The notes below the pieces were generated by a model. The model was not told where the DNA came from. It saw only the letters and a program-made list of their open reading frames with translations, and did no database searches. The position numbers and the translations under genes were made by a program. A stretch of DNA of 64,000 nt from contig NZ_RMVE01000002.1 in NCBI RefSeq assembly GCF_003865345.1, positions 496,001 through 560,000 of the forward strand. Direction: 5' to 3'. Below are positions 1-64,000 of this stretch, one piece after another; the first letter of the stretch is position 1; the number at the start of each line of letters is the position of its first letter. This stretch comes from Nonlabens xiamenensis. GTDB taxonomy: Bacteria > Bacteroidota > Bacteroidia > Flavobacteriales > Flavobacteriaceae.

Positions 1-754
1 CTGTACGTCGTGCATATTGCACAGGTATTCTTCTTACTCCCATGACCAAGAACACACAGGCCGCGATCACTAACAACCAAATCACCAATTCGATAACAAT
101 TAAAAACAAGCCACCCGTACCATCAAATCGGGCAACTGTTTCCTGAGCAATAGCTTGGGGAAGGGTTGCAATAATTCCCACCATAATCAATAGTGAGATA
201 CCGTTCCCAATTCCTTTATCTGTGATCTTTTCTCCCAACCACATGGCAAACACACATCCAGTTACCAAGATAATTGTGCTTATAACCAGGAACAAAGTTT
301 GTTGATCTTTCATCATAAAGGCAGATTCCGGAACTCCTAATGTATCCAGAGTCAACAAATAACTTGGTGCTTGAATCAAACAAATACCAATGGTCAGCCA
401 TCGTGTAATTTGGTTAATTTTTCTTCTACCAGATTCACCTTCCTTCTGCAATTTCTGCAGATACGGAATAGCGATACCCATTAATTGAACAACAATACTG
501 GCAGAAATGTATGGCATAATACCTAGTGCAAATACAGAGGCCTTTGCAAAGGCTCCCCCAGTAAAGGCATTCAATATCCCGCCAATTCCGGTTGAAAAAT
601 TAGACGCAAAACCACTAAGCTCCGTTGAATCAATTCCAGGCAACGTGATTTGGGCACCAAACCTATAAACAAGAAGTAAACTGAAAGTCATAATAATACG
701 ATCTCTCAGTTCTTCTATCTTCCAGACATTTTTTAAGGTTTCAATTAATTTCAT
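1..754 (-). CDS. secY: Protein translocase subunit SecY (3' part outside window)
   Basis: Central pore subunit of the SecYEG translocon in the inner membrane. The reverse strand reads from ATG at 752-754 into a protein starting MKLIETLKNVWKIEELRDRI, followed by SecY-like segments: a plug region with PGIDSTELSGF, GIMPYISASIVVQLM, and several hydrophobic helices. About 251 codons are visible; the rest lies left of position 1. It starts 9 nt after the rplO stop, as usual in the spc operon. The fit to Bacteroidota SecY is clear; only the truncation at the window edge limits it. Confidence 0.95.
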   Translation of the reverse strand, partial: MKLIETLKNVWKIEELRDRIIMTFSLLLVYRFGAQITLPGIDSTELSGFASNFSTGIGGILNAFTGGAFAKASVFALGIMPYISASIVVQLMGIAIPYLQKLQKEGESGRRKINQITRWLTIGICLIQAPSYLLTLDTLGVPESAFMMKDQQTLFLVISTIILVTGCVFAMWLGEKITDKGIGNGISLLIMVGIIATLPQAIAQETVARFDGTGGLFLIVIELVIWLLVIAACVFLVMGVRRIPVQYARRT

Positions 755-763
755 CCGGTACGA

Positions 764-1216
764 TTATACAGTTTGTGCTTGTCCTCCTGCTTTTTCTATA
801 GCAGCTTTCGCGGAAGCGGTAAATTTATGAGCCGTTACATTAACGGAAGCTTTGATCTCACCACGACCAAGAACCTTGACCATATCGTTTTTCCCAACAA
901 TACCTTCAGCGATCATGTCATCCACAGTAATAGTGTCTGAAAGACGACCTGCTTCGTGGTAAGCCTGGATAACATCAAGGTTGACTCCAGCATATTCCTT
1001 ACGATTGATATTAGTGAAACCAAATTTAGGCACACGTCTTTGAAGCGGCATTTGACCTCCTTCAAAACCGATCTTTTTAGAATATCCAGAGCGCGACTTG
1101 GCTCCTTTATGACCACGGGTAGCTGTTCCTCCTTTTCCAGAACCTTGACCTCTACCTATAATCTTACCTGCTTTCTTAACAGATCCTTCAGCCGGTTTTA
1201 AGTTATTTAAACCCAT
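764..1216 (-). CDS. rplO: 50S ribosomal protein L15
   Basis: Large-subunit protein L15, 150 aa, a normal length. The N-terminus carries the glycine/lysine-rich stretch GKIIGRGQGSGKGGTATRGHKG that wraps rRNA, and the C-terminal part has the usual EKAGGQAQ ending region. It lies between rpmD and secY, with an 11-nt gap to rpmD. DNA at 804-817 differs by one base from the dispersed 14-bp palindrome of this genome, but it encodes residues (ASAKAA) normal for L15. Confidence 0.98.
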   Translation of the reverse strand: MGLNNLKPAEGSVKKAGKIIGRGQGSGKGGTATRGHKGAKSRSGYSKKIGFEGGQMPLQRRVPKFGFTNINRKEYAGVNLDVIQAYHEAGRLSDTITVDDMIAEGIVGKNDMVKVLGRGEIKASVNVTAHKFTASAKAAIEKAGGQAQTV

Positions 1217-1227
1217 TGTAAATATTT

Positions 1228-1407
1228 TTAAGCCTTCTCTACAGAGACTAAATGTGAAACTTTTGCAATCATACCTTGTATCACAGAATTATCTTCATGC
1301 TCCACAACCTGATTCATTTTGCGCAAGCCTAATGCGAGCAAGGTCTTCTTTTGTCTAGAAGTCCTGTTGATCGCGCTGCGTACTTTTTTTACTTTTAACT
1401 TTGCCAT
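1228..1407 (-). CDS. rpmD: 50S ribosomal protein L30
   Basis: Short gene of 59 codons. Translation of the reverse strand from ATG at 1405-1407 gives MAKLKVKKVRSAINRTSRQK and continues to HLVSVEKA before TAA at 1228-1230. Length and the pattern 'KTLLALGLRKMNQ' match L30. It fills the expected place between rpsE (11 nt upstream) and rplO (11 nt downstream). Confidence 0.95.
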   Translation of the reverse strand: MAKLKVKKVRSAINRTSRQKKTLLALGLRKMNQVVEHEDNSVIQGMIAKVSHLVSVEKA

Positions 1408-1418
1408 CGTAGTAGGGA

Positions 1419-1943
1419 TTATCCGTTAAATACTTTATCAATTGAGATACCACGTTGCTTTGCTACGGTCTCTGCGCTGCGCAATTGTAACAGTGCATCA
1501 AAGGTAGCTTTTACCACGTTATGTGGATTGGAAGATCCTTGGTTTTTACTCAATACATCATGAACACCTACAGCTTCCAATACGGCACGAATAGCACCAC
1601 CTGCGATAACTCCAGTACCCGTTGAAGCAGGCATTAGAAGAACACGCGCTCCACCAAATTTACCTTTCTGCTCGTGCGGAATGGTTCCGTTTTTCAATGG
1701 AATTCTAACCAAGTTCTTTTTGGCGTCTTCAACAGCCTTAGCAATGGCTTCAGAAACTTCTTTGGATTTTCCAAGTCCGTGACCTACAACTCCATTTTCA
1801 TCACCTACAACGGTAATCGCAGAGAAACCAAAGGCACGTCCACCCTTAGTCACTTTTGTAACACGTTGAACACCGACAAGACGGTCTTTTAAATCCAAGC
1901 CACCTGGCTTAACTACTTCTACGTTTTTATATTTTTGGTACAT
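1419..1943 (-). CDS. rpsE: 30S ribosomal protein S5
   Basis: Small-subunit protein S5, 174 aa, involved in decoding fidelity and mRNA entry. It shows the double-stranded RNA-binding fold with [16 protein letters not shown] near residue 34 and the C-terminal domain with [19 protein letters not shown]. Located between rplR and rpmD in the spc order. No unusual residues noticed. Confidence 0.98.
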
Positions 1944-1961
1944 TATCCTAAATGTTTCAAA

Positions 1962-2309
1962 TTAAAATTTAAGCCCAGCTTCTCTTGCTCCTTCTGCAAG
2001 GGACAACACGCGGCCGTGATACAAATATCCACCACGATCAAAAGAGACTGCCTCAATTCCCGCTGCTTTTGCCTTTTCGGCTACAGCTTTTCCAACTTCC
2101 TTGGCGACATCTTTTTTAGGGGAGTTGGAATCCAACTCTCTTGAAGATGCAGCAGCGATAGTCACTCCATCCACATCGTTAATCAATTGGGCATAGATTT
2201 CCTTATTACTTCTGAAAACCGAAAGTCTAGGACGACTTGAAGTTCCAGTAACAGTTCTACGCACTCTCTTGCGGATTTTTTCTCTTCTTGCTGACTTTGA
2301 AAATGCCAT
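1962..2309 (-). CDS. rplR: 50S ribosomal protein L18
   Basis: 115-aa L18, the 5S rRNA-binding protein of the central protuberance. Basic N-terminus ([18 protein letters not shown]), then [16 protein letters not shown] and the C-terminal [12 protein letters not shown] motif typical of L18. Lies 12 nt after rplF and 18 nt before rpsE. Confidence 0.98.
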
Positions 2310-2321
2310 AATAACTATAAA

Positions 2322-2864
2322 TTATGCTGATTTACCAGCTTTTCTTCTAATGATTTCACCCACAAACTTGATTCCTTTTCCTTTATAAGGCTCTGGCTTG
2401 CGGAATTCCCTAATCTTGGCAGCTACTTGTCCTACCAATTGCTTGTCAAAGGACGTCAACTTAACGATAGGGTTTTTACCTTTTTCTGACACAGTTTCCA
2501 CCTTGACCTCTGGTGCAATATCCAAGATGATATTGTGAGAGAAGCCTAGCGCCAAATCAAGTTTTTGTCCTTGATTGGAGGCACGATAACCTACTCCTAC
2601 TAATTCCAATTCCTTGGTAAAGCCTTCAGACACGCCTTGAACCATATTTTGGATCAGTGAGCGGTATAAACCATGCTTGGCTCTATGATCTTTTGCATCA
2701 GACGGGCGCGAAAGTACAACATTATCACCATCTACTTCAATATTAATATCAGAATATGGCTGGGAAAGTTTTCCCAACTTACCTTCGACATTAATTGTGT
2801 CGTTTTCAATCTTTACTGTTACACCAGCAGGTATAGCTACCGGACTTTTTCCTATTCTAGACAT
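2322..2864 (-). CDS. rplF: 50S ribosomal protein L6
   Basis: 180-aa L6 near the GTPase-associated site of the large subunit. Two tandem alpha/beta domains are visible; the signature PEPYKGKGIKFVGEIIRRKAG is present near the C-terminus. Start MSRIGKSPVAIPAGV is the normal L6 start. It follows rpsH with a 9-nt gap. Confidence 0.98.
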   Translation of the reverse strand: MSRIGKSPVAIPAGVTVKIENDTINVEGKLGKLSQPYSDINIEVDGDNVVLSRPSDAKDHRAKHGLYRSLIQNMVQGVSEGFTKELELVGVGYRASNQGQKLDLALGFSHNIILDIAPEVKVETVSEKGKNPIVKLTSFDKQLVGQVAAKIREFRKPEPYKGKGIKFVGEIIRRKAGKSA

Positions 2865-2873
2865 AGCTGTTTA

Positions 2874-3272
2874 TTAATATACGTAACACAAAACTTCACC
2901 ACCTACATTCTCAGAGCGAGCCTGCTTGTCTGTCATAACACCTTTAGAGGTAGAAATGATCGCTACACCCAAGCCGTTAAGCACACGTGGAAGTTCGTTT
3001 GCACCAGCATACTTACGAAGACCTGGCTTCGACAGACGCTGTAAATCTTTAATTACCGACTCTTTGGTATCGCGGTCGTATTTCAAAGCGATTTTAATAT
3101 TCTGCTGTGCCGAAGTGTCTTCAAACTTGTAGCTCAAGATATAACCTTGGTCAAACAAGATTTTGGTGATCTCCTTCTTTACTTTGGAAGCAGGGATATC
3201 TACCACTCTGTGATTGGCACGCACTGCGTTTCTAATTCTAGTTAGATAATCTGCGATTGGATCTGTATTCAT
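2874..3272 (-). CDS. rpsH: 30S ribosomal protein S8
   Basis: 132-aa S8, a primary 16S rRNA-binding protein. N-terminus [16 protein letters not shown] and C-terminus GGEVLCYVY are diagnostic; the central STSKGVMTD motif that touches rRNA is present. In other bacteria S8 represses its own operon by binding an mRNA mimic around rplE; I did not find a clear copy of that structure here. Confidence 0.98.
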
Positions 3273-3290
3273 AATAATATCTTTAAGCCG

Positions 3291-3560
3291 TTACCAACTA
3301 GCCTTTTTAACTCCTGGGATTAAACCTTTATTTGCCATTTCCCTGAACAGTACACGAGAAATACCAAATTGTCTCATATAACCTTTAGGACGTCCTGTCA
3401 ACTTACATCTGTTGTGCAATCTAACGGGAGAGGCATTTTTTGGAAGCTTTTGTAATGCTTCATAATCTCCAGCTTCCTTTAGAGCTTTGCGCTTTTCAGC
3501 GTACTTGTCTACTAGTGCTTGACGTTTGCGCTCACGCGCTTTCATTGATTCTTTTGCCAT
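3291..3560 (-). CDS. rpsN: 30S ribosomal protein S14
   Basis: 89-aa S14 of the long, zinc-independent type: the region [20 protein letters not shown] holds only one cysteine, so the two CxxC pairs of the short zinc-binding form are absent. C-terminal [11 protein letters not shown] is typical. Lies between rplE (6 nt) and rpsH. Confidence 0.97.
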
Positions 3561-3566
3561 CTCTTC

Positions 3567-4118
3567 TTAGTTCTTTTTGAAAGGTAATCCTAATTCAGCA
3601 AGTAAAGATTTAGCCTCTTTATCAGTGTTTGCTGACGTTACGAAGGCGATATCCATACCCGCAATCTTATTTACCTTATCGATGTTGATTTCAGGGAAAA
3701 TGATTTGCTCAGTGATTCCCAGGTTGTAATTTCCACGACCATCAAAACCATCAGCTTTAATCCCTTGGAAGTCTCTTACACGTGGAAGCGCTACAGTTAC
3801 CAAACGATCCAAAAACTCATACATGCGCTCTCCCCTCAACGTAACTTTGGCACCAATAGGCATCCCCTTACGTAATTTAAAGGAAGCCACATCCTTCTTG
3901 GAAAGTGTAGCTACAGCTTTCTGACCTGTAATGGCAGTCAACTCTTCTACTGCATAATCGATCAATTTCTTATCAGCAACAGCTGCACCGACACCACGGC
4001 TCAAAACGATCTTCTGCAACTTAGGGATCTCCATTACATTCGAGTAACCGAATTCCTCCTTAAGAGATGCGCTGATACGCTCTCTATATTCTTCCTTAAG
4101 TCTAGGTATATACGACAT
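3567..4118 (-). CDS. rplE: 50S ribosomal protein L5
   Basis: 183-aa L5, which binds 5S rRNA. I start it at ATG 4116-4118 ([15 protein letters not shown]) because the reading frame further upstream overlaps the rplX coding end and has no L5 similarity; the chosen start sits directly beside the rplX stop. Motifs include [16 protein letters not shown] and [18 protein letters not shown]. Confidence 0.96.
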
Positions 4119-4119
4119 G

Positions 4120-4431
4120 TTATATAGCTTCTTTTGTTGTTCTGGCAATACGTGTCTTCTTACCACCTTCTACATCATAACCTACCCTGGTAGTTTTACC
4201 ATTCTTGTCAATCAGTGCTAGGTTGGATACATGCAAAGGAGCTTCCATTTCCTTGATCCCACCCTGCGGATTTGCAGCGCTGGGCTTTTCGTGTTTGGAA
4301 ACCATATTTACACCTTCTACGATCGCTTTATTCTTCTCAATAAACACTTTGGTCACCTTACCTTCTGCACCTTTGTGCTCACCGGCAAGAACACGAACGG
4401 TGTCTCCTGTTTTGATTTTTAACTTTGCCAT
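4120..4431 (-). CDS. rplX: 50S ribosomal protein L24
   Basis: 103-aa L24, an assembly initiator of the large subunit. KOW motif at the N-terminus ([20 protein letters not shown]) and the conserved HVSNLALID stretch are present. Its stop codon lies one base from the rplE start, suggesting coupled translation. Confidence 0.97.
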
Positions 4432-4440
4432 AATTTCTTG

Positions 4441-4809
4441 TTATAGTACTTCTGGAGCAAGTGAAACAATTTTCATGAATTGCTTATCACGCAACTCACG
4501 GGCAACTGGACCAAAAACACGAGTACCTCTCATATCAGATGTTGGATTCAACAGCACACATGCGTTGTCGTCAAATCTGATGTAAGAACCGTCTGGTCTT
4601 CTTACCTCTTTTCTGGTACGCACCACAACAGCTGTAGAGACGGCACCTTTTTTAATGTTACCATTGGGAGTAGCTTCCTTAACGGATACAACAATTTTGT
4701 CTCCTACAGAGGCATAACGTCTTTTAGTTCCTCCCAGAACTCTGATACACAAAACCTCTTTGGCTCCGGTATTATCTGCAACCTTTAATCTTGATTCCTG
4801 TTGTACCAT
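4441..4809 (-). CDS. rplN: 50S ribosomal protein L14
   Basis: 122-aa L14. Diagnostic sequences are [20 protein letters not shown] at the start and [28 protein letters not shown] at the end. Its ATG overlaps the rpsQ stop by one base (TAATG), a coupling also seen at rplC-rplD and at valS. Confidence 0.98.
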
Positions 4810-5066
4810 TACTTAGCTCTTTCTATGATTTCTACTAATCTCCAGTTCTTAGACCTACTCAAAGGACGGGTTTCCATGATGCGTACGGTATCACCTTCGT
4901 TACACTCGTTCTTCTCATCATGAGCTACGTACTTCTTAGTCTTTAGTACGAACTTTCCGTACATAGGGTGCTTTTGTCTTTTAACCTCGGCAACGACGAT
5001 ACTCTTATCCATCTTGTTGCTCTTTACAACCCCAATACGCTCTTTTCTTAAATTTCTTGTCTCCAT
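4809..5066 (-). CDS. rpsQ: 30S ribosomal protein S17
   Basis: 85-aa S17, a primary 16S rRNA binder. [19 protein letters not shown] and the [20 protein letters not shown] motif are characteristic. Six nt after rpmC, overlapping rplN by one base. Confidence 0.98.
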
Positions 5067-5072
5067 GTCGTA

Positions 5073-5255
5073 CTATTTGTTATTGATAGCAGTCTTGATT
5101 CTTGCAATAGTCTTGCGCAGTTTAGTAATCTGCGAAGGATTATCAAGAGGTGACATACTATGAGTCCTCTTGAGGTCACCGTAAGCTGCCTGTGATTCTG
5201 CCAGCTTGTCCTTTAACTCATCCAGTGAGTAATTCTTTACTTCTGATTGTTTCAT
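5073..5255 (-). CDS. rpmC: 50S ribosomal protein L29
   Basis: 60-aa L29, at the polypeptide exit site. Two predicted helices: NYSLDELKDKLAESQAAYGDLK and ITKLRKTIARIKTAINNK. Correct position between rplP and rpsQ; length normal for the family. Confidence 0.97.
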   Translation of the reverse strand: MKQSEVKNYSLDELKDKLAESQAAYGDLKRTHSMSPLDNPSQITKLRKTIARIKTAINNK

Positions 5256-5264
5256 GACTCAATA

Positions 5265-5684
5265 TTATTCTTGATAATCGCGAGCGACTATGAATTTGGT
5301 TTTAACGGGCAACTTTTGAGCTGCAAGCCTCAAAGCTTCCTGGGCTGTAGCCAATGGCACACCAGATACCTCAAAAAGGATACGTCCTGGTTTAACAACG
5401 GCTGCCCAATACTCCACATTACCTTTACCTTTACCCATACGTACCTCAAGAGGCTTTTTGGTAATCGGCTTGTCTGGGAAAATTTTGATCCAGATAGATC
5501 CTTCCCTTTTCATATAACGTGTAGCTGCAATACGAGCTGCTTCAATCTGTCTTGAGTTAATGAAATTAGAATCCAAAGATTTAATTCCAAAAGTCCCGTA
5601 GGCTAGCTGGTTACCGCGTCCAGAGTCACCTTTCATGCGACCTTTTTGCTGCTTTCTGAATTTTGTTTTTCTAGGTTGTAACAT
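5265..5684 (-). CDS. rplP: 50S ribosomal protein L16
   Basis: 139-aa L16, close to the peptidyl transferase centre and A-site tRNA. Begins [19 protein letters not shown]; contains [20 protein letters not shown] and [13 protein letters not shown], all L16 signatures. Nine nt separate it from rpmC. Confidence 0.98.
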
Positions 5685-5696
5685 TTCTAGCTATTA

Positions 5697-6419
5697 TTAT
5701 TTTCTACGACGACGGTTTCCTCCACGACCAGAGCCACCACCTTTGTTTCCTTGTTGTTTCTTGGCAAGTCCTACAAGCGGAGACAACTCACGCTTACCGT
5801 ACACTTCACCTTTCATGATCCAAACTTTCACACCTATTCTTCCATAAGTGGTATGAGCTTCAACCAATGCATAATCAATATCTGCACGGAAGGTAGAAAG
5901 GGGAATACGTCCATCTTTATAAGACTCTGAACGTGCCATTTCAGCTCCGTTCAAACGACCAGAGATCTGTACTTTAATACCCTCTGCATTCATTCTCATT
6001 GCTGCAGCGATAGCCATTTTGATGGCACGACGGTAAGAGATACGATTCTCGATCTGTCTAGCGATACTAGCACCGACCAAATGTGCATCCAATTCTGGAC
6101 GCTTGATCTCATGGATATTAATTTGAACATCCTTACCAGAGATCTTCTTCAGCTCTTCCTTCAATCGATCAACTTCCTGACCACCTTTACCGATAATGAT
6201 ACCAGGTCTAGCGGTAGTAATTGTGATAGTAACTAACTTCAAAGTACGCTCGATGATCACACGAGATACACTGGCTTTAGAAAGACGTGCGTGAATATAC
6301 TTTCTGATTTTATCGTCTTCAGCAAGTTTATCACCATAGTCGTTTCCACCGTACCAGTTGGATTCCCATCCTCTGATGATCCCTAAACGATTTCCTATTG
6401 GATTTGTTTTTTGTCCCAT
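5697..6419 (-). CDS. rpsC: 30S ribosomal protein S3
   Basis: 240-aa S3 at the mRNA entry tunnel. A KH domain with [18 protein letters not shown] lies near residue 75, and the C-terminal domain has [19 protein letters not shown]. The last 20 residues form a Gly/Arg/Lys-rich tail ([17 protein letters not shown]), common in Bacteroidota S3. Eight-nt gap from rplV. Confidence 0.98.
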
Positions 6420-6426
6420 ACCTGTT

Positions 6427-6837
6427 TTAGTTAGCCTCTACGTTATTGGTTTGACCTAACACAAGAGTAACATGGTTTGATCTTTTTCTAATTCTGTGCG
6501 CTCTTCCTTGCGGCGCAGGACGCAATCTCTTCAACATGCTTCCGCTGTCTACTCTGATCTCCTTGATAAAAAGACCAGCTTCGGCTGGATCAGCATCTTC
6601 ATTCTTTGCCTGCCAGTTAGCGATGGCACTCAACACCAACTTATCCAATCTTCTGGCTGCCTCTTTGGAAGAAAACTTAAGAATGTTCAATGCATCCTCA
6701 ACCTTCTTACCTCTGATGATATCGGCCACTAATCTCATCTTTCGAGGAGATGTCGGACAGTTATTCAACTTGGCCATTGCCCATTGGCTTTTTGCCTCTC
6801 TCAGCTTTTCGGCCGATTCTCTTTTACGAACTCCCAT
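6427..6837 (-). CDS. rplV: 50S ribosomal protein L22
   Basis: 136-aa L22 lining the exit tunnel. [25 protein letters not shown] and the C-terminal loop [25 protein letters not shown] are diagnostic. The first ~17 residues ([17 protein letters not shown]) extend beyond the usual core and an internal start (MAKLNN at about residue 21) is an alternative, but the upstream frame abuts rpsS neatly. Confidence 0.95.
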
Positions 6838-6843
6838 AGCCTA

Positions 6844-7122
6844 TTATTTTTTTCCTTTGTTCTTTGCACCACCGTGACCTCTATAAGATCTCGTCGGTGA
6901 AAATTCACCAAGTTTATGTCCAACCATGTTTTCCGTAACGTATACTGGTACAAACTGACGTCCGTTGTGTACGGCGATGGTTTGTCCAACAAAATCTGGA
7001 GTGATCATAGATGCACGTGACCAGGTTTTGATTACCGATTTTTTTCCAGACTCAACATTTTGAGCCACCTTAGCTTCCAGCTTATGAAATACGTAAGGTC
7101 CTTTTTTTAATGAACGAGCCAT
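6844..7122 (-). CDS. rpsS: 30S ribosomal protein S19
   Basis: 92-aa S19, in the small-subunit head. [19 protein letters not shown] and the signature [16 protein letters not shown] are present. Three-nt gap after rplB, six before rplV. Confidence 0.98.
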
Positions 7123-7125
7123 AAT

Positions 7126-7950
7126 TTATTTCTTTCTACGTTCTAATATATATTGAGTACTCGCTTTATTGAGGTCACGTGTGCGATAACCTTTTGCAGG
7201 TATACCGTTACGCGATCTAGGATGCCCTCCAGAGGCACGACCTTCCCCACCACCCATTGGGTGATCTACCGGGTTCATCGCTACTGGACGTGTTCTAGGT
7301 CTTCTACCCAACCATCTTGATCTACCGGCTTTACCACCTACGATCAATTGATGATCAGAGTTAGAAACCGCACCGATGGTTGCAAGACACTCCTGAAGAA
7401 TTAATCTGGTTTCACCAGATGGCATCTTAACTGTTGCATACTTACCCTCACGAGCCATTAATTGTGCAAAAGAACCAGCACTACGAGCAATGATCGCTCC
7501 TTGACCAGGTCTTAATTCGATACAACTAATGATCGATCCTAGAGGAACCTGAGAAAGCTTCATTGCGTTACCCACATCTGGTGTTGCAGTTTCACCGGAA
7601 ACAATGTTCTGACCTACTTGCAAACCATTTTGAGCAATAACATATCGCTTCTCACCATCCTGATAGTTCACCAAAGCAATAAAAGCAGTCCTGTTTGGAT
7701 CATACTCAATGCTAGCAACCGTTGCAGGAACTCCGTGACGATCTCTTTTAAAATCAATCATACGGTAGCGGCGTTTGTGACCACCACCTTTGTAACGCAT
7801 CGTCATACGACCGCTAGCGTTACGACCACCTGAGCGTTTTTTCGGAGCGAGCAAGCTCTTCTCCGGCTTATCAGTCGTGATGGCGTCGTAGCCATTCACA
7901 ACTCTAAATCGCTGCCCAGGAGTAACAGGTTTTAATTTTCTTACTGACAT
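7126..7950 (-). CDS. rplB: 50S ribosomal protein L2
   Basis: 274-aa L2, needed for subunit joining and peptidyl transfer. SH3-like and OB-like domains, with the catalytic-loop region [22 protein letters not shown] containing the essential histidine. Preceded by rplW with a 12-nt gap. Confidence 0.98.
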
Positions 7951-7962
7951 TATAGTCTTTTA

Positions 7963-8253
7963 TTATAGATTACTATAAAGGTCGATGGTATCTCCATCCT
8001 TCAGTTGTACAAATGCTTTTTTACGAGCAGATGTTTTACCAACTTGTATCCCTGATTTAGTGTATTTAGTATTGCGATCAATACGCGTGTTCATGGTTCT
8101 TACTTTAACCACAGTCACGCCATAAGTCGCTTCAACTTCGTTTTTGATTTGAACTTTATTTGCCTTGGGAGACACTTCAAAACCGTAACGATTTAGCAAC
8201 TCACTATCGCGGGTTGCCTTTTCTGTAATGATAGGTTTTATTAAAATGCTCAT
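7963..8253 (-). CDS. rplW: 50S ribosomal protein L23
   Basis: 96-aa L23, docking site for trigger factor and SRP at the exit tunnel. MSILIKPIITEKATRDSE and VEATYGVTVVKVRTMN are typical. Four nt after rplD. Confidence 0.98.
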   Translation of the reverse strand: MSILIKPIITEKATRDSELLNRYGFEVSPKANKVQIKNEVEATYGVTVVKVRTMNTRIDRNTKYTKSGIQVGKTSARKKAFVQLKDGDTIDLYSNL

Positions 8254-8257
8254 GGCC

Positions 8258-8887
8258 TTATTTACTTAAAGTTTCTTGAATTCCTTCTAGCGAACCCTCT
8301 AAAACAACAACATTTGCTGCATTTAGAATCTTGTAAGTGCTTAATTCTGAGCTAGTTATAACATCAGAGCGCTTCAAATTTCGCGAAGACAAATATACGT
8401 TTTTATTTGATTCACCCAAGATAAAAAGGGATTTTTTGTCAGCAAGTCCCAAATCCTGAATTACCTGGATAAAATCCTTGGTTCTTGGCGCCTCAAAATT
8501 AAAGTCCTCAACCACGTGAAAATTACCTTCAGCCACCTTCTGACTCAACGCACTTTTACGTGCCAAACGCTTTTGTCCTTTGTTTAGTTTGAAGGAGTAG
8601 CTTCTTGGTCTTGGACCAAAAATACGCCCACCTCCTCTAAAGATCGGAGACTTGATAGAACCAGCACGCGCGGTACCAGTACCTTTTTGTTTCTTGATCT
8701 TACGCGTACTTCCAACAATGTCAGCACGTTCTTTGGCGGCATGGGTTCCCTGACGCTGATTGGCCAAGTACTGCTTTACATCCAAATAAATGGCATGCTC
8801 ACTAGGCTCGATTCCAAACACCTCATCAGACAGTTCTACCTGACGACCTGTTTCTTTTCCTTTGATGTCTAATACTGCTACCTTCAT
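8258..8887 (-). CDS. rplD: 50S ribosomal protein L4
   Basis: 209-aa L4. I start it at ATG 8885-8887 ([20 protein letters not shown]); the frame upstream lies inside rplC and lacks L4 similarity. This ATG overlaps the rplC stop as TAATG. The exit-tunnel loop GSTRKIKKQKGTGTARAGS is present. In enterobacteria L4 represses the S10 operon; the terminator at 9535-9570 is the nearest candidate control point here, but no L4 site was recognised. Confidence 0.97.
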   Translation of the reverse strand: MKVAVLDIKGKETGRQVELSDEVFGIEPSEHAIYLDVKQYLANQRQGTHAAKERADIVGSTRKIKKQKGTGTARAGSIKSPIFRGGGRIFGPRPRSYSFKLNKGQKRLARKSALSQKVAEGNFHVVEDFNFEAPRTKDFIQVIQDLGLADKKSLFILGESNKNVYLSSRNLKRSDVITSSELSTYKILNAANVVVLEGSLEGIQETLSK

Positions 8888-9504
8888 TATTTCTGTACGA
8901 TTACATAAGAGTTCTTGTGACCAGGCACACATCCTTTCACCACCAGTAGGTTCTTTTCAGCCACTACTTTCAATACTCTTAAATTTTGAACTTTTACTTT
9001 TTCATTACCCATCTGACCGGCCATGCGCATTCCTTTGAATACACGTGCTGGATAAGATGCAGCACCAATGGATCCTGGAGCTCTCAAACGGTTGTGCTGA
9101 CCGTGGGTTTGCTGTCCAACACCACCAAAACCGTGACGTTTTACAACTCCCTGGAAACCTTTTCCTTTTGAAGTTCCTGATACATCGACAAATTCACCTT
9201 CAGTGAACATCTCTACAGTGATACTATCACCTAGTTTGTACTCCTCATCAAAACTTTTGAATTCGGCAACCTTTCTCTTGACAGCAGTACCAGCTTTCTT
9301 AAAGTGACCTTGAGCCGCTTTTGAAGCATTCTTGTCTGATTTGTCATCGAAACCTAGTTGCAGGGCAGCATAGCCGTCCACATCTTCAGTTCTGACTTGG
9401 GTAACAACGCAAGGACCTGCCTCGATGATCGTACATGGTATGTTTTTACCATTCTCGTCATAGATGCTAGTCATTCCGATTTTTCTTCCTATTAACCCAG
9501 ACAT
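8887..9504 (-). CDS. rplC: 50S ribosomal protein L3
   Basis: 205-aa L3. [19 protein letters not shown] at the start; the central extension [23 protein letters not shown] reaches toward the peptidyl transferase centre and carries the glutamine methylated in other bacteria. First gene after the hairpin terminator that separates it from rpsJ by 90 nt. Confidence 0.98.
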
Positions 9505-9534
9505 ATTTAAAAAATTAATTGTTGTTTGAAATAT

Positions 9535-9570
9535 TTAAAAAAGTGTTGCGCTTTCGCGAAAGCGCAACAC
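9535..9570 (-). terminator. Hairpin terminator between rpsJ and rplC, built on the dispersed palindrome
   Basis: A perfect 28-bp palindrome at 9543-9570 centres on GCTTTCGCGAAAGC, extended by GTGTTGC on one side and its complement on the other. On the minus strand the 12-bp stem with a CGCG loop is followed at once by six T residues (positions 9542-9537) and then TAAATATT. This is the form of an intrinsic terminator or attenuator inside the ribosomal protein run. Confidence 0.75.
9549..9566. repeat. Dispersed palindrome copy (intergenic, rpsJ-rplC)
   Basis: GCGCTTTCGCGAAAGCGC, the only copy outside a gene, extended to a 28-bp palindrome and used as terminator stem. Confidence 0.92.
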
Positions 9571-9594
9571 CCTATAACTCTAATGTGTGATCAA

Positions 9595-9900
9595 TTACAC
9601 CTTGATCTCTACTTCCACACCACTGGGAAGTTCCAACTTCATCAACGCATCGATAGTCTTGGATGAAGAACTGTAGATATCCAACAATCTCTTGTAGGAA
9701 CTAAGTTCAAACTGCTCACGTGACTTCTTATTAACGTGCGGAGATCTCAAAACAGTAAAGATCTTTTTGTGTGTAGGCAATGGAATTGGACCCGTTACCA
9801 CAGCACCTGTTGTTTTTACGGTTTTTACGATTTTTTCAGCAGACTTATCTACCAGATTATAATCGTACGACTTGAGTTTAATTCTGATTTTTTGACTCAT
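9595..9900 (-). CDS. rpsJ: 30S ribosomal protein S10
   Basis: 101-aa S10, also a partner of NusB/NusG in transcription antitermination. Contains [21 protein letters not shown] and [21 protein letters not shown]. Lies 12 nt after fusA, so it is transcribed with the str genes, while a terminator separates it from rplC. Confidence 0.98.
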
Positions 9901-9912
9901 CTCTTGAAAAAA

Positions 9913-12054
9913 TTAGTTGTTACCTTTTGTTGCTGCGATCACTTCTTCACTAATATTAGAAGGAGTCTCAGCATAGTGTGAAAATTCCATGGTAGAAGTT
10001 GCACGCCCAGAGGAAAGTGTACGTAAAGTTGTTACGTATCCAAACATCTCAGAAAGTGGTACTTCAGCCTTGACGACTTTTGCACCGGCACGGTCACTCA
10101 TATCGTTTACCTGACCACGACGACGGTTCAAGTCTCCTACGATATCTCCCATGTTTTCTTCTGGAGTAATAACTTCCAACTTCATGATAGGCTCAAGAAT
10201 TACAGCACCAGCAGATTTAGCCGCAGCTTTGTAACCCAATTTTGCCGCAAGTTCAAAGGACAACTGGTCAGAATCTACAGGGTGGAAAGATCCATCCTTA
10301 AGTGTAACTCTCATGCTATCCATTTCAAATCCAGCCAAAGGTCCAGTCTTCATTGCCTCGCGGAATCCTTTTTCTACAGAAGGGATAAATTCTTTAGGAA
10401 TGTTACCTCCCTTGATTTCATTCACAAACTGAAGTCCTTCTTCTATCTTACCATCTTCATTTTCATGAGCTGGTTCAAGGGTAAATACGATATCACCAAA
10501 CTTACCACGTCCACCAGACTGCTTTTTATAAGTTTCACGGTGGTCAGCGCTTCTAGTGATAGCTTCTTTGTACTCTACTTGAGGAGCACCTTGACTAACC
10601 TCTACCTTGAATTCACGCTTCAAACGATCCACGATGATATCCAAGTGAAGCTCACCCATACCAGAAATGATCGTTTGACCAGAAGCCTCATCAGTTCTTA
10701 CTTGGAAAGTAGGATCCTCTTCGGCCAATTTAGCCAATGCCATACCCAGTTTATCTACATCTGCTTTGGTCTTAGGTTCTACCGCGATACCGATTACAGG
10801 ATCAGGGAAGTCCATAGATTCAAGAATGATAGGATGCTTCTCATCAGACATCGTATCACCAGTCTTGATATCTTTAAAACCTACGGCTGCTCCAATGTCT
10901 CCTGCCTCGATAAAATCAATGGCATTTTGCTTATTGGAGTGCATCTGGTAAATACGAGAGATACGCTCTTTCTTACCAGATCTGTTGTTCAATATATAAG
11001 AACCTGCGTCCAAACGTCCTGAGTAGGCGCGGAAAAATGCTAAACGACCTACAAATGGGTCCGTAGCAATCTTAAAAGCAAGTGCTGCAAACGGAGCGTC
11101 TACATCTGGCTTACGCAATTCTTTCTCTTGTGTGTCAGGATTAACTCCGACAATACCTTCCTTATCTGTTGGAGCAGGCAAATAGCGACATACAGCATCC
11201 AATAAGAATTGAACACCTTTGTTTTTAAATGCAGATCCACAAATCATAGGGATGATGGACATATCCATAACCGCGGCACGCAAAGCGGCGTGTACTTCCT
11301 CCTCGGTGATGGAGTCTTCATCTTCCATATATTTCTCCAAAAGATTCTCATCATAAGCAGCAACCTCCTCGATCAAAAGACCACGGTATTTGCGCGCTTC
11401 TTCCTTCAACTCCTCTGGAATGTCAATCACATCAAATGTAGCTCCCTGAGTCTCATCATGCCATACGATCGCACGGTTCTTAACAAGATCAACGATACCT
11501 TTGAAATCTGCTTCTTCACCGATGTTCAAAACGATCGGCACCGCATTGGACTTCAACATATCCTTCACTTGCTGACAAACAGCCAGGAAGTTAGCACCTT
11601 GACGGTCCATTTTGTTCACAAAACCAATACGTGGCACTTTATAGTTATCGGCAAGTCTCCAGTTGGTTTCGGACTGAGGCTCTACCCCATCCACCGCACT
11701 GAACAAGAATACCAATCCATCCAATACACGCAAGGAACGGTTTACCTCTACAGTAAAGTCAACGTGACCTGGAGTATCGATGATGTTAAAGTTATAATCT
11801 TTTGTTTCTGGTAATGGCTGGGCGTTTTCCATGGGAAACTTCCAAGTACAAGTAGTAGCCGCCGAAGTAATGGTAATCCCACGCTCCTGCTCCTGCTCCA
11901 TCCAGTCCATGGTAGCCGCACCATCGTGAACCTCTCCAATCTTATGGCTTACACCTGTATAATAAAGGATACGTTCTGTCGTGGTGGTTTTCCCTGCGTC
12001 AATGTGCGCAGCAATACCTATGTTTCTAGTATATTTTAAATCTCTTTGTGCCAT
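9913..12054 (-). CDS. fusA: Elongation factor G
   Basis: 713-aa translocase GTPase. G-motifs: [19 protein letters not shown] (P-loop, residue ~16), RGITI switch, DTPGHVDFT (G3) and NKMDR (G4). C-terminal domains IV-V include RRRGQVNDM and the [15 protein letters not shown] region. Full length. Three nt after rpsG, in the standard str order rpsL-rpsG-fusA; no tuf follows, as in other Bacteroidota. Confidence 0.98.
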
Positions 12055-12057
12055 TTC

Positions 12058-12534
12058 TTAGAATCTAAAGTGTGAGAATGCCTTGTTTGCTTCAGCCATT
12101 TTGTGCGTATCCACCTTCTTCTTAACAGCAGCACCTTCTTCTTTGGCGGCAGCCAAAATTTCAGAAGCCAACTTAACCGAAAAGGATTTCTCGTTACGCT
12201 TGCGCGCATAGCTGATCAACCACTTCATAGCTGTAGAAATCTTTCTATCAGGTCTGATCTGCATCGGAATTTGGAAGGTCGCCCCACCTACACGACGGCT
12301 TCTCACCTCTACGTGTGGCATAACATTGGACAATGCATCTTTCCAGATTTCCAAAGCGGTTTTTTCTTCATCTTGATTTTTTTCTTCCACGATATCCATT
12401 GCATCATAGAATAGCTTGAACGCGGTAGATTTTTTACCGTGCAACATCATCATGTTGACAAAACGCGTTACCAGCTGGTCGTTAAAACGTGGATCCGGAA
12501 GGATAGGACGTTTCTTGGCCTGTCTTTTTCTCAT
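12058..12534 (-). CDS. rpsG: 30S ribosomal protein S7
   Basis: 158-aa S7, organiser of the small-subunit head and E site. [25 protein letters not shown] and the [18 protein letters not shown] motif are diagnostic. Separated from rpsL by 67 nt that contain a hairpin (12555-12592), the region where S7 binds its own mRNA in E. coli. Confidence 0.98.
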
Positions 12535-12554
12535 TTCTTCTTGTTGAAATTGTT

Positions 12555-12592
12555 AAATAAAAAGACCAAACATCACTAATGTTGGTCCTTTA
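12555..12592 (-). promoter_or_regulatory. Hairpin with T-tract between rpsL and rpsG
   Basis: On the minus strand a stem AAAGGACCAACAT / ATGTTTGGTCTTT (two single-base bulges, short loop) is followed by TTTTTATTT. It could be a partial terminator or a structured target in the S12-S7 intergenic region, where E. coli S7 autoregulation acts. Function is inferred from position and shape only. Confidence 0.45.
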
Positions 12593-12601
12593 TAAAATTG
12601 T

Positions 12602-12976
12602 TTACTTCTTAGGGCGCTTTGCTCCGTATTTGGATCGACGTTGTGTACGGTCTGCAACACCAGCTGTGTCCAGAGCTCCGCGTACAATGTGATACCTAAC
12701 ACCAGGCAAATCCTTTACCCTTCCACCTCTAACCAATACTATCGAGTGCTCTTGTAGATTGTGACCTTCTCCGGGAATGTAGGCGTTTACCTCCTTACCA
12801 TTGGTAAGTCTCACACGCGCAACCTTTCTCATCGCTGAGTTAGGTTTCTTAGGCGTAGTGGTGTAAACACGAGTACAAACTCCACGACGTTGAGGACAGG
12901 AATCTAAAGCAGCCGATTTACTCTTCTTGGTTATTTTGGCTCTTCCTTTACGTACTAATTGTGAAATCGTTGGCAT
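12602..12976 (-). CDS. rpsL: 30S ribosomal protein S12
   Basis: 124-aa S12 at the decoding centre. [18 protein letters not shown] holds the conserved lysine in which streptomycin resistance changes occur, and [13 protein letters not shown] holds the second such site; both are wild-type. It is the first gene of the long minus-strand run and has a consensus promoter directly upstream. Confidence 0.98.
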
Positions 12977-13018
12977 ATTGTTTTACGCTAATAAATTAAT
13001 CCCTATTTTTAGGGTGCG

Positions 13019-13049
13019 CAAAGGTATAATAAAAAACCAGTTATTCAAA
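13019..13049 (-). promoter_or_regulatory. Promoter of the str operon (rpsL)
   Basis: On the minus strand TTTG (13049-13046), 19 nt, then TACCTTTG (13026-13019): an exact match to the Bacteroidota -33/-7 consensus TTTG-N19-TAnnTTTG. Transcription should start near 13012, leaving a leader of about 35 nt before the rpsL ATG. Confidence 0.75.
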
Positions 13050-13144
13050 CCTCAGTTTCAAATATTTAGAATAACTTTTTTCAACCGACAAGAAACCTGG
13101 TCTTTTTGACGTTAACTTCCTGATTTCCCATCCTAATAAATGTA

Positions 13145-14812
13145 TTGTTGAAATACTTATTTGTCCTTATTATATATATACTATTTGTACTACCGCTTTC
13201 TGCGCAGCAACTTTATCTTGAAATCAGCCAGCTAGACCCAATCACTACAGCTAGCGACTCCCTCACTAAAGTCGGTCCATTTATCAATTACGCGCAAATA
13301 AACAAAGCCTCTGATAGCCTGGTTAAAACCTACCAGCGCCGTGGTTATTTGAACTTATTGACGCAACCTATTCAAAAGAACAACGATAGTACATATCAAC
13401 AATCATGGATCTTAGGCAAACGGACATCCCATGTTAAGCTCATCCTTGAAGGCCCAGAAGACTCCACCCGTTTAGCAGTGATTCCGCTTTCGCGAAAGCG
13501 AGAACAAACCATCCCCATCACATCCCTGGACAGCCTGTTGAACAAATCCACCAATGACCTGTATGCCGCTGGATACTCTTTTAATCAAATAAACCCGATA
13601 CAAGTCGGCAGACTTGGTCAAGATACCCTTGAATTGACTTATCAATTGAAACTGAACCAGCAACGCCGGCTCAATCAAATTATCGTCAAAGGTTATGACA
13701 AATTCCCCAAGAAAGTTCTAGGTAAACAATTGAAGCAGAACAGTGTCTTTAACGATCGCACCATCCAACGGGTGAACAACGCAATTGCTTCTATGCCATT
13801 TGTAAACCAGACCAGAGAGCCTGGAATTTTATTTAAACAAGACAGTACCCAAATCTACTTGTATTTAGAAAAGAAAAACAACAATACGGTAGACGGGATG
13901 CTAGGCTTTAACAATGGTGAGAGTGACAAACTTGAATTGACCGGATACTTGGACCTCTTGTTGCAGAACAACCTGGACGCCGCCGAAACTTTACATTTGA
14001 TTTATAGAAACGATACTGGCGAACAAAGTCTACTGGATGTTCAGGTAGAAGTACCTTACTTACTGGGATCCAACTTTGGGTTCAAAGGTGAGCTTAACTT
14101 GTTGCGTAGAGATAGTACTTATCAAAACACAAGAGTGAGTGCAGGTGCATTTTACAAACCTAATTGGGAGAGTTCGTTCGGTCTAGCTTATGAAAATAGG
14201 TTGTCTACAGCCACTGCTTCTATCGAGACTACCCCCACCGACGACATCAGTTCAAACGGGTTGGTAGCCAACTACTCCTTACTCAGGCAGAATCTTAATG
14301 ATCTCTTGATGCCAGAAAAAACTGCGCTAACTGTTGAATTAGGAATACGCAGACGCCTTCTATTGGAAAAAAATGAAAATCAGCAGATCATCCACGCAAC
14401 CTTTCGACGTTTATGGCATCTATCCCATAAGAGTTCAGTTTTTACCAGTGTAAACGCTAAGTGGCTCAACTCTGACAATATACAGTTCAACGAGCTTTAT
14501 CAATTCGGCGGACTGGGCAGTATTAGAGGATTTGCGCAACATAGCTTTGATAGTTCCAAATACGGAACCCTGATGACAGAATTTCGCTACCGCTTGGGAG
14601 AACAGATTTACCTACATTCTATTATAGATTACGGTGTTTTTCAAAGCTTTTTCGATGAAAGACCGGTAAACATATACGGTTTTGGTGTAGGAATGGGAAT
14701 TTTAACACAGGCTGGAATATTGAAATTAGGCATAGCCAATGGGCAATTTGACGATGCTAATGTGGACTTTTCCAGCACTATAGCACATTTAAACTTAAAA
14801 ATAAGGTTTTAA
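13145..14812 (+). CDS. BamA/TamA-like outer membrane protein (POTRA plus beta-barrel)
   Basis: 555 aa with a signal peptide (LFVLIIYILFVLPLSAQQ). The N-terminal half has POTRA-like repeats (VKGYDKFPKKVLGKQLKQNSVFNDRTI near residue 180); the C-terminal half is a barrel with the hallmark QFGGLGSIRGFAQHSFD and a final phenylalanine, the C-terminal signal for outer membrane insertion. Probably takes part in outer membrane protein or surface-protein export; shorter than BamA and closer to the surface antigen D15/TamA class. The start is TTG at 13145 (a second TTG follows); the only nearby ATG is out of frame. One copy of the palindrome (13485-13500) encodes PLSRKRE between POTRA segments. Confidence 0.8.
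   Translation: MLKYLFVLIIYILFVLPLSAQQLYLEISQLDPITTASDSLTKVGPFINYAQINKASDSLVKTYQRRGYLNLLTQPIQKNNDSTYQQSWILGKRTSHVKLILEGPEDSTRLAVIPLSRKREQTIPITSLDSLLNKSTNDLYAAGYSFNQINPIQVGRLGQDTLELTYQLKLNQQRRLNQIIVKGYDKFPKKVLGKQLKQNSVFNDRTIQRVNNAIASMPFVNQTREPGILFKQDSTQIYLYLEKKNNNTVDGMLGFNNGESDKLELTGYLDLLLQNNLDAAETLHLIYRNDTGEQSLLDVQVEVPYLLGSNFGFKGELNLLRRDSTYQNTRVSAGAFYKPNWESSFGLAYENRLSTATASIETTPTDDISSNGLVANYSLLRQNLNDLLMPEKTALTVELGIRRRLLLEKNENQQIIHATFRRLWHLSHKSSVFTSVNAKWLNSDNIQFNELYQFGGLGSIRGFAQHSFDSSKYGTLMTEFRYRLGEQIYLHSIIDYGVFQSFFDERPVNIYGFGVGMGILTQAGILKLGIANGQFDDANVDFSSTIAHLNLKIRF
13485..13500. repeat. Dispersed palindrome copy (in BamA-like gene)
   Basis: CGCTTTCGCGAAAGCG, read in the frame giving L-S-R-K-R. 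Confidence 0.9.
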
Positions 14813-14928
14813 ATGTTAGCAAATCGTTAAGTAAGGCTTAAGTAAATGAGGAAATAGATGAATTAAAAGTTGTTTTATTAACTTCTTTTTTTGATTTTTG
14901 GCGCTGGCTAATTCAAATAAATCTAAAC

Positions 14929-17900
14929 ATGAAAACAAAAATCAATGGAATTTTGACGCTATTACTAGCGTTAGTTGTGCAAGTAGCTTTTGCACAGCAA
15001 ACCGTTACCGGTACGGTAACTGATGCCGACGGGCCGCTTTTCGGAGCCACTGTTGTGGTGAAGGGAACTTCCACGGCAACAACAACAGATTTTGATGGAA
15101 ATTATACCATTCAGGCTAGTCCAGAAGACGTATTGGTATTTTCTTTCTCCGGATATGATACTAAAGAGGCTGCGGTAGGAAATCAAACAGTGATCAATCA
15201 AAGCTTAAGCACTTCTTTAGAAACTATTGTAGTTGAAGGATATAGAACTGTTGCAAAGAAAAAATCTAACGTAGCATCAAATACCATAACTGCTGAGCAA
15301 ATCGAGAACAGACCCAACGCATCCTTTATCCAAAGGATTCAAGGTCAAATTCCTGGTTTGAACATTCAGACGGCAACTGGTCAGCCTGGAGGAAACAGTT
15401 TAGTTCAACTTCGTGGACCCAGTTCTATCAACGGTAACACTGAACCTTTATTCTTAATTGACGGTGTACCAGTGGACGAAGACAACTTTCGTTCTTTGAA
15501 CCCTAATGACATTGACACTTTCACTACTTTGAAAGATGCGGCGGCAACAGCTATTTTTGGTAACAGAGGAGCCAATGGTGTTATCGTAATTACCACCAAG
15601 AGTGGTAAATATAATTCTCCGCTTCAAATCAATTATTCAGGATCTACTGGTTTTGCAAGTATTCTAGATAATGATTATGATTTATATAGCGCTCAAGATT
15701 ATTTGAGGTTAGAGCAACGTACTGGTAACGGATTGGGAGCAACCCTTACTGATGATCAAATCAACACCTTCACCGAAGGATCAGATTGGTCAGACGTTTT
15801 CTATAGAACAGGTGTTACCAATTCACATAACCTTTCTTTTTCACAAGGGGGTGAAAAAACCTCAAGTTTTACGTCTTTGAGTTACACTGAGCAGGATGGT
15901 ACTTTGGTACAAAGTAAACTACAAAGGTTTACCCTTCGCTCTAATCTTCAAGGTAAAAGCGATAACGGAAAATTCAGATATAATACAAACCTAACCACGG
16001 GTTACTCTAAGAATGATACCCCTGGAAGTCTAGGTAGCGGATTGGTCTTTTTTAACTATGCGTTTGGTGCCTTCAATTCATTGCCTTATTTAGACGTATC
16101 CAATTATGACCCTCAAGCACTTACTGGAATTAACGCTTTCAACATTCAAGCGTCTCCATTTGTATTGTATGACAATTTATTCTTTACAGGACGTAGAGTT
16201 GACGAATTGAAGATCGTAGGTGGTGCTCAATTTGAGTATGATTTGACTAGTGATTTTACTTTAAAATACAACTTGGGAACAGATTACACGCAAACGGCTC
16301 TCTTAGATTACGAGGGTCCTGAATCAGCACTTTCCAGAGTAAGAGCAACCTTGGATGGTCGTACTACTCCTATCGATGGTAATCAGACAGAGAGTTATAC
16401 AAGAGACTTTAGGTTTAACTCCAACTTGAGCCTTAACTACGCTAAATCTTTTGGTGCTGAGGATAAACATTCTGTTTCTGCGTCTGCCTACATAGAATAT
16501 GTGAAAGCTCACTTTAAGTCTTTCAATTATTCAGTCGATGGTCTAAACCCTCGAACTTTTTCTCCAGGAGATGGCTCTTCATTTATTGGGGATAATGGAA
16601 ACGAAGATATCTTTGTACCCACAATTGGTTCTGCCAAAAATGAATTAGGATTGTTGTCTTATTTTGCACAAGCAGATTATGACTTTGACAGTACCTACGG
16701 AATTGGAGCTACAATTAGACGTGATGCATCAAGTAGATTTACTGATGACAACAAATGGGGAACATTTTGGTCTGTTGCAGCTAGATGGAATATTGACCAG
16801 GAAGACTTTATGGATGGTTCTGTTTTCAACAACCTGAAATTGAGAGTGTCTTATGGTAGCACAGGAAACGACAGAATTCTTGGTGGTTACTACGGAGCCT
16901 TGTCCAATGTGAGAACACTTTTCGGTACAGGTCAGGGTTATGCAAACAACCAAACCTTCGTACTTGCCCAACTTGGTAACCCATCGCTAAAATGGGAAAC
17001 CATTACCACAACTAACATTGGTGTAGAATTTGGTCTTTGGAATAGCCGATTAAGAGGTACGCTTGATGTTTACAATAGAGATACCACAGAGTTATTCTTC
17101 CAGCAGCAATTGTCAGCTATCGTTGGTGTAGGTACATCTAACCCTGCTAACGTAGGTGATCTTAGAAACCGAGGTATAGAACTTAGTGCTTCTTACGACA
17201 TCCTTAAACCATTAGATTCTAAAGATTTCGGGCTTACGGTATTTGCTAATGTAGCATACAATGAAAATGAAATTACAAGAGTAAATGTTGAAGGAGGCCT
17301 ATTGGATAACGGAAACACGGCTATCGCAGAAGGTAGAAGTTTGAACGAATATTATGTAATCCCTTTTGCAGGTGTTAATCCAGCAAATGGAGAGGCTTTA
17401 TTTTTAGACATTGATGGTAACATCACTGAAGCTCCAACAAATGAGGATAGAAGGTTTACAGGAACTGATGCGACTCCAGACGCCCAAGGTGGTTTTGGTT
17501 TCAACTTGAGTTGGAATAACTTCTTCTTTGAAAATCAATGGAGTTTTATTACTGGTATTGACAGATTCGACTTTGACTACTCAGGCTATGTTGACCCTAA
17601 TGACATTGGGGTGACACAATTGTCCACTGATCTTGAACGTGCTTGGACTGTCGATAACAGAGTGACAGACATCCCTTCCTTGACTGCGACAAACTTGAAT
17701 GTTCCTAACAATGGAAGATTCTTGAAAGAGGCAGATTTCCTAAGACTTCGTTTCGTACAGTTAGGTTACAACCTACCAACAGACTTACTGGAAAAAATCA
17801 GCTTCAACAGCGGAAGAATTTATGTGAGTGCTGAAAACCTTGCTACTTTCTCTAAGTGGAGAGGTAATGATCCTGAGCGTCCTGACGGAGCTACACAATA

Positions 17901-17952
17901 TGATTATCCAACACCGCAAATCTATAGTGTTGGTATTGATTTATCGTTTTAA
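14929..17952 (+). CDS. SusC/RagA-type TonB-dependent outer membrane transporter
   Basis: 1007 aa, an energised outer membrane importer for glycans or peptides. Signal peptide to about residue 22 (LLLALVVQVAFAQQ); a carboxypeptidase-regulatory-like domain (TVTGTVTDADGPLFGATVVV to ~100); plug domain with QIPGLNIQTATGQPGGN, FLIDGVPVDE and NRGANGVIVITTKSG; then a 22-strand-type barrel ending GIDLSF. It is followed by SusD 14 nt later and a lipoprotein. No glycoside hydrolase, peptidase or ECF sigma/anti-sigma pair is next to it, so the substrate is not indicated. Confidence 0.95.
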   Translation: MKTKINGILTLLLALVVQVAFAQQTVTGTVTDADGPLFGATVVVKGTSTATTTDFDGNYTIQASPEDVLVFSFSGYDTKEAAVGNQTVINQSLSTSLETIVVEGYRTVAKKKSNVASNTITAEQIENRPNASFIQRIQGQIPGLNIQTATGQPGGNSLVQLRGPSSINGNTEPLFLIDGVPVDEDNFRSLNPNDIDTFTTLKDAAATAIFGNRGANGVIVITTKSGKYNSPLQINYSGSTGFASILDNDYDLYSAQDYLRLEQRTGNGLGATLTDDQINTFTEGSDWSDVFYRTGVTNSHNLSFSQGGEKTSSFTSLSYTEQDGTLVQSKLQRFTLRSNLQGKSDNGKFRYNTNLTTGYSKNDTPGSLGSGLVFFNYAFGAFNSLPYLDVSNYDPQALTGINAFNIQASPFVLYDNLFFTGRRVDELKIVGGAQFEYDLTSDFTLKYNLGTDYTQTALLDYEGPESALSRVRATLDGRTTPIDGNQTESYTRDFRFNSNLSLNYAKSFGAEDKHSVSASAYIEYVKAHFKSFNYSVDGLNPRTFSPGDGSSFIGDNGNEDIFVPTIGSAKNELGLLSYFAQADYDFDSTYGIGATIRRDASSRFTDDNKWGTFWSVAARWNIDQEDFMDGSVFNNLKLRVSYGSTGNDRILGGYYGALSNVRTLFGTGQGYANNQTFVLAQLGNPSLKWETITTTNIGVEFGLWNSRLRGTLDVYNRDTTELFFQQQLSAIVGVGTSNPANVGDLRNRGIELSASYDILKPLDSKDFGLTVFANVAYNENEITRVNVEGGLLDNGNTAIAEGRSLNEYYVIPFAGVNPANGEALFLDIDGNITEAPTNEDRRFTGTDATPDAQGGFGFNLSWNNFFFENQWSFITGIDRFDFDYSGYVDPNDIGVTQLSTDLERAWTVDNRVTDIPSLTATNLNVPNNGRFLKEADFLRLRFVQLGYNLPTDLLEKISFNSGRIYVSAENLATFSKWRGNDPERPDGATQYDYPTPQIYSVGIDLSF

Positions 17953-17966
17953 AAAAAAAAGAAGAC

Positions 17967-19457
17967 ATGAAAAAAATAAAATTTATTGCATTAGGTGTTT
18001 TCGCACTCCTGGTTGGGTGTGAAGATGCTACGGACATTGTTCAACCTGGTGAGTTTCTAGAACCTGCAGCTTTCCAAAATGTTGATGATTTGCAAGCAGG
18101 TATTTTTGGGGTCTATTCCTCATTAGACAATTCTGCTGTCATTTCATTTACTTCAATCTTTACAGATGAAGTAAGTATTGGGCGAGCTAACGGTGGTCAG
18201 GGAGTTACTAACGATGCCGTTCACCTTTATAATTTGACTCCAAACACTGGAGCGATTTCTGGTATTTGGTATAACACCTATAGTTTCATAAATAGAGCCA
18301 ACAGACTTCTTGCTGCAGCAGATGCGATCACTCCAGAAATGGGTGAAGAAGATGCTTACAATCAAGTAAGAGCAGAAGCTTTGGCGATGCGAGCGTTCGG
18401 ACATGCTCAACTTATGACTTTTTATTCAGAAGATCTAACTGACCCAAGTAGTACTGGGATTGTCAATGTAGATTTTGTACCTGAATTGGGTGCTGTACTT
18501 CCTAGGAATACAGTAGGAGAAAACTTGACGTTTATATACGATGATCTCAACCAAGCTGAGAGTTTATTTCTAGGGTTGAATAGCCCAGTAATGAACCCTT
18601 CTCGTATCTTCATCAACGAAGACTTTGTACGAGCCCTTAGAGGAAGAGTGGCACTATACACAGAAAATTATCCAGTTGCAGAAGATATGGCTGACTTGTT
18701 ACTAGCAGATTACTCTGTGAGTTCAAGAACTAATTTTCCAGCTGTATGGGCTGATCAGTCTACGGACGGAATTATCTTTAAGGCAGAACGTGTTGATGGA
18801 AATGGTGCGATTGGTGGTGTTTGGAACACCAATAACAGTACCGCTGGAGGAGCTCCTGTATATGAATTAAGTAGAGAGGTATTTAACACCCTGGATAACA
18901 ATCCAAATGACGTAAGAAGAACTACATACGTAGATCCTACTTCTGTTATTAGTCCAACTTACATGACGGATGTTAATCCACGATTTACTGATATCCTTGT
19001 CATCGACAAATATCCTGGAGATCCCTCTTTGTCAAGTGTTCTTATCAACGATTTAAAAATCTTCCGTGCCGCCGAATTTAGATTTGTAAAAGCCGAAGCT
19101 AGAATCAATGATATGGATTTAACTGGTGCTGCAAATGAAATTAAAGCTATTCGTGATAACCGATATGGCAGCCCAGCTGCGCTACCAGTATATGCTAACG
19201 CTCAAGAGGCTTGGGCTGATGTTCTTGCTGAAAGAAGACTTGAATTGTACCTTGAAGGTCATAGATATATTGATGTTTCAAGATTAGCGAGTAAAGCCGG
19301 AGTGACTGGATACGACAGAGATGATACTGACTGTAGCATTGCAGGTTTAGCTAATTGCGATCTTTCGGTTACCGAAACTATCGCTCAGTATTGGCCTATC
19401 CCACAAAATGAAGTATCTGCAACTAATAACGTAGTAACTCAAAACGACGGTTACTAA
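17967..19457 (+). CDS. SusD/RagB-type substrate-binding lipoprotein
   Basis: 496-aa surface lipoprotein that lids the SusC channel. Lipobox LLVGC at residues 14-18; TPR-like helical fold with GIWYNTYSFINRANRLL, RAEALAMRAFGHAQL and the C-terminal ERRLELYLEGHRYIDVSRL typical of RagB/SusD. Ends with the common IPQNEVSATNN pattern. Forms an operon with SusC and the next lipoprotein. Confidence 0.95.
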   Translation: MKKIKFIALGVFALLVGCEDATDIVQPGEFLEPAAFQNVDDLQAGIFGVYSSLDNSAVISFTSIFTDEVSIGRANGGQGVTNDAVHLYNLTPNTGAISGIWYNTYSFINRANRLLAAADAITPEMGEEDAYNQVRAEALAMRAFGHAQLMTFYSEDLTDPSSTGIVNVDFVPELGAVLPRNTVGENLTFIYDDLNQAESLFLGLNSPVMNPSRIFINEDFVRALRGRVALYTENYPVAEDMADLLLADYSVSSRTNFPAVWADQSTDGIIFKAERVDGNGAIGGVWNTNNSTAGGAPVYELSREVFNTLDNNPNDVRRTTYVDPTSVISPTYMTDVNPRFTDILVIDKYPGDPSLSSVLINDLKIFRAAEFRFVKAEARINDMDLTGAANEIKAIRDNRYGSPAALPVYANAQEAWADVLAERRLELYLEGHRYIDVSRLASKAGVTGYDRDDTDCSIAGLANCDLSVTETIAQYWPIPQNEVSATNNVVTQNDGY

Positions 19458-19471
19458 TAAATCCTATAATC

Positions 19472-20314
19472 ATGAAAAATATATCAAAATTTTTGTTTGC
19501 TTTTCTTGCGATTGCCCTGATTGGGTGTGAGGAAGATTTAGTAATATATGACAACGTGAATGGACCCGCTTTGGTTGCATTCAGTAACTCATCCTTCGAT
19601 CTAGAAATTGAGATCGATGCTACTGGTTCCGTAACGGTTCCTGTTAACGTGTCCACCATTTCTGATATGGATAGAACATTCAATATTGAAGTTTCTCAAG
19701 ATCCAGAAGAGAATACCTTAGTTGATATGTCGGTGATGATACCTTCAACGGTAACGATACCAGCCAACTCTTATACTGGGGAAGTGGTGATTACCGGACA
19801 GGATGTTCCTGGTGTTGATACCGCAGTAGAGACGGTAGTTTTAAGAATCGAAGATGGTGCCGGGTTTTCTGTAGGTCAACCCACCACTATCAATGTGTTT
19901 CAGGTATGCCCTATCCCAGCAGATTATATGGTAGGCGATTATAGTTTATTTAATCTTAGTGGTGTTGTAGGACCTGGAAATGGAACGGAAAACTTTGAAT
20001 CTGGAACAGTGACATTGAGTGTTGGATCATCTCCCTCTCAACGTGTTTTTTCAGCGGCTATCTATCCTGGATTTAGACCCACGGCAGTGAACAACACTAT
20101 CAACCTGGTTTGTGGTAATCTCGTTTTGGGTCAAACTGGGCCATCACCTGCTCTAGGTTGTACAGCCACGCCTCTTTTATTTGGTCCTGCTACTAATCAG
20201 ACGACCTATGACTTATCGGATGACACGAATATCATCGTGGCTTACAACGAGGATATCGATGGAAGTTGTGGTGGTCCATTTGCAAATCAAGCGATCTTAT
20301 TACAGAAGCTCTAA
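19472..20314 (+). CDS. SusD-associated surface lipoprotein of unknown fold
   Basis: 280 aa, lipobox ALIGC at residues 15-19 followed by acidic EEDL, a mark of surface export in flavobacteria. The body is beta-rich: an Ig-like N-terminal part (SFDLEIEIDATGSVTVPVNVST) and a C-terminal domain with four cysteines (VCPIPADYM, LVCGNL, LGCTA, GSCGG) that may form disulfides. Third gene of the SusCD operon, 14 nt after SusD, and followed by a strong terminator. Such proteins often bind the same substrate; this is inference. Confidence 0.75.
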   Translation: MKNISKFLFAFLAIALIGCEEDLVIYDNVNGPALVAFSNSSFDLEIEIDATGSVTVPVNVSTISDMDRTFNIEVSQDPEENTLVDMSVMIPSTVTIPANSYTGEVVITGQDVPGVDTAVETVVLRIEDGAGFSVGQPTTINVFQVCPIPADYMVGDYSLFNLSGVVGPGNGTENFESGTVTLSVGSSPSQRVFSAAIYPGFRPTAVNNTINLVCGNLVLGQTGPSPALGCTATPLLFGPATNQTTYDLSDDTNIIVAYNEDIDGSCGGPFANQAILLQKL

Positions 20315-20335
20315 TCCATTTTAAGCAACTGTTGC

Positions 20336-20376
20336 AAAAGGCCGTTTCATAAGATTATGAAACGGCCTTTTTTTTA
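20336..20376 (+). terminator. Terminator of the SusCD operon
   Basis: Perfect stem AAAAGGCCGTTTCATAA / TTATGAAACGGCCTTTT (20336-20352 with 20355-20371) followed by more T residues. Strong intrinsic terminator 22 nt after the lipoprotein gene. Confidence 0.9.
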
Positions 20377-20428
20377 CTTGTATTCTACAACCAGGATCTT
20401 AATGTAATAGATGAAAGAAATACATAAT

Positions 20429-20459
20429 TTTGGTGAACAGATTAACATTGGTACATTTA
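20429..20459 (+). promoter_or_regulatory. Promoter of rlmB
   Basis: TTTG (20429-20432), 19 nt, TACATTTA (20452-20459), one base from the Bacteroidota consensus. ATG lies 27 nt downstream. Confidence 0.55.
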
Positions 20460-20486
20460 ACTTTAAACCTAGATTCAACTTAAATC

Positions 20487-21218
20487 ATGCAAGAAACCAC
20501 CTATATCTATGGGATCAGGGCCATAATTGAGGCCATTGAAAGCGATAAAGACATCTCAAAAATCTATCTACTCAAGGATGGGGATGGAGTGCTATTGAAC
20601 CAATTAAAATCAGTAGCTCGAGAAAATAATATAAACGTGTCCTATGTGCCATCAGAAAAACTGGATCATCTCGCCAAAGGAAATCACCAAGGAGCGGTAG
20701 CCAGCATCTCTCCTGTAAAATTTCAAGACTTGGAGCAATTACTGGAAAATACCGACTTGAGCTCGCAACCATGTTTCCTTTTGCTTGATGGAGTGACAGA
20801 TGTTAGAAACTTCGGTGCAATTATACGTACTGCAGAATGTACGGGTGTTCAAGGCATCGTGATAGCAGAAAAAGGAAGCGCACCCATCAACGGCGCAACT
20901 GTAAAGACCAGCGCAGGAGCTGTGTTTAATATTCCTATTTGTAAAGTTGCACATATCAAAGATGCTGTCTATTTAATGCAGGCCTATGGTATACAAACTG
21001 TAGGTGCAAGCGAGAAAGCTGATCAGTTGATTTACGATGTGGATCTCAAACAACCTACGGCCATTGTTATGGGAAGTGAAGAACGTGGTATCAACCCCTC
21101 TACCCTCAAAGTATTGGATCATACCATTAAACTACCTATGGCGGGTGAGATCGCCTCATTGAATGTGTCGGTAGCCTGTGGAGCCATTTTATATGAAGTG
21201 GTACGACAGAGGTTATAG
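20487..21218 (+). CDS. rlmB: 23S rRNA 2'-O-methyltransferase, SpoU/TrmH family
   Basis: 243 aa. N-terminal substrate-binding domain (YGIRAIIEAIESDKDISKIYLLKDG), then the SPOUT methyltransferase knot with motif 1 NFGAIIRTAECTGVQG, motif 2 MGSEERGIN and motif 3 LPMAGEIASLNVSVACGAIL. Likely methylates G2251 of 23S rRNA like RlmB, using S-adenosylmethionine. Convergent with the rhomboid gene, four nt away. Confidence 0.85.
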   Translation: MQETTYIYGIRAIIEAIESDKDISKIYLLKDGDGVLLNQLKSVARENNINVSYVPSEKLDHLAKGNHQGAVASISPVKFQDLEQLLENTDLSSQPCFLLLDGVTDVRNFGAIIRTAECTGVQGIVIAEKGSAPINGATVKTSAGAVFNIPICKVAHIKDAVYLMQAYGIQTVGASEKADQLIYDVDLKQPTAIVMGSEERGINPSTLKVLDHTIKLPMAGEIASLNVSVACGAILYEVVRQRL

Positions 21219-21222
21219 CTCC

Positions 21223-21903
21223 CTATTCTTCTTCCTCTTTTGAGAGTTCAAAGAAATTACCATCCTCGTCAAATTGGCGCATAAAAGGATCATCTTGTGC
21301 ATTGTAAGAATCCTCTTGCCAATGAAACCTCTTGGCGCTCGGAATCGCATGGGTTGTAACTACAGAGAGCAATAAACCTACCACTGCACCACTAAGATGT
21401 CCTTCCCACGAAATACCATCTTTGACTGGCAACACATACCAAACCATGCTTCCATAGAGAAAAACAACCACAAAACTCAAAGCCATTAATTTGTAGTGCC
21501 TCAACCAAACACCTTTAAAAAAAAGAAACGAGGTAAGCATGTATATCACCCCACTGGCCCCAATATGATAAGACGGTCGACCGATGCACCAGGTCAGCAC
21601 TCCGGTTAGCAACAATCCCCAGAAAAGAATCCTTATAGATATAGGCCTGTAAAAATAGACCAAGGCGGATAATAGTATAAGCGACGGCAATGTGTTGCTC
21701 CACAGATGTTCCAAGTTACCGTGAATAAATGGTCCAAACAATATGCCTTTTAGACCATGCCATTCCAGCGGATAAATCCCTAATCTGGTCCATCTGAAAT
21801 GAAATTGTATTTCAAGCCAGTAAACCAGCCACATCAAAATGACAAAACCAAAAGGGATCAACACATTTTTGGTGTCAAAACGGAAATATTCATTTTCGTC
21901 CAT
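21223..21903 (-). CDS. Rhomboid family intramembrane serine protease
   Basis: 226 aa with six or more hydrophobic helices. Catalytic serine in HIGASGVIYML (GxSG motif) and the histidine in WEGHLSGAVVGLLLS form the rhomboid dyad. I start at ATG 21901-21903 (MDENEYFRF) rather than the upstream TTG: a -7-like element TTAATTTG lies at 21908-21915, four nt upstream of this ATG. Charged cytoplasmic tail ends FFELSKEEEE. Substrate unknown. Confidence 0.85.
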   Translation of the reverse strand: MDENEYFRFDTKNVLIPFGFVILMWLVYWLEIQFHFRWTRLGIYPLEWHGLKGILFGPFIHGNLEHLWSNTLPSLILLSALVYFYRPISIRILFWGLLLTGVLTWCIGRPSYHIGASGVIYMLTSFLFFKGVWLRHYKLMALSFVVVFLYGSMVWYVLPVKDGISWEGHLSGAVVGLLLSVVTTHAIPSAKRFHWQEDSYNAQDDPFMRQFDEDGNFFELSKEEEE

Positions 21904-21907
21904 ACCC

Positions 21908-21915
21908 CAAATTAA
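21908..21915 (-). promoter_or_regulatory. -7 element of the rhomboid gene
   Basis: TTAATTTG on the minus strand, 7 of 8 positions of TAnnTTTG, with four nt to ATG. No clear -33 TTTG. Predicts a leaderless mRNA. Confidence 0.35.
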
Positions 21916-21989
21916 CAATAAAGAAGCCAATTGTAATTAAGCTATTATGACATGACAGCTTGCCCTGAATACAATATTCACCTTATATG

Positions 21990-22021
21990 ATTGTAGCAGG
22001 TGCCATAAAACTTTAATTTAG
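21990..22021 (+). promoter_or_regulatory. Promoter of rarA
   Basis: ATTG (21990-21993), 20 nt, TAATTTAG (22014-22021), then CAAT and the ATG. Each box is one base off consensus; the start codon would be at or near +1. Confidence 0.45.
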
Positions 22022-22025
22022 CAAT

Positions 22026-23318
22026 ATGCAACACACACCTCTGGCAGAACGTATCCGACCTAAGTCATTAGATGACTACCTCAGTCAAAGTCACTTGGTA
22101 GGCAAAGGCGGGTCATTGAGACAGCACATCCTAAACGGCACGATTCCGTCATTGATTCTCTGGGGACCTCCAGGAACAGGTAAGACCACTCTGGCGCAAA
22201 TCATCGCTGAGGAAAGCAAGCGACCATTTTATACACTCAGCGCCATCAATAGTGGAGTCAAGGACATTAGGGAGGTGATCGACAAAGCCAAAAACTCTGG
22301 CGGTCTCTTTACTTCCAAAAATCCGATTCTATTTATAGATGAAATCCATAGGTTCAGTAAATCTCAGCAGGACTCACTGTTGGCCGCAGTCGAAAAAGGT
22401 TGGGTCACATTGATTGGTGCAACCACTGAAAACCCAAGTTTTGAGGTGATTCCAGCTCTTTTGTCGCGTTGTCAGGTATATGTGTTAGACGCTTTCGCGA
22501 AAGCGGATCTCGAAAAGCTATTGCAAAGAGCCTTAACTAAAGACGATCAACTTTCTAAAAAGGATATACAGATCAAAGAATCAGATGCTTTGATACGAAT
22601 TAGCGGTGGTGACGCTAGAAAACTACTCAATGTATTTGAATTGGTGATCAATGCACAAAGTGATGCTCCGGTCGTAATTACGAATGAATTAGTGCTAAAA
22701 CAAGTACAGGCCAATCCCGCCCGCTATGATAAAACGGGTGAGCAACACTACGATATCATTTCTGCCTTCATCAAGTCTATTAGGGGAAGCGACCCTAATG
22801 CCGCGGTATATTGGCTTGCACGGATGATAGAGGGAGGTGAAGACCTCAAATTTATCGCCCGTCGTATGCTGATACTGGCTAGTGAAGATATAGGAAATGC
22901 TAACCCCACAGCCCTGATCATGGCTAATAACACCTTTCAGGCGGTATCTACTATAGGTTATCCAGAATCCAGAATTATCTTAAGCCAGTGCGCCATCTAT
23001 CTAGCCACATCCTTGAAAAGCAATGCCAGCTATCTGGCCATCGGCACTGCTCAACGATTGGTCAAAGAAACCGGAGATTTATCCGTACCGCTAGGACTGC
23101 GTAATGCTCCGACAAAACTAATGAAGGAATTGGGCTATGGAGAGGAATATAAATACGCGCACGATCATCCAGGCAACTTTGCCCATTATGATTTTATGCC
23201 TTCAGAAATCAGCGGAAAGGCTATCTACCAGCCCGGTGACAACCCAAGGGAAAATGCTCAACGCGAATTCCTCCAAAAACGCTGGAAAGATCACTACAAT
23301 TACCGCAATAAGGATTGA
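22026..23318 (+). CDS. rarA: Replication-associated recombination protein RarA (MgsA), AAA+ ATPase
   Basis: 430 aa. Clamp-loader-like AAA+ ATPase acting at stalled replication forks. Walker A GPPGTGKTTLAQI near residue 47, Walker B ILFIDEIHRF, sensor GATTENPSFEV, and the C-terminal tetramerisation domain with YDIISAFIKSIRGSDPNAAVYWLARM. The palindrome at 22490-22505 encodes DAFAKAD right after SRCQVYVL. Its last 19 nt overlap the convergent HAD gene. Confidence 0.95.
   Translation: MQHTPLAERIRPKSLDDYLSQSHLVGKGGSLRQHILNGTIPSLILWGPPGTGKTTLAQIIAEESKRPFYTLSAINSGVKDIREVIDKAKNSGGLFTSKNPILFIDEIHRFSKSQQDSLLAAVEKGWVTLIGATTENPSFEVIPALLSRCQVYVLDAFAKADLEKLLQRALTKDDQLSKKDIQIKESDALIRISGGDARKLLNVFELVINAQSDAPVVITNELVLKQVQANPARYDKTGEQHYDIISAFIKSIRGSDPNAAVYWLARMIEGGEDLKFIARRMLILASEDIGNANPTALIMANNTFQAVSTIGYPESRIILSQCAIYLATSLKSNASYLAIGTAQRLVKETGDLSVPLGLRNAPTKLMKELGYGEEYKYAHDHPGNFAHYDFMPSEISGKAIYQPGDNPRENAQREFLQKRWKDHYNYRNKD
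22490..22505. repeat. Dispersed palindrome copy (in rarA)
   Basis: CGCTTTCGCGAAAGCG in the frame giving A-F-A-K-A. Confidence 0.9.
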
Positions 23319-23998
23319 ATTTCTGACAATTCATGCACGTATACTTCCCCTTCTGGGATTTCCTGGTCAGTGGTATGGAACCAAATAGTAGGTATACCTA
23401 CCGTCCTTGCTCCCAGTATATCTGCCTCATAACTGTCACCTATCATTAAGCTGTTTTCTGGTATAGCTCCCGACAATCGCAGGGCTTGGTGAAAAATTTC
23501 AGGTGAGGGCTTTTTTACCCCAGCAGCTTCCGCCGTAAGTACTACATCAAAATAATCTTTAAGTCCAGCCATTTTTATTTTGCGTTGTTGTACCCCATTA
23601 AATCCATTGGTAATCAGGTGAAGCTTATATTTCTGCTTTAGTTGTTCCAGCATGGCGATGCAACCGGCAAATAGATGATTGTTATTGGGCAAATACTCGA
23701 TATATAGATCAGCAAAAAGATTGATCTTTTCAGGAGATACATGAAAACCACAAGCCTCAAAAGTTTGATGTAGACGTTGAAATCTCAGATCTTCCTTACT
23801 GATCTTATTTTCCCTGAACATTCTCCAAAACTGGAGATTTAAAGGTTGGTAGACCTCGATAAATTTCTCCAAGTTCAGATCTACATTATGCTCAGTAAAA
23901 ATTTGCTGATAAGCTAACTTACTATTCAGATCAAAATCCCACAATGTATGGTCCAGGTCAAAGAATATATGCTCCACCTGTTCAAATCTATTCTTCAT
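23300..23998 (-). CDS. HAD-family hydrolase, YjjG-like nucleotidase
   Basis: 232 aa. Four HAD motifs: I FFDLDHTLWDF, II ITNGF, III KKPSPEIF, IV MIGDSYEADILGA. The best known relative is the YjjG noncanonical pyrimidine nucleotidase; substrate here is inferred. ATG at 23996-23998 (MKNRFEQVEH) is chosen because it overlaps the upstream gene's stop by 11 nt and the longer frame has no HAD similarity. Last gene of the radC operon. Confidence 0.85.
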   Translation of the reverse strand: MKNRFEQVEHIFFDLDHTLWDFDLNSKLAYQQIFTEHNVDLNLEKFIEVYQPLNLQFWRMFRENKISKEDLRFQRLHQTFEACGFHVSPEKINLFADLYIEYLPNNNHLFAGCIAMLEQLKQKYKLHLITNGFNGVQQRKIKMAGLKDYFDVVLTAEAAGVKKPSPEIFHQALRLSGAIPENSLMIGDSYEADILGARTVGIPTIWFHTTDQEIPEGEVYVHELSEIQSLLR

Positions 23999-25295
23999 AA
24001 ATATCCTGCAAAATAGTATAAATGTGGCTCTTGAGCCTTTTGTCAAACTGCCCATATTCAAACATTACAATAAATTGTCCAGAGACGTTGCGCACTTGAC
24101 TTTTTAGTCGTTGCAACATATGGCTCTGACCATTGAGCATATGTCCTTCTATGCTCTTATAATGCAATGCATACGGGAATACCAGCAGCGGTGTTTGGAC
24201 CTCATAGTCCAGGTCATAAAAATAAAATGGGTTGCAGGTACTGGCTCTAAAACCTGGAATAGTTTCATAACCCATACTGTAATCCTCAATCTTCTCCGTT
24301 TCCACTAAACGCTTATAGTGACCAGGCATAGCAATTTTAGAAAAGGCCGACATGGTTTTCTTTAAAGGTCGGTTGGCCAGATTCTCAAAGCGTTTTCCCT
24401 CACGTTCAATTTGTTTTTGACCCGCAAAGAAAGAATACCGCAAACCGATGTCCACATAATCTGCGATGTGTTTGATCCCTTCTCGGTACGATCTAATTCT
24501 ATGCGATGTACCGTTATCTACGCGGTTGTAATTACCCAAATGAAAGAAAAAAAGCATGTCAAGCGTACTTCCCACTGGTTTTCGACTGCCTTTCCAGCTG
24601 TGCTTTAGCATCTGTATAAGATCATCATAATTCATATAAGGATCCTGACGTACGCGCATCAATACAGCTATTTGGGTCAATAATTTACTTAACCTGAACT
24701 TTTTGAGATTGTGCCAAAACATGGACAAATTCTCAATCACGCCGCGATTGCGGAATTTAAAAAAGCTACTCACTTCAACACAGACCGTTGTATGGGGTCG
24801 TTGATTGACCGTCAGGTCAACCTCAAAATAGGCAATGAGATCTAGTCTAAACGCCTTTACCCATAGGTCGACCAAGGGCAATTCAAGAAAACCAGCTTTG
24901 GCAGCCAGGCTCTCATTGGCATCATATCGACCCAGTTGATCATTGACCTGGGGAAGATATTCTTCATATCTGGTCAGTAGATAAAAGGAGGCTGAAAACA
25001 AATCAAAGGGCAGATGACTGGACTCTGGAGCTGGAAAAAATGCAGGTAATTCACCCCAAGAAATCATATCGGTGTCATGGTCATCGATACCATGCTCGTC
25101 CAGCAAACCATGGGCATAGACAAAGTATTCATCACCAACAGGTTTTTCCCCATAAGAAAACTTGATGCCAGAGTGTCCGACAAAGGCGCTCAAATCCGTT
25201 GTAAATGAGAATTCCTGCTTCATCAATCTTTTGAAAATATGTTTGAAGATATATTCCTTGCGGGCAGTTATGGTGGAGCAGTAGACTAATATCAT
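23988..25295 (-). CDS. Polysaccharide deacetylase-like protein (flavobacterial, DUF7033 type)
   Basis: 435 aa, soluble. Starts MILVYCSTITARKEYIFKHIF, with a central LFSASFYLLTRYEEYLP stretch and a C-terminal part with GFRASTCNPFYFYDLDYEV, a layout I know from flavobacterial proteins annotated as polysaccharide deacetylases. The canonical metal-binding H-x3-H motif is not obvious: the visible pairs are weak, so catalysis is uncertain. Its ATG overlaps the radC stop (ATGA), pointing to coupled translation. Confidence 0.6.
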   Translation of the reverse strand: MILVYCSTITARKEYIFKHIFKRLMKQEFSFTTDLSAFVGHSGIKFSYGEKPVGDEYFVYAHGLLDEHGIDDHDTDMISWGELPAFFPAPESSHLPFDLFSASFYLLTRYEEYLPQVNDQLGRYDANESLAAKAGFLELPLVDLWVKAFRLDLIAYFEVDLTVNQRPHTTVCVEVSSFFKFRNRGVIENLSMFWHNLKKFRLSKLLTQIAVLMRVRQDPYMNYDDLIQMLKHSWKGSRKPVGSTLDMLFFFHLGNYNRVDNGTSHRIRSYREGIKHIADYVDIGLRYSFFAGQKQIEREGKRFENLANRPLKKTMSAFSKIAMPGHYKRLVETEKIEDYSMGYETIPGFRASTCNPFYFYDLDYEVQTPLLVFPYALHYKSIEGHMLNGQSHMLQRLKSQVRNVSGQFIVMFEYGQFDKRLKSHIYTILQDIYEE

Positions 25296-25990
25296 GGCAT
25301 CACATTGTTATCGGCAAAACTATAATAATCTTGTTGGGTAATGATTAAATGATCCAGCACGCGTATATCTAGTAAGCTTGCAGCAGCACATAATTTCTTG
25401 GTGAGTTGCTGATCCTGAGTGCTGGGCTTTAGATTACCACTGGGATGGTTGTGGGCCAAAATCATGGCTATGCTACCTGCTATTACCGCTTTTTGAAATA
25501 CCATTCTTACATCCACCATAGTTCCCGTAAATCCACCAGCACTGATGCGATGCTTTTCTATCACCCGATGCGAATTGTCCAATAGCAACACCCAGAACTC
25601 CTCGTGGGGTAATTCACCCAATAGGGGCTGTAATAATTTAAAGGCAGCGTCGCTGGAGCTAATTTTGGGCAGTTCGGCTGGAAGCTCCATGGCCCGTCTT
25701 CTACCCAATTCCATGGCTGCTGCTATACTGATCGCCTTTGCCTCTCCTATTCCTTTATAGCTCATCAGGTCTTTGATAGATCTTTTCCCCAAAAGGTCAA
25801 GCGAATTCTGTGCATCGCTGACGATTTTCCGGCTCAGTTCTACAGCACTCATATCTGGCGTACCACTGCCGATGAGTATAGCGATTAACTCTGCCTCAGA
25901 GAGCACTTTGCTCCCTTGCTGCAGCAGTTTTTCCCTGGGTCGGTCATGAAGTGACCAGTCTTTAATGGATACACGCCTGGATGGAGTCAT
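25292..25990 (-). CDS. radC: RadC family JAB1/MPN-domain protein
   Basis: 232 aa. N-terminal helix-hairpin-helix part (KVLSEAELIAILIGSGTPD, DLMSYKGIGEAKAISIAAAMELG), then the MPN domain with the metal motif AHNHPSGNLKPSTQD. Historic link to DNA repair; actual function unsettled. I start at ATG 25988-25990 (MTPSRRVSIKDW), because a promoter-like pair lies just upstream and overlaps the longer TTG-initiated frame. Confidence 0.88.
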   Translation of the reverse strand: MTPSRRVSIKDWSLHDRPREKLLQQGSKVLSEAELIAILIGSGTPDMSAVELSRKIVSDAQNSLDLLGKRSIKDLMSYKGIGEAKAISIAAAMELGRRRAMELPAELPKISSSDAAFKLLQPLLGELPHEEFWVLLLDNSHRVIEKHRISAGGFTGTMVDVRMVFQKAVIAGSIAMILAHNHPSGNLKPSTQDQQLTKKLCAAASLLDIRVLDHLIITQQDYYSFADNNVMP

Positions 25991-25994
25991 GAAG

Positions 25995-26027
25995 GAAAGA
26001 TAGGGTATTGTGGAGCCTAGCATCAAA
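25995..26027 (-). promoter_or_regulatory. Promoter of radC
   Basis: Minus strand: TTTG (26027-26024), 21 nt, TATCTTTC (26002-25995), then CTTC and ATG. One mismatch in the -7 box and a slightly long spacer; start codon falls at about +1. Confidence 0.45.
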
Positions 26028-26056
26028 TTTTCCCTCCTAAAATTCTTGAATTTCGC

Positions 26057-26335
26057 CTACCATGGCTTTGGATAGAGCTCTTCGATGATTTGGATGTACC
26101 GGCGTTTGGCCTCTTTTTTAGAAATTGACTGTACTTGAATTAAGGCATTCATTTTAAATGCGCTGCGTAAGTCATTGGATTCAAAACTGCGATTACTCAC
26201 ATAGGGTTCGTCGATGGCCCTTTTATAATACGCATAGAGATACAACTGAAGATCGGCCGGTACTTCCGACTGTTCTTCTGATGACGCTTTCGCGAAAGCG
26301 GCTTCAAAGGCCTTATCCAAATCAGAGGTTGACAT
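26057..26335 (-). CDS. Acyl-CoA-binding protein (ACBP)
   Basis: 92 aa, the usual size. Four-helix ACBP with DLQLYLYAYYKRAIDEP matching the conserved LxLYxxYKQA motif and a C-terminal KKEAKRRYIQIIEEL. Binds long-chain acyl-CoA in the cytosol. It directly follows psd (adjacent bases) in a phospholipid gene group, so a role in supplying or buffering acyl chains is likely. The palindrome at 26285-26300 encodes AAFAKAS in helix 1. Confidence 0.85.
   Translation of the reverse strand: MSTSDLDKAFEAAFAKASSEEQSEVPADLQLYLYAYYKRAIDEPYVSNRSFESNDLRSAFKMNALIQVQSISKKEAKRRYIQIIEELYPKPW
26285..26300. repeat. Dispersed palindrome copy (in acyl-CoA-binding protein gene)
   Basis: CGCTTTCGCGAAAGCG in the frame giving A-F-A-K-A. 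Confidence 0.9.
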
Positions 26336-26986
26336 TTAAAACTGGGCGAGGACGGTTTCTCCTCCTCTTACTTTTTGATTGAGCTTTACTGATACAGGCG
26401 TGTCTACTGGTAGGTAAACATCCACCCTACTCCCAAATTTAATAAATCCGCTATCTGCACCCTGAACCACAGACTCGTTTTCTTTGGCATAGTTAACGAT
26501 GCGTTTGGCTAGAGCACCAGCAATTTGTCGGTACATTACCTGGGTTTTATTTTTGTGGTTAATTACCACGGTAGTGCGCTCATTGTCCTCACTGGCTTTT
26601 GGGTGCCAAGCCACAAGATATTTTCCAGGGTGGTACTTGCTATAGGCCACCTCACCTGAGATCGGGTATCTGGTCACATGTACATTTATTGGTGACATGA
26701 ACACTGAAATCATGAGGCGTTCCCCCTTAAAATACTCCTTATCGTGAACCTTTTCAATGACTACCACCTTACCATCTACAGGAGATACCACCGTAGCATC
26801 ATCCAAGACGATATTTCTTTTAGGGTTTCTGAAAAACTGCAATATGATGAACAGAAAACCAATAATCAGAACACTCAAGGTGATCTGCAGCCATTGGGGC
26901 ACAGCCAGTAACCAGATGGCACACATCACAGTGGTGACCAAAATAAATGAAATAAGTATGATCTTGTTTCCTTCCTTATGAAACAT
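26336..26986 (-). CDS. psd: Phosphatidylserine decarboxylase (PSD-A type)
   Basis: 216 aa. Makes phosphatidylethanolamine from phosphatidylserine. Two N-terminal helices anchor it in the membrane (LISFILVTTVMCAIWLLAVP and the next). Motifs VVSPVDGKVVVIE, PINVHVTRYPISG, and FIKFGSRVDV, where Gly-Ser is the self-cleavage site that yields the pyruvoyl group. Overlaps the cdsA end by 11 nt; same pathway. Confidence 0.92.
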   Translation of the reverse strand: MFHKEGNKIILISFILVTTVMCAIWLLAVPQWLQITLSVLIIGFLFIILQFFRNPKRNIVLDDATVVSPVDGKVVVIEKVHDKEYFKGERLMISVFMSPINVHVTRYPISGEVAYSKYHPGKYLVAWHPKASEDNERTTVVINHKNKTQVMYRQIAGALAKRIVNYAKENESVVQGADSGFIKFGSRVDVYLPVDTPVSVKLNQKVRGGETVLAQF

Positions 26987-27809
26987 GGTTAATGATTAAA
27001 AAGGTTAAATAGGCAAATGGTGCTGCAAAGATAATGCTATCCATTCTATCAAAGATTCCGCCGTGTCCAGGCATGATACTACCACTATCCTTTACTGCAG
27101 CTTGTCGCTTGATCTTTGATTGTATCAAATCACCAATAGTTCCAAAAAGGGCCACCACAAAAGCAATAATCATCCAATCATAAATAGAATAGCCTTCAAC
27201 TTCAATCGACTTTAAATAGTAAAAAAGTCCAGCCCCTGCGACAATTGCCATTACAAGCCCTCCTAAAAAGCCTTCAATGGTTTTTTTAGGAGAAATTCTT
27301 TTCATGAGTTTGTGTTTACCAAACGTCCTTCCAGTCAAATAGGCAAAGCTATCGTTGACCCAGATGATGGCGAAAATCCCGATGAGCAGTTGTGGCTGGT
27401 AATCAGTAATGTAGTTACCATTCCTGGCTACATCAGGGATCAAAGCGAGAAACAGGCTGCTACCAATCAAATAAAGTAAAGCAATCACGTGCTTTTTGGT
27501 ATTAAAGAGCGCGATGCGATCGACCAGGACCAAATCCCTAATCAAATAAAGGTTGACTAAAATGGTTGCGCCTAATAACACATAAACGTAGATCATGGGA
27601 ACCGTTTGCCAAACTATGAAATAATAGGCCAAAGGAAGTATGGGATAGATCAACCATTGCTTCAGCCTAATCATAGGCATGAGTTCAATCAGGCAAAAGA
27701 ACGCAAAAACACAAAAAAGCAGAATAAAAACATCTCTATGAAACGCACTGAGTACGACAAGAGACACATAAACGATTCCCGAAATGGATCGTACCAGCAG
27801 TTCCCTCAT
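26976..27809 (-). CDS. cdsA: Phosphatidate cytidylyltransferase (CDP-diglyceride synthase)
   Basis: 277 aa, eight or so membrane helices. Makes CDP-diacylglycerol from phosphatidate and CTP. Signature KDSGSIMPGHGGIFDRMDSI near the C-terminus and KRISPKKTIEGFLGGL. Sits in the order ftsH-LUD-cdsA-psd-ACBP, overlapping psd. Confidence 0.95.
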   Translation of the reverse strand: MRELLVRSISGIVYVSLVVLSAFHRDVFILLFCVFAFFCLIELMPMIRLKQWLIYPILPLAYYFIVWQTVPMIYVYVLLGATILVNLYLIRDLVLVDRIALFNTKKHVIALLYLIGSSLFLALIPDVARNGNYITDYQPQLLIGIFAIIWVNDSFAYLTGRTFGKHKLMKRISPKKTIEGFLGGLVMAIVAGAGLFYYLKSIEVEGYSIYDWMIIAFVVALFGTIGDLIQSKIKRQAAVKDSGSIMPGHGGIFDRMDSIIFAAPFAYLTFLIINHVS

Positions 27810-27810
27810 A

Positions 27811-28428
27811 CTAAAGATCTTCTAATAAAAGTAGATACAGGCGCTTATTGGGCGTGCCGTAACTCATCAGGTCTTTCTCCTGCTGATCTGCCTGTTCCTT
27901 AAAATTCTTCAGTGTGGTGATGTTGGATGGTATATGGGTATGACTATGATGCTTAATCCCTCTCAATCCTTCACCGATAGACTCTACTATCTGGCTGGTA
28001 CTCGCCAAAATGACATAGGTACCTGGAAGGTCGGCTGATTTAGTTTCTTTGATCTGTCGAGAAGAAAACAGTATCGCTCCAGTGTTGGCAATAACGTATT
28101 CACAGGTACCCAGAAAAAAAGCACTGTCTTTATTATTTTGATTGAACTGAAGATTAAAATCACCGAATCGCTCCTTCAGTCCATCGTCAAAACAAAAAAC
28201 GGGTTTTTCAAAAAAATCGTGCTCCACTAAGATATCCTCAAAGTGTTGCTGGATCTCGGATTCATCGATCGCATATAGAAACCGACCACCCTGCTGGGTA
28301 AAATTATGTATGAACATTTCATCCAAAGGCAGTTTTTGTTCGGGCATGTATTTGGAGCGCTCTTCGTTAGAACGAATGCTCTCGTCATCCTCGGCCGACT
28401 TATTAAACAGCTTCTTGAAAATATTCAT
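27811..28428 (-). CDS. LUD (LutC/YkgG-like) domain protein
   Basis: 205 aa. LUD fold with LGTCEYVIANTGAILFSSRQ and LPGTYVILASTSQIVESIGEGL, related to LutC of lactate utilisation, but no lutA/lutB partner is nearby. Starts at ATG 28426-28428 (MNIFKKLFNKS). One nt before cdsA and 63 nt after ftsH. Acidic linker after residue 10. Role in this membrane/lipid operon is unknown. Confidence 0.75.
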   Translation of the reverse strand: MNIFKKLFNKSAEDDESIRSNEERSKYMPEQKLPLDEMFIHNFTQQGGRFLYAIDESEIQQHFEDILVEHDFFEKPVFCFDDGLKERFGDFNLQFNQNNKDSAFFLGTCEYVIANTGAILFSSRQIKETKSADLPGTYVILASTSQIVESIGEGLRGIKHHSHTHIPSNITTLKNFKEQADQQEKDLMSYGTPNKRLYLLLLEDL

Positions 28429-28491
28429 TGTTGGGAACAACGGTTTTAATGGATCAACGTAAATATAGGTACTTCTCGAGTGGTTGGCAAA

Positions 28492-30516
28492 CTATTCTTC
28501 TTCATCAGTAGTAGAGATGCCATTTAGGTCGCTCCTCACCGATGATTTGAGGGCAACTGCCTGCTCTTTGACAAAGGGTCGCTCACCAAAAATCTTTTCT
28601 AGATCATCTTTGAAAATCACCTCTTTTTCCAACAAAATATCAGCCAGCTGTACCAATTTATCCTTATTCTCTTCTAGAATTTTAATGGCGCGCTGATACT
28701 GTTCTTCGATCACCTTTGAGATCTCCTTATCGATAATAACCGCAGTTTCCTCACTGTAAGGTTTAGTCATCGAATATTCCTGCTGTCCACTGGAATCGTA
28801 ATAAGTTACGTTACCAACTTTATCATTTAATCCGTAGATGGTGACCATAGCCCGAGCCTGTTTGGTCACTTTTTCCAGGTCACTCAATGCACCGGTAGAG
28901 ATATTGTCAAAAATCACTTTTTCGGCAGCCCTTCCTCCCATAGTAGCACACATTTCATCCAACATCTGCTCCGGACGTACAATCTGGCGCTCTTCAGGAA
29001 GGTACCAAGCAGCGCCCAGGGACTGTCCTCTAGGCACGATGGTCACTTTAACCAGTGGAGCGGCATGTTCAGTCATCCAGCTCACCGTAGCATGCCCTGC
29101 CTCATGATAGGCAATGGTCTTTTTTTCTGACGGCGTAATCAACTTATTTTTCTTTTCAAGTCCGCCGACAATACGGTCAACAGCATCCAAGAAATCCTGT
29201 CGATCTACTGCTTTCTTACCCTTCCTAGCAGCAATCAGAGCGGCCTCATTACAGACATTGGCAATATCTGCTCCAGAAAAACCAGGTGTTTGCTTGGCCA
29301 AAAAGGATACATCTAACTCATCATCCACCTTTTTTAAAGGTCTTAGGTGCACCTCAAAAATTTGTTCGCGCTCTCTTACATCTGGTAAATCCACATAAAT
29401 CTGACGATCAAACCTTCCAGCACGCATCAAGGCCTTATCTAAAATATCGGCACGGTTAGTAGCAGCAAGTACGATAACATTGGTATTGGTCCCAAAACCG
29501 TCCATTTCGGTTAACAGCTGGTTCAACGTATTTTCTCGCTCATCATTGGATCCGGACATGTTGGATTTACCTCTGGCACGTCCGATGGCATCAATCTCGT
29601 CTATAAAAATGATAGACGGTGACTTTTCTTTGGCCTGTTTGAACAAATCCCTCACACGACTGGCTCCTACCCCAACAAACATCTCGACAAAATCAGAACC
29701 ACTGAGTGAGAAGAAAGGCACTTTGGCCTCACCGGCCACAGCTTTGGCTAATAAAGTTTTACCTGTACCAGGCGAACCTACTAATAGGGCTCCCTTGGGT
29801 ATTTTTCCTCCCAAGGATGTATACTTTTCCGGATTTTTTAAAAAATCAACAATTTCTTGTACCTCTTCTTTAGCTCCTTCCAAACCTGCGACATCCTTAA
29901 ATGTGGTTTTAACATCCGTCTTTTGATCAAAGAGTTTGGCTTTAGACTTTCCGATGTTAAATATCTGGCCACCGGCGCCACCACCGGCGCCGCCGCTCAT
30001 ACGACGCATCAAGAAAATCCAAAGGGCAATGATAAAGATGAAGGGCAGGAAGCTGATAATCATATCCATGAAGTCTTCCTCAGCCAAATCATAGTTCAGC
30101 TTCGTCTTGGGACTGTCCTCCCGAATGGTTTGTTTTAATTGGGTTTCAAAGGTTTCACCATCACCGTATTCTACTGTATAATTGGGCAACCTCACATTGC
30201 TAAAACTAGAGGTGTTCTTGGCTTTTTTATGGGTATCGGTCTGCAGGGCTTCTTTGGTAAGAAACACCTTCGTAATCCGCTGATTGCTCACTACCGACAA
30301 ACTGTCTACATCACCGTTTTCCAAGTATTCGAAGAAAGTATTGTAGTCAATCTTCTTGACCTGATTGTAGGAGCTGGAAAAAAAGTTATATCCAATAAAT
30401 AGGAGTGTAATCGGTACAACGATCCACCAAATATTGATTTTCGGCTTTCCGGAGCCACCCGTTAGGTTAGGACGTTTTTTATCCTGACCTGGAGTTTTAT
30501 TTGAATTTTCTGACAT
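28492..30516 (-). CDS. ftsH: ATP-dependent zinc metalloprotease FtsH
   Basis: 674 aa. Two membrane helices (around residues 30-48 and 148-168), a Gly-rich linker GGAGGGAGG, AAA+ domain with Walker A GSPGTGKTLLAKAVAGEA, Walker B IIFIDEIDAIG and SRH ATNRADILDKALMRAGRFDR, then the protease site YHEAGHATVSW. Degrades membrane and short-lived proteins; in E. coli it controls lipid A synthesis. Preceded by rsfS. Confidence 0.97.
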   Translation of the reverse strand: MSENSNKTPGQDKKRPNLTGGSGKPKINIWWIVVPITLLFIGYNFFSSSYNQVKKIDYNTFFEYLENGDVDSLSVVSNQRITKVFLTKEALQTDTHKKAKNTSSFSNVRLPNYTVEYGDGETFETQLKQTIREDSPKTKLNYDLAEEDFMDMIISFLPFIFIIALWIFLMRRMSGGAGGGAGGQIFNIGKSKAKLFDQKTDVKTTFKDVAGLEGAKEEVQEIVDFLKNPEKYTSLGGKIPKGALLVGSPGTGKTLLAKAVAGEAKVPFFSLSGSDFVEMFVGVGASRVRDLFKQAKEKSPSIIFIDEIDAIGRARGKSNMSGSNDERENTLNQLLTEMDGFGTNTNVIVLAATNRADILDKALMRAGRFDRQIYVDLPDVREREQIFEVHLRPLKKVDDELDVSFLAKQTPGFSGADIANVCNEAALIAARKGKKAVDRQDFLDAVDRIVGGLEKKNKLITPSEKKTIAYHEAGHATVSWMTEHAAPLVKVTIVPRGQSLGAAWYLPEERQIVRPEQMLDEMCATMGGRAAEKVIFDNISTGALSDLEKVTKQARAMVTIYGLNDKVGNVTYYDSSGQQEYSMTKPYSEETAVIIDKEISKVIEEQYQRAIKILEENKDKLVQLADILLEKEVIFKDDLEKIFGERPFVKEQAVALKSSVRSDLNGISTTDEEE

Positions 30517-30531
30517 GCTTGTTTTGCTATA

Positions 30532-30903
30532 TTAGTAAGTACTCTCGATGACCGTTGTTTTGGCATCACCCCAAAGACCTTCTAGGTCGTAATATTCTCT
30601 GATGTGTTTTTGAAAAACGTGTACCACGACGTTGACATAATCCATCAACACCCACTCTGCCTGATCAGTACCTTCTACGTGCCAGGCATTTTCCTTGAGT
30701 TCCTTACTTACTTTTCTTTGAACAGAATTTACGATCGCGTTGACCTGGGTATTGGAGGAACCATTGCAAATAATAAAATAGCTCGTCACCGTATTCTCGA
30801 TCTCCCTCAGGTCCAGTATAGTAATATCATTCCCCTTAACATCCTCGATACCTGCAACGATTTGCGTGATGAGGGCGTCGGTGGAAACTTTGTCTTTAGT
30901 CAT
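30532..30903 (-). CDS. rsfS: Ribosome silencing factor RsfS
   Basis: 123 aa, full length. Binds L14 and blocks subunit joining in starvation. Core motifs ITILDLREIENTVTSYFIICNGSSNTQV and AEWVLMDYVNVVVHVF. First gene of the ftsH-lipid operon. A -7-like TAAATTTG lies on the minus strand at 30930-30923, about 20 nt upstream. Confidence 0.93.
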   Translation of the reverse strand: MTKDKVSTDALITQIVAGIEDVKGNDITILDLREIENTVTSYFIICNGSSNTQVNAIVNSVQRKVSKELKENAWHVEGTDQAEWVLMDYVNVVVHVFQKHIREYYDLEGLWGDAKTTVIESTY

Positions 30904-30989
30904 TAAAAATTTTTTGTATCCACAAATTTATTCTTTTTTTGAACTCGGCTTTATTAAATAAGCCATAAACTGCGGAATCCTATTATATT

Positions 30990-31697
30990 TTGGATATAGT
31001 CAAATTACATGCCACCGGATCAACCAACGAAGCCTTGCGGTCACGCTTTCGCGAAAGCGAGCTCCCCCACTTCACTTGTTTATATGCTCTTGCGCAATCT
31101 GAAGGCAAAGGACAACAGCAAGCACAGTGGGAGTCTGAACCTTATAAAAACCTTACTTTCAGCATTTTAATAACTGAAACTAAAGATTATTCTCATCCTT
31201 TTGAACTGAATCAGATTGTTGCCGTGAGCCTGGCCGAGTGGCTGGAATCCCGGCTTAAAATTCAAGCAAGGATTAAATGGCCCAACGACATCCTGTCAGT
31301 CAGACATAAACTGGCTGGAATTTTAGTTGAGAATTTCTTCAGCGGCCTGAATCATACTCATTCTATCGTTGGCATCGGATTAAACGTTAACCAAACCCAT
31401 TTCCAATATGCGCCCAAAGCCATATCTCTATCTTTATTGACAGGAAATAGTTTTGTCCTGGAGGAACTTTTGATATCTTTTCTGGAACACCTAAAACGTA
31501 ACCTTGAGCGCCCAAAAGAGGTCAAAAACCTTTATCATCAATACATGTTCAAATACTTACAATTCACCCAGTTTGAGGATGCTGATGGTGGTTTTGAGGC
31601 CAAGGTCTTAGGTACAGACGAACAAGGTCAACTTTTATTGGAACGAGAGGGAAAAATACAAAGGTATGACTTGAAGTCCTTGCGATGGTTGTATTAG
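30990..31697 (+). CDS. birA: Biotin-[acetyl-CoA-carboxylase] ligase, monofunctional
   Basis: 235 aa. Attaches biotin to the carboxylase carrier protein. STNEALR, GKGQQQAQWESEPYKNLTFSIL and KWPNDI followed by KLAGILVE are the BirA catalytic motifs; no N-terminal DNA-binding domain, so it is not a repressor. TTG at 30990 is the only plausible start that keeps the STN motif (in-frame stop at 30966-30968). The palindrome at 31044-31059 encodes SRFRESEL right after STNEALR. Overlaps the convergent SRPBCC gene by four nt. Confidence 0.88.
   Translation: MDIVKLHATGSTNEALRSRFRESELPHFTCLYALAQSEGKGQQQAQWESEPYKNLTFSILITETKDYSHPFELNQIVAVSLAEWLESRLKIQARIKWPNDILSVRHKLAGILVENFFSGLNHTHSIVGIGLNVNQTHFQYAPKAISLSLLTGNSFVLEELLISFLEHLKRNLERPKEVKNLYHQYMFKYLQFTQFEDADGGFEAKVLGTDEQGQLLLEREGKIQRYDLKSLRWLY
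31044..31059. repeat. Dispersed palindrome copy (in birA)
   Basis: CGCTTTCGCGAAAGCG in the frame giving R-F-R-E-S. Confidence 0.9.
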
Positions 31698-32086
31698 AGC
31701 TTCTCCAAACCGGAAGCAAGTTGTTCCAAAAACTTTTTGATTGGTCCTTTGATCATCATGGCCATCATGGCGTTAAAATCTCCATCAAAAATAAGTTGTG
31801 CCTCAGACCCTTCTCCTGCTTCTATGATATTACAAGTAAGAGTGAATGCCAGTTTGTCACTGGTGGAACCCAACACTACTTGTGAATATGGATTTTTCTC
31901 TTTGATACCTAATGCGATTTCAGGCATACCTTTAAGTCCGAAAAGGAACTTATCCTCTCCTTGAAGCTCAAACTTGGTATCTTCTGGCATTAATTTTTTA
32001 AAATTTTCTACCTGGGTTAGGAATTCATAGAGTTCCTGTGGGTTCTTTTGCGTCTTTACGACACGACTTTCTAGATTCATTTTCAA
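31694..32086 (-). CDS. SRPBCC-fold (START-like) protein
   Basis: 130 aa. Starts MKMNLESRVVKTQKNPQELYEFLTQVENFKKLMP, the usual opening of small polyketide-cyclase/START-like proteins, and ends with the long helix KGPIKKFLEQLASGLEKL. Could bind a hydrophobic ligand in its central cavity; no specific function known. Three nt after pyrE. Confidence 0.7.
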   Translation of the reverse strand: MKMNLESRVVKTQKNPQELYEFLTQVENFKKLMPEDTKFELQGEDKFLFGLKGMPEIALGIKEKNPYSQVVLGSTSDKLAFTLTCNIIEAGEGSEAQLIFDGDFNAMMAMMIKGPIKKFLEQLASGLEKL

Positions 32087-32089
32087 TTT

Positions 32090-32731
32090 TTATGCATTCC
32101 ACTCGCTGGGATCTCTTCTCCAGCTTCTCAACAGCTCGATCTCGGCCTCACTAAAGTGACCCGCTTGCACTGCCTGCTCAATCAGGTGGTCATAATCACT
32201 AAGGGTGGTCAGCTCCAGATCGTACTGCTTGAAATTCTCTACAGCAAAATCGAAGCCATAAGAAAAAAGCGCCATCATTCCCTTCACTTCGGCACCTGCT
32301 TTCTTGAGGGCGTCGACTGCGTTGAGACTACTTTTTCCTGTACTGATTAAATCTTCCACTACTACTACCTTCTGACCTTTATCGAGTCGGCCCTCGATCT
32401 GATTTTGCCGACCGTGTTTTTTGGGTTCGGGTCGTACATAAATAAAAGGCAGATTCATATAGTCAGCAACGAGCATACCAATACCAATGGCACCGGTCGC
32501 TACTCCCGCAATTACATCAGGCTTTCCGTACCTGTCCTCAATTAAATGGGATAGATGCTCTCTCAAGAAATTGCGGATAGTGGGATAGGACAATGTGATC
32601 CTATTATCACAATAAATGGGTGACTTCCATCCGCTCGCCCAAGTAAAGGGTTCTTGTGGTTGCAGTTTTATTGCTTTAATTTGCAGCAATAATTCAGCAG
32701 TCTTAATTGCTATAGCCTTATCTCTTACCAT
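32090..32731 (-). CDS. pyrE: Orotate phosphoribosyltransferase
   Basis: 213 aa. Converts orotate and PRPP to OMP in pyrimidine synthesis. PRPP loop KVVVVEDLISTGKSSLNAV, plus FTWASGWKSPIYCDNR and EPKKHGRQNQIEG loop. ATG 32729-32731 (MVRDKAIAIKTAELLLQ) matches the family start; the frame extends further up but there overlaps the divergent NUDIX gene. A -7 box TACATTTG ends four nt before this ATG. Confidence 0.93.
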   Translation of the reverse strand: MVRDKAIAIKTAELLLQIKAIKLQPQEPFTWASGWKSPIYCDNRITLSYPTIRNFLREHLSHLIEDRYGKPDVIAGVATGAIGIGMLVADYMNLPFIYVRPEPKKHGRQNQIEGRLDKGQKVVVVEDLISTGKSSLNAVDALKKAGAEVKGMMALFSYGFDFAVENFKQYDLELTTLSDYDHLIEQAVQAGHFSEAEIELLRSWRRDPSEWNA

Positions 32732-32735
32732 GGGA

Positions 32736-32743
32736 CAAATGTA
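32736..32743 (-). promoter_or_regulatory. -7 element of pyrE
   Basis: TACATTTG on the minus strand, exact TAnnTTTG, four nt from the pyrE ATG. It covers the ATG at 32739-32741 of the divergent NUDIX gene. No good -33 TTTG at the right distance. Confidence 0.4.
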
Positions 32744-33350
32744 TAAAGTTTTTGTTAAAGAAGTTGCCATAATCGTTACCTCTAACAAGAGCAATTACCC
32801 GGATCACAACATCTTCAAATTGAAGAATGTAAATATGAAGAAACTGGTAAAAAAAATCGAAAAGCAGGAGATAGACAAGGTGGTGCTTTATTCTAAAAGT
32901 GATGAGAAGCTATTAAAAAGATTGCACAAACTCTTACCTGTAGTTGTAGCGGGTGGCGGCCTGGTAATCAATCAGAACAACGATTACCTATTTATCCATC
33001 GCAATGGTAAGTGGGATCTCCCCAAAGGAAAGGCAGAGAAAAATGAAACTATTGAAGAAACCTCTATACGTGAGGTAAAAGAAGAAACCGGTGTCAAAAA
33101 GCTGCGCATAACCAATTATTTGGGAGTGACCTACCATGTCTTTTCCCGCAAGGGCAAAATGAAACTTAAACAAACCCACTGGTATGTCATGGAAACTGAT
33201 TCCACTAAACCACTTAAACCACAAAAAAAGGAAGGAATTGATAAGGCAGTCTGGCTCAATAAAGATTTAGCTACGGTCGCCTTACAATCTTCCTACGGTA
33301 ACATTAGGGAACTCTTTCCAGATGATATGTTAATCGATCAGATCAGATAA
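32739..33350 (+). CDS. NUDIX hydrolase
   Basis: 203 aa from ATG 32739 (MYKVFVKEVAIIVTS); ATG at 32730 (MGQMYK) is an alternative. The Nudix box GKAEKNETIEETSIREVKEETGV near residue 110 is complete (GX5EX7REUXEEXGU). An N-terminal domain of about 80 residues (KKLVKKIEKQEIDKVVLYSK) precedes it, as in other Bacteroidota members. Hydrolyses a nucleoside diphosphate derivative; substrate unknown. Starts essentially back to back with pyrE. Confidence 0.85.
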   Translation: MYKVFVKEVAIIVTSNKSNYPDHNIFKLKNVNMKKLVKKIEKQEIDKVVLYSKSDEKLLKRLHKLLPVVVAGGGLVINQNNDYLFIHRNGKWDLPKGKAEKNETIEETSIREVKEETGVKKLRITNYLGVTYHVFSRKGKMKLKQTHWYVMETDSTKPLKPQKKEGIDKAVWLNKDLATVALQSSYGNIRELFPDDMLIDQIR

Positions 33351-34148
33351 ATCTAAATAAGGCTTCAATTCGCTCGTTGCAATATCCAGAGCTGCGGTTT
33401 GGTTCAGCTCATTGAATTCTGAGGGGAGGACTAAATCGTATAGCACTCTAAGGACTGTAGTTCCATCTTCTTTACTGTAGAGTGTCCAATCCAGATCTTC
33501 CATCTCTTTGTCTTGCATCTGATACGGTGTGGTACTTAAATGTGTTCTAAAGGCTTCTGCTTTTTGAGAATCCTCAATCTCTGAAGTCATCGATGCTACT
33601 ACTGGTTGCAGATTAGCATTGAGAATAGTGAACACATCCCTCCTGCGATCCTTTCTGATCAAATCGGTAAACGCAATAGAATTGAGTCTGGGCATTTGAT
33701 ATAGGGCAGCCAATCGTCTCTGGATTCCTTTTTTGGTGTAAGTCAAATCATAACCTACCCAGCTTTCACTTGAATTTACATGCATCAATTCTATCGCTTC
33801 TAATTGAGGATCCAATTCACTACAAAACATATCTGGATCGCTGCCATTTAGGTCGTCTAATGTAATTTCTTTATCTACCAGGATGGTAGCAATAATATCG
33901 GATTCTAAAATCTGCTTTGCCTCAGGTGTTGTTTCAAAAATGGGCAAATTAACCAGGATCGATGCACCATCACAATAAAATTCAGTGGTGAAACTGTTGG
34001 TTTTTACTTGATCGGTAAGGTCCTCTTGAAGGGCAGTTTGGGTAGACTTTCCAGCAGAGTTTTCGGATTTTACGATAGTGCTGGTATACTTGTCGTCTTT
34101 ACAAGCAATCAAAAGACATAGCAATAGGGCTGTCATCAATTTTCTCAT
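33330..34148 (-). CDS. Hypothetical lipoprotein
   Basis: 272 aa with lipobox LLIAC at about residues 12-16, then a polar linker and a mixed alpha/beta body (SDIIATILVDKEITLDD, ELMHVNSSESWVGYDLTYTKKG). I do not recognise the fold. Its ATG overlaps the M14 peptidase stop (ATGA), so it is co-translated with that gene. Its last 21 nt overlap the convergent NUDIX gene. Confidence 0.7.
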   Translation of the reverse strand: MRKLMTALLLCLLIACKDDKYTSTIVKSENSAGKSTQTALQEDLTDQVKTNSFTTEFYCDGASILVNLPIFETTPEAKQILESDIIATILVDKEITLDDLNGSDPDMFCSELDPQLEAIELMHVNSSESWVGYDLTYTKKGIQRRLAALYQMPRLNSIAFTDLIRKDRRRDVFTILNANLQPVVASMTSEIEDSQKAEAFRTHLSTTPYQMQDKEMEDLDWTLYSKEDGTTVLRVLYDLVLPSEFNELNQTAALDIATSELKPYLDLSDLID

Positions 34149-35899
34149 GGACGTTGATATTTATAGATGGGGTAAGTGAGATGTGCAGATTCATAATTTG
34201 GACTGTGTTTATGGATCCAGTCCAGTTGTGCAGCATTGCTTTTGGCAAAGTTGGGCAAGGCTTGTTTCAAGGAATCAAACTTTTTTTGGAGCGCTGGATG
34301 ATCATCCAATAATTTCTGTGCAGTAGATTCAAACACATAGGCTGAAAAGCCTTCTTTTTGCTGGAGGACCGTATCAAAATAATTCCATTTGAAGTAAGAA
34401 TCTTCTGCCAGCGGCTCTAGGGTTTCTAGAATATATCGAATTCCAGGTTGCCTCGTGGGTATCATGACATCGCTTTCGCGAAAGCGCAATTCAAATTCCT
34501 GCTCGTCAAGTTCTATATCGTAGTGTGGATAATGTCCTTCATAAGGCTTGGAACTTGTATCATAGGAAACGATTTTATAGCCAGAGACCATCATAGTGCT
34601 GTCGCTGGGTAACAATTCCATTTGGATATGGTTGTGACGCATTAACTCAATAATTTCCCACTGCCCTCTAGGCACGACATAATAATCTGGAATACGAACG
34701 GAATCTGCCGCTTTAAAGTAGTTGTGATAAACGGTCTTGCGTGTAAATGGTTTATTCCTATCATAGGTGAGCAGTTCCTGATCAGTAAGATCACTTTTGG
34801 AATTCACAGCTTCATAACCCATAAAATCCAGTGTGTCGGCTTGCGACTTATCGTTAGTGTATTTGATCGGATAGTAATTTGCCTTTTCCAATCGATCAAA
34901 AGAGGCTTTTCTGGCTTCCTTAATGGCCTCGGTATTTGTGCTACCTAAAGTAATGATTTCCTCCATGATCGCATGCGTTCCCTTTACCCTGTCTTCATAG
35001 GCTTTAAGCATGTGGGTTTCTACCATCATTCCCATAACGTTCCATAAACTCGTATAACCGGTGGAATACCTGGGATGGTCCATAAATTGTGAAAAACCCT
35101 TCTCTGGAGCCGCTCCATGTACATTGACATAAGGAGTGATGGGCAAACCTCTATCTGCCAAACGTTTTTCCAAGGCGGGCTGCAGGTTATGATGCAAGTA
35201 GGTCCCAGCAGCGCCACCCAATTTGTTGTGCTGTGTGAACAAATGAGTCAAGGTATACTGGTAATCAGCTCCGTTACTGACATGGTTATCAATAAATATA
35301 TCTGGTTTGACCTTGTGGAAAATATCATAAAACGCCAATGCATTGCGGGAATCGGCCTTTATAAAATCCCGATTTAAGTCGTAATTTCTGGCGTTTCCCC
35401 TGAAACCATACGCCTCTGGGCCATTTTGATTGGTTCTGGTAGTGGAGTTACGGTTCAATGCTCCACCAATATTGTAAACAGGGATCACAGAAAGTATCAA
35501 GTTATCTGGCGCCTCCAATTTTCCAGTGGCTAGGTCTCTCATCAGAATCATAGAGGCATCTATTCCGTCGCTTTCTCCTGGATGTATACCATTGTTGATC
35601 AATATCTTGATCCGATCTTCGTTTGCTTTGTTCCATTTGATCTCTTGTTTGGAAAAACTGATGAGATGCAAGGGTTCACCATTGTCGGTTTGTCCAACAT
35701 GATCCATTTCAACATTAGGAAAATCGTCTACCAAACGCTCGTAAAATTCGATAGTTTCTTGATATGTGGCAGTTTGATTACCGTTACCTAATTCAAAAGG
35801 TGTTAAATATTCCTGTACTTCCTCCTTCACTTGTTGTTCAGAATTCTTGCAGGACATTAGGCCTAAAACTGCCAATGCGATGGACAAAACTTTTTTCAT
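34145..35899 (-). CDS. M14-family zinc carboxypeptidase lipoprotein
   Basis: 584 aa. Lipobox LMSCK near residue 17. Zinc motif NNGIHPGESDGIDAS (HxxE) at about residue 105 and the third ligand in DIFIDNHVSNGAD; MMVETHMLKAYE carries the likely catalytic glutamate. Probably a periplasmic or surface peptidase. The palindrome at 34471-34486 encodes ELRFRESDV in the C-terminal part. Overlaps coaD by four nt. Confidence 0.85.
   Translation of the reverse strand: MKKVLSIALAVLGLMSCKNSEQQVKEEVQEYLTPFELGNGNQTATYQETIEFYERLVDDFPNVEMDHVGQTDNGEPLHLISFSKQEIKWNKANEDRIKILINNGIHPGESDGIDASMILMRDLATGKLEAPDNLILSVIPVYNIGGALNRNSTTRTNQNGPEAYGFRGNARNYDLNRDFIKADSRNALAFYDIFHKVKPDIFIDNHVSNGADYQYTLTHLFTQHNKLGGAAGTYLHHNLQPALEKRLADRGLPITPYVNVHGAAPEKGFSQFMDHPRYSTGYTSLWNVMGMMVETHMLKAYEDRVKGTHAIMEEIITLGSTNTEAIKEARKASFDRLEKANYYPIKYTNDKSQADTLDFMGYEAVNSKSDLTDQELLTYDRNKPFTRKTVYHNYFKAADSVRIPDYYVVPRGQWEIIELMRHNHIQMELLPSDSTMMVSGYKIVSYDTSSKPYEGHYPHYDIELDEQEFELRFRESDVMIPTRQPGIRYILETLEPLAEDSYFKWNYFDTVLQQKEGFSAYVFESTAQKLLDDHPALQKKFDSLKQALPNFAKSNAAQLDWIHKHSPNYESAHLTYPIYKYQRP
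34471..34486. repeat. Dispersed palindrome copy (in M14 peptidase gene)
   Basis: CGCTTTCGCGAAAGCG in the frame giving R-F-R-E-S. Confidence 0.9.
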
Positions 35900-36348
35900 A
35901 TTCTTACTGTATCAGGTACCAGGCTGGTATAATCGCCATTATTTCTAATGACATCGCGAACGATGGATGATGAAATGTAGCTTTTACCAGAACTGGTGAG
36001 CAAAAATACGGTTTCGATCAAGGATAATTTTCTATTGGTATGTGCAATGGCTTTTTCAAATTCAAAGTCGGCTGGATTGCGCAATCCCCTGAGGATAAAA
36101 CTTGCATCCTGTTCCTGACAAAAATCAATGGTCAATCCCGAATACGTCATCACTTTAATTTTGCGCTCACCTTCAAAAGCTTTTTCTATAAAAGCTTTTC
36201 TGTCGTCTAGGGAAAACATATATTTTTTGTCGGCATTCACACCGATAGCGATAATGATTTCATCAAAAAGTCCTAAACCCCTTTCAATAATATCATAGTG
36301 CCCTAAAGTGATGGGATCAAAACTTCCTGGAAAAACTGCTCTTTTCAT
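35896..36348 (-). CDS. coaD: Phosphopantetheine adenylyltransferase
   Basis: 150 aa. Penultimate step of coenzyme A synthesis. Nucleotidyl transferase motif GSFDPITLGHYDIIERG at the N-terminus and YISSSIVRDV near the C-terminus. Overlaps ddl by four nt (ATGA) and the M14 gene by four nt: a tight ddl-coaD-M14-lipoprotein operon. Confidence 0.96.
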   Translation of the reverse strand: MKRAVFPGSFDPITLGHYDIIERGLGLFDEIIIAIGVNADKKYMFSLDDRKAFIEKAFEGERKIKVMTYSGLTIDFCQEQDASFILRGLRNPADFEFEKAIAHTNRKLSLIETVFLLTSSGKSYISSSIVRDVIRNNGDYTSLVPDTVRI

Positions 36349-37328
36349 GATTGATATTTTTTGATGCTGTCTTCAATGACCAATGTCAAAACTTCCTGTA
36401 AACTCCTACCAGCAGCTCTAACTTGTTTAGGAATAATACTTTCCTCACTCATTCCAGGGTTGGTATTGATTTCTATGAAATGTGGTGTCCCGTTATGGAA
36501 TATAAAGTCGGCTCTGGCGATGCCTTTAAGTTTTAAAATGCTGTAGATACGTTTACTCAACTCCTGAACAGCTCTGGTAGAAGTAGTGCCGATCCGAGCG
36601 GGTGTAATTTCTTCAGACTTCCCTCCATACTTGGCCTCATAATCAAAGAAATCATTTTCACTAACAATTTCAGTGGGCGGAAGCGCGATGACCTCATCAC
36701 CGATCTGGTACACACCTACAGAGACTTCTGTACCTTCTAAAAAAGATTCGATAATAATCTCGTCATCCACATCAAATGCGACTTGTAAGGCATCTGGCAA
36801 CTGGCTAGCTTCATATACCTTGGACACTCCAAAACTACTTCCGCTGCGGTTAGCCTTTACAAAACATGGCAACCCAACATGTGACAAAATACGATCTACA
36901 TCTACCTCTTCCCCCTGATCCATATAAAAATGTTTTCCGGTGGTAATACTCCATGGTTTAAGCACGGCAATGCAATCCCTTTTGTTGAAGGTGATTGCAC
37001 TTTGGTAATAATCACAGGATGTTTGTGGGATGCTGAGTAATTCCAGCATGGCTTGAATCATACCGTCTTCTCCAGGAGTGCCATGAATCGTATTGTAACA
37101 ACAATCAAAGTTGATTTTTTCCTTTCCTATCTTTATGCTGAAGTCGTTTTTGTCAACGGGCAGTTTTTGACCCTGCTCATCCGTATAGTACCATCCATCT
37201 TTAAGAATAGAAATAGGGAATACCCTGTATCTGGTTTTGTCCAAGTGCTGGGATACCACACCACCACTCTTCATTGAAATTTCCCATTCACTGGAGTACC
37301 CCCCCATCAATACCGCAATGTTCTTCAT
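36345..37328 (-). CDS. ddl: D-alanine--D-alanine ligase
   Basis: 327 aa, ATP-grasp enzyme making the D-Ala-D-Ala dipeptide of peptidoglycan. MKNIAVLMGGYSSEWEISMKSG at the N-terminus, HGTPGEDGMIQAMLEL, and the C-terminal ARADFIFHNGTPHFIEINTNPGM. First gene of its operon; divergent from the PASTA gene across 162 nt. Confidence 0.95.
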   Translation of the reverse strand: MKNIAVLMGGYSSEWEISMKSGGVVSQHLDKTRYRVFPISILKDGWYYTDEQGQKLPVDKNDFSIKIGKEKINFDCCYNTIHGTPGEDGMIQAMLELLSIPQTSCDYYQSAITFNKRDCIAVLKPWSITTGKHFYMDQGEEVDVDRILSHVGLPCFVKANRSGSSFGVSKVYEASQLPDALQVAFDVDDEIIIESFLEGTEVSVGVYQIGDEVIALPPTEIVSENDFFDYEAKYGGKSEEITPARIGTTSTRAVQELSKRIYSILKLKGIARADFIFHNGTPHFIEINTNPGMSEESIIPKQVRAAGRSLQEVLTLVIEDSIKKYQS

Positions 37329-37398
37329 TCAGTTCTTTTAGTGGACATAAGTATGAGATCATACCTTTCCATAGACAACAAAGTTAAAAAAGTTGACG

Positions 37399-37428
37399 TT
37401 TCAGGAAAGATATCAATCCTTATCTTTG
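37399..37428 (+). promoter_or_regulatory. Promoter of the PASTA-rluD genes
   Basis: TTTC (37399-37402), 18 nt, TATCTTTG (37421-37428). The -7 box is exact. The leader of about 60 nt holds an inverted repeat TTAACG-N6-CGTTAA at 37437-37454. Confidence 0.45.
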
Positions 37429-37490
37429 TTCTTTTATTAACGGTCGTACGTTAAGATTAAATTTCCACGACCAGCAATCTTTTCAACGCT

Positions 37491-38072
37491 ATGAATTTTT
37501 TCAGATTCATCTTTACCAAAACCTTTTGGATCCAAATACTGATTGCAGCGGTAGTCACTGTTCTGTTGTGTTTTGCCTATTTATTTTGGTTGGATTGGTA
37601 TACCAACCACGACCAGCGCATTCAGGTTCCTGACTTAAAAAAAATGTCTCTGACGGTTGTAGATGAAAAACTGGAAGAACTGGAACTGCGTCGCAAAATC
37701 ATCGACAGCACGAGTTACAATCCTGACTTCCCACCAAGATCAGTGATCGAACAAGATCCTGCTCCAGGTAAATTTGTCAAAGAGAACCGCCAAATTTATA
37801 TTAAGCTCAACCCTTCAGGATATGGTAAGATTGCCGTGCCCAACTTGATTTATAAAACAAAACGACAAGCGGTACCTACCCTCGAGGCCTTGGGTTTCAA
37901 AGTGGGTGAAATTACCTACAAGCCCAACATTGCTGAAGGCACCGTGCTGGAAATGCGCTATGAAGGTGAAAAATTGGAACCTGGAACAAAACTCAGTAAA
38001 ACTTCTGTGATTGACCTTGTACTGGCCGATGGGAACCGCCCTGGTACCTATGATAATGATGCAGATGAGTGA
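37491..38072 (+). CDS. PASTA-domain membrane protein
   Basis: 193 aa. One membrane helix near residues 13-33 (IQILIAAVVTVLLCFAYLFWL), then two to three PASTA repeats (RIQVPDLKKMSLTVVDEKLEEL; IAVPNLIYKTKRQAVPTLEALGF). PASTA domains bind peptidoglycan or muropeptides. There is no kinase domain. Overlaps rluD by eight nt; the pair sits next to ddl, consistent with a cell-wall link. Confidence 0.88.
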   Translation: MNFFRFIFTKTFWIQILIAAVVTVLLCFAYLFWLDWYTNHDQRIQVPDLKKMSLTVVDEKLEELELRRKIIDSTSYNPDFPPRSVIEQDPAPGKFVKENRQIYIKLNPSGYGKIAVPNLIYKTKRQAVPTLEALGFKVGEITYKPNIAEGTVLEMRYEGEKLEPGTKLSKTSVIDLVLADGNRPGTYDNDADE

Positions 38073-39114
38073 ACATTCTGATTTTGAAGAGGAAGTGGAT
38101 GATGTAGAAGACTCCAAATACGAGCACCACCACTTTATAGCTGGAAAGGAGCAAAAACCATTAAGGGTCGATAAGTTCTTGATGAATTTTATAGAGAATG
38201 CGACCCGAAACAAAATTCAGCAAGGTATCAAGGATGGAGCCGTTACAGTAAATGACCAGGTGGTCAAAGCCAACTACAAGGTGAAGCCCCTGGATGAAAT
38301 AAGTGTCTCATTTGAGCACCCACCCCACGAACTACTTCTGGTCCCAGAGGATTTAAACCTCAACATCATTTATGAAGACGACCATTTATGTGTGGTAAAT
38401 AAACCTGCGGGCATGGTCGTACATCCGGGTCACGGAAATTATTCAGGCACCTTGATCAACGGACTAATCCATCATTTTGAAAATTTACCCAATAACTCAA
38501 GTAACCGACCTGGATTAGTACATCGGATTGATAAAGATACCAGCGGTCTTTTGGTAGTCGCCAAAACCGAACATGCAATGTCCCATCTTTCGGCCCAGTT
38601 TGCTGCTAAAACCAGTTCCAGGGAATATATCGCCATCGTATGGGGCGATTTTGAAGAAACTAAAGGGACGGTTGAGGGGAATATTGGCCGTCATCCTAAA
38701 AATCGCCTACAGAACGCAGTCTGGAGTGGTGAGGATGCAAATAAAGGAAAACCTGCGGTTACCCACTATGAGGTAGTGGAAGATTTGGGTTATGTTTCTG
38801 TGGTGAAATGTCGTCTGGAAACGGGACGTACCCATCAGATCAGGGTACATATGAAACATATCGGACATACATTATTTAACGACGAGCGATACGGTGGGGA
38901 CCGAATACTTAAAGGTACCAATTTCAGTAAGTACAAGCAGTTTGTAGACAACTGTTTTAAAATCTTGCCACGTCAGGCGCTGCACGCCAAAACCTTAGGA
39001 TTTGAACATCCGGACACCAAGCAATGGATGAGCTTTGACAGTGAAATTCCAGAAGACATGTTACAATGTATGGAACGCTGGCGGGTTTATGCTACCCATG
39101 CTAAGGAAAATTAA
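38065..39114 (+). CDS. 23S rRNA pseudouridine synthase, RluD family
   Basis: 349 aa from ATG 38065 (MSEHSDFEEEV); further ATGs lie just upstream inside the PASTA gene. S4 RNA-binding domain (LRVDKFLMNFIENATRNKIQQGI) and catalytic motif HRIDKDTSGLLVVAKT with the nucleophilic aspartate, then GRTHQIRVHMKHIGHTL. Likely RluD type acting on helix 69, but RluC cannot be excluded. Confidence 0.9.
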   Translation: MSEHSDFEEEVDDVEDSKYEHHHFIAGKEQKPLRVDKFLMNFIENATRNKIQQGIKDGAVTVNDQVVKANYKVKPLDEISVSFEHPPHELLLVPEDLNLNIIYEDDHLCVVNKPAGMVVHPGHGNYSGTLINGLIHHFENLPNNSSNRPGLVHRIDKDTSGLLVVAKTEHAMSHLSAQFAAKTSSREYIAIVWGDFEETKGTVEGNIGRHPKNRLQNAVWSGEDANKGKPAVTHYEVVEDLGYVSVVKCRLETGRTHQIRVHMKHIGHTLFNDERYGGDRILKGTNFSKYKQFVDNCFKILPRQALHAKTLGFEHPDTKQWMSFDSEIPEDMLQCMERWRVYATHAKEN

Positions 39115-39289
39115 AGGCCAGTCAAGACTTCAATCAAGGCAAAATTTAAGCTCTTCATTGTACAAATGCCGCCTTCCTTCTTCCTTGAACCCGGATCGCC
39201 ATGCTTTTGGGCTCAACTACATTAATTAATTGCAAATTTATCGTGCTGTCCGAGCAGGCTAATGTATTTTTAACTCAATTACAAAATTC
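39115..39289. other. Intergenic stretch without a recognised gene
   Basis: 175 nt between rluD and yaaA. I see no stable hairpin and no convincing ORF; a weak TATTTTTA at 39265-39272 could be the yaaA -7 element. Confidence 0.5.
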
Positions 39290-40051
39290 ATGAAAATACT
39301 TCTGTCGCCCGCCAAGTCATTGGACTATGAAAGCCCTTTACCTACACAACGAGGTACGCAACCTAAATTTGCAGAAGATGCTATCCAAATCAATCGCAAG
39401 TTGGAACGAATGAGCAAAAAAGAAGTCTCTGAACTCATGAGTATTTCAGATAAGTTGGCTGATCTGAACTATCAACGCTACAAAGACTTTGAGGAATCTT
39501 TTGATAAGAAAAATTCGCGGCCAGCCATCTATGCTTTTGCAGGAGATGTGTATACAGGCTTTGACGCCTATAGCCTGGACGAGAAATTGCTAGATGATGC
39601 GCAGGATAAAATCCGCATACTATCCGGTATGTATGGTTATTTGCGCGCCTTGGACCTGATTCAACCCTATAGACTGGAAATGGGCACTCAGCTGCCGATC
39701 AATAAACGCGAAGATCTATACGATTATTGGCGCGATAAGATCACTCCTACCTTGAATAAGGAGATAGAAGAAGGTGAGCTGTTGGTCAACCTGGCCAGCA
39801 ATGAATATTTTAAAGCCATTGATAAAAAGAAGCAGAAAGGAAAACTTGTTTCGCCAGTCTTTAAAGATTATAAAAACGGCAAACTGAAGATTATTTCTTT
39901 TTATGCTAAAAAAGCCCGTGGTACCATGGCGAGATACTTGGTAGAATCAAAGGCTGAGAGTCTGGATGATATCAAAGGCTTTACAGGTGATGGTTATCAA
40001 TTCTCTGCTTCGGACACCCAAAAAGAGCACGAGCCTGTTTTCACCAGATAA
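39290..40051 (+). CDS. yaaA: Peroxide stress protein YaaA (UPF0246)
   Basis: 253 aa. [18 protein letters not shown] at the N-terminus and [26 protein letters not shown] near the C-terminus are diagnostic. In E. coli YaaA limits free iron and protects DNA from hydrogen peroxide. Single gene, convergent with the epimerase gene. Confidence 0.93.
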
Positions 40052-40113
40052 ACATATTTCATTTTAAGCTTGTTCCACACCTAGGAGTAGAACTTGTCCC
40101 TGAGCAATTCATA

Positions 40114-41001
40114 TTACAACAGCTTTAGCCTAAAGGTAGTTTGGACAGCAGCTCCTGGTTCAAGGATTTCCAACCCTTCCCCGTTGTTAAAAGCGTCTAC
40201 ACCGCCTGACATAGGCTCAATGGCTATAACATGGTCATAAGGAGGCCGATAGAGCTGTAGATAGGCTTCTGGTGAATCGGTAGTGAGTTCCAATTGGTAG
40301 GTGGGTGCAATCAGTCTTACCGAATTATCGGTCAAATGATAACCGTCATCCAGCATTTTACCCTGGAGTTCCATTGGATTTGTATCTATGGCCGGTTCAG
40401 ATCCTACTGGTAATTGCCTACTGTCGTAAATAAAATGCTGGTCGGCATTGAATGCTAACTGACAGGCATCAACATCAGAAACATAAAAGTAGGGATGCCA
40501 ACCTAAAGTAAAAGGAAAAGCCTGTTTTCCAGTATTTACTGCTTTCATTTCAAGCTCCAAAGAGCCTGCTCTCCAAGTATATGTTAGAATAATATCAAAA
40601 CTAAAAGGAAAGCCATCGGCGCCAGCAAAACTTGAAGCCAATTCCACTTGCACTGAATTTTCGGTACATACTTCATTAAAAACCTCAAATTGTTGCTTGC
40701 AGACAAAACCATGAAGCGCATTATGAAACTCAGGATCGTTGATCTGCATTTGGTATTCGCTTTCGCGAAAGCGATATTTACCATCTTTGATCCGGTTGAC
40801 AAAAGGAAACAATATGGCCGATGGGTAAGTAACTTCATAAGTCATACCGTCCACAGGCTGAATGAGCTTATGACCCGCCAATTGTAATTCCTGAAGGCTT
40901 CCGCCTTGATGCAAGCTGATCCTACCTATCAATTCTTGATGTTTATCCTTTATCAGTAACTGCGGAAGATGATGATGCGTGGTACGTTCTGTTTTGTACA
41001 T
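40114..41001 (-). CDS. Aldose 1-epimerase family protein
   Basis: 295 aa. Beta-sandwich mutarotase fold: FTLGWHPYFYVSDVDACQLAF carries the conserved histidine and IEPMSGGVDAFNNGEGLEILEPG the usual catalytic-end region. Acts on sugars or sugar phosphates; substrate not determined. The palindrome at 40758-40773 encodes GKYRFRESEY. It may be transcribed with valS and the two small genes upstream (119-nt gap). Confidence 0.85.
   Translation of the reverse strand: MYKTERTTHHHLPQLLIKDKHQELIGRISLHQGGSLQELQLAGHKLIQPVDGMTYEVTYPSAILFPFVNRIKDGKYRFRESEYQMQINDPEFHNALHGFVCKQQFEVFNEVCTENSVQVELASSFAGADGFPFSFDIILTYTWRAGSLELEMKAVNTGKQAFPFTLGWHPYFYVSDVDACQLAFNADQHFIYDSRQLPVGSEPAIDTNPMELQGKMLDDGYHLTDNSVRLIAPTYQLELTTDSPEAYLQLYRPPYDHVIAIEPMSGGVDAFNNGEGLEILEPGAAVQTTFRLKLL
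40758..40773. repeat. Dispersed palindrome copy (in aldose epimerase gene)
   Basis: CGCTTTCGCGAAAGCG in the frame giving R-F-R-E-S. Confidence 0.9.
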
Positions 41002-41120
41002 GGATTATTGGGATGTCAATTGGATCATCTTTGAAATGCTCTAGGCCTATATCTAACATCAAAACTCAGAGGTACACCGCCTTAGTTTTATCAATTAGAC
41101 ATTGGGAATTACTCTCGCTA

Positions 41121-41210
41121 TTATTCCTTTCTCCAAACATAAATCGCCAAGACAATCAAGCAGAGAAAAACAGCGATCATAACGATCGCGATGGTATTGA
41201 TAGGGTTCAT
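41121..41210 (-). CDS. 29-aa predicted membrane microprotein B
   Basis: ATG 41208-41210 to TAA 41121-41123: MNPINTIAIVMIAVFLCLIV, then LAIYVWRKE. A single hydrophobic helix with a positive C-terminal end (N-out topology predicted). The ATG begins on the base next to the stop of microprotein A, a strong hint of coupled translation. Small size and no family known to me; loosely recalls small transporter or oxidase subunits. Not proved to be expressed. Confidence 0.5.
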   Translation of the reverse strand: MNPINTIAIVMIAVFLCLIVLAIYVWRKE

Positions 41211-41330
41211 CTAATCCTTTGTTTTTTTAAGCAAATATTTCATCAACCAGATCACTGCCAGCACCAAGAGCACAACGCCTATGGTGCTTGCCAGTAGAAC
41301 GCTTAGAGCGATGTTGTCGGTTTCATTCAT
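41211..41330 (-). CDS. 39-aa predicted membrane microprotein A
   Basis: ATG 41328-41330 to TAG 41211-41213: MNETDNIALSVLLASTIGVV, then a hydrophobic run ending LMKYLLKKTKD. The ATG overlaps the valS stop as TAATG, the same arrangement as rpsQ-rplN and rplC-rplD here. Acidic N-terminus, one helix, basic C-terminus. Function unknown. Confidence 0.55.
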   Translation of the reverse strand: MNETDNIALSVLLASTIGVVLLVLAVIWLMKYLLKKTKD

Positions 41331-43960
41331 TACTGCAGTGCTTTGATACTGGACTCCAAGGTTTCGATTTTAGCCAATGCATCAGCCTCCTTCTTTTTTT
41401 CCATGGCGACGACTTGTTCAGGCGCATTGCCTACAAATCGCTCATTACCCAGTTTTTTCTGCACTCCTTTAAGGAAGCCTTTGGCTCGTTGCAATTCTGC
41501 ATTGAGTTTTTCAAGTTCTGCCGTTACATCAATATTTCCTTCTAAGGGAATGAAATATTCATTGGATTTAACCCTGTAACTGGCAGCACCGCCCACTTGC
41601 TTTTCTACAACTTCAATACGATCGACATTCCCCATCTTTTTAATGAGCAAATCGTAACGACTGTCCAGATTTTCATTATTGATGTGCATCAGATCAATGC
41701 TATTTTTAAAGCTGATCTGCTTATCCTTACGTACATTTCTAATACCAGAAATGACATCTTGTATCAATTCAAAGTCGGACAACAGCGCCTTGTCAATGTC
41801 ACCGACACTGGGCCAGGTATTCACACAAAGTGCCTGTGCTGGGGTACGTTCTTTTATAGCTTGCCACAATTCTTCGGTAATGAATGGCGTAAACGGATGC
41901 ATGAGTCTCAAGTTGTCCTCTAACAAAGCGATCACCTGTGATAATGTCTTCTGATCAATCGGCTGTTGGTATTCTGGCTTTATAATCTCGAGCAACCATC
42001 CGCAAAAATCATCAAAGATCAGTTTATATCCTGTCATCAACACGTCGCTGATGCGGTATTTGCTGTAATGATCCTCCATTGTGGCCAGCACCTGATTAAA
42101 TTTACTTTTATACCAAGAAATTCCCTGAGCGCTATGCTGGGGTTGTTCAAGTTTCGGATCTACTTCCCAACCTTCAATCAATCTGTAAGCGTTCCAGATC
42201 TTATTGACAAATCCTTTCCCCTGCTGACAAAGATCTTCATCAAACATAATGTCATTTCCTGCACTGGCACTGAGTAAGAGTCCAACTCTTACACCGTCGG
42301 CACCGTACTGATCAAGAAGCTTTAGCGCATCTGGAGAGTTACCCAAAGATTTTGACATCTTGCGACGTTGTTTATCCCTCACCAGTCCCGTCAGATAAAC
42401 CTTTTCAAATGGTTTCTCGTCCCTTAACTCATAACCCGCCACAATCATACGCGCGACCCAGAAGAATAAGATATCCGGTCCAGTAACCAAATCTCTGGTA
42501 GGATAATAGTAATTGATCTCCTCATTTTCTGGTTCTAGCACCCCATTAAAAACACTGATCGGCCACAGCCAGCTAGAAAACCAAGTATCCAACACATCCA
42601 CTTCTTGCCTGAGGTCAGTTGCTTCTAGAGATGTATTGTTGGTTCGCTTTCGCGAAAGCGATACCGCCTCTTCCAAACTTTCTGCAACGACAAAATCCTC
42701 TTTTCCATCCCCATAGTAATAAGCAGGTATACGCTGACCCCACATGAGCTGACGACTGATATTCCAGTCGCGCACATTTTCCATCCAGTGAAAGTAGGTG
42801 CTTTTAAACTTGGGCGGTAACAATTCTATAATGTCCTCTTTGACTGCCTTGATGGCTGGCTGAGCCAGGTCCTCCATTTTAAGAAACCATTGGTCGGAAA
42901 GTCTGGGCTCGATCACGGCTTTGGTACGCTCACTGGTACCCACTTTATGTACGTGGTCTTCTTTCTTAATGAGGTAACCTTTTTCTTCCAATTCGACGGC
43001 TATTTCCTTGCGCACCACAAATCTGTCTTTACCCTCATAATGCAATCCATTACTATTAAGACTTGCATCTGGATTAAAAATATCTACCACATCCAACTGA
43101 TGAGTTTGTCCGATCTTCTGGTCATTTTCGTCATGGGCAGGAGTAATTTTCAGCGCGCCTGTCCCAAATTCCATATCTACATATTCATCGGCAATCACTG
43201 GAATCTCTCGATTGACGATCGGGACGATCACCGTTTTTCCCACCAAATGAGTATAACGCTCGTCTTCTGGGTGAACACAAATCGCAGTATCTCCTAAAAT
43301 AGTCTCAGGTCGGGTGGTAGCAATGGTAATATGTTCATCACTGTCCTTGATGGAATAATTGAGGTGATATAAATGGCCGTTGCGTTCTTCATAGATTACC
43401 TCTTCGTCGCTCAACGTAGTCTTTGCTTCTGGATCCCAATTCACCATACGGTATCCGCGGTAAATCATTCCTTTGTTATAAAGATCAACAAAGACTTTGA
43501 TCACTGAAGCAGACATATCCTCATCCATAGTGAATTTGGTACGCGACCAATCACAGCTAGCACCTAACTTCTTGAGTTGTTCCAGAATCACTCCACCATA
43601 CTCGTGGGTCCAATCCCAGGCATGTTTCAAAAACTCCTCACGGCTCAAATCATTTTTATCAATACCTTGGTCTTTGAGTTTTTTGACCACTTTGGCCTCA
43701 GTAGCAATGGACGCATGATCTGTTCCAGGCACCCAACAAGCGTTATAACCCTTGAGTCGGGCACGCCTGATCAATACATCTTGAATTGTATTATTGAGCA
43801 TGTGTCCCATATGCAAAACTCCAGTTACATTGGGTGGTGGTATCACAATGGTATAACTTTCTCTCTCATCAGGCACTGAACGGAAAAAATTTTTGTCCAT
43901 CCAGTATTGATACCATTTTTCTTCTGTAGAAATTGAGTCGTATTGTGGGGCTAAAGGCAT
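41330..43960 (-). CDS. valS: Valine--tRNA ligase
   Basis: 876 aa. Class I synthetase: HMGHM (HIGH motif) in PPPNVTGVLHMGHMLNNT, KMSKSLGN, editing domain with ATTRPETILGDTAICVHPEDERY, and a C-terminal coiled coil (AELEKLNAELQRAKGFLKGV). I start at ATG 43958-43960 (MPLAPQYDS); the longer frame begins at a TTG that lies within the predicted -7 box at 43988-43995. The palindrome at 42645-42660 encodes SLSRKRTN in an insertion before LRQEVDVLDTWFSSWLWP. Confidence 0.96.
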   Translation of the reverse strand: MPLAPQYDSISTEEKWYQYWMDKNFFRSVPDERESYTIVIPPPNVTGVLHMGHMLNNTIQDVLIRRARLKGYNACWVPGTDHASIATEAKVVKKLKDQGIDKNDLSREEFLKHAWDWTHEYGGVILEQLKKLGASCDWSRTKFTMDEDMSASVIKVFVDLYNKGMIYRGYRMVNWDPEAKTTLSDEEVIYEERNGHLYHLNYSIKDSDEHITIATTRPETILGDTAICVHPEDERYTHLVGKTVIVPIVNREIPVIADEYVDMEFGTGALKITPAHDENDQKIGQTHQLDVVDIFNPDASLNSNGLHYEGKDRFVVRKEIAVELEEKGYLIKKEDHVHKVGTSERTKAVIEPRLSDQWFLKMEDLAQPAIKAVKEDIIELLPPKFKSTYFHWMENVRDWNISRQLMWGQRIPAYYYGDGKEDFVVAESLEEAVSLSRKRTNNTSLEATDLRQEVDVLDTWFSSWLWPISVFNGVLEPENEEINYYYPTRDLVTGPDILFFWVARMIVAGYELRDEKPFEKVYLTGLVRDKQRRKMSKSLGNSPDALKLLDQYGADGVRVGLLLSASAGNDIMFDEDLCQQGKGFVNKIWNAYRLIEGWEVDPKLEQPQHSAQGISWYKSKFNQVLATMEDHYSKYRISDVLMTGYKLIFDDFCGWLLEIIKPEYQQPIDQKTLSQVIALLEDNLRLMHPFTPFITEELWQAIKERTPAQALCVNTWPSVGDIDKALLSDFELIQDVISGIRNVRKDKQISFKNSIDLMHINNENLDSRYDLLIKKMGNVDRIEVVEKQVGGAASYRVKSNEYFIPLEGNIDVTAELEKLNAELQRAKGFLKGVQKKLGNERFVGNAPEQVVAMEKKKEADALAKIETLESSIKALQ
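42645..42660. repeat. Dispersed palindrome copy (in valS)
   Basis: CGCTTTCGCGAAAGCG in the frame giving L-S-R-K-R. Confidence 0.9.
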
Positions 43961-43987
43961 GTTTGGCTCAGTTTTTGAAAATATCGA

Positions 43988-43995
43988 CAAAAGTA
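43988..43995 (-). promoter_or_regulatory. -7 element of valS
   Basis: TACTTTTG on the minus strand, exact TAnnTTTG; transcription would start near 43982 with a 20-nt leader. No convincing -33 TTTG. Supports the ATG at 43960. Confidence 0.45.
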
Positions 43996-44070
43996 CTATT
44001 AACTTAAAAATTACACAGCATTAACAGCCGTTTTAAGCCCAATAGATTACTTTTAACCTTTAATACAAGG

Positions 44071-44466
44071 ATGATGAAAAATGTACTGTTGATTCTGGCG
44101 CTTATGGTTTTAAGCTTTGGCGCACAAGCTCAGGAAAAAAAATCCCTTGATCCTCTGACTACTATCTCATTTGATACTCGGACCATGGATTATGGAACGA
44201 TCACTAAGAATAGCGATGGGATACGCAGCTTTAAGTTCACCAATACTGGGGAAAATCCACTGAAAATTTACCGTATTTATTCCTCCTGTAGTTGCGACAT
44301 CGTATCGCAACCTGAGGAACCAATTGCTCCTGGGGCTAGTAGCGAGATCAAGGTAAAATACGATACGATGAAAGTAGGACCCATTGTAAAAACTATTACA
44401 GTTTATGCCAATATCGAGGACAAATTGGTTCCTTTGCGTATGAAAGGTAAAGTCGTTGATCCTTAA
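44071..44466 (+). CDS. DUF1573 domain protein
   Basis: 131 aa, exported (signal peptide LILALMVLSFGAQAQE). DUF1573 Ig-like domain: MDYGTITKNSDGIRSFKFTNTGENPL and the conserved YSSCSCDIV cysteines followed by PIAPGASSEIKVKYD. Periplasmic protein of unknown role, very common in Bacteroidota. ATG at 44071 or 44074. Divergent from valS; ends 7 nt from the convergent peptidase-like gene. Confidence 0.88.
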   Translation: MMKNVLLILALMVLSFGAQAQEKKSLDPLTTISFDTRTMDYGTITKNSDGIRSFKFTNTGENPLKIYRIYSSCSCDIVSQPEEPIAPGASSEIKVKYDTMKVGPIVKTITVYANIEDKLVPLRMKGKVVDP

Positions 44467-44473
44467 ATCTTAT

Positions 44474-45844
44474 TCACTCGATTAAGGGTGCAAGCCTGAA
44501 CTGTTTTTTGAGCTCAACACCTTGACGCGTCAATTTCAATCTTATTTTTTTTCCAGGATTGTGTTTAAAAATTTCGGCGATTTCTCCGAGTCCCATGATA
44601 CTGGCATTTCTTCCGTTGATTTTCGTGATAACATCTCCTTCTCGGATATCGACCTTGTCCGCTGGGCTGCCCTTTGTTAACCAATCTACTTCCACAGTCG
44701 GTAGAATTTTATAACTGATGGTAAAAGAGGTAGAAAAACCAGATGCACTGGACATGCCAGAATCAGAGCTGTTATACCCCAAGTTGACGTTTTCACTGGA
44801 CGGAATACTGTTATGATTTTGGGTGACAATTATGGTATTGTCATTTCCATACTTGACATGAATACCAGACATATTATAGTAAAAACCTTGGTCAACTAAC
44901 TTGGCAATAGGCTGGACAAATAACTTGTTATTTTGATAGTCAAATAAAACGTTGGTTCGTCTTAAAATTTCGCCTCCAATGGAACCTTCTTCATACAAAT
45001 CATTTTCACTCGCATTGATTAAGCTTTGGTCGTTGGGAAAAGCGACGGTAGGTTTTTTAAATTCGACACCAGAAAAACTCAATTTTTCTATTTTGCTTCT
45101 CCAACCTTCAATTGGACCACTGACTCCCCATCCCAAATAATCATTAAAACCTCTCTGTGGCTTTGCCAGAGCTGTTGAATCTTCAGCAATCCCATAGTAC
45201 CAGAACGAGCTGCTACTACCTGTATCTAATAATGTATTTACAGTATAGTTTTCACCCGCTTGTTTTACTTCAATTTTTACATACGGTTTATCTCCATGAA
45301 TATCCAGCGGTATCGAATTGTACCTTTTATATCTTCTGGGAATAGCTGTACTGTCTTTATAAAATTTCAATTTTTCACTTTCATAATTGACTTCGACCGC
45401 CAATTTTCTAAATAGATCTGACCCAATTACACCATTGACATCTTCTCCCAACTTTGTATTTATATCAATAGCAGCTGCATCTAAAAAAATAATATGAGCA
45501 TCTTCATTAATTAATTTTCCCAACTTCATCTTATTGCCTTTACTATAAATAGCTTCAATAGGCTCTTCTTGTCCAAAACCTCGAATACTGGTGCGGTAAC
45601 CCTCTTTTATCGTCAAAGAGTCGCCTTGCTTCAAATTGAAAATGATCGTGCGTTTCAATCCCGTATCTACTAAAAATTTCAGATTTAATCCATTGACTTC
45701 GGCTTCAACCTTGATCAGATTGAAACTGAGGTCAAATGATTTTGTAGCTCTTTTCTTTCCATCTATGATACGGAAAGCATCCTGAGACCAGCTCAAACTG
45801 GACAACAACATTAAAAATAGTATGACTAGGGATCTCATCATCAT
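44474..45844 (-). CDS. Retropepsin-like aspartyl protease with C-terminal PDZ domain
   Basis: 456 aa, signal peptide (LVILFLMLLSSLSWSQ). Two retropepsin-type halves: LKFLVDTGLKRTIIF near residue 57 and VNTLLDTGSSSSFWY near residue 204, each with the D-T-G triad, so one chain can supply both catalytic aspartates. The C-terminal PDZ domain (TKGSPADKVDIREGDVITKING) is intact. Probably periplasmic. Three consecutive ATG codons precede RSLVILF, so the exact start is open. Confidence 0.8.
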   Translation of the reverse strand: MMMRSLVILFLMLLSSLSWSQDAFRIIDGKKRATKSFDLSFNLIKVEAEVNGLNLKFLVDTGLKRTIIFNLKQGDSLTIKEGYRTSIRGFGQEEPIEAIYSKGNKMKLGKLINEDAHIIFLDAAAIDINTKLGEDVNGVIGSDLFRKLAVEVNYESEKLKFYKDSTAIPRRYKRYNSIPLDIHGDKPYVKIEVKQAGENYTVNTLLDTGSSSSFWYYGIAEDSTALAKPQRGFNDYLGWGVSGPIEGWRSKIEKLSFSGVEFKKPTVAFPNDQSLINASENDLYEEGSIGGEILRRTNVLFDYQNNKLFVQPIAKLVDQGFYYNMSGIHVKYGNDNTIIVTQNHNSIPSSENVNLGYNSSDSGMSSASGFSTSFTISYKILPTVEVDWLTKGSPADKVDIREGDVITKINGRNASIMGLGEIAEIFKHNPGKKIRLKLTRQGVELKKQFRLAPLIE

Positions 45845-45870
45845 ATAAATATATACAATTGTCTATCCTT

Positions 45871-45901
45871 TTTGGCTTTCCTGACACTTGGCTTACCTTT
45901 G
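45871..45901 (+). promoter_or_regulatory. Promoter of the aminotransferase-murB operon
   Basis: TTTG (45871-45874), 19 nt, TACCTTTG (45894-45901): exact consensus, same -7 sequence as the rpsL promoter. ATG lies 17 nt downstream. Confidence 0.75.
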
Positions 45902-45918
45902 CTTGATAAAAAGAATTC

Positions 45919-47109
45919 ATGCCAAAGATTTCCCATAAAGGACAGCAAATGCCGTCCTCGCCCGTACGTAAACTCGTTCCCTATGCCGAGGCTGCAAAGG
46001 AACGTGGAATCCATATCTACCAACTCAACATTGGTCAACCCGATATTAAAACTCCGCCACAAGCTATCGCTGCGGTTAAAAATACCGACATGGACGTTCT
46101 GGAGTACAGCCATAGTGCCGGTAACCAATCCTACCGTGATAAATTGGTACAGCATTACAACAACAATGGGATGAACCTGAAAAGTGAGCATATCATTGTT
46201 TCCACAGGAGGTAGCGAGGCCTTGCTTTTTGCTATGGGTTCCATTTGCGATTATGGAGACGAGGTCATTATTCCAGAGCCTTTTTATGCCAATTATAATG
46301 GTTTTGCTACCGCAAGTGGAGTGACCGTTCGCCCGATACCTACCAGCATAGACAATAATTTTGCACTACCGGCTATCAGCGAATTTGAAAAGTTGATTAC
46401 CGACAGAACCAAGGCGATCCTAATTTGCAATCCTGGAAATCCTACAGGTTACTTATACACCCAAGAGGAAATGGATCAGTTGACCGAACTCGTACAGAAG
46501 CATGATCTGTTTTTGGTTGCCGATGAAGTTTACAGAGAATTTGCCTATGATGGTCGCCAACACATTTCTGTAATGAACTTGGAAGGATTGGAGGATCACG
46601 CCATTATGGTAGACTCTGTTTCCAAGCGCTACAGTATGTGTGGTGCTCGGGTAGGTTGTATGGTTTCCAAAAATATGGAGGTAATGAACACCGCTATGAA
46701 ATTTGCTCAAGCCAGGCTGAGTCCACCCACTTTTGCACAAATAGCAGCCGAAGCTGCACTGGACACCACTCAAGCTTATTTTGATGAGGTAATTGCCGAA
46801 TACATTGAAAGAAGAGATATCCTCATTCAGGGACTTAAAAAAATTCCTGGGGTCCAAGTGGCCAATCCAGGCGGTGCATTTTATTGTGTGGCCCAACTAC
46901 CTGTAAAGGACACTGACGTTTTTGCCCAATGGTTACTGGAAAATTTCCAGGTAGATAATGAGACGATTATGGTTGCACCTGCTGCAGGATTTTATAGTAC
47001 ACCTGGCGTAGGGAAGAACCAAATACGTATTGCTTATGTGTTGGAAAAGGAATCGCTAAAAAAATCAGTGCAAATTCTAGAAGAAGCACTCAAAGTTTAT
47101 CAGGATTGA
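45919..47109 (+). CDS. PLP-dependent class I/II aminotransferase (aspartate aminotransferase-like)
   Basis: 396 aa. Fold-type I: LNIGQPDIKTPP, PGNPTGYLYTQEEM, VADEVYREFAYDG, and the PLP lysine in SVSKRYSMCGARVG. Closest in character to AspC/AspB of subgroup I; amino acid range unknown. murB follows with a 4-nt overlap. Confidence 0.88.
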   Translation: MPKISHKGQQMPSSPVRKLVPYAEAAKERGIHIYQLNIGQPDIKTPPQAIAAVKNTDMDVLEYSHSAGNQSYRDKLVQHYNNNGMNLKSEHIIVSTGGSEALLFAMGSICDYGDEVIIPEPFYANYNGFATASGVTVRPIPTSIDNNFALPAISEFEKLITDRTKAILICNPGNPTGYLYTQEEMDQLTELVQKHDLFLVADEVYREFAYDGRQHISVMNLEGLEDHAIMVDSVSKRYSMCGARVGCMVSKNMEVMNTAMKFAQARLSPPTFAQIAAEAALDTTQAYFDEVIAEYIERRDILIQGLKKIPGVQVANPGGAFYCVAQLPVKDTDVFAQWLLENFQVDNETIMVAPAAGFYSTPGVGKNQIRIAYVLEKESLKKSVQILEEALKVYQD

Positions 47110-48137
47110 TAGAGATCCACCACAATTATAACCTAAAAGAGCTGAATACTTTTGGTATTTCCGCTTTCGCGAAAGCGTACACTGCGCCTAGCTCCAGACA
47201 ACAGTTGATGGAGACCCTGGGCTATTATGTGGCCGAAGATATATTTCTGATGGGTGGTGGGAGTAACATGCTGCTTTTGGATGATATCCAAAAACCGGTA
47301 GTACACGTTTGCCTGAAAGGTATTGAGCGTGTAGAAGAAAAAGACGGGAAGGTGCTCTTAAAGGTAATGGCTGGAGAAAACTGGCACGAGTTGGTGATGT
47401 ACTGTATCGATCAACAACTAGCCGGAATCGAAAACTTGGCCTTGATCCCAGGCAATGCAGGAACAGCACCTATTCAGAATATTGGCGCCTATGGTGTTGA
47501 GTTAAAAGATGTATTTCACAGTTGCGAGGTAATCGATCTCAAAAGCTTGGAGTGTAAAAAGTTAAGTCTGGAGGACTGTAAATTCGGCTATCGGGATTCC
47601 ATCTTTAAAAATGAAGCCAAAGGTCGCTATGTAATTAGTTCGGTGCAGCTGGAATTAACGGATCTTACTCAGGTAGAAAATTACACCATGAAAACCGATT
47701 ACGGTGCGATCAAACAGGAGTTGGATATTATGGATGGTGAGCTAACAATTTCCTCATTGGCACAGGCTGTGATCAACATCCGCAGCAGCAAGTTACCTGA
47801 TCCTAAGGTCATCGGTAACAGTGGTAGCTTTTTCAAAAACCCGATCATTAAAAAGGAAAAATACGAGGACATATTGCGGATGCACCCGCAATTACCGTCC
47901 TATCCTGTAGATGAAATGCATGTTAAAGTACCAGCAGGATGGCTAATTGACCGTTCAGGATTTAAAGGTAAAAGAAACGGAGATGCGGGTGTTCATGATA
48001 AACAAGCCTTGGTCCTGGTTAATCACGGCAAGGCCACCGGAAAAGAAATCCTCGAATTGTCCAAACAAATTCAACAAGCCGTCAAGGATCGCTACGGTAT
48101 TCAAATTGAGACAGAAGTAAATCTGATCAACGAGTAG
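47106..48137 (+). CDS. murB: UDP-N-acetylenolpyruvoylglucosamine reductase
   Basis: 343 aa, type I MurB. FAD-binding LMGGGSNMLLL and IPGNAGTAPIQNIGAYGVEL, catalytic serine in VIGNSGSFFKNPI. Starts at TTG 47106-47108, overlapping the aminotransferase stop; no better start exists. The palindrome at 47162-47177 encodes ISAFAKAYTA right after the N-terminal NTFGI motif. Makes UDP-MurNAc for peptidoglycan. Confidence 0.94.
   Translation: MIEIHHNYNLKELNTFGISAFAKAYTAPSSRQQLMETLGYYVAEDIFLMGGGSNMLLLDDIQKPVVHVCLKGIERVEEKDGKVLLKVMAGENWHELVMYCIDQQLAGIENLALIPGNAGTAPIQNIGAYGVELKDVFHSCEVIDLKSLECKKLSLEDCKFGYRDSIFKNEAKGRYVISSVQLELTDLTQVENYTMKTDYGAIKQELDIMDGELTISSLAQAVINIRSSKLPDPKVIGNSGSFFKNPIIKKEKYEDILRMHPQLPSYPVDEMHVKVPAGWLIDRSGFKGKRNGDAGVHDKQALVLVNHGKATGKEILELSKQIQQAVKDRYGIQIETEVNLINE
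47162..47177. repeat. Dispersed palindrome copy (in murB)
   Basis: CGCTTTCGCGAAAGCG in the frame giving A-F-A-K-A. Confidence 0.9.
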
Positions 48138-48197
48138 AAATAATAAAATGAAGACTAAATATTCACATCAGTCTTCCCAATTTTAGCATCTCATTGT

Positions 48198-48227
48198 ATT
48201 GTCTCGAGGGCACAATATGTATCTTTG
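48198..48227 (+). promoter_or_regulatory. Promoter of the NqrM-like gene
   Basis: ATTG (48198-48201), 18 nt, TATCTTTG (48220-48227, exact), then CATT and ATG. The start codon is at about +1. Confidence 0.5.
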
Positions 48228-48231
48228 CATT

Positions 48232-48438
48232 ATGGATTTAAAACTTATTTTAATCTCGTTTGGTTTGCTCCTGCTGGCTTTTGCGGGAATAGCCATTAAA
48301 ATTTGGGCTAAAAAGGATGGTAAATTTGCTGGTACCTGCGCCAGCCAAAATCCTTACCTGAATAAAGATGGTCAAGCCTGCAGCATGTGCGGAAAACTAC
48401 CGGATGAACAAGATTGTAAGAAAGAGGCCCAAGCCTGA
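48232..48438 (+). CDS. Small membrane protein resembling NqrM (DUF539)
   Basis: 68 aa from ATG 48232 (MDLKLILISFGLLLLAFAGI). One membrane helix, then a cysteine-rich tail: GTCASQNPYL, ACSMCGKLPDE, DCKK. The size and the helix-plus-cysteines layout resemble NqrM, the maturation factor of the Na+-translocating NADH:quinone reductase; no nqr gene is in view, so this is a similarity call only. The upstream frame overlaps the promoter and is not used. Five nt before the glycosyltransferase gene. Confidence 0.6.
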   Translation: MDLKLILISFGLLLLAFAGIAIKIWAKKDGKFAGTCASQNPYLNKDGQACSMCGKLPDEQDCKKEAQA

Positions 48439-48443
48439 ATTCC

Positions 48444-49553
48444 ATGGAGATAGGAATTGAGTACTATATTCTGGGAAGCTTTGCCCTGATAAACATCGCC
48501 TATTATCTCGCTCTATCAAAGGCTGGTTTCATGGAGCCTGTAGAGCCCTCTGGAAATACCACAGACCCTTGTTCGGTGATCGTTTGTTCTAAAAACGAAG
48601 TAGAAAATCTCAAAAACCTCGTTCCTCAGCTACTGCGCCAGGATCACCCCAACTTTGAAATCATTTTAATCAATGATGCCAGCGTAGACGGCACAGGCGA
48701 TCTGATTGAACAATTTAAGCAGACGGACCAGCGGGTCAAAATGGTTAATGTCGTGAACAATGAGAATTTCTGGGCCAATAAAAAATATGCTTTGACCCTG
48801 GGTATTAAAAAAGCCGTCAACGACAAACTCATTTTTATAGATGCAGACTGCAACCCTGCCTCTGATAGCTGGCTTCGTCTGATGGCCCAGCAGTTATCAG
48901 AACATAAAAGCATCGTACTAGGTTATGGCGGTTACCACCAGATCAAAGGTTCGATACTCAACTCCTTAATTAGATTCGAGACAGTTTTTGCTGCGGTACA
49001 ATATTTCAGCTTCGCTGCCTTAGGGAATCCTTACATGGGTGTAGGCCGCAACTTAGGCTTCACGGCTAAGGAGTTTTACGACAATCGGGGGTATATGAGT
49101 CACATGAAGGTCATGGGTGGAGATGATGATTTGTTTGTCAATGAAGCGGGAAATTCAAAAAACACAAGTCTAGTCCTAAATCCCGAAGGATTTACTTACA
49201 GCCTCCCAAAAACGAGTTGGTCCAGCTGGTGGAAACAAAAGAAAAGACATATCTCTACCAGTAGTTTTTACAAGAAAAAGGATCAATTGCTGTTGGGCCT
49301 GTTTTTTTTCTCCCAATGCGGATTTATAATTTCAGCAATAGTAGCGCTGTTTTTGGCCCCTAGCATACTGGCAGTCTTAGGTATAATTGTATTGAGATAC
49401 ACAATTTTCTGGATTGTTTTAGGTCGTGGTATGTATCGCTTTCGCGAAAGCGATCTTACACCATGGCTACCCTTATTGGAAATAGTGCTGGTGCTCAGTC
49501 AGCTCTTGCTATTTGTCTCTAATATGGCTCATCGACCAAAACAATGGAACTAG
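48444..49553 (+). CDS. Membrane-bound family 2 glycosyltransferase
   Basis: 369 aa. N-terminal helix, GT-A domain with SVIVCSKNEVENLKNLVPQLL, the nucleotide-sugar site FIDADCNP and the catalytic-type GGDDDLFVNEAG, then two or three C-terminal helices. The acceptor is unknown; such enzymes act in envelope glycan or lipid glycosylation. The palindrome at 49437-49452 encodes MYRFRESDLTP between the last helices. Confidence 0.88.
   Translation: MEIGIEYYILGSFALINIAYYLALSKAGFMEPVEPSGNTTDPCSVIVCSKNEVENLKNLVPQLLRQDHPNFEIILINDASVDGTGDLIEQFKQTDQRVKMVNVVNNENFWANKKYALTLGIKKAVNDKLIFIDADCNPASDSWLRLMAQQLSEHKSIVLGYGGYHQIKGSILNSLIRFETVFAAVQYFSFAALGNPYMGVGRNLGFTAKEFYDNRGYMSHMKVMGGDDDLFVNEAGNSKNTSLVLNPEGFTYSLPKTSWSSWWKQKKRHISTSSFYKKKDQLLLGLFFFSQCGFIISAIVALFLAPSILAVLGIIVLRYTIFWIVLGRGMYRFRESDLTPWLPLLEIVLVLSQLLLFVSNMAHRPKQWN
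49437..49452. repeat. Dispersed palindrome copy (in glycosyltransferase gene)
   Basis: CGCTTTCGCGAAAGCG in the frame giving R-F-R-E-S. Confidence 0.9.
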
Positions 49554-49587
49554 TCAGGTATTCAACTGGCAACGACTACATATTTAC

Positions 49588-49595
49588 TAACTTTG
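49588..49595 (+). promoter_or_regulatory. -7 element of lipA
   Basis: TAACTTTG, exact TAnnTTTG, then TCAT and the ATG at 49600; a weak ACTG at 49565-49568 stands at -33 spacing (19 nt). Predicts a leaderless lipA mRNA. Confidence 0.5.
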
Positions 49596-49599
49596 TCAT

Positions 49600-50475
49600 A
49601 TGGAATTAGCAAATACATCGGTAGCGCCACCAACAAAGGGAAAGCCCAAATGGTTGCGCGTCAAGTTACCGGTAGGTCAAAAATACAAAGAACTCAGAAG
49701 CACGGTTGACAAATACGATCTGCATACCATCTGTACCTCAGGAAGCTGTCCAAATATGGGGGAATGTTGGACTGAAGGTACGGCTACCTTTATGATATTG
49801 GGTAATACCTGCACCAGATCTTGTGGCTTTTGCGGTGTAAAAACAGGCAGACCAAATACCATAGATTGGGCCGAGCCTGAAAAGGTTGCCAGATCAATCA
49901 AACTCATGGGAATCAAACATGCGGTCATCACAAGTGTAGATCGCGATGACCTTAAGGATATGGGTTCCATCATATGGAAAGAAACCGTGGCAGCCATACG
50001 CCGCATGAATCCAGAAACCACACTGGAAACACTTATACCTGATTTTCAGGGCAATAAACGGAACATCAACCGAATTGTCGAAGCTAATCCTGAAGTGGTT
50101 TCTCATAACATGGAGACCGTTAGGCGTTTAACCAGAGAGGTGCGTATACAAGCCAAATACGATAACAGTCTTGAAGTACTGCGTTACCTCAAAGAGCAAG
50201 GTGTCAATAGAACCAAATCTGGTATCATGCTGGGACTGGGTGAGCGTGAAGATGAAGTCTTGGAAACCATGCGCGACCTGAGAGAAAACAACGTAGATGT
50301 AGTCACTATCGGCCAATATCTGCAACCTTCAAAAAAACACCTGCCCGTCAAGGAGTTTATTACTCCAGAGCAGTTCAAAAAGTACGAAACTATAGGGCTA
50401 GAAATGGGTTTCAGGCACGTAGAGAGTGGTGCATTGGTGAGAAGTAGTTATAAAGCACACAAGCATATTTTGTAA
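49600..50475 (+). CDS. lipA: Lipoyl synthase
   Basis: 291 aa radical SAM enzyme inserting two sulfurs into octanoyl-protein. Auxiliary cluster motif CTSGSCPNMGEC and radical SAM motif CTRSCGFC are intact, with the C-terminal GALVRSSYKAH serine ligand region. Followed after 9 nt by gap. Confidence 0.96.
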   Translation: MELANTSVAPPTKGKPKWLRVKLPVGQKYKELRSTVDKYDLHTICTSGSCPNMGECWTEGTATFMILGNTCTRSCGFCGVKTGRPNTIDWAEPEKVARSIKLMGIKHAVITSVDRDDLKDMGSIIWKETVAAIRRMNPETTLETLIPDFQGNKRNINRIVEANPEVVSHNMETVRRLTREVRIQAKYDNSLEVLRYLKEQGVNRTKSGIMLGLGEREDEVLETMRDLRENNVDVVTIGQYLQPSKKHLPVKEFITPEQFKKYETIGLEMGFRHVESGALVRSSYKAHKHIL

Positions 50476-50484
50476 AATCAGCTC

Positions 50485-51468
50485 ATGATTAAAGTAGGGA
50501 TCAACGGATTTGGAAGGATCGGACGCACTTTTTTTAGAACCGTGTGGAATCATCCAGAAATCCAAGTTGTTGCCATCAACGACCTGGCCGCTGTCGAGAC
50601 GATGTCCCACCTGCTCCAATACGACTCTATTCATGGTATCATGGATGCCGTCGTTACACACGAGAAACAAGGTTTAAAAGTTGACCAGCAATCCATCGGC
50701 TATAGTCAACATGCCCATTTGAAAGACTTGGATTGGCAGGATGTGGATGTTGTGATTGAGTCCACAGGAAAATTTAAATATCGGGCGGATTTGGAGAAGC
50801 ATCTGGAGGCAGGAGCCAAAAAAGTAATCCTAAGTGCTCCTCCTCTTGAAGATGATATCAAAACCATCGTATTGGGAGTAAATGATGATCTCTTAAGAGA
50901 TGATGACCTGATTGTGTCTACCGCTAGTTGTACCACAAATAATGCCGCCCCCTTGATCAAGGTGATGAGAGATCTTTGCGGAGTTGAGCAAGCCTATATC
51001 ACAACTGTACACAGTTACACCACAGACCAAAGCCTACATGACCAACCACATCGAGATTTGCGCAGGGCTCGAGCAGCAGGTCAATCCATCGTACCGACCA
51101 CCACAGGTGCCGCCAAAGCCTTGACCAAAATCTTTCCAGATTTAAGTGATGTGATCGGTGGTTGTGGTATTAGAGTCCCGGTTCCCAATGGAAGTCTGAC
51201 GGATATGACGATCAACGTCAAACGCGAAGTAATGGTAGAGGAGGTCAATGAGGCGTTTGCCGCTTTCGCGAAAGCAAATCCAGAAATATTCTCTTATACA
51301 CGAGTTCCGTTGGTTTCCATAGACATCTCAGGCAGCCCTTTTTCTTGTACTTATGATGCTAATATGACCAGTGTAATCGGTAAATTGGTTAAACTTATAG
51401 GTTGGTATGACAATGAAAGCGGTTATTCCAATCGATTAAAAGATATGGTGTTGCGCATGAACAGATAA
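50485..51468 (+). CDS. gap: Glyceraldehyde-3-phosphate dehydrogenase, type I
   Basis: 327 aa. NAD-binding GINGFGRIGRTFFRTV, catalytic cysteine in STASCTTNNAAP, and GWYDNESGYSNRL. Slightly shorter than usual but complete. Whether it serves glycolysis or gluconeogenesis cannot be told; INDL near residue 33 fits NAD use. The palindrome variant at 51261-51276 encodes AAFAKANPE. A terminator follows. Confidence 0.95.
   Translation: MIKVGINGFGRIGRTFFRTVWNHPEIQVVAINDLAAVETMSHLLQYDSIHGIMDAVVTHEKQGLKVDQQSIGYSQHAHLKDLDWQDVDVVIESTGKFKYRADLEKHLEAGAKKVILSAPPLEDDIKTIVLGVNDDLLRDDDLIVSTASCTTNNAAPLIKVMRDLCGVEQAYITTVHSYTTDQSLHDQPHRDLRRARAAGQSIVPTTTGAAKALTKIFPDLSDVIGGCGIRVPVPNGSLTDMTINVKREVMVEEVNEAFAAFAKANPEIFSYTRVPLVSIDISGSPFSCTYDANMTSVIGKLVKLIGWYDNESGYSNRLKDMVLRMNR
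51261..51276. repeat. Dispersed palindrome copy (in gap)
   Basis: CGCTTTCGCGAAAGCA: the 14-bp core is perfect, the outer base pair is not. Frame gives A-F-A-K-A. Confidence 0.9.
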
Positions 51469-51471
51469 ATC

Positions 51472-51513
51472 AGGGTAATTTCTGGTTTAGTATCGATGAA
51501 ATACCCTTTTTTA
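51472..51513 (+). terminator. Terminator of lipA-gap
   Basis: Stem AGGGTAATTTC (51472-51482) with GAAATACCCT (51498-51507), one bulge, followed by a T-tract. Starts four nt after the gap stop. Confidence 0.65.
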
Positions 51514-51555
51514 TCGATTATTTATTATTTTCAGACTAAATAGGGCAGTAAAAAT

Positions 51556-51563
51556 TATATTTG
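51556..51563 (+). promoter_or_regulatory. -7 element of the hybrid kinase gene
   Basis: TATATTTG, exact TAnnTTTG, then GTAA and a TTG at 51568 that is the most likely start. No clear -33 box. Confidence 0.4.
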
Positions 51564-51567
51564 GTAA

Positions 51568-53955
51568 TTGAATAGATATCCAATTTTGTATCGTATCTCC
51601 GCATATCTGTGTTTGTTTTGGATCTACATGTCCTCTTTTACGGCTTTCGCCCAGGAAGATGCGGCTGCTATTTCCACAGATAACCAGCGTATCGCGGTTG
51701 ATCTGATTTTGGATCAGGCAAATTTAGCCATGCAAAAGGCCAACTATTCAGAAGCGATCAAATTCATTAACAGCGCTAGTGAAATCGCAACGGATTCTGC
51801 GGTATATGCCAGTACCCAACTCTCCAAGAGCCGTTTACTGATCGCTACCAATCAATATGAAAAAGCCGATATACAACTGGATGACATTAAAAGTCTGCTG
51901 GATGTTGATTCTGAGGATTATTTGGAGTACATGCTCCTGAAGGCTTTTATATTTCTCGAAAATGAAAATTATATCAGAGCCAACCAATACATCTCTAGAA
52001 TAGAGAAGCTGGATAACATCAATACCTCTGGTGAAATCCTTTTGGAAACAAAGCTGCGTAAAGCCCAATTGGACCTGGCCGTAGAAAATGAATCCAGAGC
52101 AGCAGTTTCTCTGTTGGAACTTACACCCTTATTGGAGGACGCTGAATTGTTTGAACTTAGCGCCCAGGCCAATTATTTGCTGGCGACGATATATGAGGAT
52201 CGTGGTGAACTGGAGGATGCTGGACTGTTTTTAGACCGATCCATTTATCTCGCAGAAACCTACGATTTTGATCTGATCAAAGGAGATATCTATAAATTGA
52301 AATCTTCCATTTTAAAACAACAGGATCGCCTGGAGGAAAGCATATTGTTTTTAGAGAAGTACTATGAACTTACTAACAAATCTGATGTGCTCGAAAACGG
52401 TGCGATAAGCTCGGTGCAAGTGGAGCAATTGAAGAGGGAAAACGAATGGCTTAAGGAGGAAAATATGGCGGTCAATGCTGAACTCAAGGGGCATGATACC
52501 AGTTATATATTACTTTGCGTATTTATTACTCTCCTATCGTTGTTGACCCTTTCCTTATTTAAAAATAATAAACTCAGGGCCAAAAGTAACAGTGCGTTGG
52601 AAAATAAAAATTCGGCACTGATCGATGAAAGAGACCGCGCTCAAGATGCTGCCAAAATCAAAGCTGATTTTCTTTCTACCATCACCCACGAACTGCGTAC
52701 ACCTATGTATGCGGTAACAGGATTGACGCATTTATTGTTGGAGACAAACCCTAGGAAAGATCAACGTGAGCATTTGGAAACCCTTCAATCTTCTGGAGAA
52801 TACCTACTATCACTGATTGATAACATTTTAGACTTCAACAAGCTTGAAGCTAACAAAGTAGAGCTGGAAAGCATCCCATTTGACCTTAAGAAACGTATTC
52901 AAGACATCACGGTATCGCTTAAAGGACAATCCAGTGACCACAAAAACAAGCTACATATCTCCTACGACAACAGCATACCAACACGATTGGCTGGTGACCC
53001 GGTAAAAGTATCGCAGATCTTGATAAATCTGATTGGTAATGCAATTAAGTTTACCAGAGGTGGGGATATCTGGATTCGCGCGCAACGAGTAGAAACGCAA
53101 GGTCATCAATGCAAGATTCATTTTGAAGTGGAAGATAATGGTAAAGGTATTTCAGGTGAAAAACAACAGGCCATTTTTGAAAACTTCACTCAGGAAGGTT
53201 CTAGCGTGACTAGAGAATACGGAGGAACAGGTTTAGGATTGGCCATTGTCAAAAATCTGGTCGAGTTGATGGGAGGTAACGTTCAATTAGAAAGTAAAGT
53301 GGGCAAAGGAAGTAAGTTCTCTTTTGATATCACCTTTGACCTTCCGGATTCCAATAAATTTTATAAAGAAAATGGTATTGGAGCCGCCAAGGATATCTCA
53401 CAGGGCATCATTTCAGAAATTACCAATGAGACCATAGAGCCCATTGAATCTAACAAACCTTTCGCCGATACTACTACCGACACTCCTGCCTCACAAGAGA
53501 CTGCACCAGTTCCTGCCAAAGAACCATCAGGATCTCAGGATGACGTTATCAGCTCCAAGCCACCATCGCCTAAGGACTTACTAAACAAACGCATACTAGT
53601 TGTCGAGGATAACAAGATCAATCAAATGATTACCCGGAAAATCCTGGAAGGTAAAAACTTTAATTGTGCTGTTGCTAACAACGGATTGGAAGCTGTAGAA
53701 ATGGTCAACCGGGAGTCTTTTGATCTGATCCTTATGGACATACATATGCCTGTCATGGATGGAAAAGAAGCGACAAAAAAAATACGAAGTTTTGACCGTG
53801 AAATTCCAATCATTGCATTGACAGCAGTGACACTTAACGAATCTGAAAAAGAATTCTATGAAATCGGGTTTGATGACATCATACCCAAGCCGTTTAAAAT
53901 GGATGATTTCTTCAGCAAAATCCAACGCGCATTTTCAAACTACCAAGTCCTCTAG
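51568..53955 (+). CDS. Hybrid sensor histidine kinase/response regulator with TPR sensor
   Basis: 795 aa. Signal peptide or helix (residues 8-28, ending TAFAQED), a TPR-like helical sensor to about residue 290, a membrane helix near 310-330 (YILLCVFITLLSLLTLSLF), coiled coil, HisKA with phospho-accepting histidine in STITHELRTPMYAVTG, HATPase with NLIGNAIKFTRGG and GTGLGLAI, a proline/serine linker (~620-665), and a receiver domain with the aspartate in DLILMDIHMPVMDG and lysine in IPKPFKM. No output domain. Starts with TTG. Signal and partner unknown; single gene. Confidence 0.9.
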   Translation: MNRYPILYRISAYLCLFWIYMSSFTAFAQEDAAAISTDNQRIAVDLILDQANLAMQKANYSEAIKFINSASEIATDSAVYASTQLSKSRLLIATNQYEKADIQLDDIKSLLDVDSEDYLEYMLLKAFIFLENENYIRANQYISRIEKLDNINTSGEILLETKLRKAQLDLAVENESRAAVSLLELTPLLEDAELFELSAQANYLLATIYEDRGELEDAGLFLDRSIYLAETYDFDLIKGDIYKLKSSILKQQDRLEESILFLEKYYELTNKSDVLENGAISSVQVEQLKRENEWLKEENMAVNAELKGHDTSYILLCVFITLLSLLTLSLFKNNKLRAKSNSALENKNSALIDERDRAQDAAKIKADFLSTITHELRTPMYAVTGLTHLLLETNPRKDQREHLETLQSSGEYLLSLIDNILDFNKLEANKVELESIPFDLKKRIQDITVSLKGQSSDHKNKLHISYDNSIPTRLAGDPVKVSQILINLIGNAIKFTRGGDIWIRAQRVETQGHQCKIHFEVEDNGKGISGEKQQAIFENFTQEGSSVTREYGGTGLGLAIVKNLVELMGGNVQLESKVGKGSKFSFDITFDLPDSNKFYKENGIGAAKDISQGIISEITNETIEPIESNKPFADTTTDTPASQETAPVPAKEPSGSQDDVISSKPPSPKDLLNKRILVVEDNKINQMITRKILEGKNFNCAVANNGLEAVEMVNRESFDLILMDIHMPVMDGKEATKKIRSFDREIPIIALTAVTLNESEKEFYEIGFDDIIPKPFKMDDFFSKIQRAFSNYQVL

Positions 53956-54918
53956 TACTAAATTATCACCAATGAACTTGGTGGAAATAGACAGGTAATA
54001 CAGATGGGGTAATTGATAGGTTTCCAATCTTCGGTAATCCTTTTCCGTCGTAATTACGATGTCAAACTTTTTTATTTGATCTACTTCAACCTCTTTGAAC
54101 CGGTGATGATCTCCAAATTTAAAGTGTTTGAACACAAAAAATTGATTCAAGTGATTCAGAAATGGTTGTGGGTTGGCAATACCTGTCACCACCGAAATTT
54201 CTTTACCTTGAAGTTGATCAAGAGCTAGAGACCCTGCAACGCCTTGCACATAATGCTCATAAGCGATGGTGGCAAAATATAAATCTTGATCGGCGGTCGG
54301 ATTCAATTTGTGAGCAATACGCACTTGCTCTTTCTCAGATAAGTCCGGCGGACATTTGGTAACCACGATCTGATCAGCGCGTTGGGCAGCACGAGAAGAT
54401 TCCCTTAAATTCCCTGCAGGGAGTACATAATCATCTACATACAAATCATTAAAACTTGTCAATAAAATATAGTGGGCAGCTTTGACGTACCTATGTTGAT
54501 AGGCATCATCCAATATAATGAGGTCAGGAGAATGGTCGTTCATTAGTCGCTCAATCCCATCAACTCTTTTTTCACAGACGGCGCTGATAATGGCGTCACC
54601 AAATTTTCTTTTGATTTGGAGTGGCTCATCTCCAACTTCATCCGTTGAATGATCTTCGTTCAATAAAATATAACCCTTAGTCTGCCTACCATAACCACGG
54701 CTGAGCACGGCTACTTTTTTAGGGAGATATGTGTGGATTAAATATTCTACCATTGGTGTCTTGCCAGTTCCTCCAGTAGAGAGGTTTCCTACTGCTATAA
54801 CCGGTACATCAAAGCTTTGTTGGGAAAGCCAACCCTGGTCAAAAGCCAAGTTCCGCAACGCGGTAACCCCATCGTAAAGTATGGAAAACGGATATAAAAG
54901 CAGACGCAATTCTTGCAT
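53935..54918 (-). CDS. lpxK: Tetraacyldisaccharide 4'-kinase
   Basis: 327 aa. Phosphorylates the lipid A precursor at the 4' position. N-terminal membrane helix region, Walker A-type GNLSTGGTGKTPMVEYL, and LSRGYGRQTKGY. Overlaps the convergent kinase gene by 21 nt. An exact -7 box TACTTTTG ends five nt before its ATG. Confidence 0.94.
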   Translation of the reverse strand: MQELRLLLYPFSILYDGVTALRNLAFDQGWLSQQSFDVPVIAVGNLSTGGTGKTPMVEYLIHTYLPKKVAVLSRGYGRQTKGYILLNEDHSTDEVGDEPLQIKRKFGDAIISAVCEKRVDGIERLMNDHSPDLIILDDAYQHRYVKAAHYILLTSFNDLYVDDYVLPAGNLRESSRAAQRADQIVVTKCPPDLSEKEQVRIAHKLNPTADQDLYFATIAYEHYVQGVAGSLALDQLQGKEISVVTGIANPQPFLNHLNQFFVFKHFKFGDHHRFKEVEVDQIKKFDIVITTEKDYRRLETYQLPHLYYLSISTKFIGDNLVLEDLVV

Positions 54919-54942
54919 GCCTTCAAAAGTAGGTTAATTTTA
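54913..54942 (+). promoter_or_regulatory. Promoter of the Nif3-like gene
   Basis: TTG (54913-54915), 19 nt, TAATTTTA (54935-54942); ATG 16 nt downstream. Overlaps the lpxK promoter on the other strand. Confidence 0.4.
54924..54931 (-). promoter_or_regulatory. -7 element of lpxK
   Basis: TACTTTTG on the minus strand, exact, then AAGGC and ATG. A TTTT sits 21 nt upstream as a weak -33 box. Predicts a leaderless or nearly leaderless mRNA. Confidence 0.45.
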
Positions 54943-54958
54943 CAACAGACGTAAAATT

Positions 54959-56077
54959 ATGAGCAATATGATGATCAAGGAAGTGATCGCCAGTATAGAG
55001 CAATTGGCGCCCAGGTCTTATGCAGAAGACTTTGACAATACAGGTCTACTTACAGGATCTTCTGATATGAAGGTGAAAGGTGTTCTGGTGACGCTGGATT
55101 GTTTGGAACAGGTAGTGGATGAAGCTATTGATACAGGATGCAATTTGATCGTGAGTTTTCACCCCATCATTTTTTCCGGACTGAAAAGTCTGGTAGCCAA
55201 GGATTACGTCAGCAGGGCTGTGGTCAAAGCCATCAAAAACGATATTGCTATCTATGCCACTCATACGGCATTGGATAATGCCAAAGGAGGAGTAAGTTAC
55301 CGCATGGGGCAGGCCATAGGCTTGAGCGGCATGAAAACTTTGATCCCCAAAAAAAAATTAATCAAAAAATTAGTGACTTATGTTCCAACAGCTCAATTGG
55401 AACAGGTGCAGGAAGCCTTGTTTCAGGCTGGAGCAGGCAAGTTGGGCAACTATGCAGAGTGTAGTTTTGTGAGTCAGGGACAGGGTACCTTTAAAGGGAA
55501 TGAACAAAGTAATCCCGCCCTAGGAGAAAGAAATAAGAGATCCACAGAGATAGAGTCACAGCTATCATTAACATTCTTACCTCATCTGGAAAACCAGATT
55601 CTACAAGCTTTACATAGTTCCCATCCTTATGAAGAAGTCGCCTTTGAAATCACCGAATTAGAAAATAAATATCAAGACATCGGAATGGGCGCTATAGGAA
55701 ATCTAACCGACCCATTGGAAACCCAAGCATTTTTAGATCTGATCAAGCGATCCTTTGATACAGGATCAGTCAGGTATTCCCATAACTTTCAATCTAACAA
55801 AGGCCAGAGAAAGATAATTAAAACGGTAGCCGTATTGGGAGGTTCAGGTGCTTTTGCGATCAATGACGCCAAGGCTGCTGGGGCTGATGCCTATGTCACG
55901 GCAGATTTAAAATATCATGATTTTTTCCAGGGCGAACGATTATTATTGTGTGATGTGGGACATTATGAAAGCGAGCAGTTTACAAAAAATCTACTATATG
56001 AATATCTTAGTGAAAAATTTAGTAATTTTGCAGTTCTTTGCGCGAAAGCAAGAACAAACCCAGTAAATTATTTTTAG
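54959..56077 (+). CDS. Nif3-like dinuclear metal-centre protein (GTP cyclohydrolase I type 2 family)
   Basis: 372 aa. Two Nif3 halves (DNTGLLTGSSDMKVKGVLVTLDC, VSFHPIIFSGLKSL, ATHTALDNAKGGVSYRM; later GADAYVTADLKYHDFF and CDVGHYESE) hold the metal ligands, separated by a CutA-like insert (residues ~135-240). Forms hexameric rings in relatives; function unsettled. A degenerate palindrome lies at 56036-56049 near the C-terminus. Three nt before the coiled-coil gene. Confidence 0.88.
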   Translation: MSNMMIKEVIASIEQLAPRSYAEDFDNTGLLTGSSDMKVKGVLVTLDCLEQVVDEAIDTGCNLIVSFHPIIFSGLKSLVAKDYVSRAVVKAIKNDIAIYATHTALDNAKGGVSYRMGQAIGLSGMKTLIPKKKLIKKLVTYVPTAQLEQVQEALFQAGAGKLGNYAECSFVSQGQGTFKGNEQSNPALGERNKRSTEIESQLSLTFLPHLENQILQALHSSHPYEEVAFEITELENKYQDIGMGAIGNLTDPLETQAFLDLIKRSFDTGSVRYSHNFQSNKGQRKIIKTVAVLGGSGAFAINDAKAAGADAYVTADLKYHDFFQGERLLLCDVGHYESEQFTKNLLYEYLSEKFSNFAVLCAKARTNPVNYF

Positions 56078-56080
56078 ACG

Positions 56081-56860
56081 ATGGCAAAAAAGACCGAGGC
56101 GACTGTAGAAGAAAAGTTAAGAGAACTTTACAACCTACAACTAATCGATTCCCGTATTGACGAGATACGCAATGTGCGTGGTGAATTACCTCTGGAAGTT
56201 CAGGATCTTGAAGATGAAGTGGAAGGATTGAAAACTCGTTTGGCAAAGCTGGATGGACATGTAGATGAACTCAATGAGAACATCAAGTCCAAAAAGAATT
56301 TGATTGAAGAAGCCAAAGCCCTCATCACCAAGTACTCTGAGCAACAGAAAAACGTACGAAACAACCGAGAGTTCAATTCTCTTTCTAAGGAAATAGAATT
56401 TCAGGAGTTGGAAATGGAATTGGCTGAAAAGCACATTAGAGAATTCAAGGCACAGATCGAGCAACAGAATGAAGTGATCGATCAAAGCAAAGAGCGCCTG
56501 AATGAGCGTGAAGAGCATTTGAAGCACAAAAAGGCTGAACTCTCAGAGATTCTTAAGGAGACCGAAAAAGAAGAGCAGGCCTTGCTCAAAATGAGTCAGG
56601 ACCATGCCCAAAGTATTGAAGATCGTTTAATCAAAGCATACACCCGTATCAGAACAAGCGTTAAAAACGGACTTGCTGTGGTGCCCATCGAGCGTGGAGC
56701 ATCTGGAGGATCTTATTTTACGATTCCCCCACAGGTTCAGGTAGAAATTGCCAGCCGTAAGAAAATCATCACCGATGAGCATTCTGGGCGTATTCTAGTT
56801 GATGCTGCCTTGGCCGAGGAACAGGTGGAAGAAATGGAAAAGACGTTTGCCAAACTATAG
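56081..56860 (+). CDS. Coiled-coil protein of the C4-type zinc-ribbon family, without zinc ligands
   Basis: 259 aa. A long coiled coil (residues ~10-180, e.g. LEDEVEGLKTRLAKLDGHVDEL) is followed by the family's C-terminal region GASGGSYFTIPPQVQVEIASRKKIITDEHSGRILVD. In zinc-ribbon members this region carries four cysteines; none is present here. The gene regularly follows nif3 in this phylum. Role unknown, possibly RNA- or nucleic-acid related. Confidence 0.82.
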   Translation: MAKKTEATVEEKLRELYNLQLIDSRIDEIRNVRGELPLEVQDLEDEVEGLKTRLAKLDGHVDELNENIKSKKNLIEEAKALITKYSEQQKNVRNNREFNSLSKEIEFQELEMELAEKHIREFKAQIEQQNEVIDQSKERLNEREEHLKHKKAELSEILKETEKEEQALLKMSQDHAQSIEDRLIKAYTRIRTSVKNGLAVVPIERGASGGSYFTIPPQVQVEIASRKKIITDEHSGRILVDAALAEEQVEEMEKTFAKL

Positions 56861-56884
56861 TAGTATCAGGTACTTACCCTATTT

Positions 56885-56923
56885 AAAAACCCTTTAACCT
56901 TTCGGTCTAAAGGGTTTTTATTT
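56885..56923 (+). terminator. Terminator after the Nif3/coiled-coil genes
   Basis: Stem AAAAACCCTTTA (56885-56896) with TAAAGGGTTTTT (56908-56919), inner ACC/GGT pairs, and a T-rich tail. Nearly symmetrical, but only plus-strand genes end here. Confidence 0.85.
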
Positions 56924-56984
56924 AACGATGCTTTAATACTGCACTGGCACAAGCATTGATAGTTTTGTTAAAAATACCCTATAA

Positions 56985-57659
56985 ATGAAGACCTTATCCT
57001 TACTCCTATTAATGATCATTGCAAGCACTTGCGATACTAAAAGTGCTGAAAAAGATCAAGCATCAAATTCTACCTCAGAGACCCAGTCCACGCAAGCGCC
57101 TGTTGAAGTGCCTAGTCAAGACGGTTTAGAACGCGCCTATTTTGCCAGTGGCTGCTTTTGGTGTGTAGAAGAAATTTATGAATCTGTAAAGGGTGTTGAA
57201 GAAGCTATCTCTGGATACTCAGGTGGTCATACTAAAAACCCAACTTATGAGCAGAGCAACACTGGTAGAACAGGGCATGCTGAGGCCAACGAAATAATTT
57301 ATTATCCATCAGTAGTTGACTTCAAGACTTTGGTGGATGTTTATTTTGCCTCACAAAACATCGAGCAGGTAAATGGACAGGGACCTGATCGAGGCTCTCA
57401 ATACCGCAGTATTATTTTCTATCAAAATGATCAGCAGAAAAAAATCATCGAAGACAAAATTGCTATGCTGGAAAAAGACGGATTGAATGTAGCTGCTGAG
57501 GTTAAGCCGTTCGAAAAATTTTGGAAAGCTGAAGATTATCATCAGGACTACGCCAAAAAGCACCCTGATAATGGCTATATCCAGAATGTATCAATACCTA
57601 GATTTAAAAAGTTTGCTGCTAAGATGCCAGAGGTTATCCGAGAAGATGCCATGCACTAA
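56985..57659 (+). CDS. msrA: Peptide methionine sulfoxide reductase MsrA, exported form
   Basis: 224 aa. Active-site GCFWCVEEIYESVKGVEEAISGYSGG and EVNGQGPDRGSQYRSIIF-like region are intact. The N-terminus (MKTLSLLLLMIIASTCDTKS) looks like a lipoprotein signal, though threonine just before the cysteine is unusual for a lipobox. A polar linker of about 30 residues follows. Likely repairs oxidised envelope proteins. A -7-like TAGTTTTG lies at 56960-56967. Confidence 0.92.
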   Translation: MKTLSLLLLMIIASTCDTKSAEKDQASNSTSETQSTQAPVEVPSQDGLERAYFASGCFWCVEEIYESVKGVEEAISGYSGGHTKNPTYEQSNTGRTGHAEANEIIYYPSVVDFKTLVDVYFASQNIEQVNGQGPDRGSQYRSIIFYQNDQQKKIIEDKIAMLEKDGLNVAAEVKPFEKFWKAEDYHQDYAKKHPDNGYIQNVSIPRFKKFAAKMPEVIREDAMH

Positions 57660-58921
57660 TCAAATCCGCCAAAATAGTACGCGACATAAACCAAAGAGAG
57701 TAGGCTTAGTACGACAATCCCCACGACGCTGAGTAGTTTCATCCATAGCTTTGGTTGAGCAGCTGCTGGAAAATCTTTACGGGTGACCAAAATATAGTTG
57801 AGCACGGCCACCACAGGAGCAAAAAGGAAAGATAAAATTGTTGCAATGTCCACGATCAACAAAAAACCTTTGGGTTGGTCTTTTAATAACCAACACAACA
57901 AAAATGCACCCAGGGCAGTCATAAGTAAAGCAGACAGGTAAAATCGATCTCCAAGGGAATTACCATTTCTGAAGGCTACTTCCCAACTTCGTTGAAAGGC
58001 TCTGGAATAGCCGTCCAATACCCCAATACTGGTACCAAACATGATACAAAAAGCCGCTACTGCAATGAGGTAATACGACCAAGCTCCCATGGATTCAGTG
58101 AATAAGGAGATGACCTGGTTGGCAAAACCACCACTCCCTCCCATCACTGGTATCGAGGTTCCATAAACCAAGTACGCACCCAACGTCAAAAACATCACCG
58201 CAAGTGCCGCACTGATCCAATAGCCCAGACTAAATTCTCTTACAGCTTCCTTGACTGTAGAATGATAGCCAGATGTTTTTCGTTTTTCTAGTGTCCACAA
58301 ACTATTCCAGGTGCTGAGATCAACCGCGGTAGGCATCCAACCCATCAACGCTATGGCAAAAGGAATCGTGGATACCACCCAAAGCGATGGCTCTTCAAAA
58401 CCAGGCTCGATAGATACTGGCCCTTTCCACAACACCATCAAAAAGGCTATTGCAGTACAGCCAATCATAACCAAACCAACCACCTTAATCACTTGGTCCA
58501 ATGCTTTAAACCTTCCAAAGGCAAGAATTAAAAAGCAGATCATGACGGTAAGTACTAAGGGTAACCAAGAGAGGTCGGTCCATTGCTTGAATCTAAACAA
58601 TTCTTCCATAAAAACTGCGGTAACTTGAAATACAGCAGCACTGACAAAGAATAAACTGATCAGCATGACCAAAAAATAAGCGGCAATTGCCCATATACCT
58701 AACTTACGATAGCCGTCTATTAAACTCTTCCCGGTAGCGGCAGCGTAGCGGGTACCATATTCAAAAAATGGAAATTTGAGCAGGTTGATCAGGATAATTG
58801 GCATCAAAAAGCCAAAACCATACATCATTCCAGCGCGGGTACTTTGCACTAAATGACTTACCCCTATGGCTGTACTGGCGAAAATAAGCCCAGGACCCAA
58901 GACCTTATAAAATCCTTTCAT
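57656..58921 (-). CDS. Nramp-related transporter lacking the canonical metal-site motifs
   Basis: 421 aa, about eleven membrane helices. The overall Nramp pattern is clear (GPGLIFASTAIGVSHLVQSTRAG in helix 1, AATGKSLIDGYRKLG after helix 2). The DPGN motif that binds metal in helix 1 is replaced by GVSH, and the MPH motif of helix 6 by ALMGWMPTAVD. The substrate is thus uncertain: divalent metal is not assured. Overlaps msrA by four nt; divergent from asnB. Confidence 0.8.
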   Translation of the reverse strand: MKGFYKVLGPGLIFASTAIGVSHLVQSTRAGMMYGFGFLMPIILINLLKFPFFEYGTRYAAATGKSLIDGYRKLGIWAIAAYFLVMLISLFFVSAAVFQVTAVFMEELFRFKQWTDLSWLPLVLTVMICFLILAFGRFKALDQVIKVVGLVMIGCTAIAFLMVLWKGPVSIEPGFEEPSLWVVSTIPFAIALMGWMPTAVDLSTWNSLWTLEKRKTSGYHSTVKEAVREFSLGYWISAALAVMFLTLGAYLVYGTSIPVMGGSGGFANQVISLFTESMGAWSYYLIAVAAFCIMFGTSIGVLDGYSRAFQRSWEVAFRNGNSLGDRFYLSALLMTALGAFLLCWLLKDQPKGFLLIVDIATILSFLFAPVVAVLNYILVTRKDFPAAAQPKLWMKLLSVVGIVVLSLLSLVYVAYYFGGFD

Positions 58922-58925
58922 ATCA

Positions 58926-58956
58926 ACAATATACTACAGTCCGCTGAGTCGCCAAA
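58926..58956 (-). promoter_or_regulatory. Promoter of the Nramp-related gene
   Basis: Minus strand: TTTG (58956-58953), 19 nt, TATATTGT (58933-58926), TGAT, ATG. Good -33 and spacing; -7 is 6 of 8 or better. Start codon at about +1. Confidence 0.5.
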
Positions 58957-59144
58957 AAACTTGGTCTTAACTAAAAATGACAATTATTTATAGATTAGAC
59001 GAAAACTGGTCTAAAAATGTAGTTCAGATGTTGAGTTACCACTGTTCAGTGGTATTCCTACAAGTGAAGCCAAGTAAGTATAATTTTAATTTTTTTTAAT
59101 TAATTATTTTTTTATCGAAGCTTATTTATATATTTACCTCAGTT

Positions 59145-59201
59145 ATGACAACCAACAATAATTTCGGATTCAATAATAATTCTTTGCCCAAGGTGAAGTA
59201 G
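59145..59201 (+). CDS. asnB leader peptide (Asn-rich, 18 aa)
   Basis: ATG 59145 to TAG 59199-59201 encodes MTTNNNFGFNNNSLPKVK: six asparagines in two runs of three (codons 4-6 and 10-12). It ends 68 nt before asnB and just before a terminator. Its composition matches the amino acid made by the enzyme downstream, the classic sign of an attenuation leader. Translation itself is not shown. Confidence 0.8.
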   Translation: MTTNNNFGFNNNSLPKVK

Positions 59202-59256
59202 GATCTGATATATAAACTAACTCAAGGCCTACTTTCACGAGTAGGCCTTTTTTATT
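59193..59256 (+). promoter_or_regulatory. asnB transcription attenuator
   Basis: Terminator: AAGGCCTAC (59224-59232), loop, GTAGGCCTT (59241-59249), then T-rich. Competing antiterminator: GTGAAGTAGG (59193-59202), which includes the leader stop codon, pairs with CCTACTTTCAC (59228-59238) over 10 bp with one bulged T. A ribosome stalled on Asn codons leaves the first strand free and allows read-through; one that reaches the stop covers it and lets the terminator form. Confidence 0.8.
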
Positions 59257-59269
59257 TAAAACTTTTATT

Positions 59270-60931
59270 ATGTGTGGAATCGTAGGAATGTTCAACTTAA
59301 AGAAGGACAGTCAGGAACAAAGAGAAAGCGTACTGGAACTCTCAAAAAAATTAAGACACAGAGGACCTGATTGGTCGGGAATCTACTGTGGTGAAAACGC
59401 TATACTCGCTCACGAAAGATTGACCATCGTCGATCCCCAATCTGGTGGACAACCATTATACAGTCCTGACGGTAAAATTGTTTTGGCCGTAAATGGAGAG
59501 ATCTATAACCACCAGGACATAAGAGCAAAATACCCAAACTACCAATTTAAAACCAAGTCGGATTGTGAAGTCATTTTGGCACTTTATGAAGACAAAGGCG
59601 TCGATTTTCTGGATGACTTGACTGGTATGTATGGATTCGCATTGTATGACAGTACCAAAGATATATTCTTGTGCGCTCGCGATCACCAAGGAATTATCCC
59701 TTTATATTACGGGACGGATGAAATGGGACAATTCTATGTAGCTAGCGAACTCAAAGCACTGGAAGGAACCTGTAATGATATAGCACCTTTCCCTCCTGGA
59801 CACTATTACTATAGTGTGGATGCCGATTTTACCCCATGGTTTGACAGGGATTGGAAGGACTATGCTGCAGTACGTGAAAACAGTAGTTCAGTAGAAGAAC
59901 TTAGAAAAGCTATGGAAGATTCGGTGCACAGACACCTGATGAGTGATGTACCTTATGGTGTTTTGTTGTCTGGGGGATTGGACAGCTCAATCGTGAGCGC
60001 AGTCGCCAAAAAATACGCGGCCAGAAGAATTGAATCCGGCGATTATGCCGAAGCCTGGTGGCCACAGCTGCATTCTTTTGCTATTGGACTGGAAGGCAGC
60101 CCGGATTTGGATGCTGCTCAAAAGGTAGCAGATCATATTGGCACTGTGCATCACAGTGTAAATTTTACGATTCAAGAAGGCCTGGATGCTATAAAGGATG
60201 TCATCTACTATTTAGAAACTTATGATGTGACCACTGTACGCGCTTCTACCCCTATGTATTTACTGGCCAGAGTAATCAAATCTATGGGAATCAAAATGGT
60301 GCTTTCAGGTGAGGGTAGTGACGAGATATTCGGTGGTTATTTGTATTTCCACAAAGCCCCCACTGCCGAAGAATTTCACAAAGAGACCGTAAGAAAATTG
60401 GAAAGTCTCCACCTTTATGATAACCTAAGGGCCAACAAATCTTTGGCGGCATGGGGAATCGAGGGAAGAGTGCCTTTCCTGGACAAGGAATTTATGGACA
60501 TTGCCATGCGACTCAACCCTAAAGATAAAATGTGTGGCAACGGTAAAATGGAGAAACATATTCTAAGAGAAGCTTTTGAAGACTATCTGCCTAAAAGTGT
60601 AGCCTGGAGGCAGAAAGAGCAATTTAGCGATGGCGTAGGATACAATTGGATCGACACTTTAAAGGAAGTAGTAGAAAAAGAAGTAACAGACGAAATGATG
60701 GAAGCAGCCTCCTTTAAGTTTAAAATCAATCCACCGCAAAGCAAGGAAGAATATTATTACCGCAGTATTTTTTCTCAGCACTTCCCCAGCGACGCAGCGG
60801 CCAGTTGCGTACCTTCGGTTAAGTCGGTAGCTTGTTCGACACCGATTGCCCTGGAATGGGATGAGGCCTTTAAAAATATGAATGATCCGTCTGGGAGAGC
60901 GGTCAGTGGTGTACACGATGATGGATATTAA
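59270..60931 (+). CDS. asnB: Asparagine synthase (glutamine-hydrolysing)
   Basis: 553 aa. Class II glutaminase with nucleophile Cys2 (MCGIVGMF), followed by the synthetase domain with the ATP loop LLSGGLDSSIVSAVAKKYA and LSGEGSDEIFGGYLYFHKAP. Full AsnB length. Makes asparagine from aspartate, glutamine and ATP. Control is by the attenuator directly upstream. ATG follows the terminator tail by 13 nt. Confidence 0.96.
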   Translation: MCGIVGMFNLKKDSQEQRESVLELSKKLRHRGPDWSGIYCGENAILAHERLTIVDPQSGGQPLYSPDGKIVLAVNGEIYNHQDIRAKYPNYQFKTKSDCEVILALYEDKGVDFLDDLTGMYGFALYDSTKDIFLCARDHQGIIPLYYGTDEMGQFYVASELKALEGTCNDIAPFPPGHYYYSVDADFTPWFDRDWKDYAAVRENSSSVEELRKAMEDSVHRHLMSDVPYGVLLSGGLDSSIVSAVAKKYAARRIESGDYAEAWWPQLHSFAIGLEGSPDLDAAQKVADHIGTVHHSVNFTIQEGLDAIKDVIYYLETYDVTTVRASTPMYLLARVIKSMGIKMVLSGEGSDEIFGGYLYFHKAPTAEEFHKETVRKLESLHLYDNLRANKSLAAWGIEGRVPFLDKEFMDIAMRLNPKDKMCGNGKMEKHILREAFEDYLPKSVAWRQKEQFSDGVGYNWIDTLKEVVEKEVTDEMMEAASFKFKINPPQSKEEYYYRSIFSQHFPSDAAASCVPSVKSVACSTPIALEWDEAFKNMNDPSGRAVSGVHDDGY

Positions 60932-60946
60932 AAAAAACCTTATTTC

Positions 60947-60977
60947 TTGCCAGTTTAAACTGCGGTAACTACTTTTA
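60947..60977 (+). promoter_or_regulatory. Promoter of the trp operon
   Basis: TTG (60947-60949), 20 nt, TACTTTTA (60970-60977), then CAGTA and the leader ATG. One base off in the -7 box. It lies right after the asnB stop, so trp has its own promoter. Confidence 0.5.
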
Positions 60978-60982
60978 CAGTA

Positions 60983-61039
60983 ATGAAAAGAACAACACAA
61001 CATACTTGGTGGTGGAATAATACAGCTCAAAAGCCGTAA
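60983..61039 (+). CDS. trp leader peptide (three consecutive Trp codons, 18 aa)
   Basis: ATG 60983 to TAA 61037-61039 encodes MKRTTQHTWWWNNTAQKP. Tryptophans are codons 9-11 (61007-61015). Placed between a promoter-like pair and a terminator upstream of trpE, it is a classic trp leader. Confidence 0.88.
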   Translation: MKRTTQHTWWWNNTAQKP

Positions 61040-61100
61040 AGTTGCCCCTATGTTGAAATCATAAAAAAGGTCTACTTCACGGTAGACCTTTTTGTTTTTA
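61034..61100 (+). promoter_or_regulatory. trp operon attenuator
   Basis: Terminator: AAAGGTCTAC (61066-61075), loop TTCACG, GTAGACCTTT (61082-61091), T-rich tail. Competing pairing: CCGTAAAGT (61034-61042), spanning the leader stop, with ACTTCACGG (61074-61082), 8 of 9 pairs. A further hairpin CAACATA (60998-61004) with TATGTTG (61049-61055) would enclose the Trp codons. Stalling at Trp would favour the antiterminator. Confidence 0.78.
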
Positions 61101-61112
61101 GCCTATTTAAAC

Positions 61113-62540
61113 ATGACAACAACAAAACATAAATACCATCCAAAGAGTGAGCATCGGGTCATACTGGCCGATACGCTTACACCGGTGGCAATCTATATGA
61201 GGCTAAGGGACAAATACCCCAATAGCATACTCCTGGAAAGTAATGAATACGGACAGCGCAGCAATAGTTATTCTTTTATTTGTTGCAATCCAGTAGCAAA
61301 TTTTGAGGTCAACTATGAGGAACTAACCCGGGAATATCCCGACGGAACCAGCGATGTATCAGATTTCTCCAGAGGAATGAACTTGGCTGATGAACTCCAG
61401 GCTTTTAAAGACAGGTTTAAACCTTCTGAGTCCAATTTCCCGTTTCCAACCAATGGAATGTTTGGGTATTTAGGCTATGACGCCGTACAGTTATTTGAGG
61501 ATTTAGCATTGCGCTTTCGCGAAAGCGAAACAACAAAACAGTCTACCCCACCCATACCACTAGCCCATTATCAGGTCTTTCAAAACGTGATAGTTTTTGA
61601 CCATTATTACAACCAACTTTATGTTTTTGACCACGTCTATGGAGTGCAACACCCAAAACTGGAAGAGCTCATGGCAGTTATCAATCACAGGGATGTTGCC
61701 CAATACGGTTTCCAAATTCAGGAAGAGGAAAGTTCTGAGATGACTGATGAAGAGTTTAAGGAAATGGTTCAAAAAGGAAAAGAGCATTGTAAGCGTGGTG
61801 ACGTTTTTCAGATCGTGCTCTCTAGGAGATTTGAACAGGAATACAGAGGTGATGATTTTAATGTATATCGCCAATTACGAGCAATCAATCCCAGTCCGTA
61901 CCTGTTTTATTTTGATTACGGCAATTTCAGGATATTTGGATCTTCTCCAGAAGCCCAATTATTGATACAGGGAGATCAAGCCAGCATTCAACCGATCGCA
62001 GGTACCTACAAGAGATCGGGAGATGACACCGCAGATCTAGCAGCAGCAGAACGTTTAAAACAGGATCCCAAAGAAACGGCTGAACACGTCATGTTGGTAG
62101 ACCTGGCAAGAAATGATCTGAGCAGACATGCCAGAGAAGTAAAAGTCCAGGACTATCAAAACATTCATTTTTATTCTCATGTGATCCATATGGTGAGCAA
62201 AGTAACGGGAAGTATAGACGAAAATGATAAAATTCAATTGATAGGTGATACCTTCCCTGCGGGCACCTTGAGTGGAGCTCCAAAGTTCAGGGCAATGCAA
62301 CTTATAGATTCTTATGAGCGATCAGCAAGAGAATTTTACGGTGGTGCAATAGGCTATCTAGGATTTGACGGAAATTTCAATCACGCCATAATTATTCGCA
62401 GCATCCTGTCCAGAAACAACAAGTTGTACTTTAGAGCTGGTGCGGGAGTGGTGGTTGAAAGCGATCTGGAAAGTGAAACCCAAGAAGTATACAACAAAAC
62501 CAATGCCCTTAGAAAGGCAATACAAAAAGCAAATCAATGA
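61113..62540 (+). CDS. trpE: Anthranilate synthase component I
   Basis: 475 aa from ATG 61113 (MTTTKHKYHPKSEHRVI); the TTG further up lies in the terminator. ILLESNEYG near residue 40 is the LLES tryptophan feedback site. Chorismate-binding domain: PSPYLFYFDYG, GTYKRSGDD, VDLARNDLSRHA, GTLSGAPKFRAMQLID. Works with TrpG. The palindrome at 61512-61527 encodes LALRFRESETT in a variable loop before PPIPLAHYQVF. Confidence 0.96.
   Translation: MTTTKHKYHPKSEHRVILADTLTPVAIYMRLRDKYPNSILLESNEYGQRSNSYSFICCNPVANFEVNYEELTREYPDGTSDVSDFSRGMNLADELQAFKDRFKPSESNFPFPTNGMFGYLGYDAVQLFEDLALRFRESETTKQSTPPIPLAHYQVFQNVIVFDHYYNQLYVFDHVYGVQHPKLEELMAVINHRDVAQYGFQIQEEESSEMTDEEFKEMVQKGKEHCKRGDVFQIVLSRRFEQEYRGDDFNVYRQLRAINPSPYLFYFDYGNFRIFGSSPEAQLLIQGDQASIQPIAGTYKRSGDDTADLAAAERLKQDPKETAEHVMLVDLARNDLSRHAREVKVQDYQNIHFYSHVIHMVSKVTGSIDENDKIQLIGDTFPAGTLSGAPKFRAMQLIDSYERSAREFYGGAIGYLGFDGNFNHAIIIRSILSRNNKLYFRAGAGVVVESDLESETQEVYNKTNALRKAIQKANQ
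61512..61527. repeat. Dispersed palindrome copy (in trpE)
   Basis: CGCTTTCGCGAAAGCG in the frame giving R-F-R-E-S. Confidence 0.9.
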
Positions 62541-63022
62541 ATATGAATATCAAGCCCCTTTTTCTACTCATGATCGTTTGCATGAGTCTTCTACTTTCTT
62601 GTAAGAATGACAAAACAATCATTTATGAGTCCTATCCAAATGAGTCCAACTCAATAATGATTACCCGATCAGAAGAGTTTAAAGACAATAAGTTTAAAAC
62701 TGCCGACTATTTAACTAGTGATGAGGTGTACAATGCCATGATTTTTGAATATAACGTTGGCTCTACCATACAGGCTACGGATAAGTATATGCTCAAACCT
62801 ATGCTGAAACAATATATTGTAGATGATAAGTCGGTTATGGAATTGGAGTTAAGAACCTATACCTTTTCCCTGGACCTTATCGACAAAGTAACGCTCTCAA
62901 AATCAAGAAATCCAAAGATATCAGGAAAATTATTTTCCAACTTTGAGGTACAGATTCAGCAGGAAGATGAGGTAACCCTATACCGATTGGATGAAGAAGG
63001 CTATTTTAAGAAGAGCTCATGA
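62537..63022 (+). CDS. Unknown lipoprotein inside the trp operon
   Basis: 161 aa. Lipobox LLLSC at about residues 18-22, followed by KNDKTIIYESYP; the mature part is polar with beta-strand-like stretches (MELELRTYTFSLDLIDKVTL, NFEVQIQQEDEVTLYRLD). I recognise no family. Its ATG overlaps the trpE stop and its own stop overlaps the trpG ATG, four nt each, so it is locked into the operon. No obvious link to tryptophan synthesis. Confidence 0.7.
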   Translation: MNMNIKPLFLLMIVCMSLLLSCKNDKTIIYESYPNESNSIMITRSEEFKDNKFKTADYLTSDEVYNAMIFEYNVGSTIQATDKYMLKPMLKQYIVDDKSVMELELRTYTFSLDLIDKVTLSKSRNPKISGKLFSNFEVQIQQEDEVTLYRLDEEGYFKKSS

Positions 63023-63588
63023 AAAAGATATTGATCATCGACAATTACGACAGCTTCACCTATAATCTCGTGCATTATCTGGAGGACCTGGGCGCCAATG
63101 TTACCGTTTACCGCAATGACCAGATTACACCAGAAGAGTGTGCATCTTATGATGCTGTGGTGTTATCTCCAGGACCAGGGATTCCAAAAGAAGCTGGAAA
63201 TCTATTGGAGATTATAAAATACCTGAAGGATAAAAAACCTTTATTAGGAATTTGTCTGGGACATCAAGCAATAACAGAAGTTTATGGAGGGAAAATAATT
63301 AATCTTGAAAAGGTTTATCATGGACTTTCGACTACCATGACCCATGAAGGTGACGCTTTTTTTAAATCTATTCCCATTAGCTTTCAAGCGGGTCGATACC
63401 ACAGTTGGGTAGCCGATGCCTCAAACTTCCCCTCTGAATTAGTGATTACCGCTAAAGACGAAAATGGTCAGATCATGGCCTTAAAAGATAGAACCCTACC
63501 CATATATGGGGTACAATTTCACCCAGAAAGCATCATGACTCCCCAAGGAAAATTAATGCTGAAAAACTTTTTGGAACTCATTGCATGA
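63019..63588 (+). CDS. trpG: Anthranilate synthase component II (glutamine amidotransferase)
   Basis: 189 aa class I amidotransferase. MKKILIIDNYDSFTYNLVHYL, SPGPGIP, catalytic cysteine in LLGICLGHQAITE, and HPESIMT with the catalytic His/Glu. Supplies ammonia to TrpE. Starts four nt before the lipoprotein stop. Confidence 0.95.
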   Translation: MKKILIIDNYDSFTYNLVHYLEDLGANVTVYRNDQITPEECASYDAVVLSPGPGIPKEAGNLLEIIKYLKDKKPLLGICLGHQAITEVYGGKIINLEKVYHGLSTTMTHEGDAFFKSIPISFQAGRYHSWVADASNFPSELVITAKDENGQIMALKDRTLPIYGVQFHPESIMTPQGKLMLKNFLELIA

Positions 63589-64000
63589 AACATATACTTA
63601 ATAAATTATTTGACCACGACATACTCACTAGGAGAGAAGCATATGATGTTCTAAAAATTATCACTGGGGGTGAGGTGAATGACGGTCAGATCGCTGCATT
63701 TCTCACCGTTTTTGGAATGCGCAGCATCACCGTGGAAGAACTGGCAGGGTTTAGAGACGCTATGCTGGAACAAGCTTTGTTGATCGATTTGTCAGCCTAT
63801 AACCCTATTGATCTTTGTGGAACTGGTGGCGACCAGAAAAACACTTTTAATATCAGTACACTGGCCAGTTTTGTTACGGCCGGGGCTGGGATTCCCGTAG
63901 CTAAACATGGGAATTATGGGGTAAGCTCCGTCAGCGGATCCAGTAATGTGATGGAACATTTGGGCTTTAGATTTACAAATGATACCACATTGCTCACCAG
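63585..64000 (+). CDS. trpD: Anthranilate phosphoribosyltransferase (3' part outside window)
   Basis: ATG 63585 overlaps the trpG stop. The visible 138 codons read MKHILNKLFDHDILTRREAY through IDLCGTGGDQKNTFNISTLA (the PRPP-binding GTGGD motif) and VAKHGNYGVSSVSGSSNVME, where S-S/G replaces the usual R-S: the conserved arginine-type GNRS pattern reads GNYGVSS here, as in Bacteroidota TrpD. The gene runs off the right edge. Confidence 0.93.
   Translation, partial: MKHILNKLFDHDILTRREAYDVLKIITGGEVNDGQIAAFLTVFGMRSITVEELAGFRDAMLEQALLIDLSAYNPIDLCGTGGDQKNTFNISTLASFVTAGAGIPVAKHGNYGVSSVSGSSNVMEHLGFRFTNDTTLLT

Follow-up and report, generated by a model that had tools for sequence, protein, structure and literature searches.

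A putative asparagine-codon transcription attenuator upstream of asnB in Nonlabens

Leader-peptide attenuation is a textbook device, and the amino acids for which it is known make up a short list. The trp attenuator of enterobacteria is ribosome-mediated, and is built from a 1:2 helix, a 2:3 antiterminator, and a 3:4 terminator. The T-box riboswitches found with asparagine genes in Gram-positive bacteria bind tRNA directly and have no leader ORF.

Two further systems lie close to the locus described here. The uORFC-8-2 motif before cysS in Rhodobacterales is presented as a computationally identified attenuator whose leader codons specify one amino acid (PMC8632094). For Flavobacterium psychrophilum, 'strong clues' of leader peptide attenuation ahead of operons for amino-acid biosynthesis are reported (PMC9723704). 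The string 'asparag' occurs 0 times in the main text of that report, and its supplement, which lies outside this count, may list asparagine cases.

In this study, we analyzed a stretch of 64,000 nucleotides of DNA (hereafter, the window) in which a short ORF rich in asparagine codons precedes the gene for asparagine synthase B. From its sequence features and modelled folding, this upstream region very probably operates as a ribosome-mediated transcription attenuator that senses charged tRNA-Asn.

The asnB leader region

Along the DNA, the leader is followed by an intrinsic terminator and then by asnB (Table 1). An initial annotation made from the letters of the sequence had proposed an 18-aa leader with two asparagine triplets, a terminator, and an antiterminator strand that includes the leader stop codon. 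All three are present, and the antiterminator pairing is found exactly as it was described.

Table 1. Features of the asnB leader region and of the adjacent trpE leader region, in window coordinates
Feature	Position	Strand	Remarks
Promoter-like -7 box TATATTTA	59129..59136	+	TANNTTT[GA] type; box counts in text
Leader ORF, 18 aa, MTTNNNFGFNNNSLPKVK	59145..59201	+	ATG at 59145, stop TAG at 59199-59201; equivalent in 21/22 same-genus genomes
Asn codon block 1	59154..59162	+	AAC AAT AAT
Helix A, 5' strand	59160..59168	+	1:2-type; codons between the Asn blocks
Asn codon block 2	59172..59180	+	AAT AAT AAT
Antiterminator strand GTGAAGTAGG	59193..59202	+	Spans leader stop codon; pairs with 59228-59238
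Helix A, 3' strand	59204..59212	+	Bases after leader stop
Intrinsic terminator	59224..59253	+	11-bp stem 59224-59234 / 59239-59249; T run 59248-59253
Antiterminator partner CCTACTTTCAC	59228..59238	+	Terminator 5' arm and loop
asnB, glutamine-hydrolysing asparagine synthase B	59270..60931	+	NF006949
Trp leader and terminator before trpE	60983-61092		Leader MKRTTQHTWWWNNTAQKP 60983-61039; trpE 61113

Six of the 18 leader codons specify asparagine. The gene downstream scores 921.9 bits against the asparagine synthase B model (cut-off 499, E 1.2e-277), and its closest named relatives are Nonlabens sequences with 89% and 82% identity. The codon run in the leader therefore matches the product of the gene that it precedes, asparagine codons standing ahead of an asparagine synthase.

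The RNA spanning 59140-59270 folds at -28.7 kcal/mol (z = -3.97), a value as low being reached in 0 of 200 shuffles, and the fold contains the 11-bp hairpin (59224-59249) with T after it. The terminator lies between the leader and the gene, and a strand that competes for its 5' arm lies where a ribosome at the leader stop codon would cover it. This competing interaction comprises 10 pairs between GTGAAGTAGG and CCTACTTTCAC, with one bulged U and the stop codon within it. The adjacent upstream ORF, which encodes 421 aa (57656-58921), lies on the opposite strand and is divergent, so the terminator does not end the transcript of that ORF. It sits instead between a promoter-like box and asnB. A search of the whole window with 4227 Rfam families, T-box included, gave 0 matches at the gathering score, and a T-box or other Rfam element was rejected on this ground.

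The promoter-like assignment of TATATTTA depends on the sequence TAnnTTTG, which we take to be the Bacteroidota -7 box consensus. A TANNTTT[GA] element starts 12-16 nt 5' of the leader ATG in 21/21 same-genus loci; among 333 control windows, each 45 nt long, 11 contain one. With this consensus, the position of the box would place the transcript start only a few bases 5' of the leader ATG.

Reinitiation has been proposed for gene-proximal leader ORFs (PMC4833913), a precedent for a leader that acts on the translation of asnB, by coupling or by masking of the start site, and not on transcription termination. At this locus, however, the leader stop codon is 68 nt from asnB with a hairpin and a T run in between, and the partner of the competing strand is the terminator arm. 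We consider this translational reading very improbable compared with transcription attenuation.

Conservation and alternative pairing within the genus

The same-genus set comprises 23 genus-level genomes, the genus being taken as Nonlabens (Flavobacteriaceae). The asnB gene is present in 22 of these, and 21 of the 22 carry the leader with two asparagine blocks at the equivalent place. Each block has 2-4 codons, the blocks are a few residues apart, and the asparagine total is 6-8 per leader. The distance from leader start to asnB is 121-131 nt in 20 of 21 loci and 142 nt in L125, for which the script set the asnB start a few bases too early. The sole same-genus asnB that is devoid of an asparagine leader and terminator is that of L127, where the region 5' of the gene looks unrelated by eye, and where trpE retains its Trp leader.

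An ATG ORF of 8-25 aa with at least 6 asparagine codons was counted when located no more than 250 nt from asnB. All leader-bearing same-genus loci have such an ORF (21/21), whereas 195 other asnB upstream regions yield none, and shuffling of the same-genus regions produces one in 3 of 4200 cases. The 195 control regions had been cleared of loci in which an asparagine leader was already found, and the highest count remaining among them is 5.

A structure alignment of 21 same-genus sequences (20 distinct) reveals covariation in helix A, which joins codons between the asparagine blocks to the bases after the stop codon. In this helix 90.0% of cells are paired, and four of the nine pairs show two-sided changes, seven cells in all. 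Two-sided changes and the covariation score are as high in 0 of 500 shuffles, and further pair types are as many in 42 of 500. All slid registers pair less, and the swap test gives 0 of 10000 permutations, with the L001 segment cut too late for this test, an error that biases against the helix. The window's own sequence forms seven of the nine pairs as standard pairs.

The terminator is paired in 98.7% of cells with one two-sided pair change, a number equalled in 55 of 500 shuffles. The antiterminator is paired in 99.2% of cells across the 21 sequences and exhibits one-sided changes only; among these same-genus sequences it has no two-sided change and does not rise above shuffles (361/500). 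Its swap test likewise yields no signal within the genus (7068/10000), because the strand hardly varies. Helix B, a small hairpin enclosing the stop codon, is 83.7% paired; it is not above shuffles on the fixed alignment (189/500) and has modest support from the swap test (123/10000). Within the genus, it is thus helix A that carries the covariation evidence.

The consequences of ribosome position were modelled by folding transcripts that were cut 5' of the terminator 3' arm and from which the ribosome-covered part was taken out. The edge of the E. coli ribosome lies 16 nt from the P-site codon, and this figure was used to set the edge. In these models the probability that the terminator arm is paired upstream, averaged over the 21 sequences, is 0.25 without a ribosome, 0.84 with a ribosome on asparagine block 1, 0.88 on block 2, and 0.07 at the stop codon. 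For block 2, the shuffled control averages 0.51, and the observed value is reached by 0-9 of 100 shuffles per sequence. In the window's own sequence, the antiterminator is likewise what the truncated transcript with a stalled ribosome folds into best. L124 is an exception at the stop codon, where the value is 0.48 and the antiterminator is not clearly excluded.

For the window's own sequence the corresponding values are 0.87 (no ribosome), 0.89 (block 1), 0.89 (block 2), and 0.00 (stop). Upstream pairing without a ribosome is 0.5 or lower in 17 of the 21 sequences, whereas the window's own sequence, at the 0.87 just noted, favors the antiterminator in this state. The initial annotation had held that ribosome position alone decides between the two structures. 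In most relatives, however, a helix within the leader would occupy the antiterminator strand in a third, untranslated state, which the models do not give for the window's own sequence, and the statement is therefore slightly too simple.

Equilibrium folding of full-length RNA gives the terminator as the best fold for all 21 sequences, whichever stall state is modelled. Since the terminator is favored in every equilibrium state, the switch would have to act during transcription, under kinetic control. The modelled equilibrium folding is what a kinetic switch would predict, yet it is no proof of switching.

Asparagine leaders elsewhere in Bacteroidota

Outside the genus, we scanned 181 asnB upstream regions drawn from 103 family genomes, each of a different genus, and from 78 named contigs. 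Species may overlap between the two sets, and two of the regions were too short to scan. The family asnB matches came from 109 genomes, with four upstream regions left out. One of those four (G131, which is also L231) has an asparagine-rich ORF, MIFTFNNNNSNCLFAS, before an asnB frame with two stop codons; a terminator was looked for at this locus and none was found.

Thirty of the 181 regions have, in their last 250 nt, a hairpin that resembles a terminator and folds at -8 kcal/mol or lower, and in 18 of these 30 it is preceded by an asparagine-containing leader. The 18 comprise 16 family genera, a Flavobacteriaceae MAG (L071), and a Bacteroidales MAG (L035). The leaders of the 16 genera (16/103) carry 3-9 asparagine codons and belong to a second architecture. 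These 16 and L071 share the sequence stop-CARAAACTTGT or near variants, paired with CAAGTTTC, CAGGTTTTTG, and similar sequences that sit in the terminator arm and loop.

The antiterminator of this second architecture is 99.3% paired, and one pair is A-U in some sequences and G-C in others (6/17 sequences). Only 7 of 500 shuffles are as high on cells, paired share, and score, and the swap test with 16 sequences gives 5/10000. Two-sided support for the antiterminator is found in the second architecture only. In the corresponding terminator, five of nine pairs have changed on both sides (3/500 shuffles; 0/500 on cells and score). In 11 of 16 sequences CAAGT, CAGGT, or CAAGC occurs within 10 nt 5' of the start codon. 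These bases are complementary to those after the stop codon, and it is plausible that the two form a 1:2 helix; the swap test for this second-architecture helix yields no signal (2327/10000). The TANNTTT[GA] box is present in 3 of the 16 by the same search as above.

A blind test was made with model R2, which begins 6 nt 5' of the stop codon and therefore contains no asparagine run. Among 299 family genomes, the best 30 matches to R2 (E <= 4.4e-12) are all located before asnB. Sixteen of these 30 come from genomes outside the model, nine of them from genera outside the model. At all 16 matches in new genomes an asparagine-containing leader ends, as determined by script for 15 and separately for L275, and the leader of L281 (MFLNKNSNYQP) is a weak case. 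At E <= 0.01, some match to R2 is found in 146 of the 299 genomes. With model R1, nothing above 41.9 bits was found outside the genus in 149 family genomes.

These data bear on whether an ORF with asparagine codons simply happens to lie ahead of an ordinary terminator. AAT is common in AT-rich DNA, and the arms of the shuffled folding control pair upstream at the 0.51 given above. Against such a coincidence stand the rarity of ORFs with 6 asparagine codons in shuffled regions, the conservation in 21/22 same-genus genomes, the covariation of helix A, and the blind test with R2, and the divergent upstream ORF leaves a plain terminator nothing to end. We give a coincidence next to no credence; the chance ORF was rejected by the control counts, which already contradict it.

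Beyond the family, draws at the level of order and phylum gave an asparagine leader with a terminator in 2 of 36 asnB loci (L216 and L232), both from f9, another family of the order. In f9, three of four asnB genes have an asparagine leader, L318 among them and L317 not, and the terminator arm can by eye pair with the leader end. Most asnB genes surveyed have no such leader, the share with one being 18/181 outside the genus and 2/36 in the wider draws.

Leaders of this kind also precede asnA (TIGR00669), which we take to encode an enzyme of a different kind from AsnB. Among 149 family genomes, 10 have a match to this gene, which scores above 330 bits in five; three of the five (L242, L243, and L244) have asparagine leaders with terminators. 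No asparagine leader was seen by eye at L245, L246, and four lower-scoring asnA loci, absence in the family being judged without a terminator scan; L250, L314, and L315 were left out. At class level, asnA was found in 12 of 198 genomes, and two of 11 loci (L305 and L309, which belong to one genus) have asparagine leaders with terminators, the ORF of L309 entering the hairpin by a few bases. Most asnA genes surveyed have no asparagine leader. As judged from the sequences of both genes, the leader, where present, tracks the product asparagine rather than one gene family.

Two features of the asnA loci may be noted separately. L244 and L242 each carry two asparagine-rich leaders in tandem, each followed by a terminator, and in L242 no stop codon separates the second leader from its terminator. 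A recurring end motif, R-K-A/I-V or alike, is seen in L305, L309, L242, and L244, apparently because those codons make up the antiterminator strand (by eye).

The checks proposed at the outset for the asnB leader can now be read together. The leader is kept across nearly all of the genus, helix A covaries there, antiterminator and terminator pairs are compensated in the second architecture, and the search of relatives for N-rich ORFs has uncovered asparagine leaders in other Bacteroidota, before asnB as well as asnA. The proposal has thus withstood two of the refuting outcomes named in the initial annotation, a leader that is not kept and stems that lack compensatory changes.

The comparison of leaders also addresses the nature of the signal. 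TnaC senses tryptophan, and by analogy the leader product could be a nascent-chain arrest peptide that responds to free asparagine or another small molecule and not to the supply of Asn-tRNA. The anatomy alone does not discriminate, as a stall of any cause near the asparagine codons would give an identical antiterminator. However, arrest would require a conserved peptide, and residues outside the asparagine runs vary, while the runs themselves differ in number and length (NNNxxxNNN, NNNNNN, NNNNNNNNN, NNFNTNNSNN). Both asparagine codons are used, AAT 204 times and AAC 42 times in 37 leaders, and the end motif of the asnA leaders (R-K-A or alike) seems by eye to reflect the antiterminator strand. 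An arrest peptide retains only a slim chance relative to a sensor of charged tRNA-Asn.

Model and comparison with known attenuators

In the model for attenuation by charged tRNA-Asn, the transcript would start at or a few bases 5' of the leader ATG, and the first ribosome would trail RNA polymerase. When Asn-tRNA is ample, a ribosome at the stop codon would cover the antiterminator strand, the terminator would form, and asnB would be off. Under a shortage of Asn-tRNA, translation would stall in the asparagine codons and the strand spanning the stop codon would stay free to pair with the emerging 5' arm of the terminator, such that polymerase would continue into asnB. If no ribosome is present, a helix would hold the antiterminator strand in most relatives and termination would be favored. 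In Nonlabens this helix would join bases within the leader to those 3' of the stop codon; in the second architecture its 5' strand would precede the start codon and its 3' strand would again follow the stop codon. The start site, the ribosome footprint, the stalling, the termination, and the response to asparagine are elements that we infer as part of this model. Leaders of this type could serve as ready reporters for asparagine starvation.

A Trp attenuator is located next door. The Trp leader before trpE (Table 1) has a WWW leader and a terminator nearly identical in sequence to that of asnB, and differs in its Trp codons and, by eye, in the register of its antiterminator. A WWW leader is present in 21/21 same-genus loci with a readable asnB end, L127 included. 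In the whole 3.68-Mb genome, the pattern common to the asnB and trpE terminators has no exact match besides these two, and the Trp leader region is the second-best R1 match in the window (42.2 bits, E 1.1e-5).

The likeness of the terminators suggests a shared origin of the asnB and trp attenuators. Outside the terminators, the asnB-trp similarity has a mean of 6.75 versus 3.97 for shuffles (sd 0.36). In 9 of 20 single genomes, however, at least 13% of shuffles do as well outside the terminators, and a common origin therefore stays a suggestion. A broader scenario, in which asparagine attenuators in Bacteroidota had several origins on two synthetase genes and the one in Nonlabens is a copy of the trp attenuator with Trp codons replaced by Asn codons, is tentative and on balance rather unlikely. 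If true, it would represent an attenuator that was shifted to another amino acid by a codon swap. As neighbors with an attenuator apiece and similar terminators, asnB and trpE offer a natural comparison for how attenuators change specificity.

The initial annotation had professed no familiarity with a description of asnB control by an asparagine leader, and our literature search, whose coverage leaves the survey by Lopatovskaya et al. (2010) outside, likewise recognised no asparagine leader before asnA or asnB. The attenuation proposed for F. psychrophilum (PMC9723704) concerns the same bacterial family. The uORFC-8-2 motif, as described in PMC8632094, resembles the asnB leader in that its leader codons stand for a single amino acid and the gene behind them provides the corresponding aminoacyl-tRNA, and differs in that the amino acid is Cys, the hosts are alpha-proteobacteria, and the gene encodes a tRNA synthetase rather than an amino-acid-making enzyme. 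T-box riboswitches are alike in sensing tRNA charging and in their control through a terminator switch.

A close match in design is the enterobacterial trp attenuator, which shares a short leader with codons for the end product, the 2:3 and 3:4 pairings, and a putative 1:2 helix. Unlike that system, the leader described here carries asparagine codons, transcription in Nonlabens probably begins within a few bases of its start codon, the 1:2 helix is placed otherwise, and the antiterminator strand overlaps the stop codon. Thus, the mechanism would be of the known trp type; what appears to be new is that it is specific for asparagine and that this recurs in Bacteroidota. An asparagine version before both asnB and asnA would extend the range of amino acids to which attenuators of this kind are dedicated.
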